Assembly (NCBI GenBank): GCA_033065855.1
Contig: JAVXUO010001101.1
Coordinates: 1-64,000 of the forward strand
From: Escallonia rubra
Taxonomy: Eukaryota; Streptophyta; Magnoliopsida; Escalloniales; Escalloniaceae
Length of the DNA: 64,000 nt
Direction: 5' to 3'
The notes under the pieces were generated by a model. That model saw only the letters and a list, made by a program, of their open reading frames with translations, ran no database searches and was not told the DNA's origin. Numbering within the stretch: the stretch's first letter is position 1; each line of letters opens with the position of its first letter. Positions 1-64,000 of this stretch are shown one piece after another. Made by a program: the position numbers and the translations under genes.

Positions 1-1
1 C

Positions 2-1060
2 ATGGATGGTTTCGCGGGCTACACCAAATCCGATGAACCCTGACGATTGTGCCAAGACAGCCTTCCGTACCCCTATGGGTAACTTCTGTTGGAAAGTCAT
101 GCCCTTCGGCCTTAAGAACGCGGGTGCAACATATCAAAGAGCAATGACAGCGATCTTCCATGACATGATACACCGCACAGTGGAAGACTACGTCGACGAT
201 CTTATCATCAAATCTAAAAAGGAAAGTGAACATCTCACGGACCTTCGGGCAGTCTTCGATCGTTGTCGACAATACAACATGCGGATGAATCCGTTGAAAT
301 GTGCCTTTGGAGTCTCCTCCGGCAAATTCCTCGGCTTTTTGGTCAGTCGACAGGGCATTGACATTGACCCTTCTAAGGCTGCCTCTATCCAAGAGATGCC
401 CCCTCCCAAGAGCACCAAACAATTGAAGAGCTTCCTTGGCAAGATCTCTTACCTCCGCCGATTCATCCCTGCCTTGGCCAAACTCATCACGCCCTTCCAA
501 CACTTGACGCGTAAGAGCGCACCGTGGAGTTGGCATGCGCCCCAACAGCAAGCATTCGAACAAATCAAGGCGGTTCTCATGTCGCCGCAGACCATGGTCG
601 TGCCACAACGAGGTATACCACTCTTGCTTTATTTGACCTCCACGCCCAGGTCCATAGGGGCATTGCTTGCCCAAGAGGTGGATGGGGTGGAGCGCCCGGT
701 TTATTATCTCAGCCGATCAATCAGGGGCCCCGAAGCCAATTACTCTGAGCTCGAGAAACACTGCTTAGCCTTGGTCTACGCCTCGCAGAAATTCAGACAC
801 TACTTCTTGTCACACCAGATCACACTTGTCACCAAGGCCGATCCATTACGATACATGCTCACGCGCCCTGCCCTGTCTGGCCGGCTTACTCGCTGGTTGC
901 TGTTATTGGCCGAGTTCGGCCTGTCCATCAAGAATCCTACAGCTTTACGGAGTCAAGCACTCGCGGACCTCTTGGCCTTCTTCCCACGCCAACAACATGA
1001 ACCGACCTCAGATCAATTGCCCGGTGAAGAGACGGCCCTGACCTCTGACATTGGTGAATT
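2..1060 (+). pseudogene. Reverse transcriptase (C-terminal part) and RNase H of Ty3/gypsy pol
   Basis: The RT palm is recognisable from MPFGLKNAGATYQRAM and the catalytic YVDDLIIKSK motif near 190-220. The thumb/connection (KFLGFLVSRQGI, FLGKISYLRRFIP) and the first Ty3-type RNase H (GALLAQE, VYYLSRSI, ALADLLAFF) follow. The very start (ATG GAT GGT TTC GCG GGC TAC from base 2) is in another frame from the rest, so there is a one-base frameshift near position 30. The reading frame then stays open to about 1150. RT would copy element RNA into cDNA; this copy cannot make a full enzyme because later pol modules are in another frame and interrupted. Confidence 0.9.
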
Positions 1061-1480
1061 ATGGACGCTTGAGTTCGACGGCTCAGCCACTAGCAAAGGA
1101 CCCCATGGAGCTCCCCTCCGGCAGGGGGTGCCGACGTTGTCCTTTAAAATTCAGAGGGTGTTACCACATCCCTATCCTTCAAGCTTGCATTCCCGGTGTC
1201 TAACAATGAAGCTGAGTATGAGGCACTTGTCATTGGCCTCATGCTGGCTGCCAGTATGGGGGCTAAGGCATTGTGCGTAAAAGGGGACTCGAACTTGATC
1301 ATGAAGCAGGCCGACGGGGAGTTCGCAGTCAAGGAGCCAGCCTTGGCGCCTTATCGTGCCTTGGTGCAATACTTGGAAGGGAGATTTAGCCATATCCAGT
1401 ACGAACATCATAACAGGTGCCACAACCGACATGCAGACAGCTTGGCCACGATCGCGTCAAAGATGGAGGTTGATGGTGAG
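1060..1480 (+). pseudogene. Second (archaeal-type) RNase H domain of Tat pol, frameshifted
   Basis: The domain starts with WTLEFDGSATSKG (first catalytic Asp) in one frame. It continues after a frame change near 1100-1190 with SNNEAEYEALVIGL (catalytic Glu) and KGDSNLI (second Asp), then HADSLATIASKM. This extra RNase H between the RT-linked RNase H and integrase is a hallmark of the Tat lineage. The residues expected for catalysis are visible, but the frameshift between the first Asp and the Glu breaks the domain in this copy. From about 1150 to 2113 the downstream frame is open and leads into the zinc-binding modules and integrase. Confidence 0.85.
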
Positions 1481-1549
1481 CAGCGAATGCTAACCATCAT
1501 CAAGAGGACGGAACCATGCACATCATTGAACCTAGTCCCGAAGGACATT

Positions 1550-1900
1550 ACTACGGACGATTGGAGGCAATCAATTGTCGACCAACTTAAGGCGCCATCT
1601 CTTGTTACCGCATCTACCCTTGTAGATTTCTTGATGTTGGGAGACGTATTGTACAGACGATGCCCCGGAGGCACTCTGGCCAGGTGCTTGGCACCGGAAG
1701 TAGCAAGGCACAAATTGCAGTTCGGCCATCAGAAGTGTTGTGGCCTCGACGGTCCCCCTTTATACCGTCGCCTCCAGCGTATGGGTCTCTATTGGCCATC
1801 CATGGCCAAGGATGCCTCAGACATACAAGGAAACTGCCCTGAGTGTTCATACGCGCCGGACAATACTGAAGCTCTTGTCATTAACGTCGAAGGTGACTGG
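1550..1900 (+). pseudogene. First of two linker plus HHCC zinc-binding modules upstream of integrase
   Basis: The reading frame that follows the second RNase H shows a DDWRQSIV... linker and a LYRRCPGGTLARCL segment. A first HHCC-like unit follows, with paired His near 1710-1730, the segment LYRRLQRMGLYWPSMAKDA, and NCPEC as the Cys pair. A second linker (GDWRQPFIQYL, LFRKGFSGRTLRCL) then leads to the usual integrase HHCC. The two blocks look like an ancient tandem duplication of linker plus zinc finger. Whether it is family-specific or lineage-wide cannot be told from here. The frame is open, with no stop inside this block. Confidence 0.6.
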
Positions 1901-1904
1901 CGCC

Positions 1905-3133
1905 AGCCTTTCATCCAGTACTTATCCCACGGGGTTCTACCGCCTGACCGCAGCTCGGCACAATCTATCAAGCGCAAGTCGGTCAAGTATTTTGTGACGG
2001 AAGGAGAGTTGTTCCGCAAGGGATTTTCGGGACGCACCCTGCGATGCCTGCAGGGTGCCCAGACAGTCGAGGTGATTAACGAAGTGCATAACGGTGATTG
2101 TGGTAAGCATTAAGGTTCTCAGAAGTTGTATGCAGAGTTGCTAAGGATGGGATACTACTGGCCAACCATGGAATCTGACGCGATCTCTCATGTCCGACAC
2201 TGCCAACCCTGTCAGAGACACGCCGACAGAATGCACACGCCGACGTCTGATCTCCGCATGATCTTAGCCCCTTGGCCATTTCACTCCTGGGCTCTCGACC
2301 TCATAGGCCCCATCCACCCAACATCATGGGGTCACACTTGGATCATGGTTGCAACGGAACGTTTCACAAAGTGGGTCGAAGCCATACCTCTACGGCGAGC
2401 CACGGGAGGCGTCATCGCCAACTTCTTGTGCGAACACATCGTCTGTCGCTTTGGTATCCCCCGGTGTATCATATCCAACAACGGCACGCCATTCATCAAC
2501 AGGGATGTCCGAGCTTTCATGGAAGGATACAACATCAACCACGCTACATCCACTCCTTACTACCCACAAGGGAATGGTCAAGCCGAAGCTTCTAACAAAA
2601 CTCTACTGCGGGTATTATCACGAATGGTCCATGATGTAAGTGGTTCATGGTCCGAGAAGTTAAGCCTCGCACTTTGGGCCTACAGAACCTCCAAGCATAC
2701 AACGACAAAGACCACACCCTTTTCCCTTGTCTACGGGGACGAGTGTGTCGTACCAGCCGAGATTACAGTCTCATCAGCCAGACTCTCCCTAAGCAGTGGG
2801 CTTGGAGAGGAAGAAACCAGAATGACCGCCCTTGAAGGACTTGATGAAAGGAAAGCCAATGCCTTGCGCCGTATGAAGAAATACCACGAACAACTCACCA
2901 AGGCATATGGAAAGACTGTGAAGCAACGAACATTCGTCGAGGGCGACCTTGTTCTTCAAGCCGCCAAACATGTACGCGCCAACATGTCAGCCCCCAAGTT
3001 CACACCGAATTGGGAAGGACCACTTCAAGTGCATGAAGCCAGAGACAACGGCTCCTACCTCCTGCTCAACACGGAAGACGGACAAATCACGGCACCTATC
3101 AACGGTCGCTATTTGAAGAAGTTTTATGCATGA
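1905..3133 (+). pseudogene. Integrase (HHCC, DDE core, C-terminal domain) of Tat pol, inactivated
   Basis: The HHCC finger (EVHNGDCGKH ... CQPC) is split by a TAA at 2111-2113, in frame with both sides, where a Gln codon would be expected. The core follows with the first Asp in WALDLIGP (2297-2299). The second catalytic position reads IISNNGTPF, so Asp is replaced by Asn (AAC at 2477-2479). The Glu is present in NGQAEASNKT. After the core come the WAYRTS/KTTPFSLVYG region and a C-terminal domain ending in KFYA with TGA at 3131-3133. Integrase would insert element cDNA; the stop and the missing Asp make this one inactive. Confidence 0.9.
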
Positions 3134-3579
3134 CCAACAGCAGAGTGTTCCCCCAGCCCTACCCGCCCAAAGCTTAGAACATTTACACAACATTTTTTTG
3201 TATATGCACACATGTTCATGACTTGTAACTTTTGTTGTTTATTACAAGTTCTTGCTTTCTTCATGTAATGGAATTTTGGCCCAAATACTATCAATGCAAA
3301 GATCATTCACTCGCCTCAACTACTGTATGTAACGCACTCTTTCATTTACACATCATTCACTAAGTCGCTTGCTATGGGCGGGGGAGGGGGAACCACAACG
3401 AGAGGACACCACATGCAAGACATACAAGCACATCAAAAGCTAAGCATCACCTCACAACAAACACATGTACAAAATAACCATACAACTGCTATATCAGTAT
3501 CAACAAAATGCATACAGGTCACAGGTTTGTAGGTCGCTACGGACCAATGACTACTAGCAAAATGAAAAGTACATCACAT
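3134..3579. other. Spacer between pol and the antisense gene, with an internal purine tract
   Basis: No open frame is convincing. The stretch 3376-3392 is almost pure purine (GGGCGGGGGAGGGGGAA). It resembles a polypurine tract, but no LTR follows it here; the actual 3' LTR begins 5 kb further on. It may be a second, internal priming tract or simply G-rich sequence. Confidence 0.5.
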
Positions 3580-4775
3580 CTAGCGTAAGGAAGTAAGCAA
3601 TGCACCAACAGTATCAGAAGTATACGACTCCAGAGTCTGTCGCTGCACCTGTAAGTCGGACCATCTCTGCTCCAACTCGGCCCGCTGTCTCTCTATCTCT
3701 GCTTGCCGAGCCTCCGCCTCACTAAGCCGGGCCCGCATCTCAGAAACCTCTCGCGTCACATCTGTCAACGCCGCATCAAGCATACGCCTACGGCCCTGAC
3801 ACGCCACCTCCTGCGCTCCTACCACAGTCAGTCCAGCCATGGCCTCAACACTCGGCCCTCTACAATGGACATAGTCGAACAACCACTCCAACTGGAAGCC
3901 AAAAGCTACGAACGGCTCGAGCTCTAACATAAACTCTGACCTCATCTCTGAACTCCAAGTCGAGGTCGGCACCGTACTAAGTGTCGCCAGCCAGTCCACA
4001 AGGGCGGCAAACATCGCCTTGAACAATGCCATGCCCCGCATGGTAATAGAGCCCTCAAATGTCTGGGGTTGTCTCGCCCTAATCATCTCCAACCGCTGGA
4101 CCACCGCATCAGACAACCCGAGGCCCTCCCAGGACATACCGTTTGCCTGCCCGATTGAAGACCTGCCACTAGCAGCATCAACCCCTGTCGCCCTACCACC
4201 CACTGATCTCATGCCAACGGTGGCAGCATGCATCGCCAACAGAGCATCACCCGCATCCACGACCGACCCCGACAATGTATCCGCTATCGGATCCACAACA
4301 GACGAATCAGGTACACCGCGTCGTGGCAACGAATCTCTAACCACCGCATGTGTGGTCGGCAACCCGGCATGTGCCCCCGCATGTGCCCACCAATCATCAC
4401 CCTCAAACGTGTGACCCATCGGGCCACCGAATACATCCTCGACCAAGACAGGTGACGGGCTCGAATGACCAACTGGCACGACCGGCTCCACAACATATGC
4501 TGATGTCTGCTCCGGGTGACTGACTGGCTCCACAATGTAGGTCGCTGCCTGCTCTACCGTCGCGGCCTCCCCGAAGGCCTCACTATCCATCGGCCCCCCT
4601 CATAGGCCGGCTCGGCCTCCATCTCCTCGACCTCATCGTCCGCATCTACATCTACCTCCCCATCTTCCTCAGCTGCCTCAAGATCCATCCCCTCAGTATC
4701 ATCAGTAACGGCCTCGGCATACTCTGTGGTATCGTCCGACTCCACGTCAATGGCACCACCATCATCATCAAACTC
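3580..4775 (-). pseudogene. Antisense gene of the Tat element, exon 3: acidic segment and coiled-coil tail
   Basis: The minus strand has a strong acceptor (a T10 run then GACAG) just before 4775. The exon reads first through a very acidic stretch (many Asp/Glu, about 4554-4745). It then needs a frame change at the C6 run at 4594-4599 to enter a 336-codon frame (4590-3580). That frame starts MDSEAFGEAATVEQA and ends in a charged coiled coil (RARLSEAEARQAEIERQR...). Joining exon 2 (ending 4869) to 4775 keeps frame. The frame break may be a homopolymer indel in this copy, or the last frame may have its own start. The function of this tail is unknown. Confidence 0.6.
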
Positions 4776-4868
4776 CTGTCAAAAAAAAAAGAAGAGAGAA
4801 CCGAGCATTAGAGAACACTTAACATGATAATCGGAAACTGTACAACGAAAGCAAAGCATTATACTAAC

Positions 4869-6036
4869 CTCGGAGTCACACTCCTCCAGCACCTCTCGCG
4901 ACCTCTTCGGCCTACGTCCACCACCCGTCGAAGGACCTGCGCCTGTCCGCTGTGCACCCACCATCATGCCTACTCTCAATGACGAAATGGGACCCTTGCC
5001 AGCGCCCGGCACCCTCGGACCACCTACTGCTGCCGGCGCCCGTGGCGCGCGTGCTAGCACCGGTTCATCTAATACGCCTGTAAGTAGTACCGACATGCCG
5101 TTCTGCCTCACGACCTGCGCCGTAACAAGTCCCAGTCCTCTGTCCCCCGCAAAGACATCGACCTCCTGCCTGTCGGATGGCTCTTGCGACAACCACTCCG
5201 ACCATGTCGCCAGTACCCGATCCCACCATCGCGCATACTCAACCGTCACGACTCCCGTCGATAGCGTCCCGGGCCTCCTCCACTCCTCTGTCGGTACCGG
5301 CCACTTCCGCGCCCACTTTGAGATCGTATACCCAAAAGCCTTCCTCACCTCCCACGCCCTCGTATAGCCACATGGGGGCTCTAAATCATAACCAAAGCTC
5401 GAGGACAATCGATCGGGGCTGTATCTCGCCACATAATATCTGTTCTCGGCCGGCTTCCCGCCATCATCAGTCAATACGGGCAGCCACCCTGGAAAGTACG
5501 CCACTAGTAAGGCCACCGCCGTGTCCGTCATCTCATCTCGACCGTGTAGTCGCACCATAGTGTCCTGCAGATCCATCCATAGAGGAGTACCGTACGAATA
5601 ATGCATGCCGGTATACGCACGGGGAACGCACTCATCTCGATCGTCAAAAATGTCTGCCAAATCACGCCCGGGCTTCTTCCCGCCCGCCCAGGCATACACT
5701 CGCCCACCTGCGTACCAAGCCGCAACCTCACGTGACTTGCCCGGCCGAGTCACCGTAATCATCCGCGGCGACGGATGTACTAAGGGAAGATCACGAGGCC
5801 GATAATCCATGTAGACCTCGAATAGATACCGCTGCAAGAACATCCAGTCTACGTACGTCGTCACCTGATAGCGTCCGTACGACCTCTGTACATCATTGGC
5901 AAACTGATCTAGACGAGAGTACTGCGTGCCTAAGTAAATGGGGGCCAGCCCGACGCGCCCCCCACCAGCCATACGTACCGCCAACTTGAATACCCTCAGG
6001 GACACGCCATCCTCCGGTGTCCCCTCAAATACAAAC
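4869..6036 (-). CDS. Antisense gene of the Tat element, exon 2: C-terminal half of plant mobile domain
   Basis: The minus-strand acceptor TTGTAG precedes 6036 and the donor GAG|GTTAGT follows 4869. The exon begins FVFEGTPEDGV, and its middle has the features of the C-terminal half of the PMD (LAPIYLGTQYSRLD, YGRYQVTTYVDWMFLQRYL). It is also Trp-rich, which is typical. A Pro/Gly/Arg-rich, disordered-looking tail (RRPKRSREVLEECDSE) ends the exon. Joined to exon 1 it gives a continuous frame across the junction (FLSR then FVFEG), with no stop in the exon. PMD proteins occur as host MAIN-like genes and as passengers in gypsy and Mutator elements; here the setting is clearly the retrotransposon. 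Confidence 0.75.
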
Positions 6037-6243
6037 CTACAAGCATAAGAGCATACAATGTCTATCATAACTTTCTTGCCCTATTCTGAACATAAACTCT
6101 GTTGCATGGCAATATGACTACACTATCTTTCCGACATGTTTTTTTCTCTAAGTATAAAAAAAAAAATTTAGCATTCTACGCATACAAGAACAATGGAAGT
6201 ACAACATGCAACAATACTAAAGGGAAGACATATAAGCACGTAC

Positions 6244-7613
6244 CTCGACAAGAACATGATAAGAAACCCCGCTAGCTCGTATCTCTTGTCCTTATAGCAA
6301 GGACCCGCGCGAAAATTGCTCACCGACGCAGACTTCTGCCCGGGTAACGCGGTCGCCGTACCATAGAAGTATTTGAGCCACCCGTTGTACGTACCCTTGC
6401 GATTGTTCCTTATCAACGAGGCAAACCCCTGCAGTTCCTTTACCGTCAACCGTTCCGCCGCCGTTAACTCCAGCTCACAAGCATTCTCCGTACCGTACAT
6501 GGGCAACCCCGTCAACATCATCACGTCGAGAAGCGTTGGCCCAATCTCCCCAAACGCCGTGATGAACGTATGCGTCTGCGAGCTCCATCTCGAAAGCAAC
6601 AACGCCAAGCCCTTAAAGTCCCTCACCGGGTCAATCACCTTGAACGTCGCCTCTATCGCAGACACCAATCCCAACGCCTCCAATCTCTCCCCCCAACCCG
6701 ACTGCTCCAACATATACATGCACCAAAAATTCCACCCCACCGGCATGGTATTATGGCCCTTGAACATCACCGGCGACCACGGCACATCTAGTCGTTCCAC
6801 CAACAAACCCGGCATGTACCTCGGCGACATCACCGGAGCGACCCCCCCGCTCGGCACACGAACATACGGCGAAGGAACCATCGGACTCTCCACCATCGAC
6901 GACGCACCGAAAGGACCCAAAAACACATCCGCACCCACTCGCTGGCCAAGCTCCCTCCAAAACTCCTTGGGTAGGCATCCGGGCACCGCCCCCTTCGCCG
7001 TCAACAAAATATTGCTGTGGCTTGGCGTTGCATCAAAGCTCCTCGCCCTACCAAGGAAGCTCAACAGCACCTCCGCTTCTTCAACCGGCGCGACGTCGTC
7101 ATCATCAAACATGTCGCCCGGCGCTAACGTTGATCGCCAGCTAGCTCCGCCCCGCCGTCGCACACTTTGCTTCTTCCGTGTCTTTTTCGGCAATCCACCA
7201 ACATTCCCCTTTGCGCTGTGAGAAACATCTCCGCGCACACCGTGCCTCCGGTCAGCCTCGGCCTCGGCCTCGGCAGCCTCAGCCTCGGCCCACGCGGCCT
7301 CTGCCCGCGCCTCTCTCTCTTTCCTTCTTTCTTCCCTCTCCCTATTCCCTCCTCCTTCCTTCCCCCCCCCCCTCTTTCTCCTTCCCCTTCCCTCCTCTTT
7401 CCTTCCTCTTCTTCCCCCCTCCCCCTTCCTCCCTCTCCCTTCTCCTCTCCCTCTCCTCCTCTCCCCTTCCCCTCTCCCCTTCTCCCTCTTCCCCTTCCCT
7501 TCCTCTCCCCCCTCCACCGCCCGCGCCGCACCCGCACTTGGCCTCGGCCTCGGCCAAGCGGCCTTGGTCGGCCTCGGCCACTTGGTCGGCCGGCCCTTGT
7601 CGCCCTCCCCCAT
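6244..7613 (-). CDS. Antisense gene of the Tat element, exon 1: N-terminal half of plant mobile domain
   Basis: The frame is open from 7613 down to the donor CGAG|GTACGT at 6244/6243. The first ~130 residues are low complexity (Gly/Arg/Glu/Lys) because they translate the CT-rich tract on the + strand, so the true start is uncertain. An ATG at 7112-7110 (MFDDDDVAPVEE) is a plausible internal start; before it lies a basic, NLS-like patch (KKTRKKQSVRRR). The PMD signature follows (FGEIGPTLLDVMMLTGLP, plus WNFWCMYMLEQSGW upstream). PMD domains are thought to be linked to transposition or silencing, but no reaction is established. Confidence 0.75.
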
Positions 7614-7865
7614 CTCCCCTTCCCTTCACCCCAGAGCCACGCCCCCCTTTCCTTTCCCCACACTCGGCCTCGGCCCGGCGGTGTGCCTCGGCCGCCGTCG
7701 CGGTTGGCCCATGGCCACCCCTTCCCCCACTTGCCCCTCCTCTCTTACCTTGTTGCATCCTCTTGGCTTCTTGTGATGTTCTCACTCTCATGGGTCTTCA
7801 AGATCCAACTCTTCTTCTTCTTCTTCTTCTTTCTCTCCTTTCTTTCTCTCCTTTCTCTCTTTAGT
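7300..7865. repeat. Polypyrimidine (CT-rich) tract with SCG/GGCC-rich flank
   Basis: 7300-7520 is almost pure C/T on the + strand, and 7800-7865 is a second tract with (TTC)n and (CTTT) units. Between them lies GC-rich DNA with repeated GGCCTCGGCC units. This produces the low-complexity Gly/Arg/Glu frames on the minus strand. It lies where the 5' end and promoter of the antisense gene should be, and such tracts are common in plant core promoters and 5' leaders. No TATA box was singled out. Confidence 0.7.
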
Positions 7866-8419
7866 TTGGCTAAGTCTTTCTTCCTCTTTCACCCAAGTCT
7901 TGAAAGACTTCCCACCTAATTCCCCCCCCCAAATCCATCACATCAATTCAAGTTCCAAGTTTCCCCCCAAAATCCCCAACAACTCTTTTAACGTTCCACT
8001 TCTTAACGCCGACTTTTCCCAACGCGTTGTTATTTTAGCAAAACAACATTATTATTTCACATTCACGTCGCTATCAAAATTCTTCGCACAACCCATCTTG
8101 CGCACATTTTTGTCGCGCTATTTTCTTTCTTTCACGCTAACGCCAACGGACAGGCGTGTTACATTTTGTTTTCGCTATTTCTTTTTTTCTCGAGTTCACC
8201 GTTACGCTGAGATCGTTATCATTTTATTTTCGCAAAAAAAAAAAAATTTAATTTCGAAACTTTGCATAATCCAAGGGAATTTACGCTCCCCCGCGTTTCA
8301 CGTTACTATAGCGATGTTCCTCCAAGTTCGAGCCCGGCACTTTTTTTCATCGATTAATGCTTATGCGTGCAGCGCCCGCTCGGGTTGCCCCTCCGCGCAC
8401 ACCGCACGCAGGGGGCTTA
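7866..8419. other. Non-coding stretch before the 3' LTR
   Basis: No open frame with recognisable content. The last bases before the LTR include CAGGGGGCTTA, the best candidate for the element's polypurine tract, although it is short. Confidence 0.4.
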
Positions 8420-8669
8420 TGTTCCCAACCCATCTTGGTCAGACCCAATGGCCCGCTAGGGGTCCCACTACGCGCGAACACGTCAACATTGTCAACGGTC
8501 AATTTTCAAGCGCATCAAACCGGTCAGTGCCCGCACACCCAAGACACGTGTTTTTCTCGCTTCACGTGCTTCGTGCGTGACTTAGACATTTTTATTTCGC
8601 TTTGACGTCACTCGCGCTAGCGCAATCGTCACACCAAGATCACCCAAACACCTTACCAAAAATGTCGAC

Positions 8670-9240
8670 CGACCTTTGTACGTTTCGTACATGACTCTGG
8701 CACCTTGTTCATCATGTCGGTACGATTCTTGGTAGCATGCTCGTCGCAACACAACTTTCGGATTCGTCGTTGCTTATCAAAACACATACCGACGGTGCGC
8801 CCGAAGTTCGCAAAAGGAGAAATTGCCTTGGACTCCGAAAATGGAATTTGGCCATTTGGCCTTGGCCAACCTCAGGGGGTCGGCCTCGGCCTCCAGGAGG
8901 GGTTGGCCTCAGCCATTTTCCCCCGGTGGTTCACCCCTCCGCGCAAACCCCTTTTTCGCACTCTCTTCGCTTCGTACGCTTTGCACGTAACTTTGATAGC
9001 TTCGTTCGGCATATGGATACGATTCGCATCGACACGCTCGTCGTAATGCAACTTCCGAATTTGCCTTTGCTTATCAAAACACCTACCGTCGGCGCGCACA
9101 AAGTTCACCGAAGGGGGGAGTGGCCTTGGCCTCCCTTCATGGGAGTTGGCCTTTTACCTTAGCCACCCCCTAGGGTCGGCCTCGGCCTCACCAAGGGGTC
9201 GGCCTCAGCCTCCCCAGGGGTGGTGGCCTTGGCCTTCCCC
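8670..9240. repeat. Diverged tandem duplication, period about 297 bp, in the LTR
   Basis: Matching landmarks (GCTTATCAAAACAC then ACCGTCGG or ACCGACGG) fall at about 8771 and 9068, 297 bases apart. Both units end in GGTCGGCCTCGGCCTC-type segments. The units are clearly related but differ at many positions. Confidence 0.75.
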
Positions 9241-9319
9241 CCAATGTTTGGCCTATGGCCTTCCCTCCTGCGCGCACTTGTTTTCCCGAGTCTTTGCACC
9301 TCCGCGATGTTTACGGACG

Positions 9320-9525
9320 GTCGTCCATCAACCTCGCGACGTTCGTCGTGCATCACCTTACGGACGTTCGTACATCAACCTCCCGACGTCCGTCGTCCAT
9401 CAACCTCGCGACGTTCGTCGTGCATCACCTTACGGACGTTCGTACATCAACCTCCCGACGTCCGTTCGTACATCAACTTCGCGACGTCTGCCGTCTATCA
9501 AACTCGCGACGTCCGTCGCCCGGGA
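9320..9525. repeat. Tandem repeat, 72-bp unit built of 24-bp monomers
   Basis: TCGTCCATCAACCTCGCGAC occurs at 9321 and again 72 bases later at 9393. Each 72-bp unit contains three related 24-bp monomers around CATCAACCTCGCGACGTTCG. The array decays towards 9525. Confidence 0.85.
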
Positions 9526-9713
9526 CCGCACGCCGCTCCCGCGATGCCCGTCACCCAAAGTCGCGCGTTACAGCCGAATGACCCGTCGCCGACGACCGCA
9601 TACCATCACTCCCAACTTCGTCACTACTACATGTTGCATTCATTATCTTGTTATGATAGGTACACTTATATAGCTCACATCCTGTCTTCAAGACACCCGA
9701 CGCGCGCCCTTGC

Positions 9714-10080
9714 GCCATTCTCATGATACGTGCCCCGGCACCAAATATTGCTCCGCGACGTTCGTCGCCGCGCCCTCGCGCCATTCTCATGATACGTGCC
9801 CCAGCACCAAATATTGCTCCGCGACGTTCGTCGCCGCGCCCTCGCGCCATTCTCAGGATACGTGCCCCGACACCAAATATTGCTCCGCGACGTTCGTCGC
9901 CGCGCCCTCGCGCCATTCTCATGATACGTGCCCCGGCACCAAATATTGCTCCGCGACGTTCGTCGCCGCGCCCTTGCGCCATTCTCATGATACGTGCCCC
10001 GGCACCAAGTATTGCTTCGCGACGATCGTCGCCGCACTACTTTCACAACACGTGCCCCAGGCACCAGGTATTGTCTCGTG
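9714..10080. repeat. Tandem repeat, 66-bp unit, five good copies and one diverged
   Basis: GCCATTCTCATGATACGTGC starts copies at 9714, 9780, 9846, 9912 and 9978, spaced exactly 66 bases. A weaker sixth copy follows. Each unit carries GCACCAAATATTGC and GCGACGTTCGTCGC, the latter a short palindrome. The same repeat, inverted and with a 67-bp period, is found in the LTR at 43100-43600. Confidence 0.9.
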
Positions 10081-10123
10081 CTATAAGCACCGCGCTCATG
10101 CGCCACAATCATGTTGCATACTA

Positions 10124-10320
10124 CCGGGATGGGCTCACAACCTTATAGCCATCGCCGTCTCAATCAAAATGGGGGCTTCGGCCTCGTACCGGGATAGGCT
10201 CACAACCTTATAGCCATCGCCGTCTCAATCAAAAGGGGGGGGCTTCAGCCCCTATACCGGGATGGGCTCACAACCTCATAGCCATCGCCGTCACGGTCGC
10301 AGGGGGTTCCGGTACGAGGA
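10124..10320. repeat. Three tandem copies of a 65-68 bp LTR unit
   Basis: CCGGGATGGGCTCACAACC, or a one-base variant, starts units at 10124, 10189 and 10257. Each is followed by ATAGCCATCGCCGTC. The solo LTR has two copies of the same unit at about 42950-43115. Confidence 0.85.
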
Positions 10321-10758
10321 CCCCTCGCCACGGACTCGGAGCACTGAGCTGCGACCATGTCCACTCACGTTACTGTCGATCGTCGACATCACCAGGACAA
10401 TGACCCACGGGTCACTCCGGGACGGGAGCAGGTCTTCAGAGGGCATCGCGCCTAGTCCGCCTGGCAGTTGGCTACAGGGGTAACCCTCACCGCTGTCAGG
10501 TTCTCCGCGCGTCTCTTGACGCGCCTCATGGGATTCAGTAAGGGCTTGGATTGGTGGCTGGGGCAACGGGCTTACTCTGATCATGCTACCGCGGTATGGT
10601 CAGTCTTCTCAGACAGGTAGAGCGACGCTGTGTGGGGCAAGCAACGCGAATTTAGGAACCGGCAGTCCGACGGAGAACCGATATTTTGGGACCCCCTGGT
10701 GACGTGTCACTCCCAGGGAACGACATGTGGCACTTTATGACATAAGCACCCTGTTTCC

Positions 10759-10766
10759 TATAAATA
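10759..10766 (+). promoter_or_regulatory. LTR TATA box
   Basis: TATAAATA lies about 340 bases before the LTR end, in the part best conserved with the intron copy, where TATTTATA sits at 42498-42505 on the opposite strand. The position fits the U3/R border of a long plant LTR. Confidence 0.65.
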
Positions 10767-11104
10767 GTGAACTTTACAACTCAAAAAAGGACTTTTGGCT
10801 TTTCTTACAAAAATCACTTTCTCACTCTAGAATTTGGGAGCTCTTGGATTCTAGTGAGAGAAACGTAACTTTGGACCGTAACTTCGGACCGTAGCATTGG
10901 ACCCTGACTTGGACTATCGACTGCCGGCCTTGTTCGTCTTAGCTTTGCCTTCGCAGCACTGCCATTCCTCACGGCCCGTCTGAGAAGCCTTGCCCTCAGC
11001 CCTTACTCCGTCTTTGCTGTCTCCCACGTTGTATACTTGGAAGCTGACACGGACTGCAGCCTTTGTGGCACCTCCACGTAAGTAAGAACCCACTTTCCTT
11101 GGCA

Positions 11105-12520
11105 TCAGTTATATACATACATACATATGTGTGTGTGTATATATATATATATAGCCAGCCTCCCCCCCACACACACACACATCTTGTTCTTCTGGAAATC
11201 ACGGCTGAGAAGAAGAGAGATACAGAGAGACATAGAGAGAGAGGGAGAGAGTGAACAAAGGAAGGGATCGAAGAGAATTTCGGCAAGTGCGAGGTGGTTT
11301 TTCGTTAAGTTTCTAACCCTTATGTTTCCTCTAGTTTACTCAGTAATTTAATGAGTTGAAGGGCTAGGATTGTAGCTGTGAGTTGCAGGGTATAGTGGGA
11401 GCATGGTGGGTTACGGGTGTGTGGTTGTGAGAAAATATGAGTGGGTGTGTGGGTAGAGTGCTCAGGTGTGCAAGTGTGTAGAGAGTGTGTGTGTGTTTTG
11501 GGATCTGCCGTGAGAAGGTGAGGGCGAGGGGGTTATTGCGTTGTGCATAAAAGGGGCTGCTGCTATGTTATTTTCGTGTGGGAGTATGGGGTTTTTTTTT
11601 GTTTTTGGTGTACATGGAGGGCTGCCGCCAGGGCAGCGGTAGTGTGATGTGTTTGTGGTGCCTTTATGTGCATGTAGAGGTGTAAATGGGGAAGATAAGG
11701 GTACTGCAAGGCAGCATGGTCTCGTGTGTATTTGTGATGGTGTATGAGTGTGGTGAAGAGTGATGGTGTTCGTGTACATGTGTGGGTATGGTGCGTGCTA
11801 TTATGTGTAGTAGTGTGTGTTTGCGTGGGTGCGTGCATGGGACGAATGGGTGGTTCAAGTAAGTCACAACCATGGTGGCTGTGACTGTACACCTGTGTAT
11901 GTATGGATTAGAGAGGAAGAATAACTGTGTGGGATTGTGGGGTTTGTGACTGCCGTAGAGTATTGTAGTTGATGGGTGCTTGGGTAAAAAAAAGGGTTAA
12001 AGGGAAGGGGTATCAGTAACAAGAGAGCGGCTGCTGCTGTGTTTTTGTAAATATGTGCTTGGGTGTGTGGTTGTATTAGGGGGCAGCGTAATGGGTGTTG
12101 TGTGAAAAGCTGGGAGAATGTGACTTGCCGTGTGAGTGTAGGTGTTTGCAAGTGGGTGAGTGTGTTATGCACGCGTGTGTGAGTGTACTGTGAGCTTTGT
12201 GCATGAGAGTGTGCCTTATGTGAGTATAGAGTGTGTATAGTACAGTGTGTGTGATTGTGTGTGTGTGCTGTGTGTTTGTGTGTGGATGTGTGTGTGTGAA
12301 GCTGTCAGGGGCAGCTGTGTGTGTGTGTGTTTTGTGTGTAACCGTGTGTGTGAAGCGAAACAAGGCTGCAAAACAGCCCATATGTATATGTTTGTGCGAG
12401 TATTTTGTGAGTGGGTTTGGTGTGTGTGCAAGTGAAAGAATGGTGAGTATATAATGAGAATTTATAATGTGTTTAAATACTGTGAGTTTGTGTAAAATTT
12501 AGTGTGCGTATCCATGTATG
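11105..12520. repeat. GT-rich low-complexity DNA with microsatellites
   Basis: After the LTR come (CATA)n, (TG)n, (TA)n, a C7 run and (CA)n at 11113-11182, then GA-rich sequence (11207-11260). About 1.2 kb of degenerate TGTG-rich sequence on the + strand follows. Open frames here are His/Thr-rich translations of the repeat on the minus strand and are not taken as genes. The same composition resumes after the hAT element, at 14137-14350. Confidence 0.75.
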
Positions 12521-14128
12521 TAGAGATGTCAATGGGCCCGCCTAGCCCAAGCCCAGCGGGCCTCCAACGAACCGGGCCAGGGCCGGGCCAGAAGAAGTGA
12601 AAACTGGGCCGGGTCGGGCCTGAAACTGGTATACTTGGGCCCAGTCCAAGCCCTGGCCCTAGGCCCAATATTTTAGGGCCGAGCTTGGGCCGGCCCAGGC
12701 CAAAAAAAAAATTTTGGTTTTTTTTCTTCCTATTCTTAACTCCTTGTTATTCACATTTATAAATTAAATGATTGGAGACTTGGACCAACATCACAAGCCT
12801 CAATCGCCAACTGAAACTAGTGTAAGAGGCGGCACAGCTATTAATTCCTTGTGAACATAGTTGGCAGTACAATGCTAGTTTTTGTTTTTCTTACTTGTTG
12901 GTTACTTGTTTAAAGTTCTATGCTTCTCATTAGGTTACTGTAACATCCACATTCTTTTTTGTTTGAAAGTTTAATTTCTGGTGTTTTCAGTAATTATTGT
13001 TATTTGGATGTTTATCATACCACCTGCTTCTTAAAGAAACTCTCATACACATTCTAACATTCATGTTATTTCAGTTCCCAAGGTACCCCAATAGTTTTTC
13101 TTCTCTCATTTAACCACGAGGGACAGCTTTTGGATGTTGCAGCAAGCTACACAAATGAAAGGCCAGTATATATTTTGACTTTCTGCCTTTTAATTAATTA
13201 CTATAAGTTTTGTTCTTTCTAAAGTGAAAGATTGTCGCTACTGCTATCCTTGCTGTTATCATAATTGTGGTATATATCATTGAATGTATTAGAATCTACT
13301 CCTAACATGAGATCTCAAAAGCGCGGTTCTCAGTAAAAACGTTGCCATACATGGAGTTCCCTGAAACTACTCCAAAGTGCTTCAAACTTTATTGCAAACC
13401 AGTTGCACTCTATTTTCAATGGCCTAGCAACCACGATTTCAGATGTCCTAATTCATTTAACCCACCTATCTCTATTAGCGACGTGCTTTTATTGAAATTA
13501 AGTTCTCAACGTTGCTGAGCCATCTTAAGCTAATGATCCCTGATTTCACCACCAAAAAACAAATTCCCTGAGTTTAATAAACCATTTGTATCTAATTTCA
13601 TTTTCTGTTCTTGTTGCCGTGGTGATTCTTTATACCCATCTGGTTCCCACTATTCTGTAAATATCTCTGGTAGTCATACTAAGCAACAATGTGTACAATT
13701 GAGTAACTACGTTTAGAGTCACCGTTAGGAATAAAATAGATATTCACATCATTCTTGTGGCTGCAGTAAAATGTAACTAATTCTTTTCCTTCAAATAAAT
13801 GCTTTTCTGTTAACCTAAAATGTGCACTTTGCTTGTGACAGAGAAGAGCCTCCTCAAATTTTTGTAAATGAAATGGATGACCGGTACATCAGATCAGCCT
13901 CTGCTGAAAGCTCCAAATAGGAGATTATTCTGCTTAAGTTATGCTTGAAACAAAGGTGATACACATATACATGTATCTCATTTATTGCACATTTATTTAG
14001 CTTAACCTAAAACAGGGCCAATTTTGGGCCAAAACATGGCCAATTTCGTAAAATTTCGGGCCTACACTGTTCATAACAAGGCTGGGCCGGGCTGGGCCGC
14101 AGGCCGCCAGGCCCGTTTGACATCTCTA
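12521..14128. mobile_element. Non-autonomous hAT-like element carrying host exons
   Basis: Terminal inverted repeats start TAGAGATGTCAA and end TTGACATCTCTA. GGGCC-rich inverted subterminal sequence lies inside both ends. Flanks are CATGTATG (12513-12520) and CATTTATG (14129-14136), an 8-bp TSD with one mismatch, as expected for hAT. No transposase was seen. The inside is AT-rich and contains two exon-like pieces of a BUB3-family gene. The element sits inside the GT-rich region, so it arrived after that DNA was in place. Confidence 0.85.
13075..13920 (+). pseudogene. Captured BUB3-like fragment (two last exons) inside the hAT element
   Basis: Exon-like piece 1 (13075-13161) follows an acceptor (TTATTTCAG). 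It encodes FPRYPNS..SSL and, after a one-base frame slip, FNHEGQLLDVAASYT, matching the last WD repeat of BUB3. Piece 2 (13842-13920) follows GTGACAG and reads EEPPQIFVNEMDDRYIRSAS..., ending in TAG. BUB3 is a spindle-checkpoint WD40 protein whose tail has the same order (RYPxS, SYxxE, IFI/V). The phases of the two pieces agree if the donor is taken at GAAAG|GCCAGT, where GT has become GC. With the frame slip this is a dead copy. The intron is retained, so capture was from DNA. Confidence 0.7.
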
Positions 14129-14136
14129 CATTTATG

Positions 14137-14999
14137 TGTGTGTTTTAGGTGTGTTATATAATCTGTGTGTGAGAGTGTTTGCATTGTGTGCGTGTGTGCA
14201 TAAAATTTGTGAATAGGTGTGTAATGTGTGTCATGTATGTGTGATATAGTGTAAAGAGTGTGTGTCTTGTGCTTATGGGTGGGTGGGTGTGTGTGTAAAT
14301 GCTGTGTGCATGTGTGTGCGCTAAGTGAATAAGGTGTAAAGGTTGTGAATGGTCTGTGAGGGAGTAGAGACTGAGCGCAGAAAGGAAGAAAAAGAGAAGT
14401 GCGGATCGGGTAACGGGTTCACGTTAGGTTCAATGCGTGCATTGAATAGCGCACAGTGATCGTTAGTACATAAAATTGTACCATATAAAACATTTGACTA
14501 TATTAGAATTTGTGGCAAAATTTTATAATTTTTTGAAAACGTATGTATTTTTAGTATTTTCTGTAATTTCAGATTTGTAAAATTCTTTTGGAGCCTTTAA
14601 ACTCATTAAAAGGTTCTGGAAAAATTAGAGTAATGTTTCTATGGTATAAATAAGTCCCAAATTAAGTTTGATGATTTTTAGAGTTGATTTGTTATCATTT
14701 CTGTATCACATTGATTTTTGACAAATGAAAACTTTGAAAATAGTTTTGATGTCTTTTAAATTTTGATTTCAATTTTGTAATTTTTAAATGTATTCTAAAG
14801 TTATTACAAAAATTATGGGACTTTATTTTCCGCTAGAAATAATTATGGCTATTTATGGGTTTTTCTTGCATTTAAAGAAATTATTTTAATTCAAAAATAT
14901 TAAAAAATTCAGAAAATTTATATTTTGACTTTTAATAATGTTTTAAGCTATAAAAGTGTTTTGTTATAATTTATTATGTATTTGGAGTATCGTTACGTG
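14137..14999. other. GT-rich tail, then AT-rich non-coding DNA
   Basis: 14137-14350 continues the GT-rich region. 14460-15000 is very AT-rich with no open frame of interest. It may be the outer part of the A repeat, but no similarity to the second copy at 62287 was seen this far out. Confidence 0.4.
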
Positions 15000-16123
15000 T
15001 TAAAGAGTGTATAGGGATTTCTGTTAGGTTAGCCGTATGTCGGACTGCTTTGAGTTGTGCGATTTCGGAGTTGAGATTGAGTACGCTGTGGGTAATTATT
15101 ATTAGGTTTATAGAATAGTAGTGTAGATTATTTTTCTAATAAATGAATTTGCCAATCTAGGTTGATTCAGATAATTTGATCGAGGTCGATTAGCATTGCT
15201 TAGCTTGGATCGAGATAAGAAATTCCATCTGAACCCTTATTCATCTTTTTGATTTCAAATGTTTTACTATAACAGCTTTACGAATTGCAGGGAACTCTGA
15301 TTTTATAATTGTCATTAAAGTGTAAGGAATTATATCCGAACCCTATGTCATTACTCTGATTTTGAATGTTTATAATAACAGTTTTACAGACTACATTGAT
15401 TGTTGATTTTTATGGATGATATAAAAAAATATTTTTGAACTGCCCATGAAACCCTAATTTGAGCCGTATAGCTATTGTTTGAAATTCTGGTTCATTCTCA
15501 TCTGTTTATTGACTCAATCATCGTAAAACATTTTCAATTGTATTTATTTCTTCTAAATGTTGACATGAGTTAGTAATCTTGAGAGTTATAAGGATGGTGC
15601 GTATTGTTGGAGTTATAAGGATGATCTGTTGGTTGGGTTAAAGTAGTATCTAAATGGACTAGTCAGTGTACATATGCATATGTAAAGCGTATTGAGCACT
15701 GCCAGAGTGGCTTTGCTATAGTGTACTGTTCATGTTTAATGTTTCATGTTTCTGTTTTATTGCACCTTAAGTGTTTTGAATTGATTATCGATTTAAGGGA
15801 TGGAATTGATACTCGTCCCTATATTTATATCAAAATGCATTGGTTTTATTTGAAAATTCATTTTAAAAATTATTATTTGACTGTAAATGTAAAATCGTCC
15901 GAATCGTTTTGCTGTTTTTAAATCGTTGATCGACCTTACTGGGCTCTCAAAAGCTCACTTTCCTTTGATTTTCTTTCCGCATGTGATAACCAACAAAATG
16001 ATATTTAGAGAGATTAGAGCCTGAATAAGAAGTCGACTGGAAATCTTATTATTTCTTTTAGTTATGCCCCTGCGAGGGAAAGTAATGTTTAATTTAGTTT
16101 CACGAGCATTTAAATTTTAGTGT

Positions 16124-16747
16124 TGTTTGCGTTGCTGGGCAAACTCACAATCGATTGGTGCGCCGATGGCATAATCGATTGGTGCGCCGATGGCATAATC
16201 AATTAATAGTATGGGATCTTTTTTGCCCCTAGGGCCTGGGGACTTCTCCGAAAATGGAAAATGAAGACGAAACGTAGAAAGTAGAAATATTGAACGCCCA
16301 TAAAAGACAAAAGAGCTTTCGATTGATTGCAAATGTTTACATAAGAATGTTTTCAAGCCTAGAAACTAAATTTCCTATAAATGGCAACAAAAGCCTCTAA
16401 ACTAAAGAAAGAAAAAAGACTTGAAAAAGTCTTGATATGTCTGGTTGATTGTGTCCTCCTTTTCTTCTTTGACCCAATATTTATACTAGAGACTTTGTAA
16501 AAAATAACTACCATCACAAGAAACTACACACTTAGTGAGATAAACTACCCACTTAAGAAATAACCACCCACTAATAAGTAACCAACCACACTTATCCCTT
16601 ATCAATAGGACACATTTTCAGAAGTTGGTTTCTTTCACTTCTTGAATCTTCAATTATTTCTTCAAAAATAATAAAAAGTAAATGCCATTTAGTGTCATTT
16701 AATCAAAGTGAGCTTATTAGTGAAAAATATATTTTGTGGTGCAAACA
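16124..16747 (-). repeat. 3' LTR of the 3.04 kb element
   Basis: It is 624 bp and closely similar to the other LTR, including GGCCTGGGGACTTCTC and the shared block of CCACCCACTAATAAGTAACC. It differs by a ~26-bp duplicated unit (CGATTGGTGCGCCGATGGCA twice at 16152-16200) that the other LTR has once. Confidence 0.9.
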
Positions 16748-16760
16748 TTGCCCCCCTGGC
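16748..16760 (-). promoter_or_regulatory. Polypurine tract of the 3.04 kb element
   Basis: Read on the minus strand it is GCCAGGGGGGCAA, directly before the 3' LTR; this fixes the element's orientation. Confidence 0.75.
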
Positions 16761-16799
16761 TCAAGCAATTGAATGCTTGGAAATTGCGAAGAGTCATGT

Positions 16800-17235
16800 C
16801 TTTAAATTGGTAGTATTTTCATAATATCGATAAACTTTCACGATCAATATATAGCCTTCCACGATCGATAGCCTTTCATTATTCATAGCCTTTCATTATT
16901 CATAGCCTTTCAAAATCGATAGCCATGTACGATCGATAGCATTTCACGATCGATAGCCTTATACGATTGGTAGCATTTCACGATCGATAGCCTTTCACGA
17001 TTGACAATCTCCCACTATCGATAGACTTGAATTTTTCACTATCGATTGTGAAGAGTCATATCTTTCAAAGGGAAAGTATTTTTTCACTATCGATAAACTT
17101 TCACGATCGATATATAACCTCTCACGATTGATAGCTTTTCATGATCGATAGTATTTCACGATCGATAGCCTTTCGCGATCGATAGACTTGTATTCTTCAA
17201 AGTGACAGCATTTCGCTATCTATTAGCCATCGATT
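16800..17235. repeat. Degenerate short tandem repeats around CGATCGATAGCCTTTCA
   Basis: About 20 related units of roughly 20 bp, such as TTCACGATCGATAGCC, fill the non-coding part between the reading frame and the 3' LTR. Most contain the overlapping palindromes CGATCG and ATCGAT. The block includes a larger repeat: GAAGAGTCATGTCTTTAAATTGG-type sequence at 16788 recurs at 17048. Confidence 0.8.
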
Positions 17236-17360
17236 GGCTTTTGCTCTCTATGTACCGGTGTCAATGACCATAGTTGGCCAAGCCACTACACAAATCATGA
17301 CCATTTTTGGTCAAGCTACTAACTAAATGAAGACCATTTTTGGTCAAGCCGTTAACCCAA

Positions 17361-18566
17361 TCAGTATATAAAATGGCTACTGATAAGCCAATCGATTGAG
17401 CATTTCCTTAATTCAAAGTGTATGGACAAAAATAAAACAAATAATATTTTGACTATATTTGTAGTTCTTAATAACCATTGAATTAATACTGTACCTTGGT
17501 GTGCTCCACAAACCCAAACAAGGTATCTTTCTCCAAAAAATATAACACCAATTGGCTCCCAAAATGCATATTCTTCATCATTTTTCATGGTGACAAAAGC
17601 TTTAAATTCACCAATAGTGGGGAATTTTAAATCGATAGCCATGGTTGGCTTGCTATACACGCCGCATGAAAAGGGCTCTTTTTTGCTTTCAGCCAAAATA
17701 GGCTTGCAAACTTGCCCCCCAGCCATATCGATTAGATCTCTTTTTGGCATATCAATCTCATATGAGAATGGACATGGTTGTTCAACTGTTTCAACCATTT
17801 TTGGCACGATGTTGATCTTACAAACATTACTTGCACCACTTTTGGTGTAAGTTTCAGCCAATTGTATTGCATCCAAATAATTTACCAACTTTTCACAAAA
17901 TTCATCGAGTAACTTTCTTAAATCGTCTCGAAACACTTGAAGTTGGCTATTGTGAAACGACTCCTCTTGATAGGTAGTCATCTAATTTTCACTAACCATG
18001 AATTGGTTGCATCCATCTTCTAAATATTCTCTTGTTTCAGCCATCTTTGGCATCATTTCATTTGCAATAGTCAAAGAGTGACTACTGCTTTGTAACTTTT
18101 CATCTTCAGCAAGTGTGGAAATGAATAATTCTACTTCCTTCCTCATCCACCTTACTCTATGAATTAAAGCCCATCATTCTTTTAATTCATCTTGTACATC
18201 TTTTAAAAAAGATGGATGATCTACTCCCATCATGGTTTGGATATAGTTTTCAAACCGATGTAATTCATTGGAGGTATCTACCAAAATCAATGATAGAATA
18301 GACTGACCATGGTTTGCATTAATGCAATCCATTAAATCATTCCAAAGTTCCATTAAATTATCCATTGTTGACTCCATATAAAATGAAAGAGACAATGGTT
18401 TAAAATTTCTAGGCAATAATGATGCCGAAGTACGGCATTTCATCAAATTTACCGAGAAATTGGCCCTTAATTCTTCAAATCGGGCCTGAAATTCCAAAAA
18501 ATTACTTGGAAACATATTGTTGGCATTTCCCACTTTCAGATACAAGGGTCCCACCGGGCGTGCCAA
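17361..18566 (-). pseudogene. Single internal reading frame of the 3.04 kb element, two in-frame stops
   Basis: Minus-strand translation from the primer site (18566) to the stop at 17361 is one frame of about 400 codons. It is broken only by TGA at 18176-18174 and a TAG just before 17981. The first part (NNMFPSNFLEFQARFEEL...) is helical and charged. The last part, after MTTYQEESFHNSQ, has a more globular look (FWEPIGVIFFGERYLVWVCG). No protease, RT or integrase motif and no CCHC knuckle was found. A Gag-like or element-specific role is possible by position only; I do not recognise the family. Confidence 0.6.
18548..18565 (-). promoter_or_regulatory. Primer binding site of the 3.04 kb element
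   Basis: The minus strand reads TGGCACGCCCGGTGGGAC one base inside the 5' LTR. It begins with TGG, the complement of a tRNA CCA end. The tRNA was not identified. Confidence 0.7.
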
Positions 18567-19166
18567 TGTTTGCGCTGCTGGGCAAACTCACTATCGATTG
18601 GTGCGCCGACGGCACAATCGATTAATAGTGTGGGATCTTTTTTGCCCCTAGGGCCTGGGGACTTCTCTGAAAATGGAAAATGAAGATGAAATGTAGAAAG
18701 TAGAAAGATTGAGCGCCCATAAAAGACAAGAGAGCTTTCGATTGATTGCAAATGTTTACACATGAATGTTTTCAAGCCTAGAAACTAAATTTCCTATCGA
18801 TGGCAACAAAAACCTCTAAACTAAAGAAAGAAAAAAGACTTGAAAAAGTCTTGATATGTCTGGTTGATTGTGTCCTCCTTTTCTTCTTTGACCTAATATT
18901 TATACTAGAGGCTTTGTAAAAAATAACTACCATCACAAGAAACTACCCACTTAGTGAGATAAACTACCCACTTAAGAAATAACCACCCACTAATAAGTAA
19001 CCAACCACAATTATCCGTAATCAATAGGACACATTTTCAGAAGTTGGTTTCTTTCACTTCTTGAATCTTCCATTATTTCTTCAGAAATAATAAAAAGTAA
19101 ATGACATTTAGTGGCATTTAATCAAAGTGAACTTATTAGTGAAAAATATATTTTGTGGTGCAAACA
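18567..19166 (-). repeat. 5' LTR of the 3.04 kb element
   Basis: It is 600 bp, with termini TGTTTGC...GCAAACA. It is nearly the same as the 3' LTR except for scattered substitutions and one copy fewer of the CGATTGGTGCGCC unit. The minus strand would carry the promoter for the internal frame. Confidence 0.9.
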
Positions 19167-19314
19167 AGTGTTTTATTTAAGAACAATGAAATTGAGAGTT
19201 TGAGTTATTGTAGAAGTTCTGATACACGGCTTTCCTATTGAATTTAGGTAATCAAACGATTAAGTGATTGATCGATCAATTGTTTAACGTTCTGGAAAAT
19301 TCCGGGATGTTACA

Positions 19315-19907
19315 TCATTAATCCTTTCGATGCTTGAACCCGCTACAAGTATATCATCTACATAATGAAATCATCACTATTAAAGTTCTGAAAATAAACA
19401 CTGTGATTGGAGTGGCATCTAATAAAGTTTGTCTACTTCGTGAAACTGTTAAACTTCAAATACCACTATCTAGGAGCTTGCTTTAGGCCATACAAGCTCC
19501 TCTTCAACCTGCAAACCATTCCCTCCTTACCCTTGACTTTAAAACCCTTTTGGCTTATGCATGTAGATTTCTTCCTCCAAATCCCCGTAGAGAAATTATG
19601 TCTTAGCATCCAGATGCTCCAGATGTAAGTCCTTTATATCTACAATACTCAATATCGTATGAATTGAAGTCATCTTCATAATAGGATAGAAGATTTCTTG
19701 AAAATCAATACATTTCCTCTGTCGATATCCTTTCAAAGCTAGTCTTGCCTTATATCTCTTTGTTCCTCCATCCTTATTTTTAATCATGTATACCGATTTA
19801 TTGTACAGAACACTCTTACCAGGAAAGAGTTTTTCACTTCTTAATAGTGTGATAAACATCAGGTTTCTGACTGATGGCATATACCCAGGTATTTCTACTG
19901 GCATCAT
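19315..19907 (-). pseudogene. Copia reverse transcriptase fragment
   Basis: Recognisable blocks are KDGGTKRYKARLALKGYRQ, IDFQEIFYPIMKMTSI, LEHLDAKT, GDLEEEIYMHKPKGF, RLKRSLYGLKQAPR and finally YVDDILVAGSS (about 19325-19365). The palm Asp pair is present, but stop codons interrupt several blocks, so the enzyme is dead. Confidence 0.85.
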
Positions 19908-20100
19908 CTATAAAAGAAACAAAGCATAAATTACCTCAAAGAGACTTCACTGTAGTAGGTCCGTAAACATCCGTATGAACTAACTCCAGCCTTTTAGTCT
20001 TCTTCTCTTTAATATCCCTCTGAAAACTAACCCGCTTTTGTTTTCCATAGACACAACCCTCGCAGAAATCTAACTGAATGTTGTTCATCCTGGAAATGCA
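19900..20100 (-). pseudogene. Copia integrase start, internally deleted
   Basis: The minus strand reads CEGCVYGKQKRVSF (end of the HHCC finger) and HTDVYGPTTVKSL with the first catalytic Asp, then a stop. FIDDASRNTWVYAI follows. Within a few dozen codons the sequence runs straight into RT (LFPGKSVLYNKSVYMIK). The second Asp, the Glu and the C-terminal part are missing. Confidence 0.75.
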
Positions 20101-20243
20101 TTCTTTCAGTGTAGAATTCTCATACCACTCTTATCAAATATCCCAAGTTGTGGTGCGATAATGTGGTCCTCTAATTCTCTGTAGAAGCCAAAGAGATAGA
20201 GTGGTTGTAAGTACTTGAAAAAGTATATATGGTTCCTACTCTT

Positions 20244-20622
20244 TTACCTCTTGCTACCACTTTTGACCCTTTGATCATCTTCCCTGTTTTCACCAAACGC
20301 CACAAAATAGCCTTCACAGTCTAACTGATTAATGAATATAAGGTTCTTATGCAGTTCTGGAATATGCCTAACATCCTTCAAAATCGGGGGTTCCTCCATT
20401 AGACATGTTAATTTCAACTTTTTCCTTTCCAACAATGTTACACCGATATCTATTCCCGACAGTCACATGTCCATAATCACCGTGAACATAATCACAAAAA
20501 CAATCCCTATAAGGTGTACAATGAATCGAGGCTCCCGAGTCTACATACCATACTTTCGAATTATCATCCATTGTAGCAGAAAGACATAAATCGTCATATG
20601 TCCGTTTGTTTGAACTTACCAT
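20244..20622 (-). pseudogene. Copia protease and pre-integrase region
   Basis: WYVDSGASIHCTP contains the aspartic protease motif DSGAS. It is followed by YGHVTVGNRYRC and, in a shifted frame, ILKDVRHIPELHKNLIFINQL, which is the typical region before integrase. Confidence 0.85.
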
Positions 20623-20672
20623 GTTTGCCCCTTCATCGTCACCTTGTCTTCCGCCTGCTCTCTTTTTCTTCT

Positions 20673-21300
20673 TTAGTTCTTACAATCATTCTTCTTATGA
20701 CCATCCTTGTTACAATTCCAGCACACTATGGTTCTCCTTTTGGACTTCGACTTGCCTCTTGATTTTGATCTTCCTATTGTAGGACTTCTTCCCCTATTAT
20801 TCAGCTTGTTATTTTGTCTACTTCTGGATTCCACGGACAAAGCATTACTATATGATATACCATCACTAGTCATCTTTCTCCACATTTCGTCATTCATCAC
20901 GGAACTGGTAACATCATTAAGTGTTAGTGTTCCAGAGACTGTAAGATTACTCATTGTGGTCACCAAGTTATTCCAACTATCAGGCGGTGAACACAAAAAC
21001 AACAGCCTTAATTTCAAGATCAAAATTAATGCCGACAGTTTCCATTGAGTTATAACACCGTTAAAATCATTTAGATGATCAACAATAGAACTATTTTTAG
21101 ACATCCGCATAATTAAACAGTCTCTTCATAAGAAATACCTTATTCGAAGCAAAAGGTTTTTCATACAATTTCTCTAGCGCTTGCATCACAGCAGCAGTAG
21201 TTTTCTCTTTAGAGATATTGAATGCTACTTGTGGTGTTAGGCTAAGCCTTACTGTAGCCAACAACTTGCTATCCAAAATTGCCCACTCGTTCGCATTCAT
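20673..21300 (-). pseudogene. Copia Gag with zinc knuckle
   Basis: Two frames join. The first (21300-21097; NEWAILDSKLLATVRLSL..., EKLYEKPFASNKVFLMKRLF) and the second (21110-20673; IVDHLNDFNGVI..., PDSWNNLVTTM) are standard copia Gag (UBN2-type). It ends in a basic region and a CCHC knuckle, CWNCNKDGHKKNDC. Confidence 0.85.
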
Positions 21301-21478
21301 CGCTTAAGGTTTCCCTCCCACTAGTGGCAAATACAGATCATTTGATGCAAGTAGTCTTCAACTTGCATCTTCCACAACTGGAAATTCATACAATCAAACT
21401 TCTCAATATTTCATTTACCTTCTTCGGTCATTGCTCCCATTCAAACATAAAACTTATGTGAGTAAAACTCGAACCCAA

Positions 21479-21490
21479 GCTCTGGTACCA
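21479..21490 (-). promoter_or_regulatory. Copia primer binding site
   Basis: The minus strand reads TGGTACCAGAGC, one base from the usual plant initiator-Met tRNA site TGGTATCAGAGC. It lies two bases after the LTR end. Confidence 0.8.
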
Positions 21491-21492
21491 GT

Positions 21493-21914
21493 TGTTAAGA
21501 AATGCAACAACAACGAAGCAATATATCGAAGAACAAAGAAACAAAAAATTAAAAAACCAAATGCACACACACAAGAATTACGAGGTTCACCGATGTGGCT
21601 ACATCCTCAGAGTATGACCATATTTTGAATTTACTATTCAGCAGTATTACAATCAGAAACCTAGCCCTCAGTCTCTGTTGTCATTTTCTCTCTTGACCCA
21701 AAAAACAATACCAAATCACTTATATATATATTTAGAGCTAAGTACTGACCTTTTTTAAATAACCAATATGGAACAAGACAACTTATATACTTAGGGTTAA
21801 GTTACGACCTTCTCTCAATAACTAATGTGGGACACCCACGTAAAAAAATAAAATTAGGTCACTAATTCCATTGTAATAATGTCTCTAGACTGAAATCCGG
21901 CTCCACATATAACA
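21493..21914 (-). repeat. Copia 5' LTR (about 420 bp)
   Basis: The minus strand starts TGTTATATGTGGAGCC and ends TTCTTAACA just before the primer site. The outer end is inferred from the TG and is less sure than the inner one. Confidence 0.65.
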
Positions 21915-21937
21915 GGGCCGTTAAATAATATGTGTGC

Positions 21938-22714
21938 CCAGTGTTATCAAAAGCGCGCCTAGACATAAGGCGAAGGGAGAAGGCCTTGCCTAGGGCTAGG
22001 CGTAAGGAGAGGGCATTGCTAGGGCCTTTCAAAAAGGCGCATGCCTTGCATGCTTAAGGGCTCGCGTAAGGCACAAGGCAGGGGTGAAGGTGCAAATAAA
22101 AGCCCAAAAAGCTAAGTCTTTGATTTTTTCGATTGTGGCATCATCTCAACCGATCGTTACTTGTAATTCTTTCTTTCATAATATCATAAATCAATATCCA
22201 AATCCAAAAAAAAAAAAAAAACCTAAAACCCCAAACTTTCAAATCTCCAATCAATCTATTATCTTGTTACTCTTCACTATGCTAGTGTCCTGTCGCTGAC
22301 TTCTGTTCCCTTTTCAAGTAGATCTATTTCTTTAGTTCACCTTGTCGACGAATAAGATGAAATTGATGAGAAATCTTTATCAGACTTGGAACCTACCATG
22401 CCCTTTGAAAAGCATTGCTCCTTTAGTCCTTAGTCCTTAGTCCTTAGTGATAGTGATAGTGATAGTAAGGATGACGTCATCATACTCACTCAGGATTAAC
22501 TACTTCTAATTAGATTTGAGACTTTCTTTTAAAGTTAGAAGTTCATCAAAATGCCAATTCTGGAATTTTCTTACGTGAATTTATGATTTTAATGCGCTAA
22601 GATCTATTTTTTTTATACCCCGCTTCAAAAAAGTGCGCTTGTGCCTTGGGCCTTGGGCCTAGTCTCGAAGGCCCGTTTAATTTTTAGGTGCACCTGCGCC
22701 TTTAATAAAATTGA
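21938..22714. mobile_element. Probable small non-autonomous TIR element with GCGCC-rich ends
   Basis: The left part starts GTGTTATCAAAAGCGCGCC and is full of AAGGCG/GCCTTG words. The right part ends GGTGCACCTGCGCCTTTAATA, its inverted counterpart. This is the look of a common plant element family, but a clean TSD was not found. No coding sequence inside. Confidence 0.45.
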
Positions 22715-23740
22715 CATAAGATGGGTTAGGGGTGGTTGCCCTGAGGCTCGTTTTAGCTTATCTATCTCTTGCCAAAGAAGCAACATGGTTTACCACTGGA
22801 ATAAATGATGGCAAATCCTCATCTTCAAGGTCGAAAGACCGTCTTAGGGGTACTTGGAAAGGTCACTAGTAAATGGAGTGCCAAAATCCGCTATAGTCTT
22901 AGTGAATACCACCAGAGAATTTGCTATGATGTCAATGATGTGTACCATAAGAAAATTGATTCATAAGATTTGATGTATACGTATCAAACACAAATAAGAA
23001 AACAAAAAAATTCATAGACCAAATAAGCTTCTGCAAGAATTTTTATTCCTTGATTTTTCATCGAAATTTATAAAGGAAATCAAGCACATATTTCTGACCC
23101 ACATCCTAACTAGATGGATAGGATTTTCTTACCCTATCATCTGATCAAGCAAATATTTTGAATTCGTGTATATGATGATACGACTGAAATTGATATTTCA
23201 CCCAATTCAATGCTTCTGCGAGGGCTTGTGAAATATAAGGTCTGAAGCATTAAAAAATAAAAGTAGCTAATCGCTAGAATTAGATAATTGTAGATCTCTC
23301 TCTGATAATATTCAGGGTATAACTCCACATATTTTGGTTTTGATTGTAATAGCATTTTATATGAGTGCCTCCTAATCCATATATACTTTCATGAAAAGTT
23401 TCCACTATTAAACAAAATGAAAAAGACAAAACTGGAAAGTGGCTTGCATCACACGGATTCTTTTACGTTATTCTAGGAAATCATTAAAGCAATATGAGTC
23501 TGAAAATATGAGGCCGTCTTTTTTTAGTTATGTAGTCTCAAATGTGATGATCTTTGGGGATGGGGGGATTCGTGACAAATTCAACATATTCAAGGGAAAA
23601 TATTCCTAAACTCCTTGAGGTTAAGGGCTAATATCAATCAACCCCATCGACTTTCAAAATTTTAAATGTCAGTCCATAATCTTAAAGATTTGTAACACAA
23701 ATGACCTTCGAGTTATAACATCGTTAGTATTATTTATATG
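22715..23740. other. AT-rich intergenic DNA, nothing recognised
   Basis: Short frames only, on both strands, with no motif. Confidence 0.5.
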
Positions 23741-23750
23741 TATGTATGTG

Positions 23751-23820
<70 letters not shown>
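23741..23820. repeat. (TG)n/(TA)n microsatellite, left flank of the first hairpin element
   Basis: (TGTA)n and (TG)n grade into about 30 TA units that stop exactly where the TIR begins. Confidence 0.95.
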
Positions 23821-23823
<3 letters not shown>

Positions 23824-24164
23824 AGCTGATCCATTGCTCGCGCTGGCAACTTGGGATAAGTTGCCAGCGCGATCTGGCCGTTCACGCGCGATCTATGGAC
23901 GACCCAGATCTTGTTTTTGCGTTTTTTTCAAGTTCGTCCGCCACATAATGTAGCGGACGATTTTTTGACAAAAATACCCTCAAGCAGTACAGTACAGTGC
24001 TCGTCCGCTACATTATGTAGCAGACAAATAAGGTCGTCTTCTCTTTCTCTCTACCTTCTCTCATTAATGTGTTCTGGCTTTTCTCTTTCTCTTTCTTTTC
24101 TCTCACCACTTTTTGTTTTCTCTCTCATCCAGTCATCCTCCTCCTTCTCTCTCTCTCTCTCTCT

Positions 24165-24330
24165 CTCGCTGCACAAGATATGAGGCCATATCAATGGGAA
24201 TTGCTCTTCTTAGGATTATTCCGGACCGCCCTATCTTGTCCTGTGTAGCCTATGCTTTTGCGTTTGCCATCTCAAGCCCAACCGGAGTGGCCATTGGAAT
24301 CAACTTTGACCTTTTGAGCCTATGCAGATA
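24165..24330 (+). pseudogene. Captured ZIP zinc-transporter exon in element 1
   Basis: The frame reads [20 protein letters not shown], then [20 protein letters not shown]. This is a ZIP-family segment in which the membrane helix carries AISSPIGVGIGI. The preceding bases CTGCACAAGATA would give LHKI, as in plant ZIP2/ZIP11-like proteins, but two bases are lost between it and EAIS. Similarity ends soon after GIGI-type residues. The piece lies between the CT-rich block and unassigned sequence, as in Pack-type transposons. No function is expected. Confidence 0.7.
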
Positions 24331-24837
24331 TCTTCTTTGTCTGCAAAGTGGTTCTACTCCCTGTTTTGAGAGTACTGGAAAAGCGGAACTAATTTCCAGG
24401 GAGGGCTAGTGGCAGTTTATTGGGTATTGCATGAGCCTTCTGCTGGGAATGTATATTAGACATAATTGATAACAAGTGGGACATTTAAAGTTCATACTGA
24501 GGGTGGATCTTGCATTTAAAGCTCTCCAAAAAGATAGAAAACATACCTTATCTTCTACCAACACAGTTACAACATTCTACATCGTTGTTTTATGAGCGAT
24601 TAACTTGAATTTTGAAAGAGAAAGGAGAGAGAAAGAGAAAGACTGTACTGTACTATAGAAAGAGACTCGTCCGCTACATAATGTAGCGGACAAGCACTGT
24701 ACTGTACTGCTCCAAAAATATGCGATCGGTTGTTTCTCTCTCATCCTCTTCTCTCTAATTGGTTGTTTCTCTCTCATCCTCTTCTCTCTAATTCGTAGCA
24801 ACTCAGGAGTAATATAGAAACATAGCTTAATCCATAC

Positions 24838-25140
24838 ATGCATGTTTGTTCTCAACTTCTTAGAATGATCACATCAGTTAACTACCCACCCACTACATCA
24901 GTTATGAACTTGATTGAAGCCAGTAATGGCCGCAGGGATATCAGCACCTTTAATGTAAAGCTGCTCATACTTGGTAGAAATTTTCACGAGAAATTTAAGC
25001 AGATGCATCCCATGAAGATCAAAATTCCTGGAAGTATCCAACTAAAATTGCAAATTGGCCAGGGATTTTGCACTCATACCAGCCTCGTGGGTCTCACAGA
25101 TGACTGCTCCGAGCATGTTGGCATCACCCAACTGCAGATG
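24838..25140 (-). pseudogene. Second coding-like fragment in element 1, origin not recognised
   Basis: The minus strand reads LGDANMLGAVICETHEAGMS and, after a stop and a frame-preserving stretch, KYEQLYIKGADIPAAITGFN. The amino-acid texture is that of a real globular protein, unlike the surrounding simple repeats. I cannot name the family. Confidence 0.4.
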
Positions 25141-25459
25141 AGGATGCGAGAGAGAGAGAGAGAGAGAGAGAACAAAAAAGCGTTCAGAGAAAAGAGAGAG
25201 AGAGAAAAGTGTTCAGAGAAAAGAGAGAGAAAGAGAAAAGTTATAACACATTATTTGTCCGCTACATAATGTAGCGGACGAGCACTGTACTGTACTGCTT
25301 GAGGGTATTTTTGTCAAAAAATCGTCCGCTACATTATGTGGCGGACGAACTTGAAAAAAACGCAAAAAAAAGATCTGGGTCGTCCATAGATCGCGCGTGG
25401 ACGGCCAGATCGCGCTGGCAACTTATCCCAAGTTGCCAGCGCGAGCAATGGATCAGCTC

Positions 25460-25461
<2 letters not shown>

Positions 25462-25509
<48 letters not shown>
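25462..25509. repeat. (TA)n shared by the two hairpin elements
   Basis: About 24 TA units are the only sequence between the right end of element 1 and the left end of element 2. Confidence 0.95.
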
Positions 25510-25512
<3 letters not shown>

Positions 25513-26356
25513 CTGATCCGTTGATAGCGTTAGCAAAATAGGAGAAGTTGCAAACGCGATCTGGTCGTCCATCCTGAAAGGATGGACGGTCCAGATCTTT
25601 TTTTTGCATTTTTTTTAAGTACGTCCGCTACATTATGTAGCGGACAATTTTTTGACAAAAAGGCCATCCAACTTCGTCCGCTACATTATGTAGCGGACTA
25701 GTTTTCAGACCTTTGTTTCTCTTTCTCTCTCCTTTCTATCATTATTTTCCTGACATGTTTGTCTCTCTCTCTCTCTCTCATCAGTATTCTCTCTGCAAAA
25801 GGAAATTCGGGAACTGACTGGCCTTTTTTCCCGTCACTATGAAAAAATTAGAAGAAGGCTCGTCTCAAAAAAATTTGGATTCTAGGTCCAAATATGCCAG
25901 CGAACTAGTAGATCATCTTCTCTTTTCTGACTGGGCGGGCGGTCCTTTTCTTTGGGATTTGTTCAAAAGATAGAGCTGTGATGTTTCCTTCCCCTTCTCT
26001 TGAATTTGAGCAAGCACGCCATTCTCAGATGGTCTGGAAAGATCAGCAAGGCATTTTCAGGACATTGAAGACTTATAGACTCAATGGAAGCTTATCCGAG
26101 ATCTGGCCCTTGAAATCATTTTTAGATAAATCAAGGTACTCTAACCCACTAAGCCTTCAAATCATTTTTAGATAAATCAACTCTGCCAATCTATTCTACA
26201 CACATATCTGGTGAATACACATCCAGTGTTACAGGTTGTTCATTGTCTCACTGCTGGCTAACGACCCATGTACATAATAAGAAGGCTGGAAGAGGAGGAT
26301 GAGAGAGAAAATGGTGAGAGAAAAGAGAGAGAAAGATAAACAAGTTAAAAAAATGA

Positions 26357-26394
<38 letters not shown>

Positions 26395-26744
26395 AGAGAA
26401 AGAAGCCAGAACATTAATGACAGAAAGAAAAAAAAGGTCTGAAAACTAGTCCGCTACATAATGTAGCGGACGGAGATAAAGGAGAGAGAGAAAGAAAAAG
26501 AAATCAGAACATTAATGACAGAAAGAGAAAAATGGTTTGAAAACAAGTCCGCTACATAATGTAGAGGACGGACTCTTTTTAAGCTGGAGGGTATTTTTGT
26601 CAAAAAGTTGTCCGCTAAACAATGTAGCGGATGTACTTAAAAAAATGCAAAAAAAATATATGGACCGTCCATCCTTTCAGGATGGACGGCCAGATCGCGT
26701 TTGCAACTTCTCCTATTTTGCTAGCGTTATCAACGGATCAGCTC
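25510..26744. mobile_element. Hairpin-rich TIR element 2, same family, in the same (TA)n
   Basis: It starts GAGCTGATCCGTTGATAGCG and ends CGTTATCAACGGATCAGCTC, flanked by TA repeats (25462-25509 and 26745-26766). The end design matches element 1: a terminal GAGCTGATCC, then a hairpin (GTCCATCC, TGAAA, GGATGGAC), then TTTTTTGACAAAAA and the 23-bp palindrome. The palindrome occurs five times here. The rest of the TIR sequence differs, so this is a separate subfamily. GA- and CT-rich blocks and a captured LRR fragment lie inside. No transposase. Confidence 0.85.
25975..26185 (-). pseudogene. Captured leucine-rich-repeat fragment in element 2
   Basis: The minus strand reads GLEYLDLSKNDFKGQI, the plant extracellular LRR consensus (LxxLxLSxNxFxGxIP), then DKLPLSL and a stop. 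A second partial copy (VDLSKNDLK) lies just upstream in a shifted frame. This fits a piece of an LRR receptor gene. Confidence 0.65.
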
Positions 26745-26766
26745 CATATATATATATATATATATA
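26745..26766. repeat. (TA)n right flank of hairpin element 2
   Basis: The TA run begins directly after the TIR. Confidence 0.9.
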
Positions 26767-27102
26767 AGCATACTGTTTTTGTTAATTCCAAGGACTGGGA
26801 TAACCCATTATCCTTTGTTTGATCACAACCTTTGCCAACAACCTACACCATTCACCTTGGTAATCCATCAACAATCATAATGATCCAGCCATGGATGCAC
26901 TACCACAATAACAACCACAATACTCAGCTTGTTAAGGGGTGTCCATGTGTTGTGTTCGTGTAATTCAAGGGTGTTAGTGTCCGGCTTGTGTTCGTCATTA
27001 CCTCTAAATCCATGCTCGGAATCGTGTTTGCTAAAGCTATACAAACACGTCCTAAGCTCGGATAACTTGTATAAACAAGAAGATTCAAAGTTCTTTAGAA
27101 AG

Positions 27103-27180
27103 CCCTATGGTTTGCAAACAAAGCCTAAAATCACTTAAAAACCCTATGGTTTGCAAACAAAGCCTAAAATCACTTATCTC
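27103..27180. repeat. 39-bp direct duplication
   Basis: CCCTATGGTTTGCAAACAAA is followed by GCCTAAAATCACTTA; the unit starts at 27103 and 27142 and the copies are identical in this part. Confidence 0.9.
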
Positions 27181-28552
27181 AAATTTCCAGTGCACTTAAA
27201 TATCAATTTGCAATTGGATTGATTAAGTCATACAAATTAAGAGAGAAATATAACCTGATAAAGAAAATAGCTTAATTAAGAGTCAAGCGCTTCAATCTCA
27301 ATGGTGGAGATTGAGCCATGATTGTCGCTCTTGAATTGTAAAAACAGCTCGATGAGGATGAACCGGAGAAATGATTACTGAAAGTACGAAATCAGACCCA
27401 TAAAATGAAGTAGTCTCATCTTCTAAGAGTATACTTGATTGGTGAGCCATGAAACGGTGGGAGAAGCTGAATAATGTTTTTGCCGTTCGAAGAAGAAGAA
27501 GAAGAAGTGATGCACTACTATTAAACAGGGTGGCGTAAGCTATTCCACCCAAACAACCATCCATTCTAGTGACAAACGTGTGGGTGCCAAATAAGAGAAA
27601 TTACAAGATCTTTCTGGTTGATGTGTTTTACGGCTTCAGCCATATTCAAAACCCAAAAGAATTAACAAGTGGAATTATTGGAGTGCCATGCAGAGCTGTT
27701 TGGATTTTGGGCTTCCTGTTAAACTTTTGAGTGAACATGGAATACATGAAATATGCATACAGACATAGGACATAATATATATGAGCCTAGTTGTTTACAA
27801 ACATTTTGCATTATATAATCGTTTCTTTGGATAGCATCAAGATGCACTCAAAGAAATACTTATTATTTTGAATGTAAATGTTGATCTTATCTTGTAACTA
27901 GCTTTTAGATTGGTGGATAAAACTCGGGATTTGGATATGTACCCCATTAAGTAAAACAAAAGGTCCAACAACAAATCCCCGGGGCAAGTGTTTGCCTTAG
28001 ATTGACCTTAGGCCTCGATGAATTCTTTGTAAAAGATTTTCTTGTAAAAAAAGCAAGTATTCGTAAAATCAACTTTAGACGTCTATAAGTTGATTTACAG
28101 TCATCTTTACGAGAGCAGTGACTCTTTGTGAGTGACAATTTTGAACGTAAGGACTGTTTTAAACTTATAATCGACTGTAAGTTCTTGACAGGAGCCTTGT
28201 GATCCTCGGGAATGGTGTATTAATGACCTATCATAAATGACCATATTTTTCCTCCCTCTTGCATATGCAATTAAGGACACATTTTAACACTTCAGAACTT
28301 CAATCGAAAGCCTCGTTTATTGGTAGAACAAATTGCTTAAACATTTAACCTAAACTCTCTTCAATTACATACGATACTTCATTCTATTCAAGAGAGCATT
28401 TACTGTGAGAGCTAGAAACACTTCACATATTATTGCAACCTAGGTCATCAATTCACTTATCTCTCCTTGTTGATCATCTTCTAGCGAGTTCTTCATTGTT
28501 CATAAACTTTTATTTCAAAACAATTGTATTGAAGTTTGAGGATTGTCAAGCT

Positions 28553-28630
28553 TTGGAGCTTTGAGTTTGTCAAAGCTTTGGAGCTTTGAGTTTGTCAAAG
28601 CTTTGGAGCTTTGAGTTTGTCAAAGCTTGT
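28553..28630. repeat. 25-bp tandem repeat, about three copies
   Basis: GTCAAAGCTTTGGAGCTTTG plus AGTTT recurs with its CAAAG at 28571, 28596 and 28621. Confidence 0.95.
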
Positions 28631-30999
28631 TCTTGGTGTACAAATAGTATCAATGAATGTAAGAGGTTAAATCTTTACATGAAAAGAAAAGTGACTTGAA
28701 CAAAAGTTGTCTTGAGAATATAGCTAAGGGGTGGTGGACTTAAATACTCGTTTCCTTCTTCATTAAATTGTATCTCTAGTTCGTCAACAAGTCGAAAAAT
28801 TAGAGAACATATAATTGACTCTACTCATTGAAGATGCTTCGATTATAAAGATCATACCTAATATGTATCCTCCTCATTTCAAACAACTCATGATCAATAA
28901 GAAGCTTGCTGACAACATGCATAAATCTATTGTTTGTGCGTGTACCCCGTGAAAATCTATCTCATCCAAATATATTCTAGGGACGGTATGTCAAATTGGA
29001 CTCTACCTTTTCCATAAGACAAATGTCCCTAAAATATACTTAGTAGGAAGAAATGGGAGAATATGTTGCAAAACCCTATATATGGTAAGTCATTGATTCG
29101 ATCAAATACAATCTATCAACTTGCTTCCCCAAGTATCCTCCGACCCATGTTGAAAGTCCTGATTCCGTAATGAGATTAAACATATATCTTTATGAATAAT
29201 CTCCCATGCTCAAAATAGCATGAATATGTGAAAAGATTACACGTGATATCTCTATAAAGGATGCCATGAAAAACAATATTGATGATATTTTGAATGTGAC
29301 AAATTTTACATGTTTGCAGCTTTGGAACAGAAACTTGAAGCACATTCACACACATGATTTCATTCATTACTCAGGTCATAAGCATCCCACTGCCAATGTA
29401 TAACCAAGTACCGGAAATTAACAAATCAAAACACCACAATAAAACTCATTGTTTCACTAAAACCACAGGGATTAAAACCACAGAGAAATTGAGTAATTAC
29501 CATATTTGTCAAGAATCTCCACAAGGCCTCAACCAATTCAGAAAACGACAAATAACTAGGTTAAAAAACTCATCATGTGCCAGCTAGTTGTGGATTCTAA
29601 GCCTTATGTATAAGCAATAAGATGTGAGGGGTGACTGTGAAGATGAAGGTCGAGAGCCATGAAAGTGAAAGCGCAATTATGGAAGATTGATATTAATGAA
29701 CAGTTATAAGGGTTTAAGATGTTATTTAGATCCAGGAATTGCCAGATCTTGGAGCTTAATGTTTGTGATCATATTATCTAACGTGTCTAACTTCCCAATC
29801 TCCAAATCATTAGGTAGAATTTCATATTTTCAAAATTAAGTTAATGCTTTTAGGGAACTTGGAGGGGTTATTTTCTTCATCAATTGGCATAATAATGAAT
29901 ATGAACAATAAGAAAAATCGTGAAAAAGATGCACAATTATGCTTCAGTTTAGCAACGATTATAAAAGATTTAAATTTAGTAAAATAAAGTTTATGCATAT
30001 CCCATCTTTTGGGAGAAATCAAAATGTTTGGATCGAGAGTATGGTCCATTTGCCTTTTGTTGCTAGAACTAGCTTAGGAAATAAATTAGAAATTTCAGAG
30101 TAGTTTCTAAAATGGTTGTTGAAGATGAATTTCAATAATGTTACTAAAATTGAGGAAGCGAGTCACATCACCTTTTTATAATGTTTTTCTTTTAAAAAGC
30201 GAGTTACACTTTATTTACCAAACACAAAATATCATTTGTAGGAAACGAAAAAAGGATTGAAATCATGGCCACAATAGAAGTAATTTCAAATTGTTGCTCA
30301 AGATGAACTCTAGTCAAAATTTATATCCATAACGTTTATCGTGTTACATCACCTTACTCATGCCGTAAAGCATGTTACAACATATTAACTATATTTGTTA
30401 AACTATGTTACAACATATTACTAGAGATGTTACACCAAGTTATACAAAATTTTGCACCGTGTTACGTCAAATGGTACGATAAATTACCACATGTTACACA
30501 GACATCCGAAATAACATCTTTATCTTATTTTTGATAGCAATAAAAAAACTGGGTAAGTAACATTAGTGAAATAAATATCTGGGTGTATGGTCCATCTGAC
30601 AAGATAATTGGTCGGTGAATCTGCAATTCCTTTTTTAGTTGGTGAACGCGTCACTTGGCTAATGCCTGCCTATTGATAAGAAACTTAAATAAAATAAGAG
30701 CTTAAAAGAAAAACAATAAAACGACCTATACAGGTAGGTACGACCATTTTTGCACATCGTATTCCAAGGATTTTCAATTTACAAATAGTAAAAGCATATG
30801 ACAGAAGTACATTGAGCATGGTTTTGTGTGTGAATTTCAGTGTAAGATTTGAGTTATTTTCCCACCCGGGTTATAAAAAGAAATATATTTAAATAATTTT
30901 TTGTTAGTAAGAGAATGATATATATGGTTTATAAGTGTATAACACAGTGTTACAATACCCGTAAGGCCATGACAAATTTGAACGTAGAGAATCATTGTG

Positions 31000-31693
31000 C
31001 CCAAATTACTCGGAGAAGATAAAGAAAAGAGCTTTTTATTTTTAGGAATAGGAATAGGAACAAGAAGTATTTGTTTGCCGGTGGCCCTGGTCTTGAAAGC
31101 TAAGCGAAGCGACGCACCCCCTCCCTCTTTCTTCCCCCTGTCTCTCTCGTCTCTTTCCTTGGATCAGTGCGTTTTTGTGTCTGCCTCTCTTCTCTGCATT
31201 TCCTGTTTCGGAAGTAGAGCGGCCGGGCAGTTGAAGTTTGTACTACTCCGATTCATTCGGCACTCAGAATAACACTTGTTGATACTTGGGGCCGGGGGTT
31301 GGGGATTTTGGTAGTAGAAAGTTCAAAATTCGAATTCTTACCTTCTTGGAGAATGTAAAAGAGACGGGCGACACCAAAAGAAAACCCAAACCCAGTAGGA
31401 GGAGACTAGGGATTTGTCACAGTGGAACAAACATCCGGTCCGGCGGGGGAGGGGAATTGGAAAGGAATAGTCCGGGGTGGTTGTTGTTGTTGAGATCTGA
31501 TCTGATCTGATCTGGTGCATTTCCTCCCTTCACATTCCCAAGAAATGCCAGTCGAGGGAAGGGAGTATCAGTACTAGTACTAGTATGAAGACACCAGATT
31601 TGTTCTTGTTACCGCTGCTAGGGTTCGTCATCTCCAGGTCGTCACTTTCCATCACATCTCCCAGGCAGTAGTAGACTTTCCCCTTGTTCTTCA
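31000..31693 (+). promoter_or_regulatory. Upstream region and 5' leader of the KTN80 gene
   Basis: It contains a CT-rich stretch (31120-31160), (GATCT)n at 31494-31512 and a GC-richer, leader-like segment before the first ATG at 31694. No single TATA box or start site can be assigned. Confidence 0.5.
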
Positions 31694-34600
31694 ATGACGA
31701 CTACAAAACGTGCTTATAAGCTCCGTATCCTTCTTTTTATTTCTCTCTCTTTCTATTTCCGTCTAATGTAATGTACTAACCTCTTTTTTATGTAACTGTA
31801 ACTAATGCTTCAAAATCGCTTACCGATCTCTGACATAGTATTGGGCATCGACCCTTCTATCTCTCATGTGTAATGCATTTTTCGCTTGTTTTTGAGTTCA
31901 ATTATGTTCCGGACAGATCGCACATATTACTTGTAGCCTGCCTTGACCCAATACTGGTAGAGGAATTCGTTGCTCATGCGTCCAGCGTCAATTGCCTCAA
32001 GATCGGCAGGAAGTCATCCAGGGTCCTTGTCACCGGTGGAGAAGATCACAAGGTTAACCTGTGGGCCATTGGCAAACCAAATGCCATTGTGGTTAGTTTT
32101 GCTTAGTTTTACTCTCTTGCTCAGTCTTTCTTTAATATCCAAGGCTCTCTTTTGATTCTACTTGCTCGCTTGGTCCTTCAACAACACGACTGCACTTACA
32201 AGATTAACTTGCCATGAGATAGTGCCTTAAGTTAATGATTTATCTATCTATGCATGTATACTTTTGTGGCTTTTAAAAGAAATTTAGTCACCAAGGAGAT
32301 TGAGCTTTTATGGCATACCTCCTACTCTCCACAGAGGTGGCCGAGGTTCAAGCGAGGGGCGGGTCTTGGATGTCACGTCATCGAAGAGGGCCAAAAATAG
32401 CATGTAAAAACTTTAGTCTCTAGTGTAATAAAATCGATCTAATATGACCACATTGCAGCGAACATTTAATAAACTGGAAGCATTTTTAGTCTTCAGTTTC
32501 ATAGGATGCATGAAGAAAGAATAGTACGATGTGCATTAGTACCATTATCACATCCATATGGAGGTTAATAAATTTGCATACATATATGGATTCTAGTCTC
32601 ACCTACTTCTTATTTTCTAACATGCACAATGTATTAGAAATGATCTCATTAACTGCTATCCACTCGTAATTATTAATTATATCATATGAAGCCTGTCTAT
32701 ATGAGATTGAGTAGAGAGAAAAAGTATTAGTCGAACTTTGGTTTTATATGGATCGAGTAGGGAATTATAAATTTACTCTGAATCGAAACTCTCATAAACT
32801 CCAAATGGCTTTTAGTGGCACTTTATTAACACAACTTCAACTTTTAATGAGAAAAGAGGAGTGGGAGATTTCAAGTTTCAAGTTGGGTGTGAAATTATTG
32901 ATTTCCCAAAATAGCTGCTAGTCACTTTTTTACTTCTAGGCTTTAACTAAATGGCATGTAGGTAATAGAAGCAACTTCTAGTGGCAAATATGGGGGAAGG
33001 CCATGGTTCCCCCCCGTCCCTACACAGGGTCTGCTCCTGGTTTAAGCTTTGCCAAATGCAATGGGCACTATAGCTCTTTTCTTAGCACGTCAGGTCTATT
33101 CCTTGCCTGCGATCCTGGAAGTAATCGCCAAGGTCCAGTTCTCTCAGTCCATAGTCCAATTAGCAGTTTATAAGAGCTCAAGTTGTCATAGGCCCCCTTG
33201 GAATTCACCCAAGTCGCTCGTGAATGTCTGGTTTTATAACCCAATCGAGGTTCAATCCTAACCCCTAATAGTTCGGGTGTTGTATGTCCCCAGCCCCACT
33301 ACAATATGAGAGGAAAGAGATACTTTTGAGATCATACTCCCTAGGGGGATCAGCTCTGCTCGACGTTCGACACTGCTTCAGTTCCCCTTCTATATACGTC
33401 TTCTTAGGGGACTAAACTTCGTTTGAGCGCCTTTAATATTCCTCTACTTACAATTAGGAGTCATGGATTTTACTATGAGCACTTACCTTTAAAGTTTGTT
33501 CTGGCACCTGTGGCTTCTTTTGCAGAGTCTGTCTGGCCATTCAAGCGGCATTGATTCTGTCAGCTTTGATTCTTCAGAAGTGCTGGTAGCTGCAGGAGCA
33601 GCAAGCGGTACAGTCAAGCTTTGGGATCTAGAGGAGGCAAAGAGTATGCTTACTACAACTCACTACCGACCTTGATTTGTTCTTTGGTGCACTGTCATGT
33701 AGATTCTATTGTGTTATATGGCGATTGGATTCTTTGTGCAGTTGTTCGCACCCTCACTGGTCATCGATCCAATTGCATATCCTTGGATTTCCATCCATTC
33801 GGCGAGTTCTTTGCATCTGGATCTCTGGACACCAACCTTAAGATATGGGATATTAGACGAAAAGGCTGTATTCACACGTATAAGGGTCACACTCGAGGGG
33901 TCAATGCAATCAGATTTACGCCAGATGGCCGCTGGGTCGTATCTGGTGGAGAGGACAACACTGTGAAGGTTAGATTTGCTTTTCTTGTAATAGCTTAGCT
34001 TCTTAGTGTTCCCCCCATACAGAGATCATTTTAATATGGTTTTTCTAATTTACACCTTGCCGCCTGGTGGATTGTGGTACATTAAATGACGCAGAACGCA
34101 TGTCATACACCGTGACTCCTTATATGTATACGGGTCATTGAGTTCATGTACACGTGCTTAACACCATGTTGATGGCTTTTGTTGAGCTTCCCGCTGTATC
34201 AGCCACATGTACTATAAGTTAACCAAAAGAAAGATGACCACAAAAGCAACCAGCCAAATCTGCAAGCCAGAATTTTCAAGGATCTTGAACCAAGACATCT
34301 TGAAACAAGACCCTAATGCACCAAAACAATCAGCGTAAACATGCTGAAAATAAAAGAACAGCCTCCCTTGGGCCAATAATCAAACAGCTGGTCAGCCTCG
34401 CACTTGAATTCAATAAAAAGGTCACTCTTGGACTTCATTAACCTAGTAAGTACGCAACCTTGGATTTATGACTAGCACAAGATACAGAGCAGATTTGAGC
34501 AATCTCCTTGCAATCGACAGCAAAAATTCGGACAGGAAAATATCTGCTGAATGGGGGAAAAATCATCCCATTCCATTCGCCTCTCTCTAGTATGCTATGG

Positions 34601-37600
34601 ACAAAACCAGGATCTAACCCAAATATTCATCGATGTGCCAAAGCCTAGTAATATCAAAACGTCAGCCAAACTGGAAGCACTATAAATGAGAAGGCTATCC
34701 AAATTGATGCCCAGCTTATTTCCGTATCCAAATAGAGAACAAAGACACAACAAAAATGTAAACAAGGCTGGCCTTACCAAAGATAAACTCACCACTAAGA
34801 AAGCTATGTGAAACCTTGATTTAAGTTCCACAAACTCTCATCAGCAGCAAAAGGAACACAACATCTATGATGTGTTAGGCTCTCAAAGGGTAACTCATAT
34901 TCCCGTGTGAAGGCAAGGCTCATAATGAAGTAACTAGGAAATTGCCACATGTGTGGAAAGATTGTGCATTTGAAAAAATTGTCAGCTCTAAGTCTCATTT
35001 AGATCAAAGTTCCACCTGCCAGAAGAATTCAACACCCGATATGCAGCAGGTGAGCATGAAAAGCACAGTAAGGAAGTCAAGCTCTCTGTCAGATCTGCCC
35101 TTAAGCTTTACAGCTTAAAGTATGAGAAAACATAATGCAGAAACTGTCCTCCACTCTACGAACAGATCAGCCGTTGTTCTTCTGCAACTGAAGCCTACCA
35201 CCTGAATCATTGTTTCCCCATAGCCAAATGCCAGCAATCCCCAAGCTCATTACTTAACCTCAGCAGTCTGATAAGATGGTAATCGACTAATCGTCAAAGC
35301 ATGCAGACAGGATAGATCAGAAAACCCCAAAGAACCCTGGACGATCATATCACCTCTGAAGGATGCTTGTACATCTATAACAGCCTTAATCAGACCACGG
35401 GCATTTCGTTGTCTTATTACAGTCTAGACAGTAAGTACAATTATATTGTCAAATCAGCCCCAGACCTTCCTGCTGATGCTGGTGGTTAAACATGGTTTGA
35501 GAATCGTTTGAATATCTGGAGTATTCAATTGGCTTAGAACATCTTCTTATAGCACATAACAATGTAAACAGGTTTTCAAAACAATGGATTGACTTAATCC
35601 ATGATACAAAGGGTTTATACAGTAACCTGGACCACTAAGTGGGAGTAATTAGCTTTGTAAACTATATTAATATACTCTCTAGCAAATGGAATATTTGCCA
35701 CCAATTTATTGCAGTCATATTTTTGCAAGTATTGTTTAAGTTGGACTTGTGACGTATGTATTGCTAAGCATTTAATTATGTCAGTTTAATTGCTATGTAG
35801 CTGGAGGCATGCAACAAAAGTGAATACCTTTATGCTAAGTTCGGAAGTGTATATTCAAACCCTTACAATAAGATCCCTGTTGTAACAGCTGTGGGATCTA
35901 ACTGCGGGAAAGCTGTTACATGAATTCAAGTGTCACGAAGGACAGATTCAGTGCATAGATTTTCATCCCCACGAGTTTCTACTGGCAACAGGTAGTAATG
36001 ATTTTTGATATGACGCATAATCTCTCATGTTAACCAGAGTGTGCTATTCCATTCTGTTAATAGCATTTCTCATGTTAAGTGGAAAATTATACGTCACCTT
36101 CTTGTTTTTCCTATTGATATGTAATAAGTTATTCATGATAAGAGATGCTGTGCTTTCAACATCCACAAGTAGTATAATAAAGAAGAACAAAAGGTAAACA
36201 CGGCATCATAATGTTCCCTTAGTGGTGAGTATAGCTAAAAGACAGTTTTTTTGGTTTACAATTAACATTTGGGTCTGTTTCAGTAGATGTAAAATAGATA
36301 TCGAGATAATGCTTGAGAAATGAGTATTTGTCCAAGAAAGAGAACATTGTGCTATGGCATCATCCAATGAAATTTAATATGTTACTAATCTATATGATGA
36401 TTGTTACTTGGATTTAAAGTCATTATTTGAGAAGAGTTCAAATAAATGCATGCAAGAGTTATCTAATGCTTCAGTATTTCAAGTTGTCAATCGAAATTAA
36501 CTATCCCAGACTAACTAATTTACTTGCACTGACCTAGTGTTCCATGAGAAGCGTTGCTGTTTTTTTAATGCGTCAGGGTTCCAGCAAGTATCCCTTCCCT
36601 ATCTTGTAAAATGCAAACACCAAGGTGTAGGTGCGGTGCAGAATATCTTTAATCTTTCTTTCTTGCATAAAATTTTCTCTGCTAGCAAACTTACTCTTAT
36701 TCAATTGTATTTGAGGTGAAACCAGGGTGCGCAAACAAGGGTGAAAAAAAAAAAGAGATTGGAGAAGAAAAGGGGACCTAATAATGCAACTAATATGTGT
36801 AAATAGCCTACTAGTATGACTTGCTAAATTGACCTTAGACACCTAAGAAATGCACAATTTTTCATTAATTGAACTTGTTGTTATACAAAATTATCTGAAC
36901 TAATAAAGGCATTGTCAACTCTGTTCTTTATCCCTTTCTTGAAGCCTTTGCTATTGCGTACTGCACTAGAATCTTTCAGTAAGTTCAGATATCTTCAGTC
37001 CCTACTCCCTATGCACTTGTGGTTGGAATCAGTAATTTTTTTTTGTGCAAGTGGCCTAATGCCTTAACGGAAATTACGTATACGTGCCTAGGATTTTTAG
37101 CTTCGTTGCTGTTGTTAGATCATCGTGTTTTACTGTTTTCTTGGGGTTGAGCTTTAAAGTCACATAATGCAATTTGCTTGTGAATAACCTGAACATACAA
37201 ATTCTAGATACGCGGAGATATTTAGCATACTCCAGTTGTACGAGTTTTACAGCTATATACTAAGATGACATTTCAGTAATTTTTGAGAGTTAATTTACAT
37301 CAAGGGCACTTTATAGTTGTAGAAAATATCAACAAACATGCAGTAAATTTCAAAGTACGTTTCCGTAGTTATATTGTGGTCAAATTGGATAAAATTTCAT
37401 AACAGAGGAAGCTTCTGAGACTAACAGGTTGGATTGCTAGCAAACTATTCAATTATGTAGCAACACTAGCAGATAAGTAACATCCTGCAAATCAGTCTCC
37501 AAAACACTGACTAGGGAAAGTTATAGCAGGAATAAGCCATGACCAGTTGGCAATTGCAAGCTGACTAAAAGCAAAGCACGACGCCAAAGTAGCCAAATAT

Positions 37601-38218
37601 AAAAGAATTCAACCTCAGACATAATGACCCAAATAAGCAGCGATGGAGACGTTTAGAGAATTAACATTTTAAAGACATGATTTCATTCAGTATTTGGTCT
37701 TTGTTGCACAGGCTCTGCTGATAGAACTGTCAAATTCTGGGACCTTGAAACTTTTGAACTTATAGGCTCAGCTGGCCCTGAGGTGAATATTTGACTTCCC
37801 CTCCTAGTCTATTGTTTCTCATGTATTGAGCCAAACATTGGAATTGGTAGGAAATTTTTCTACGTACTTGCCTTTTCAGTTATTTTTTTTCTTTTAAATA
37901 CAGACCACTGGGGTGCGCTGTATGACTTTTAATCCTGATGGGAGAACCCTTCTCTGTGGCCTGCATGAAAGTCTGAAGGTAGGCTCCTCTTGTATTCAAC
38001 TGTCTCTGTGAGATGATCGAGTAATGATGTTGTACATATGTTAAATTAACCCAAATCGTATATGCTATTTCTAGGTATTCTCTTGGGAACCGATCAGATG
38101 TCATGACGCTGTGGATGTGGGGTGGTCCAGGTTGTCAGATCTTAATATCCATGAGGGGAAGCTTCTTGGCTGCTCTTACAATCAAAGTTGTGTAGGAGTC
38201 TGGGTTGTAGATATATCG
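31694..38218 (+). CDS. KTN80: KTN80 exons 1-8: WD40 propeller
   Basis: Repeat signatures follow in order: VNLWAIGKP (exon 2), [12 protein letters not shown] (exon 3), [12 protein letters not shown] and [11 protein letters not shown] (exon 4), [12 protein letters not shown] (exon 5), [12 protein letters not shown] (exon 6), [15 protein letters not shown] (exons 7-8) and GVWVVDIS (exon 8). GH and WD dipeptides close the blades in the usual way. Exon 5 begins with Leu where plant homologs have Val (CTG TGG GAT), a mild change. Intron 4 (1.9 kb) and intron 5 (1.7 kb) are long, but no element was identified in them. Confidence 0.9.
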
Positions 38219-41200
38219 GTATAATCGGCTTTTCCTGGCATCAACTTTTGCGTGGTTCTTGCTTTGTTTTTATCTGATGTGAAATGATGCATGTTTCTTG
38301 ACCTTTGACCCCTTGCAGCGTATCGAACCATATGCAGCTGGTAATAGTACTCGATCAAATGGTCAGCCAGAACCAAAGTCTAACACTAGACCAGTACTGA
38401 CTGAAAACACTGCAAAGGCCGGTTTGGGGAGGCTGTCGACTTCACAAAATTCAGATCCAGTTGTGAAGGAAACAAAGTCTCTAGAGAGGCTTTCAGTATC
38501 ACAAAACTCGGATCCAATTAACAAGGAGTCAAAATCTATCACATGTATGCTATTTTTTTACTTTTTTTCTTCTTCAGCATTTTTGCATTTCTGGCAATCT
38601 GGTGACATTTTTACTTTATTCATTTTTTGTTTGGTAAGTCCTTTGCTTTTAATTATCAGACTAATATGTCTTCTATTTACAGCTTCTGACATTGTTCTTA
38701 ATGTTCTTGGTGTATCCGTTCAATAAAGCCACAGGAACTGTACCAGGTACCCCTCAAAGGGTAAATCTAAGTGCTGGTCTAAGGACGGCTCCAGTTACTT
38801 CTGTGGCAGTACCTACTGCAGCAGCTCCAAAGAGAAATGCTTCAAAGATTCTTCCAGCTGCCAATATTTCAATTTTTAGTAGGTCAGATGTGGTACCTGT
38901 AGTGGTCCCTAGGAATACTCCAAGATTGGAACAGGCAGCTGAAGCAAGAAAAGAAGGAGTCACTGGAAGAATTATGCCATTGTCCTTGCACTCAAAAACA
39001 CCTGATCTCCGGAAGTTTTCAAACATCAGAGATGACTTGGAGAGGCCAGTTGCATCTGAGCAGTCTGAACCTGAGGTGTCTAAGGCCACTGAGTTGAGCG
39101 GAGTTGGGAATAATTTCAGTGCACTTAAGAGCTTGGCTGGATTTCCCGCTGTCGAGAGGAATGTGAAAGATGATAAATGTACAGTTTCTGGAAAGCATCT
39201 GATGACTGAGTCACTTGCCAACTACCAGCATGGAAGTTGTATGTCCCTTATTTTGCCTGAAGTCTCCTTTAAATAATCGTTGACTAAAGCTATTCATTTT
39301 TGGCTCCTTGCTTCTCAAGGTTTAGTATTTGGTTTGCTTTACTACCTACCTTTCCTATTATGTTTGTCAGTTGAGGTATGCTCCTTCTATTCAACACTTG
39401 GACTGACAAGATCTTATAAACCTTCAGTTTCATAATATCATACTATTGTGCAAGTTGCATAAAAAAGAGTGACAAGACTCGTAAATGATGCACACATGGT
39501 ACAATGGATTGTATGGTGACGTATCTACCCCCCTATGGGTACTCGTTAGGAGGACCCTAAACTAATAGGGTTATGGAAGAAATTTGTATTTTACGTAGCA
39601 TTTCTTATATGAACTGGACCGTTCTTAGATTCTGCCTTGACACTTGGTTTGGACGATCGGTCATTACGCCCATAAAATACTGGAATTCTGTATTTTGTCA
39701 TCAACAAAGAGGGTTGTAGCTGGATGTGGAATCTATGGCTGGGAGAGGGTTCCCAGGTGACGTTACGTTCTTGAACTTGTTATACGAGGTTGGCCTCCCT
39801 ACTGAATACGTAGATTATCTAACAATGATTCTTATGGCTTCACTACCAGTTTGCTCAAGGGGGTTCTTCTGGTAGCTTTGATTGGAGAAGCATTTGATTT
39901 TTGTTCTCCTCCGAAAGTCACCTCTTTGATGTGGTTCTATCTTGACAAAATGTGGTCTAAGTAAACAAAATGTTCTTTTTAAGTTCCGGAGGGTGCAATT
40001 ATTCATTGGTTTCCCGATGTGAGGTTGCTAGCAAATATGGAATATGCTACTTCCTTGTTTTCTGCAGGTCTTGTCAAGAGCAGTTGGGGATGTCAGTGAT
40101 CCGAATGAAGAAGAGAGCCTCCCTTGAATTTATAATCAGATGTGCAAATTTAGCTGTAATTAGTTGGAATATAAAAGAGGCATAAATACGCAACGTTCAA
40201 TAGAGGGTGGAAGAACTTCTTCCTGCTCGAGATCTTTTGGCTTTCAATACACTGACAAAATACAACATGTAGGGTCTTTATATGTAGCCAGGTACTCGTT
40301 TTTTCTCACTGGACTAGATTACCTTAATCCTAGTTAGTGTGGTCTAGTGAATTTAAACAAACTAATTTCTCTACCTGGGCATGCCTTACACACTGCTAAA
40401 TTCCTTGTTGGATTAGCATCAAAATCTTTTCTTGGCCCAACCCCAGGAAACTACCCGAAAGTGGTCAAACAGTCTGGTCAATATTGGCAAACATCTTAAA
40501 GGGAGCTCTGGGTGCGAATTTGAGACCTTATGTCAGTATGGCCGCTTCAAAACCTGTCATGTGAAAGGCTAGCACAGCTTCTGTGGGATATAGTGCTCGC
40601 TGAGAGCTTTTCAATGGCACGTGGCTCACCTCAATCCGAGTCTTTACGACAAAGTTATGCCCCTTTTAGTGCACATGCTACATACAGATAAAAGCCAAAC
40701 TTGTTCCCAATGCTACAATTGCTTCCCAATTTCCCTCCAGTGACCGCCCGTTGTGATTTGGTTGAGATCCTTTCAGTCAGGACTTTGAAGACAAGAATGA
40801 AAAGATTGGCATTGCTTCCCTTATGCTTATTGTGTATATCTAAACTGTGGATGGGCGCTAGGAAAGTACTTCCATTTTCTGCTGCTCCTGGGTTGGCAAC
40901 GAGGCTATTGACATGTGGATGGGCTTCTATGGGTTCCCTTTACTTTGGGATTTTGTGTGTATACATGAGTTTCAACCTGCTTTGGGTGTTGCTTGACTGT
41001 ATGGCTATCAATTGGTGATATGACAGGGGGAGTTTTTTTTTGTTTGGGGGGGGGGAAGGGAGAATGTGGAGAAGTACAAGTTAAGAGTAAAGAAAACCAC
41101 TATAGAAGATGGAATTCACATTCATGTGAGTGCGCTAAAAGAAAATAATTTCAAAGAAAGTAATGCAATGCCGTGTTTGCTTTCTAGTGATAATCATGTT

Positions 41201-44200
41201 TTTCGTTGTTATACTCTACTTGATTGGAGGTACAACCTCCAACTCCCGGGGGTGTGCCAGGGTTCACCAGACTAATGTACACGGTAAGGGTATGAAAAAC
41301 AACAAAATAAATGGAATTAACATTTGTGAGTGCACTATAACAAACATTTCAAAGAAAGGCAATCTGTGTTTGCTTGCCGGTCACAAGCTTTTATTCTACT
41401 TGATTTGATGTAAATATTTCCCCCCCTCCCCCGCGCGCGCGCTCGCGCACTTCTTAAACATATCGGATGAATAGGGACACTTTTAGTTCATGGTTAGTCT
41501 AGTGCAGTATAATTTTTGGTACATTGATTTCGGTGTCACTTTAGATGCTTTGTTTTGACTTTGACGATAGCTCCAAATTTTCTTGCAGTTGAAAATCGTG
41601 TACATAGAGCAAACAGAGATGCTTGTGCTGTGGAAGGTCAGAAAGGAGGTAAGTCAATCTTGTTCAATGACATTACTTCTAAGCACTCTATTGAAGCCTG
41701 ACCAATAAAATTGAACAATAATCAAGGAAGAACACGTACGCTTGTTGCTAGCTGGGAGAAGAAAGACAGGTTTCCTTATCATGAGGGTGTTGCTTCCAAC
41801 AATCTCTCTGGGGCCGTATCTGCTGTTAACATGCTGGCAACTAATGCGGTATGGTTATTTCTATTGTACACTCTGTTCAAACACCTTTATGATGTTGATT
41901 AGTGACAGGGGAGCATGGCTTCAGTTTTTCTTTGAGTTACCACTTCAGAATTTACTTTTAATAATAGCACTACCTTGTAGGATAACACTCTGTAGATGTG
42001 TTTGATATTACAGTACAATAAAATGGCATTGTAATATGGCTTTGGCCAGCACCAAGACTATGTTTTACTACAAGGTCGTTTTAGTAGATATGGATATAGT
42101 GCCTTCACGCTTTACCTTGAAGTGAACATCGACATTATCAGTCATGTTATTTTTTTGTTGCCAAGAAAAAAGGGTTCGTTGCCACGTAGAGGTGCCACAA
42201 AGGATGCAGTCTGAGTTAGCTTCCAGGTGGCCAAAGTGGGAGACAACAAGGATGGAGTAAGGGCTGAGAGCAAGGCTCCCCAGACAGGTCGCGAGGGCTG
42301 GCAGCGCTGCGCAAGCAGGGTGCCGACAAACAGGGCCGGCGGTCGACAGTCCGAGTCAAGGGTGCAGCGTCAAGCGTCAGAGTGTCAGGAGTCCAAATGT
42401 ATTTCTCTCACTAGAAATCCAGAGAGAATAAGTTTTAGAGAGAGAAAGTGAAATGTCGAAACGAGAGAGAACTCCTCAAATAAGCTCCGAAGTCCACTAT
42501 TTATAGGCACAAATGTGCACGTGTCATCAGCCGACACTTGTCGTCCCCTGGGAGTGACACATTGCCGGGGGGTCCCATAGTATTTATTCTCCGTTGGACT
42601 GCCGGTCCCCGAATTCGTGCTGCCCTGCCCTTGCAGCATCCTTCTGCCTGTCTGAGAAGACTGACAACACTGCGGTAGCATGATCAGAGTAGCCCGTTGC
42701 CCAGCCACCGGTCCAAGCCCTTACTGAATCCCACGAGATGCGTCAAGAGACGCGCAGAGATACTGACAGCGGCGAGGGTCGCCCCTGTAGCCAACTGCCA
42801 GGTGGACTAGGCACGATGCCCTCCGAGGACCTGCTCCTGTCCCGGAGTGACCCGGGGGTCATTGCCCTGGTGGTGCCGACGATCAATGGAAACATGAGTG
42901 GACATGCTCGCATCTCAGTGCTCAGAGTCCGTGGCGAGGGGTCCTCGTGCCGGAGCACTACCAGCGGAGCCCCCTGTGATTGTGCCGGCGATGGCTTTAA
43001 GGTTGTGAGCCCATCCCGTTGCGAGCGGTCCTCGTGCCGGAGCACTACGAACGAAGCCTCCCCGTGATTGTGCCGGCGATGGCTTTAAGGTTGTGAGCCC
43101 ATCCCGTAAGTACGTAACATGATTGCGGTGCATGGGTGCGGCGACTACCGTCGCGAGACAATACCTAGTGTCGGGGAACATATCATGAGAATGGTGCATG
43201 AGAGCGGTGACGAGTGTCGCGGGACGATACTTGGTGCCGGGGGCACGTATCATGAGAATGGTGCATGAGAGCGGCGACGAGTGTCGCGGGACGATACTTG
43301 GTGCCGGGGGCACGTATCATGAGAATGGTGCATGAGAGCGGCGACGAGTGTCGCGGGATGATACTTGGTGCCGGGGGCACGTATCATGAGAATGGTGCAT
43401 GAGAGCGGCGACGAGTGTCGCAGGACGATACTTGGTGCCCGGGGCACGTATCATGAGAATGGTGCATGAGAGCGACGACGAGTGTCGCGGGACGAAACTT
43501 GGTGCCGGGGGCACGTATCATGAGAATGGTGCATGAGAGTGGCGACGAGTGTCGCGGGATGATAATTGGTGCCGGGGGCACGTAGTGCGACAGAGAGCCA
43601 GGGGGGATAGTTGCATCAATGGCGCGGCGGCGTGTGAGAGTGCGGTGCGCAGGCACCGTCGACGAAGGTCGAGGAGACGGCGCACAGGAGACGAGAGTCG
43701 AGGAGCTGGTGCGCGGACGCGGGGTGACAAAGGTCGCGGAGTTGGCGCGCGGACGCGGGCGACGAAGGTCGCATAGATGGCGCACGGGCGACAAGAGTCG
43801 CGAAGCTGGCGTGCGGACGCGGGCGACGAAGGTCGCAGAGATGGTGTGCGGGCGACGAGAGTCGCGGAGCCGTTGCGTGGACGCGGGCGACGAAGGTCGC
43901 GAAGATGGCGACGAAGGTCGGGAGATGGCATGGGCGACGAAGGTCGAGGAGATGGTGTGCGGGTGACGAGAGTCGCGGAGCCGGTGCGCGGACGCGGGCG
44001 ACGAAGGTCGCGGAGATGGCGCACGGGCGACAAGAGTCGCGGAGCTGGCGTGCGGACGCGGGCGACGAAGGTCGCGGAGATGGTGTGCGGGCGACGAGAG
44101 TCACGGAGCTGGCGTGCGGACGCGGGCGGGGAAGGTTGTGGAGATGGCGCGGGCGACGAATGTCGCGGAGATGGTGTGCGGGCGACGAGAGTCGCGGAGC

Positions 44201-46246
44201 CGGTGAGCGGACACGGGCGACGAAGGTCGCGGAGATGGCGCACGAGCGACAAGAGTCGCGGAGCTGGCGCGTGGACGCGGGTGACGAAGGTTGCGGAGAT
44301 GGTGTGCGGGCAACGAGAGTCACGGAGCTGGCGCGCGGACGCGGGCGGGGAAGGTCGCGGAGATGGTGTGCGGGCGATGAGAGTCGCGGAGCCGGTGCGC
44401 GGACGCGGGAGACGAAGGTCGCGGAGATGGCGGATGGGCGACAAGAGTCGTGGAGCTGTCGCGCGGATGTGGACGACGAAGGTCGCGGAGACGGCGAGCG
44501 GGCGACGAGAGTCACGGAGCTGGCGCACAGACGCGGGCAACGAAGGTCGCAGAGATGGCGCACAGGCGACAAGAGTCGCGGAGCTGGCGCGCGGATGCGG
44601 GCGACGAAGGTCGCGGAGATGGCATGCGGTGACGAAGGTCGCGAAGGTGGCGCGCGGGCGCGGCGACGAAGGTCGCGGAGCTGGTGCGCGGACGCGGGCG
44701 ACGAAGGTCCCGACGAGACTCGCGGAGATGGCGCACGAACGCGGGCGACGAAGGTCGAGAAGATGGCGCGCGGCGACGAAGGTCGCGAAGATGGCTTGCG
44801 GGCGCGGCGACGAAGGTTGCGGAGATGGCACGCGGGCAATGAGAGTCGCGACTACGGCGCGCGACCGCGAACGACTGTAGTCAGTCGTCAAGGTAGGTGG
44901 CCGACCCCCTAGGGTGGCCGACCCCTTTAGGTGGCCGACGCTCCAGGGTGGCCGACCCCCTTAAGGGGGAAGGCATACCAAGGTTGCTTCACAAAGGGAA
45001 AATGCACGAGACTTGAGCATGCGTCGCTTTGACCAGCTTGTGAGCGTTGAAAAGTTGACCGTTGAATATGCCGACGTGTCATGAGAATTGGGACCCCAGT
45101 GGGCCTATAGGTGTAGCCAAGATAGGGTGGGAACATTTTTCATAAAATGTTTTTCATATTTTGCAGTTCATTCATCGAGTTTAGATTTTTATATTCTTAT
45201 GTGAGCGGATATTTTTGTCGTGGGCATGATGCGCATATCGAACATATTGGAGAACTATAATAAACGAGAGGGCCTGTCTTTACAAACCATTATCAAGATT
45301 GTACACTAATTAGCTATCCTTTCACTTTGCATAATGTGATCATGCATCTTAAGATCCAAGAATGGTTTGATTTCAAGATGCTAATCTTAATCCAACCATG
45401 TCTAACCGTAGATTCTGATTGGTTGAGAATGATATAGATCTACAAAGGCCAGTTATGTAGCCTTTAGTATATGTATGCTGTTAGCCCTAATCTATGACCT
45501 AGAGGCTCTGAAGCATGGACACCTCTCCTAGGTGGAGGTTTGGTGTCCTAAACGGACCGACACCCCGACACCCTTCGGACACCGCCCGACACGTGTCGGA
45601 CACCGCCAATCGGTGTCGGAATTTTTTTTTATTTTCCGACACCGTGTCGGACACTTCGTCGAGGAGTGTCGGACACGGCGTGGAGCAGTATTAGACAGTT
45701 TTCGGGGGTCGTCTTCTTCTTTCTCACCTCACGAGTGCTCTAATCTGTCGGCCGTCTTCTTCTATTGTCGCCGGTGTTGCCGATCTGTCGCCGGTGTTGC
45801 CGGAGCCAACAGATCTGAAGGTCGCCGGTGTTGCGGGATACCGAAGTCGACAGATCTGTCCGCCGTCGTCGCCGGAGGTCCTCCATTGTCGTCACAGGTC
45901 TGCTTCTTCTCCGTCTCATCAGTCTTCTCCTTTCTCTTTGTCTCATCAATTTCGTCTTTCCCTTTGTTTTTTCCTTTTTTCTCCGTCTGTCGTGACTAAG
46001 GTCCCACCCCCGAAACACAAGTAAATGGTTTTCTCCATTATCTAAAATGGTCCACCATATATTAACTTGGCAAACCATTAGTAATAGGTGATACTACCGA
46101 AAGACCCCCCCTCTTTTTTTCCTAGTTTTTTTGTCTAGTACTAAATAAATGTTTTAAGTATGACTTGTATTTATTTGAATTCCTTGTTTCAGTAGTATTT
46201 CATTATTGTTTATTATTTTAGGTTGTGAAATATATTTGGTATTTAT

Positions 46247-46277
<31 letters not shown>

Positions 46278-49200
46278 AAAATATATTAAAAAATAGCGAT
46301 GTCTTGCGGTGTCCAAAATCTGATTTTTTGAAAATTGCGGTGTCCGGTGTCCCCGTCGGTGTCGGTGTCGGTGTCCGACACCGTGTCCGTGCTACCTAGC
46401 CTAGAGGGGATGTTGGGGGTGCGGTGTGAATAGATCTTAGCAGAATATTAGATTTTAATTTTTTATAAGACATCATGGCCTATAAACTCATAATTGCTTG
46501 CGATTCTGTGGAAGTTTTGATATGCTCGTAATTTACTCCTGCATATGTATTTAGCCTGTTGCAGCAAGGCAGTTTGAGAGGGTTACATATGAAAAACTTT
46601 TATCTAAAAGATTACGCAGGAAGGGAACATTTCTTTACTCAAATAGCTTATTATTGGCGGAAAATGCTTATAGGCTTGTCTGGTTAGCCTTTTTGGGTTT
46701 TTCCCCCCTTCATATTTTTAATGTGAAAAAGATGCCTGCTTAGCTTTTGAGGGCGTTGAGTTGCCCATTGAAAAATTATAGGCCCTGTTCTTGTCTACCT
46801 TGTTTTGTTTGGCGAAGAACTTTGCGAATTGAAGAAATGCCTTCTTAGCTTCTTTGGATGGTCTTTCTTGGTGTTGTGATAGTTGACACTATTTTCCTCG
46901 TGTACAGAGGTTGGCCCCTTTCAACATTTTTTTAAGAATACTTCTTTACTTACAAAGAAGTGATAATGATAAGAAAATCTGATAAGCTGCCTCTTGAAAA
47001 AGATTACAACAAGATAATAGATGAAAACACTCTTACGTCGTTAAATATCACTTGCCAACACATACAGAAATCCTCTTCCGTTGCTCTAGAAACTGGGCCT
47101 AACGTGTATATCTTGGATCAACAATTGTAAATATCCTTATCTCTCTTCTTTGTGACAATTTTTTCATGCTAAACAGAGAGGCGTATCGTCTGAAAAGGAA
47201 ATGGTATCTGCAAGCGAAGAAGATGCAATTGCAGATTTAATGGAACACCATGATCAATTTGTTGGCTTATTGCACTCTCGTTTAGCTAAATTTCGGGTAA
47301 TTGCAGTTATTTTTGTTACCATTGTTAAAAGCTGAATTATACATTTTAAACTTGGAAGGCTTAGTTACTTTTGTTTTGTTATCATCTGACTGGTGTACTT
47401 TTGACAAGAGATTTGTTGTTAAAATGTCTTGGTGGAGAACTAGAACTCAACTGCATGCAAAGCTTAATCATAGGCCTGGGCTGTCCTCCTGCTTTAGCCT
47501 TTTGTAGGGGAAATATCATGCAGCTTGGGCATGAGTGTGAAGCAAGTTCTGAAAGCTTTGAAGTTAACAATATTTGTATAAGAAAAGGTAGAAACTGCTT
47601 GTTAGTGCCAAACCCTTCATTAGCTTTGTTCCGTCATTGCAAGACTAGAAAATTTCTGCCAATCTTGGCTTAGAAACCAGCAATACTACCCTTCTTGTTC
47701 TCCTTTCCAATTCTTCTCTTTTGTTTTGGGCAGGGTGGGGCTGGGGGGTGCTATGGGAGCGCATGTGAGCAATGGCATGCCACACTTGTTGGCGAGTAAA
47801 CCATTTTTTCTAACGAAAACATTAGAGCATTTTTTATTATTTGACAGTTAATTCGCCTACCCTTTATTTTCTTATGTGATTGATTATGTCACTAAGGTCT
47901 ATCTTTCAAATTGTTATCAACAATAACACATCCCTTGCTTTTTCATCATCACACTAAACCTCATATCTAACCTGAAGTACATAAACTAGCTTTGCATTAA
48001 AAGTCAGATTTTTTGTATTTAACCTACCCAGATTTTCCATCTTCTCACTGGCAATTTCCTGTTTCATATCTGTACTCTATATGTCTCCAAGGTTGCAATT
48101 CTTTAGTCTAGGATTGACCAGCTCGACATCGTTGAGAGAGGGAGGGAACTCTTTGCCAAGACCAAATTAGTGGATTATTGGTGCTAAAGTTTAATTGTTC
48201 TGAAGCTATTTTGGGGACAATTGAGACATTAAAATATCAACCGGAGGGTGTGATATAAGGTCAGACGAAAGTTGCTGTTACATCTCTATCAGCCAGTTCT
48301 AAATTATAATCTGCATATTGTAGCTATTGTATTCGATGCAGAGAAAGTAGGAGAGATCTACTTGCAACCAATGGAACACCCTAAGAAGAATAAAATGAAA
48401 GGGCATTACTAGGAGACCTATAACCTGCTAGTCTGTGTTTTTTCTTTCAGTTCATTTCAGCTACGCTCTTAGTTGCTGAATGAGTGTCTCCTGTTTTCAA
48501 TACAGCTTGAGAGTTGGAATCAATAACTACATGCTGTAAGTTTGTTCTTCAGATACGGAGTAGTGGGTACTAATTTAGTGTGTTGTTGAGTCCCAGATTT
48601 AGTCGATAGCAGCTGCTAGTAAAGTTGCACATTAGTCAACTAAGAAGCACGGATGCGGGTGCGGATACGACACGGGTGCGGATACTGCATTTTTGAAAAT
48701 TTTAGGATACGGTGTGGCGGGATACGGCAGATTTTATAAATATTTTTTTAATTATATGCACTTATTATCAAATTTGTAAACAATTTGAATCTTAAAATGT
48801 GTTAGATATATGTAAAAAAGCATAAATATCCCAACTAAAATAGTGAGAGTTTGTTAAGTTTAATGGGTTGCTTCTTGAATTTTGAAGTTTTCAACTAAAT
48901 TAGTGATAATTTCTTGGGTTAATTACTCATGGCACCCCTGAGGTTTACCCTAAAATACACACGGACCCCCCTATCTTTTGAAAATTACACTCCGCTACCC
49001 CCAGGTTTGTACCCGCATTTCACGGAGCCCCACAAAATTGACAGGGACCCTAACTCCGTCTAAAGATTCTCTGATACCTTACTTTTTGGATTTTTCATCC
49101 CCAAACTACCCTCCCTTTCTTGAATAAAAAACCATATTGCCCTTTAGTGTTTTTCTTCTTCTTCTTCATTATCTTTCTCCTCTGCAGGCCCATGTCGAGA

Positions 49201-52200
49201 AATAAGGAAAACCGTCCGGCTACCTCGCCGTCCCTGCCACCACTCCTTCATCACCACAATCCACCACCGACCAACAACGTCCGGCGACCCCGCCGGTAGC
49301 GGCCCTGTGACCGCTATCCCCATTACCACGACCCACCGCCGGCCACATCGCAATCGCAGGCCATCCACAACCATAGTGGCACACTTCCGGCCGCCGACCA
49401 CCGCCAATCATGCCAAACCACCAATGGCCACTACCGGCAACACCATTCCGGCGAACTAAATCATCCAGATCCCAGCAAACCCACGACCACCAACCGCCAC
49501 AGATCTTTACCGAAAAACCCACAACCGCCCAAAACCTTACCAGCAAACCCACGACCACCCACTGCTCAACACCCGCATGCAAAGACCACACACTGCTCGT
49601 CGCCGATTCGAATCTGGCTGATCTGCTTTGGCATCCTTTTTTGCGATCTGCTTTAGCCAATCCAACTCCTGTGTACTAAAGACCCACCTGAAACAAACTC
49701 ACACTCTCTCACCGTCGTCGTTGTCATCGTCGTCGCCGTTGGGTTCGATTTTGCAACCTTGAAGAAACGGGATCGATTTTGATTCAGTTTTTCCCTCTGT
49801 ACCAACTTCCCTCTCTCCCCTCTGTTGAAGTCTGTAACCCAAGAGACTGTAGTTATATATGAGGGCAGAAACGTCTTTTTATGACCAGCCGTTAACCCCG
49901 TCAAAGAAATCTAGATTTTTGGGGCGGAGTGTAATTTTCAAAGATAGTGAGGTCCGTGTGTAATTTAGGGTAAACCTCAGGGGTGCCGTGAGTAATTAAC
50001 CCTAATTTCTTAAGTTTGGACTGTTTTGTAAATATTGAAATTGTATAAGTGAACACGATGAAGTTTGTATGTGTAGTACTGTTATCTCTTTGAAGAATTG
50101 GGGCTGATTTAAAACATAAGTTAATAAGTGGGTACAAAAATGAAATAACAAAAGTCAAAAGTCTTTATTATCTAATAACTTCCAGCCACACCAGCCACCT
50201 CGATAACATCGATGTACAAGATTCTGTATAGTTTCTCCTTTCTTCCAGCCACGGTGCAGTGCCGCAACACCGCACGTCGTAGCACCGCAAGCCGCAGCAC
50301 CGCACTTGGTTCGCTGGTAAGATCTTCTCCTTCTCCCCGGTCTCCTCTCTCCTCTCAGATTCCTTGCCGGTGGTTGCTGGAGTCGCCGGTGGTCACAAAT
50401 CTGCACGGTGGTCATAGGTCAGATATGCACCCGAGCCGCACCCGGTATTTAAGAAATTAAAAAAATAATTCAATAAAATTGGACACGCACCTGACACGCA
50501 CTGATGCCGCACCCGCACTCGACGCGTATTCGGTGCTGGTGCTTCACCCCAAGTGCCGCACCGGTGCTTCATAGTTAGTCAATAATAGCTGCACCATCAG
50601 CTACAAGTTTGTCAACGTTAGTGTCTATAGCTGCACTTCCCATTCTCATGTTTCCACTAGAAAAGGGACGTTTAATCTTGTAATGGAGGAAGCTTTTAAG
50701 GTATCAACTAAGAATCTATTGGTTTGCGGAAGCAACTGTCTAATTCTCCTTTGTTTTAGAATTGAGTTTTAGGTGTTTAAGCTAAATAGTTAGCTTGATG
50801 CGGCTCTCTGATTCTCCTTCTCACTTCATATTTCTTTCATTCCTAATCTGATTATTTATGGTAATCTTGGCACATAAGAAATGTCATGCTTCTTTTTGGT
50901 CACCATTAAGTACTGATGAACCAGTGCCTTGTCTATAATTGTTGGCAGATAGTCCACAAACACTGGGAAAGGAATGATATTAAAGGTGCCATTAGTGTGA
51001 TGGAGAAGATGGGCGATCATGCTGTTAAGTTTTATTTTTTGCTTTAGTCAATATACCTATATTTTCTCAGCTTTCAAATCATGTTTCTTATTTTTATGCC
51101 AAATACTGCATCATGCAGGTGATTGCTGATGTAGTCAGCTTTTTGACCGAAAAAACTGACATTGTCACATTGGATATTTGCGCTAATCTCCTGCCACTCC
51201 TCACTGACCTTCTTGAAAGTGAAATGGATAGGTAAGAATATGCTGTATTGTCTGGCCCTTTATGTAACTATCGAGCATCTTTACAGTGTACTGTTGTAAA
51301 ATCTAGACCACAATTATTGTCAAAATGCATTATAAGCCTAACCTGCTGCTATTGAAAAACTGCAAATACTGCAAACTAATTTAGCTGAGAGATTTTTGGA
51401 GATTCATGAATCTGAAAGGGAGAGTACTGTATACAGGAAATTGTAAACAACCTACATTTCTAGAAAGGAAATAGAATCGTGAATAATCAAGACTGCTAAA
51501 ATGATTTTTAAGTTTAGGTTTGTGGACTTCCTAATAACAGTGATTTGTTCTGCCTGCTTTGGAAAAGAGTTCTTTTTGTTTCTTCCTTTTTGGGGGACTT
51601 TTTCTCTTCCCTTTTGTATGGGGAGAGTTTCCATTGCTTGTAGTAAGAAATGGAAGAGAAGGAGAATCTATCTGCCAAAGAATCTTTGTGTCTATGCCGA
51701 ATAATGTCTACTTTCAACATTTGGGTACATGGAGATTTCCTCCTTTATGCTATTCCTTCCATTCTTTATCAGTGGATTCCTTCATAATGTGTATTGAATT
51801 GCCTCTTCTTGTTGTTTCCTTATTAGTTTGAGGGAGTACTGCATTTACATTCTTCTGAAGTTTCTCTATGTGTGTGATTTTTCTTGAACGCACTTTGAAG
51901 CGGAGATGCTTCAATTGTTGCTGTTCAGTAAGCTAATTTTCTTTCGTAAGTAGTAACTCTTCGGGGATGGTGTTTGTTGTTGCATGATTTGTAACTGCTA
52001 ATGAATTAGTAACTCTATCACCTCATAGTAAATACCTTTTGGATAAAATCATGGGTGTTTAGTAGCTTTTTACAAAGGAAAGATGGGTATTCGGTATTCG
52101 TCGGATACGTTTGTTTCGTTAATGTGTTGTAGTACCTCTCTCCCATTAGTGCGTAAAGTTGAAACCAATTACTTATATTTTCTTCATGAGCTTGGCTTGA

Positions 52201-55200
52201 AAAATAGAGCTCAAGAAGAGTAAGAAAACTTGGAATGGGCATATGTTCCTTGTCAACTCAATTAGCACAGCTAGGAATAACCCTTCTACTATTGGTTGCG
52301 AAACTATTTGTCAATTCTTTGAGAAGTAGAGAGAGAAAGTGATATGAAAGGTTGATGTGGAAACCAGTGCAAGATGCTCAACTCGTCGTACTCGTAAGGT
52401 TATCAGGAACTTCCTTTGCCCAATTCTAGGAATAGTTTCTTATTCCCCAAAGCATAGTATACATTGCCAGGTCCTGAATAGTTTAAGCTTTTAGAAAGAT
52501 AGTGGCTCAACATGGTAGGCAGCATAGCTCATTCTTGCGCAAGGTCTTGGTTTTGATTATTTCAGTTTGCACTCGTAATGTTCTCATTGAATTTGCCATT
52601 GCGTTTGTTTTTGCACTCTATGGCGGTGCATCTGGATTTGTCTCTCATTGATTTGTCTTTCATAGAGGGATCAAGCTCGTCAGTCACACTAAGAAGTTTT
52701 GGGAGAGGATAATTGAACATAGACTAAGAAAGGAGAATAAAATATCTGAGAATAAATGTGGTTTCATGCCTGGGGAGTCCTATATTTTGATTTCGATGAT
52801 GGAAAGATTTAGAGAGAAGAGAAAGGATCTTCCCATGGTTTTTATAGACTTGGGAAAAGCATATGATAAGGTACCAAGGAAAGTTACATGGTTGGCTCTA
52901 GAGAGGAAAAGGAGTGCCTACAAAGTATGCGGAGGATGTTTATGTCATTGCGAGTGTGAGAACAGCTAATGGAATGACTAGTGAGTCGCCAATTATGATT
53001 GCATTTCACCAAGCGTATCTTTATGCCCATATCTTGCTACTTTGGTTATAGACGGCTTACTAAGAATATTCGAGATGAGGGCCCATGGTGGCTTTAGGTC
53101 GAGCATGACTAAGATGGTGTACTTGGAATGCAATTTTTAGAAAATCTAGGAGGGGGTTGGGGATGAAGTAAGCATGGATGGTTAACAAGTTCCTGAGAAA
53201 GTTATCATTAGGTATTTTGGATCATGTTTTATGATTGAAATATTCATCTCAAGTTGAAGTAAAGATTGTACAGAACAGCAGTGAGGCCAGCAATGTTGTA
53301 TGGTTGAAAATGTTGGGCAACTAAAAAGCACCACTTATAAAATGAGTCTGGCCGAAAATATTCATAGCTAATTTGTTAGCAAATATATGTACATTTTTTA
53401 AACATGCCAACCAATTCTGTAGTTGAAGTTCCATTTACTGCACATAGTTTATTTTGGTAATAGGTTCTTTGGCTTGATGGCGCTTAGTTGTGGTATTAGA
53501 CTTGATGTCTTCTATAATCTTTTGAGGCTCTTCGGGAACTCTTTTGTGAATTTAACTATATCTAGCAACTCAGAGATAATATACAGCAGCGTAGTCTTTT
53601 CTTACAACAGGAGATGCGTCCCTGGTTTTCTGCTCTAAGTGGCTAGGAGAGCTATTGGGAAATTCCTTCTAAAAAGAGTACTCTCTTTTAGGTAGCTAAA
53701 ATCTCATAAGAGAAGAAAGCACTACTTTTAGTACTGCTCTTCACTGCAGTCATTCCCATATTCAGAGTCCCTTCTTTCTGAGTTTCTAGGTGGTATTAGG
53801 GCTTACTACATGGTTTTCATTGGGAACCTCACTTGTTTTGTCAATTGCAGTCCTCTCCCCTCATGATTCACTTCATCATGTTTTGAAAGGAAAAATGCGT
53901 GGGAAACCTCCTTCACCGGCTGTCTGGTGTACATCTTCGAATTCTTTTCCATAAACACGTGTAAAAGACCATTTCGTCATAACCTGTTTAAGACATTATA
54001 ACTGTCGGTTTCAACGGCCATATGCCAGAACCTCTTGCATAACATGCCGAATTAGTTTGTTCATCTCGAATTGTAATAGAACATTTCCTTGGTTTGCAAG
54101 CCAATTTTTTTCTCTCCAAACTCGTGGTATCATTGGGCTTAATCATGAAATACAATTGGATGAGTTATCAAGATCAGAAACATAAAAGATGGTTATAGTG
54201 GTTGAACCTTGAACGAAGGAATATATGGGTGATCTAGATACATAGGTTCAATGAAGGCATAGGAGATCGTTCTAGGGTCTTGTTGGAAGAACACGAGGGA
54301 AACAAAGGTTGAACGGTGGCATCCATCATTGTTCTAAGGTTTTGTCCGAAGGAAATGGGCTAAACAAAGGTGAATTGTATACTCAGCAAGAGAAATAGCA
54401 AAGAAATGCCGATCATACGATTGGAGCTAGTGAAATTGATGTCGTTACCCTTATTCTGGCTCGTTATTATTTACTCATTGTGGATGGATCAACTGTTCCA
54501 GGGGCTTATGTAAAGCCTTCTCTAATATAGGAGATTCTGCAATCATCATTTATTGTAGTTCTTTGACGTTGAAATTGGTGCGAAGAGAGCAAGCTTATTT
54601 TCATGTCGGGTCAAGAGTAAGTGAAGAAAGACTATGACGTTAGAAGGAAGTTAGGTTGCAGGTTATGTAAGCTGTAGTGGTAAATGGCATGCCTCATCTG
54701 ACCGTTATTGCTTAAAATGCAAACTTCTATATTATTACTTTTTCGAGGAAACTTTAGTGCTAATATCTAATTGCCCGTTCATATTTAGGCACATGGGTAT
54801 TTCCCTGGAGATGCTACTTAAGATGGTGAGGGTCTTTGGTTCAGTGATTTATTCTTCTTTATCAGCATCGTCTTCAGTTGGCGTGGATATTGAGGCAGAA
54901 CAAAGGTGTGACTTAATACTTCTCAATTATAATAGTATTTTCATGCATTTTCATCTAATTTGAATATACTTGGTTTAAGGCTGGAGCGCTGCAATCTCTG
55001 TTTTGTCGAGCTTGAAAAGGTCAAGCGTTGCTTGCCCGTCCTTACCAGGTTTGCGTTCGCCCACATTAGCTGCGTATTCGCTGTTCTATTATGCTGTGCT
55101 ACTGCAATGAATTTGTCATTGTTCTGTCATTTTCAGGAGAGGGGGATCTGTTGCCAAGTGTGCACAGGAGCTGAACCTAGCTCTTCAAGAAGTGTCATGA
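31694..55200 (+). CDS. KTN80: Katanin p80 WD40 repeat-containing subunit B1 homolog (18 exons, ~785 aa)
   Basis: This is the non-catalytic partner of the katanin p60 ATPase; it targets the microtubule-severing complex to cortical microtubules. Exons: 31694-31724, 31961-32091, 33526-33643, 33742-33968, 35889-35991, 37712-37782, 37904-37978, 38075-38218, 38319-38544, 38747-39238, 41589-41648, 41727-41848, 47177-47296, 50949-51023, 51119-51231, 54789-54905, 54980-55048, 55137-55200. All introns are GT-AG, and the total of 2358 bases is a whole number of codons. The protein starts [15 protein letters not shown] and ends LNLALQEVS. It has N-terminal WD40 repeats, a Ser/Thr-rich linker and the conserved C-terminal con80 domain. 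Arabidopsis paralogs are somewhat longer in the linker. No internal stop was seen if the exon 10 acceptor at 38746 is used. Confidence 0.9.
38319..41848 (+). CDS. KTN80: KTN80 exons 9-12: low-complexity linker
   Basis: Exon 9 carries the repeated motif LSxSQNSDP (three times), typical of KTN80 linkers. Exon 10 has [12 protein letters not shown]-type sequence and [14 protein letters not shown], matching the conserved VIVPRxxPRxEQA of homologs. Exons 11 and 12 are short and poorly conserved ([20 protein letters not shown]). The usual-looking acceptor for exon 10 (CCACAG at 38734) would create TGA at the junction. Using CCAG ending at 38746 keeps the frame. Another small exon in the 5.3 kb intron 12 cannot be excluded. 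Confidence 0.75.
41109..41405. repeat. Diverged tandem duplication in KTN80 intron 10, period about 203 bp
   Basis: ATGGAATT, TTTCAAAGAAAG, GTGTTTGCTT and TATTCTACTTGAT-type words recur in the same order in units starting at about 41109 and 41312. Confidence 0.6.
42498..42505 (-). promoter_or_regulatory. TATA box of the solo LTR
   Basis: TATTTATA on the + strand (TATAAATA on the minus strand) is at the same place as in the other LTR. It could drive antisense transcription through the upstream part of KTN80. Confidence 0.6.
43100..43600. repeat. 67-bp tandem repeat in the solo LTR, about seven copies
   Basis: GGTGCCGGGGGCACGTATCA followed by TGAGAATGGTGCATGAGAG recurs every 67 bases from about 43140 to 43590. 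It is the inverted equivalent of the 66-bp array at 9714-10080. Adjacent copies are nearly identical, suggesting recent homogenisation. Confidence 0.9.
43625..44880. repeat. 64-bp tandem repeat (two 32-bp halves), about 19 copies
   Basis: The unit is GCGGACGCGGGCGACGAAGG, TCGCGGAGATGG, then a related half with GCGACAAGAGTCGCGGAGCTGG. Landmarks at 43988 and 44052 show the 64-bp step. The long open frames across it on both strands (Arg/Ser/Asp/Gly-rich on the + strand, Pro/Arg/Ser-rich on the minus) follow from a stop-free, GC-rich unit and are not taken as genes. Confidence 0.9.
45506..46399. mobile_element. Non-autonomous hAT element in KTN80 intron 12
   Basis: The 8-bp TSD CCTAGAGG is at 45498-45505 and 46400-46407. 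Ends are CTCTGAAGCATGGACAC and, inverted, CTAGGTAGCACGGACAC. Inside both ends lie many GGTGTCGGACAC-type words in opposite orientation. No transposase was seen; the middle has CT-rich, GTCGCCGGTGTTGCC repeats and a (TA)n run at 46248-46272. Confidence 0.85.
47177..55200 (+). CDS. KTN80: KTN80 exons 13-18: con80 domain that binds katanin p60
   Basis: Exon 13 has [20 protein letters not shown]. Exon 14 has [11 protein letters not shown] and exon 15 [15 protein letters not shown]. Exon 16 has [17 protein letters not shown] and [10 protein letters not shown]. Exon 17 has [17 protein letters not shown] and exon 18 [15 protein letters not shown] with TGA at 55198-55200. This helical C-terminal domain is the most conserved part of the family after the WD40 repeats and contacts the p60 subunit. 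All junction phases agree. The introns between these exons hold most of the transposon insertions in the gene. Confidence 0.9.
48640..50574. mobile_element. Non-autonomous hAT element in KTN80 intron 13, host of a nested MULE
   Basis: A perfect 8-bp TSD TTAGTCAA lies at 48632-48639 and 50575-50582. Ends are CTAAGAAGCACGGATGCGG and, inverted, CTATGAAGCACCGGTGCGG. Words such as GGGTGCGGATACG recur inside both ends. The AAGCACGG-type terminus is shared with the element at 45506, so both belong to one superfamily. No transposase. Confidence 0.9.
48916..50002. mobile_element. Mutator-like (MULE) non-autonomous element nested in the hAT
   Basis: A perfect 9-bp TSD TAATTTCTT is at 48907-48915 and 50003-50011. 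The terminal inverted repeats are about 85 bp: GGGTTAATTACTCATGGCAC and, inverted, GGGTTAATTACTCACGGCAC, continuing through CCTGAGGTTTACCCTAAA. A 9-bp TSD with long TIRs is the MULE signature. The GC-rich interior (49190-49660) gives Trp/Val/Gly-rich frames on the minus strand without a known domain. Confidence 0.9.
52663..53335 (+). pseudogene. RTE-type LINE reverse transcriptase remnant in KTN80 intron 15
   Basis: Pieces in order are [47 protein letters not shown], then in shifted frames [20 protein letters not shown] and [12 protein letters not shown] with CWATKKHH. These are plant RTE-clade RT blocks. The FADD catalytic region is missing and frames change several times, so this is a dead fragment. 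Confidence 0.8.
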
Positions 55201-58200
55201 GTTAACTACAAATTAACATTGACTGGTGGAAGTGCAATTTTTTTCGGAATAGGGCTCGACTTATTTTGCTATGAGAGACTGCAACTTTTGAAGATTTATT
55301 GCTCCCTGGCATGGGGTGTCCACTTGTTCCATGCTTTTCTGTCTTGTCCGGCACAATACAGCACATGTCCTCTTGTACATTCACACGCTAAGCAGAGGTT
55401 GTAACTACTAATTTTTCTACTTTCTACTGCAACTGGAAGGCCAAAGGGACAGCCCGCTATATACCTGCTGCGGATCGAGGAACAATTGCTGACAACAAGC
55501 AGTGAGTTCCCTGCTGCCTCGAGAGATGAATCCATTCATACATGTCATTTTCTAACCATATATCTTAGCTTGTAGTTTTTATCTGTAGGCTTTGTGGGGT
55601 TACGCATCTGTTTGATTATTTATGTTTGTACCCAAAATAGGTCTAAGCTGAGAGAAACGAACGATTAAAGCACGAGCTTTGTTAATATATTGATTGATAG
55701 TAGATGTAGCAAGTTTAGTAGGTTCGTTCCCGAGAGCTGGTGTGGTTCCCGTTATCGCTTAAATTCAGACTGAACTTTTGCATTAGTGTCTGGAGAGCAT
55801 TAGTCAATTTGTTCATTCTATGTGATTTCTTTTTTGAATACATTGATTGGTAGTTGATAGAGCAACTTTAATTTCTTGACTTGTGTGTGTGTGTGTAGAG
55901 GGCTGTCACAGAGAAAAACTCGTTTTCTCCAACTGATTGGAGCCACCCATGTCACAACTAGGACCTGTGCCCATCTCTCCTTAGAAAAATAGTCTCAACC
56001 AAAGAGTGTAGATTGTGAGTGAGATGATGTATGTTTTTTTTTTGATAAATAGGAGAAAGGCATTGATAATTGAAGGTTACAAAGTTAGCCTAACGTCATA
56101 TAAGTGTCATGACATTCTCGTGGTTCAGCTTATACAAGCCCACAATGTTAAGAGATTAATAGATGAACAAATCTTTGCTGTTACTTGAGTTATAGGACTT
56201 TGTATACGGTGACAATTAATAGTTGTTAAATTTTTTTAGTGACTTATTTGCTTTTACTTACAAGGATAGTTCTTAACAATGTTCTTTTTAGCGTCACTAA
56301 ATAAATATCACTAGAAACATGTAGCGACCATTAATTGTCGATATATAAGAGGTAGGAAGAAAAATTTTTCAACCCAGGTAGCAACTAAAATTTTTCCTTA
56401 AATGATTACCTCTAAAATTATACACATCACAATTAAATTAAAACATCGTATATCTTACACTTCAGCCTAATTTTAAGTAACATGTTAAGGTTTAAAAGAT
56501 ATAATTTAACACTTATTAGGACCAAAAAACACGAAAATAGAGAACACAAGTTATTACAATGAGGAAGACAACTTGGAACCGCAAGAATCAAAGGTGTACT
56601 TGACCACCTATAGAATCACAGCACATAAACGAAGGCTAGAGGCTATCAAAAACCACAAATCCCACTCTTTTCCAGCAGTAATTCCAACAAAGCACATTGC
56701 CTTTAGGCTGGGCAACGGACTAACTAGCACAGACTACAGGCTACTCCGTAGTAGATTTGCTCCCCCCCTCACCCTACCCCTTTACAAAACCCAGAGCAAA
56801 AACCCTGAATACCTCGAACCCCCCCCCCCCCCCACCCCAGAGCCACTTCCCCCATTTTCCCAAGTCCCCTAGGCCCACCCTCCCAAGGATATCACTGTAC
56901 ACCCACACAAAGCAAGCAAAGCACCTAGTTAATATTACAGATAACCCCCATAGCTAGCAAATCATTCTGATGGCTGTTGGCAAAATTCCGCTCATCGCCT
57001 GTGTTATTACCTCTAGCCCTCGAAAGCCTCTTCACTTGTGCACATGTACATATCAACCATTGGCCTTCTCAACGAGTAGATCTATCAGATCAAGACTATT
57101 GTCGCGATCTACAAAGATTTGATTAGATCCTGTGCTAAAAAAGCGGGATCTCCAGTTTGTCGTCGCCCATCGTCGTTGCACTTCTCAAAACACTAACATA
57201 ACGGAGATGGAAATGAATTAAAAGACGAAGACAAAAATGAAAATGAAGGGGAGATAGAGGTATCCATGAAGCCCCCCCCCCCAGGTAACGTTGGCAAGTT
57301 GTTGGTGTTTTGCTTTTGCGGGTTTTTAAAGAAAAAAGAGAGAGTAGGGGGAACTCTTTTCAGAAAGGAGTAATAGATGTCATATGTTGTAACATTGGTT
57401 TCTTACTCGTTCTCTTCAAAAGAAGCATCAAACTTAAAGACGTGAAAGCAACAACATTATTTCAATGCTTTTCAGCTTCCCTATTAATATGGTTTTGTTT
57501 CGTTTCTCTATCTTTTAATCCAACTTTCGGTCATCAGCATCAACTAAATGCCTTCATACTTCAAGACCAGAATACAATATAGAGTTAGAGCCCTTCCAAT
57601 TACCAAATTCAAACTTGAAACAAAAAAGTTGAAGAACATAAGGGTATTTGTTGACGCGAGAAAGACAAAACCCAGCACATTTGAAGGCACCCTTGTGCTT
57701 GACGAAAATTAAACCAATCATCATCAAATAAAATTTTATCCCATCAGTAAAACTTGGAGTGTAAAAACAATTTGGAGCTGAAAAATGATGGAGACATGGA
57801 GTTAAAGATATTGTAAAATATCTAAGGCTTACTTATACTTGAATATTGAGGTTTTCTCTTATTACAATAACCTGGAAAATTGTGGGGACAGAAAAATAAA
57901 AATGACAATTTTACCCCTGACTTTATGAAATAACTTCAAGTATGATAACCCAGATAATCCAAGCCTAGAAGTAAACATCACTTGTTTCTTGGCCTCTAAA
58001 GATTGTCACCACCATTCCACTGCCCAACGAACAATACCTAATCCCGAGAATGCTCTGATTTTTAAATTTTCTTATGATTTTATGGAGCTGTTTGATGTTT
58101 TACATAGAACATATTATTATTGCTCCGGTATTTCTCATCGCTACACACTCCCCCAAACAATCACAAACGTGTAGATCTGGGCCTACCATCCTCATCCAAT

Positions 58201-58299
58201 AACCCTCAAAAGACAACCGCATCAAGTACCGCAAGAACTTTGGATTATGTAGCCTCTTCGTCCAGAGAAGCAGAGAAAGTAAATACCCATCCCTTCCCC
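55201..58299. other. KTN80 3' flank and intergenic DNA
   Basis: It starts with the 3' UTR of KTN80, whose end cannot be fixed. A (GT)6 run is at about 55886, a T-run near 56035 and a C-run at 56821-56834. No coding sequence is convincing. The last few hundred bases may be the 5' leader of the LINE. Confidence 0.5.
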
Positions 58300-58399
58300 C
58301 ACAAATCCGAAATCCCACCCTTCCATCAAGACAAAGCATGGTATTCCATCCTAATATGCAAGCCCTAACAGGTGAAAGAAAAAAAAATTCTCTTGCTTT

Positions 58400-60360
58400 C
58401 TTGTGGGGAAAATATTTAACCGGAAAACCTTAACCAAATCAAAGCTCCAATCTTTTGTCAACAACCACTGGCTACGTGTTGGACGCACAAGGGTCTCTCT
58501 CCTCAAGGAAGTCAATATGTCTCAATTTGTCTCACATGATGTTGCAAGACTTGTCTACTGCAACATCCCTTGGAACATTATGGGGCATTGTTGGTTCTCA
58601 AACTGTAACACTGGTAAAATTATTCGGATAAGGTTCCAGGGTATGCTTTCGTTGTGGTGTTGTTGGCCATACATTCCAGCAATGCAGAGAAGATGTACGC
58701 ATTATAGTCGAAGGTCTCAAATGAAGAACTGCTAAAATCCTCTGCTCAAATCTCTACCAACATTTTGTAGAAGATGAAATCCCACTATACAACTGTGACA
58801 TTTTCGGAATATCAAACACCCATAAACACCCTTGCCCAAGGTTTGAAATTCATAACTCCTCAATAGGTCCCAGTTTCAGTCTATAAAATTCCTCATAAAT
58901 TGAAAAAGCCTACTCTGCAATCTCTGTTCACTCGATTGGTTCATTGTCCTCTAAGCGTCCTCACCCTACCATAGAATATAGTGATGATGCATCACTCTAT
59001 GGACCAAGAGGCTCTGATTTTGATGACGAAGCGACTTCAGCCTTCAAACCAAAGAAACTGAAAGATAAGCATCGAAAAACTTTAAAAAGGGTTAATTTCA
59101 AACAGTTACAAACCGAGACTTCTGTGCATGGATATGGCATTATTCAGAGGAAGAGCTACAATGAACATGCATATGTCACAAAAAGTTAAAAAGAGAAAGG
59201 AAAGATGGTATGCTTGACAGACAAGTCTTCCTTCCATTGGGTCACTTTGAGAAATTAAGTACGGATATGACTTATAAATACACAGAGGACATACTAGAAA
59301 GGAAAAGTTTGGTAGTAAAAAAACCACTCAATTCTATTGCCGTAAATGCCGCTTTCTAGTACCCCATGAAATGACGACCAATAAAGGAGCCTGTGTCTCC
59401 CCTAAACAATAAAACAAGACGAGAGAAGCTCTGAGACACTTCCTAGCAACTCCCATCAAATCTACTTCTCATATTATGTTAACTCCAACTCATTTAATGA
59501 ATGAAACTTCTAAAGCTTCTCTAGAGGTTTTGACTCCGGCCAACTAGAAGTGCACTTCATCGACAGAATGCTCCAAGTCTAGAGATACACAGTTCTCTCA
59601 ATTACCTCTTGATGCTCTATATGTCCAGAACCCCCTCCCCTTAGCTCTTCTATCTACTACCGTATAAGCAAGTAAGGAAGACTGTATTTCAAGACCCCTA
59701 ATGGACAATGGAATTGACACTCAGCACTATCCACACAAAGGCATTAATGATCTTGATTTTATGAGTTCAATAAATCCTCTAGACAGCCACTTGTTTGGGT
59801 ACAACAATCTGTTACATGCTCATGATGATGATTATCCCTCCACTGAATGATTTGCAACTATCAACACCCCCTCTATCGCCAAACACTCCCTTCCAACCTA
59901 ATATGTAGCTTCCATCGAATGGATCACCAAAAAATGCAGCTAAAAAATTTAGATTCCATACCCGGAGAACAATTGCAGTGTAGTTAACTCCCTCTTCTGG
60001 TGAAATAAAGGTAGCTACTCTGCGTAGCAGTAGTTACTATAACCCGCTTGCTGGTTCTAAACCGTGGACCAACTTGCTATAGCTAGACCCTTTCCTTTTG
60101 GCCACCCATCACCTAGGCATCCACAACCTGCCTAAACAAGATCAAAGTTTGAGCCCAACCCCCCAACACCTTTCACCCGTTTTCAGGTGTAAGGCCCCAG
60201 ACTTCAAAGTTTTTGATGACGAAAATGCAAAAGAAGTGCAAAGTCACCCTACTCCTATGTCTCATATGCTACCTCATGTGGATTCCCTAATTCAAAATAT
60301 AGAGAAGAACTCAACTCTATCTCTCATCATGGGTCTCACCAAGTCCTTAGTAAGCTTAAG
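58400..60360 (+). pseudogene. LINE ORF1 (RNA-binding, zinc knuckle)
   Basis: GKIFNRKTLTKSKLQSFVNN and TRVSLLKE..SQFVSHD..R match the DUF4283 domain of plant L1 ORF1. A CCHC knuckle, CFRCGVVGHTFQQC, follows at about 58632-58675. Further downstream are acidic and Ser/Pro-rich frames (DDASLYGPRGSDFDDEATSA), typical of the ORF1 tail. ORF1 would coat element RNA; it is inactive here. Confidence 0.7.
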
Positions 60361-60889
60361 TTCTTAACCCTCAAGCCTTTTTACTTTAAGTAGCATTGAA
60401 TCAACTATATCTATGGTAGCCGTCCTCAAGAAGTGAAAACTCAATCTTTTACATTTTGATGACCTCTTGGAGAATCACTCAAGACTGAATTCAGATACCC
60501 CAAGTCCTACCTCTACTACCTTAAGCACTCCTTCACATCCTTGCCTTTCAGAAAAGGACCCAAGTTTACTCAAACCCAAACTCTGCAATATAACTATTCT
60601 ATATTTCCACTCCCTTATTGCTAGGTATTTTATGCACTTATTTTTGCAGTGGCTTATCTTTACTATAATAACCTCCCGAAAAGAAAACTACCTGCCTGCA
60701 TGAAAACCCTAACCCTAACACCCCCTCCCAAAAAGGATGTCTAGTCTCTTTCTCCAGGAAAACCTCCTTCCCTTCCCTATTTGTCCTAAGGGTTTCTGGT
60801 GTTGTCCCCCAACAACCCCTTCACCCTAAATAAAACTCCTTAGCTAGAACCCTAGGCTGCCTCATCCCCAAAAGGTTTGAATAGCACAA

Positions 60890-61560
60890 AATCAGATCAA
60901 AAAAATTCAAACTTGGACTTATTATTATTTTTCAAGAAACCCTCATCCCCCCTCTGATGTAAATTATCTCTTCTCTCAGTTAGGCTTTTCATACTCAAAT
61001 GGTGTTGTCCGCTCATTCATCCTAGTCATGGAGGCATTAATGGTGTACTTTGGATTGAGTGGTGATCTGTGGGGGTTGCCCTGGTGGTCCAATCTAATAA
61101 GAACTTGTTACTCCTCAAATTCCCTCAAACGACTTCCCTGTCATGTTAGGGTGCCTTTAACTATGGTCACACCAAGCCTTCTCTCTACAAGGATACCTGG
61201 ACTTGAATCTCTATCATTTTACGTCAAAATTGGGTCCTACACTTATTTTAGGCAACTTTAACAAGTCAAGGATAGGTTGGAAAAAACGGGACCAAACGCT
61301 TCTGCCATTCCTAGACGTCCTGCTTTTCTTGACTTCATCTTCACTATGGGCTTGATTGACATATCCAGCTTTCATCTTCAGTGGTTATAACTCTTCCCTC
61401 AAGCAATAGTTTGGAACTCGGGAATTCAGGCATCAGACCATGCTCCAATCCTCCTGGACCTCTTGAAACCCTGGACATTGGCACGAATTCCCAAAAAAGC
61501 TTTCAAGCCCCTTGGTTTCTCCACCCTAACTGTCTTAACTGAATCAAAAGTCTATACCAA
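60890..61560 (+). pseudogene. LINE apurinic-type endonuclease remnant
   Basis: Fragments in order: SNGVVRSFIPSHGGINGV, GNFNKS (the GDFN block with Asp changed), FLDFIFTMGLIDISSFHLQW, and FPQAIVWNSGIQASDHAPIL. The last contains the SDHxP motif of the catalytic His. Several stops. Confidence 0.75.
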
Positions 61561-61959
61561 TATAAAATAACGGGATCTTCCTCTACAACATAGTACATAA
61601 AGGTAAAATTGTAATGAAAGGCTTAAGAAGCTAGATTACTTCAATTTTTGGTCACATCCCCGCTAGAATAGAAGATACTCGTCAACTTCTTTGCAATGCT
61701 CAAAAGCCATTCTCTCTAAAAAAACAATCATTACCTTTCACAGTATTTAGACTGGCTTCTTGATTATGAAGAACTATTTTGGGCACCGAAAATGATAAGT
61801 GATTTGGATATAGGAAGGCGACCGGAATATAAAACTTTTTCATACCACAACTCGGAATCACAGAGCTCATAAACGTATAGAAGGCATTTATAACAGCCAA
61901 AATTTTCGTGCACAAATAGAGATGGCATTATGGCATCATTTGAAAACTAGTTCTCTGAT

Positions 61960-62286
61960 CTCTTCCAAAGTTTTCCTACCCAACCACCATTAACCGAAGA
62001 CTTCCCACTCTTGAATACACTCGATGTCTCTCTCCATGCAAACCAAATTTCACTCTTCAATCAATATTTTAGCAGACAAGAGGTAAAAAATGCCCTATTT
62101 GACCTAACACCATTGAAAGCACCTGATCTTGACAACATACCAACAGTGATGTATCAGAAATGCTGAGAGTTCATGAAACATGACATCATTGCAGGGGTTA
62201 TTTCTTTCCTCCAGTCTGGTCATCTACTATTTGAATTTAATTTCTCCTATATTTCTCTCATTCTGAAAAAAATGAACCTAGAATAC
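61960..62286 (+). pseudogene. LINE reverse transcriptase, N-terminal piece
   Basis: The frame reads LFDLTPLKAPDLDNIPTVMY, QKC, stop, EFMKHDIIAGVISFLQSGHL, then NFSYISLILKKMN. These are the first RT blocks (LxPxKAPGPDGxP and HISLIPK) of L1. The sequence stops at the repeat boundary. Confidence 0.8.
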
Positions 62287-63540
62287 TGTAACATCCCAAA
62301 TTTTTTGAAACATTAACACTCACTCGATCATTTACACTAAAACAATAATACCTTGAAGTCAACATTGACAACCATCGTGAGAGCAATTAAACCGTAAATC
62401 TAATTGTACTTTTAGTAGATTGTCATAAATGAATACCACATCTAAGCCTGAAAGTTTTTAAGAAACAATACTCACCCATGCAGGGGCTCTAACGATCAAT
62501 ACTAAAACTTAAATTTTAATTTTCCTTACTCGGGCAACCTATTGCTGGTTATCACTTGTGAAAAGGAAGTCAAACGAGAGTGATTATTTGAGAGCCCAGT
62601 AAGGTCGATCAAGGATTAAAAAACAACAAAATGATTCGGACAATTTTTCATATAGAGTCAAATGACAATTTTTTTTAAAGGATTTTCAAATAAAACCATA
62701 GAATTTTGATATAGATATAGGGACGAGTATCAACTCAATCACTCAATCAATAGTCATTTCAAAGCATTTCAAGTACAATAAAACAAATACAGGTAACATT
62801 GAACATGAGCGATACACTATAACAAAACCACCCCGACAGTGCTCGATACACTTTACATATGCATATATACACTGACTAGTCCATTTAAGTACTAGTTTAA
62901 CCCAACTAACAGACCATCCTTATAACTCTAACAATGCACACCATCCTTATAACTTCCAAGATTTACTAACTCGTGTCAATATTGAGAAGAAATAAATACA
63001 ATTCAAAAGGTTTTACGATGATCAAATCATTAAAACATATGAGTATTAACAGAATTTCAATCGATCCTTTTAAGGCTCAAGTTAGGGCTTTATGGCAATT
63101 CAAAAACATTTTCATAATAAATAAACAAAAGATCAGAGTTCAATGCAATTTGACAAAGATTTAGAATTAAACATATGAGATTAATCTGATGAAAAGGGGT
63201 TTCGGATAGAATCCCTTACACTTTAATGAAAATTATAAAATGAGAGTTCAATAGAATTCATAAAGACGTTATAAATAAAACATTTGAAATCAAAGCGATG
63301 AAGTAGGGTTCGGATGTAATTCCTTGCCTTGATCCAAGCTACGCAAAGCTAAATGCCCTCGATCAAAGTCCTCTGAATTAATCTAAATTAGCAATTCATT
63401 TGTTAGAACACATTATACTATGCTATAAACTTAATATCAACTACCCAAACAATGTTCACTCCTAACCCTGGAATGACACAACCCAAAGCGAGTTCCACAC
63501 ACGGCCAACCTAACTGGAAGCATAGTAACAAATTCGGTAT
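62287..63540 (+). mobile_element. A/B repeat, copy B (LTR-like, + strand), partial
   Basis: It starts TGTAACATCCC inside the LINE RT. It matches copy A (15000-19314, minus strand) through GAGAGCCCAGTAAGGTCGATC, ATTTCAAAGCATTTCAA-type, TGTACATATG-type and GCTTGGATC-type landmarks up to about 63540. Beyond that the two diverge. No primer site or second terminus is visible before the window ends. Confidence 0.65.
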
Positions 63541-64000
63541 TCGGAAATTATTCGGCATGGGCAATAATACGGAATTCGGGAATTATTTGGAGAATTTTAC
63601 CAGTGGATCGGAAATAATTCGGTGGAATAACAAAGTTCGTATTATAAATCGGAAATAATTCGGCAATCAATCGTTCAGGTTATAATAGTTTTAAGCATAT
63701 AAATTTATAAACTCTATAATTGAAATGACAAAAATATAACAATTCTTCAACTCTTTTAAGTGATGGGTAAAAAAAAATTGAATTGAATTGAATTGAATTT
63801 AGGGGTAGTGCTATATAACTACGTGTGACTGAATCATATGTAGTTACTTTTTTTCAAAATTGAACAAGAATCAAGTGGTGGTGTGCTGAGTGGAAAAAAA
63901 ATGAATGGAGAATGTAGGGTAGTGTTAAATAACTATATGTGGCTAAATAATATCTAATACTTTTCATCAAAATAAAACAACGGCCGTGTGGTGGTTTTAT
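63541..64000. repeat. TTCGG-rich stretch, (TTGAA)n and a 116-bp direct repeat at the window edge
   Basis: 63525-63670 has many ATTCGG/AATTATTCGG words. (TTGAA)n is at 63777-63799. GGGTAGTGCTATATAACTA at about 63803 recurs as GGGTAGTGTTAAATAACTA about 116 bases later. No gene. Confidence 0.6.

Follow-up and report, generated by a model that had tools for sequence, protein, structure and literature searches.

A pair of elements joined by TA repeats

Two terminal inverted repeat (TIR) elements, A and B, lie end to end in the window, by which we mean the whole stretch of 64,000 nucleotides of Escallonia rubra DNA that was analysed. A (TA)30 tract (positions 23761 to 23820) leads into element A, a non-autonomous family member of 1,641 bp (23821 to 25461) with intact GG...CC ends, which begins GGGAGCTGATCC and finishes GGATCAGCTCCC. 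It is joined by a pure (AT)24 tract of 48 bp (25462 to 25509) to element B, a second non-autonomous member of 1,236 bp (25510 to 26745), which begins GAGCTGATCC, finishes GGATCAGCTCC and is followed by an (AT)10 tract (26746 to 26765); all three tracts were read directly from the sequence. The left TIR of A (23821 to 24050, plus strand) and its right TIR (25232 to 25461, minus strand) are the two arms of a single inverted match of 230 nt that is 95% complementary. The corresponding arms of B (25510 to 25615, plus strand, and 26639 to 26745, minus strand) form a match of 106 nt, likewise 95% complementary, that extends to 26744, with the final C read directly. The left tip of B is without an extra G and its right tip carries one extra C, for which reason we place its end at 26745, a small correction to the 26744 of the first-pass annotation.

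Direct reading and inverted self-comparison confirm the arrangement originally described for this locus: common tips, different interiors and only TA repeats around and between the elements. Similarity between A and B is confined to the terminal regions and to short pieces around a repeated 23-nt palindrome, and the interiors therefore differ. Because the two belong to the same family and occupy the same (TA)n, they might be regarded as one duplicated element, or as two halves of one inverted structure. We give this reading practically no credence, since A and B each possess their own TIR pair, their interiors do not match, and most of A is matched at four other places (92-94% identity, among the matches listed in a genome similarity search), where the match ends near the end of A. 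Nor are the mirrored ends part of some more extensive inverted duplication: these tips recur at thousands of further sites, the flanks differ among those copies that were read elsewhere in the genome, and the long inverted matches in the window stop at the TA tracts with no extension beyond them.

At each end a 10-base tip precedes a 13-bp stem. In A, tip hairpin 1 (13-bp stem, 5-nt loop) was read at 23840 to 23870, with its mirror copy at 25412 to 25442, while the left copy in B was placed at 25527 to 25557 by the stem analysis of tips. B also has a second hairpin (25567 to 25587; arms GTCCATCC and GGATGGAC), which recurs in the autonomous-type elements C1820, C277, C131 and C451. The 23-nt palindrome, GTCCGCTACATWATGTAGCGGAC, is present in five copies per element: at 23936-23958, 24003-24025, 24669-24691, 25257-25279 and 25324-25346 in A (at most one mismatch), and at 25623-25645, 25676-25698, 26449-26471, 26547-26569 and 26610-26632 in B (at most three mismatches).

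Stem pairing was scored in 54 of the 96 sampled tips described below, 21 having been dropped as the downstream anchor was not in place and another 21 as identical repeats. Over these 54 tips, 612 of 702 stem cells were paired, against a mean of 582 (s.d. 5.8) after the 3' arms had been swapped, and none of 2,000 such swaps reached 612. Changes on both sides were found at five stem pairs, one of the five in a single tip, and the two pairs next to the apex pair were broken in 27 and 20 of the 54 tips. The two-sided changes are suggestive of a covarying tip hairpin, in a comparison where swapping ignores the relatedness of the tips; template-switching repair within the palindrome would give the same stem pattern as selection for shape. 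The notion of hairpin-built ends nevertheless gains support from these data.

Two segments inside A may be passenger pieces. The first (24170 to 24302, plus strand) recurs at C927, C2826 and C2065, and the second (24329 to 24454, plus strand) matches C1092 in two blocks. These four places are not among the listed element places that match A, and they may be parts of other elements. No Pfam family scored above its cut-off in the six interior frames of A and B. A resemblance of the first piece to a ZIP transporter was considered, but the Pfam search did not confirm it and we make no such claim. Pack-MULEs are known for the capture of host segments, and the pieces within A would fit an event of that type. 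The earlier suggestion of passenger gene pieces is only partly supported, and for A alone, by two segments recurring at four places, with no Pfam match above cut-off in the interior frames of either element.

Other repeats were seen in the window. Direct repeats of 574 bp (16174-16747 and 18593-19166), 95.5% identical and about 1.85 kb apart, are possibly a small LTR element. Two minisatellite-bearing stretches in opposite orientation (9692-10400 and 42862-43553) are 72% identical over 747 columns, a pair that a stricter self-comparison of the window did not pick up.

Seating and insertion in TA repeats

A 27-base tip pattern, allowing at most two mismatches, matched the 566-Mb genome 4,918 times (2,450 forward and 2,468 reverse), whereas the reversed pattern gave 0 forward and 0 reverse matches in the same genome, so chance is excluded. 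Seating was scored in 96 distinct tips from 62 loci with at most three mismatches to a 20-base tip pattern, tips lying less than 40 bases from a locus edge being left out; this is a convenience sample of pattern matches, similarity matches and transposase loci, in which array neighbours are not independent. Pure TA of at least 8 bp directly adjoins 80 of the 96 tips, and at least 16 bp adjoins 71, whereas by the same measure 34 of 60,799 positions elsewhere in the window, away from A and B, adjoin at least 8 bp. A TA run of at least 8 bp lies within 40 bp of 95 of the 96 tips versus 15 of 5,000 random positions; the longest run within 40 bp of the remaining tip is 6 bp. The run of G preceding GAGCTGATCC comprises two bases in 74 of the 96 tips, one in 7 and none in 15. 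Most copies therefore reside in a TA repeat rather than outside one, and the proposed targeting to TA microsatellites is strongly supported, both by the seating of the tips and by the unoccupied relatives described below.

Stacking recurs elsewhere. Thirteen junctions of two family tips, each 18-81 bp across and hence all under 100 bp, indicate that the twin arrangement of the window is common. At C83 and C651 two forward tips follow in succession, the first element being cut, and a different MULE is apparently nested in the C681 element, observations that bear on whether elements of this kind ever interrupt one another. Ends of family elements that break off within hairpin 1 or close to it and pass directly into TA were observed at L021 (C83), L025 (C90), L077 (C651) and L086 (the right end of C681), which suggests that such ends are cut back and then filled up again with TA. 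The TA tracts are also shared with another tip family (GGAGCCGATCC then TCTACCGGTAGA or similar), noticed at L004, L005 and L092, so that related families stack together.

Unoccupied relatives of the insertion sites were sought by joining the flanks of eight elements and comparing them with the genome, the best 40 of 4,564 candidates being scored. Matches spanning the junction were obtained for four of the eight: C654 (C2923, 83%), C1441 (C1440, C1157 and C1597, 84-89%), C281 (five places, 87-90%) and C721 (16 places, 78-90%), examples being C2923:6638-6843 and C1764:394689-394950. Among the same best 40, three of the eight joined flanks gave no junction-spanning match, and the flanks of C234 matched two other places at which the spacing indicates an element too. 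The queries for three of the four matched sites carried an inserted (TA)5, the C654 query having no TA put in; as the empty sites differ from the query by -26 to +42 bases in length, their TA length is not established by the comparison.

These relatives bear on the idea that the tracts are made by insertion, through filler or slippage synthesis, such that the element carries or creates its microsatellite and no targeting occurs. Tracts reach 82 bp at some tips, a cut end is followed by TA and then by a complete tip at C83, C90 and C651, and short TA sites are described as expanding after insertion of TAFTA in maize (PMC5907723), all of which such synthesis would explain. We nonetheless consider it improbable, given that alignments to unoccupied relatives run through the junction at four sites and that an imperfect TA target at C654 was duplicated exactly. 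At that site an exact 9-bp duplication, TAGTATATA, stands on both sides of the element, with no match at 10 or 11 bp. It is the only insertion with an unambiguous 9-bp duplication, and its length falls within the 8-11 bp typical of Mutator-like elements (MULEs), a superfamily whose long TIRs are also seen here (230 and 106 nt, 95%).

Inside alternating TA a duplication is unreadable but its parity is readable, and we therefore scored phase: a duplication of odd length makes the base just ahead of the element identical to the one just behind it. Of 29 element pairs, 8 were set aside because the tip G-run was incomplete, leaving 21 with intact ends; scoring was confined to the 18 of these whose two flanks both alternate TA for 9 bp. 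The phase is odd in 14 of these 18 (p 0.015). C1727 and C56 are also odd but were left out, their flanks not alternating TA, and C654, which a mechanical scoring would count as even, was omitted because its duplication is read directly. An element class of about 200-250 bp, collected by pattern search, gave 16 odd cases and 1 even (p 1.4e-4). With three repeats removed, the union of both sets is odd in 27 of 32 cases (binomial p 5.7e-5) and even in five, a count in which some pairs may be duplicated copies; a looser count of 16 odd in 20 pairs (union 29 of 34) had been tightened to these figures. Parity speaks for an odd duplication length in most elements and does not fix it at 9. For a length of exactly 9 we rely on C654 together with the known behaviour of Mutator-like elements.

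It has been speculated (PMC5907723) that elements of this type enter microsatellites by homologous recombination of a circular intermediate accompanied by microsatellite filler, and not by cut-and-paste. The five even cases would suit that proposal, as would flanks that do not match as duplications (unequal ones at C1727 and C182, and (GA)n/(TC)n beside one end at C25). For the present family we judge it quite improbable: Mutator cut-and-paste predicts both the odd excess of 27 in 32 and the exact 9-bp duplication at C654, whereas recombination with random filler predicts neither. To judge from the sequences, insertion looks like Mutator cut-and-paste.

A candidate transposase between related tips

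The first-pass annotation regarded the mobilizing enzyme as unknown and pointed to an autonomous copy as the thing to look for; that position has given way to a candidate transposase of FAR1-MULE-SWIM layout that lies between matching tips. Searches of the genome for the MULE and FAR1 domains returned 3,309 and 2,348 candidates, respectively, the best 150 of each being listed. An autonomous-type hairpin pattern (GGCCAAATAGGATATCTTGCC) matched 190 places (control 0), and among the 100 of these that were listed there are 34 opposite-tip pairs, 25 of them longer than 4 kb. Nine of the 25, whose tip hairpin is not that of A and B, enclose a listed MULE match (positions entered from the listings): C2418, C1391, C131, C277, C3084, C3000, C2035, C1174 and C696, with spans of 5.4-9.5 kb. 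Five of them (C2418, C1391, C131, C277 and C2035) retain an open frame of 782 aa. Among the matches listed, the other 16 long pairs (for example C503, C854 and C1671) show neither MULE nor FAR1, and these may be decayed or their match simply unlisted. The upstream tip is also found beside six more MULE matches (C1820, C699, C451, C142, C17 and C70), and in all 15 the distance from domain to tip, measured by hand, is 1,513-1,683 bases.

The frame of the C1391 copy (L066; 779 aa) contains, according to Pfam, FAR1 at 48-146, MULE (PF10551, 1.6e-33) at 268-361 and SWIM at 565-584; the Jittery clade has the same order, an N-terminal FAR1, a central MULE and a C-terminal SWIM domain. At the protein level L066 shares 98.4-99.6% identity with six other loci, and no solved structure was matched by sequence. 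Among the listed places, the upstream tip accompanies 8 of 20 fetched loci of the L066 clade versus 0 of 10 from a second MULE clade, 49-56% identical.

Five loci of the L066 clade weakly match the A or B TIRs near their ends. Adjoining sequence was retrieved at five loci (C1820, C451, C277, C131 and C2418), all five of which have the hairpin; GGGAGCTGATCC is in or next to a TA repeat at C1820, C451 and C277, C131 is without the first tip bases, and the 5' tip of C2418 is altered. Ends in TA were read at C451, C131, C277, C1391 and C2035, and in imperfect TA at C1820. The reading of TA flanks covered five of the nine MULE-enclosing elements. Both ends of C277, C1391 and C2035 lie in a TA repeat, with odd phase in all three, and the two 9-mers flanking C2035 differ at one base. 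At L090 (C2418:123500-123830), the altered 5' tip and its own flank make an inverted repeat across the TA tract (AAGGGTGAAGT ... ACTTCACCCTT), as if this end had been copied by fold-back synthesis.

The tip, the stem ends, hairpin 2 and the palindrome region are common to the autonomous-type ends and those of A and B. The related elements of about 5-9.5 kb are probable full-length relatives carrying a predicted transposase, and the shared ends suggest that this FAR1-MULE-SWIM candidate moves A and B. Because the autonomous-type tip hairpin differs from the hairpins of A and B, a still nearer autonomous partner may exist.

Other sources were considered. The L046-clade MULEs were rejected as partners: A and B have no match in them, and the ends of the seven that were viewed are unlike the family TIR. 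Two short pieces read at tips near FAR1 matches at C2128 and C528 held further family ends in (TA)n and stopped short of the FAR1 matches. A different FAR1-MULE, inside the family element at C681/C699, was initially taken for the autonomous copy and could be proposed as the mover, since a FAR1-MULE-SWIM gene lies in C681 between two family TIRs that stand about 11.5 kb apart, the right one truncated within hairpin 1. That gene, however, sits between its own, different inverted repeats, and we read it as a nested insertion; among the tips listed, compared by hand, none lay near another listed contig with a copy of the gene, and its intact relative L087 gives matches of only 22-27 bases to family elements. 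We rejected this candidate, and a role for it as the mover is very unlikely. C681 and C699 have a common left flank, are about 98% identical and accordingly count as one insertion event. The FAR1-MULE apparently nested in this element (L085/L086, C681:17250-29100, and L084, C699:86300-94300) has hairpin-bearing inverted repeats starting GGATTCGGATCC.

In the explanation that we favour, A and B would belong to a plant MULE family whose members go into (TA)n tracts that are already there. Neither would be autonomous, and both would most likely be mobilized in trans by a FAR1-MULE-SWIM transposase of Jittery-like domain layout, supplied by the related elements of about 5-9.5 kb that have similar tips, palindromes and hairpins. 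This enzyme would attach to the long TIRs, cut the element out and insert it at a TA-rich site, where the staggered cut would yield a 9-bp duplication that is invisible inside the TA repeat. Each insertion would leave TA repeat on both sides, either of which could receive the next, and independent insertions would thereby stack end to end in the manner of A and B. We place the probability of this explanation as a whole, a TA-seeking MULE family moved in trans by the FAR1-MULE-SWIM enzyme through cut-and-paste and stacking, at roughly 87%. Three things are inferred here: that A and B are substrates of this enzyme, the means by which it locates TA repeats, and which of the two elements inserted first.

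As to how TA repeats might be found, one doubtful but conceivable answer is that a Jittery-type transposase recognizes extruded hairpins at its own ends and in the target, reading both by shape as well as by letters. The idea arises because the arms of the 13-bp hairpin change together, the ends carry palindromes and (TA)n is itself a cruciform-forming palindrome. If true, hairpin recognition would account for TA targeting and stacking by one rule.

Relation to known microsatellite-targeting elements

How some Mutator-like elements find TA microsatellites is an unsettled matter, for which PMC5907723 offers recombination of circles. With thousands of tips, probable full-length relatives that have open frames and unoccupied paralogous sites, the present family makes the question testable. 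TA phase on both sides of an element is a simple measure of duplication length where the duplication is hidden; in the present family this measure indicates an odd length, in agreement with 9-bp cut-and-paste. In the parts consulted of PMC4486113, PMC5907723 and PMC8449440, the three papers to which our literature comparison on this point was confined, phase does not appear as a readout of duplication length.

The kind of element is already described, as MuTAnT, SaTar, TAFT, Micron and Ac-mMITE, with TAFT and Micron represented here by what citing papers report. Foldback-ended, TA-targeting Mutator-like elements are described in Medicago (PMC4486113), and Micron itself is argued to be a non-autonomous Mutator-like element (PMC5907723). 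The first-pass annotation had likened the pair to Micron while allowing for a separate family: the pair does represent a new sequence family, set apart by description, but one of the same kind. It shares with the microsatellite-targeted MULEs the flanking of most copies by (TA)n and the stacking of adjacent copies.

MuTAnT of Medicago truncatula, as portrayed in PMC4486113, is likewise Mutator-like with most copies in (TA)n, has 9-nt duplications at its few non-TA sites, possesses long foldback TIRs made of modules with a variable number of terminal G/C, and has an autonomous relative, AutoMuTAnT, that encodes a Jittery-like transposase and lies in a TA repeat. AutoMuTAnT is given as 4,873 bp with a protein of 833 aa (PMC4486113), unlike the elements of about 5-9.5 kb found here, five of which have the 782-aa frame. 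Going by the description in the same paper, the thousands of tips and the repeated 23-nt palindromes at the ends also distinguish the present family from MuTAnT (PMC4486113).

The SaTar elements of guayule and rice, including rSaTar2/Micron, are depicted as non-autonomous MULEs that are flanked by microsatellite and stacked end to end, with autonomous relatives in microsatellite as well (PMC5907723). The same account reports 10-bp duplications at non-satellite sites, compared with 9 bp in the one readable duplication here, and doubts cut-and-paste at satellite sites, which the TA phase of the present family supports (PMC5907723). Ac-mMITE of pineapple resembles A and B in that its short TIR elements lie in (TA)n and form clusters by inserting next to one another, and in having GA as its first bases and sometimes (GA)n next to it, as at C25; the description available for pineapple records no autonomous partner, whereas a strong candidate exists here (PMC8449440).

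The predicted transposase, finally, resembles those of the Jittery clade (group 36), plant MULE enzymes with an N-terminal FAR1 and a C-terminal SWIM (or CCHC) domain in one ORF, and with TIRs of 39-292 bp in most members (PMC6446971). Within a Hop subgroup from plants and fungi, half of the members are also reported to have FAR1 (PMC6446971), and the likeness to Jittery proposed here is one of domain order. Set beside these systems, what is new is this sequence family, its probable autonomous partner, the TA phase test and a covarying tip hairpin.
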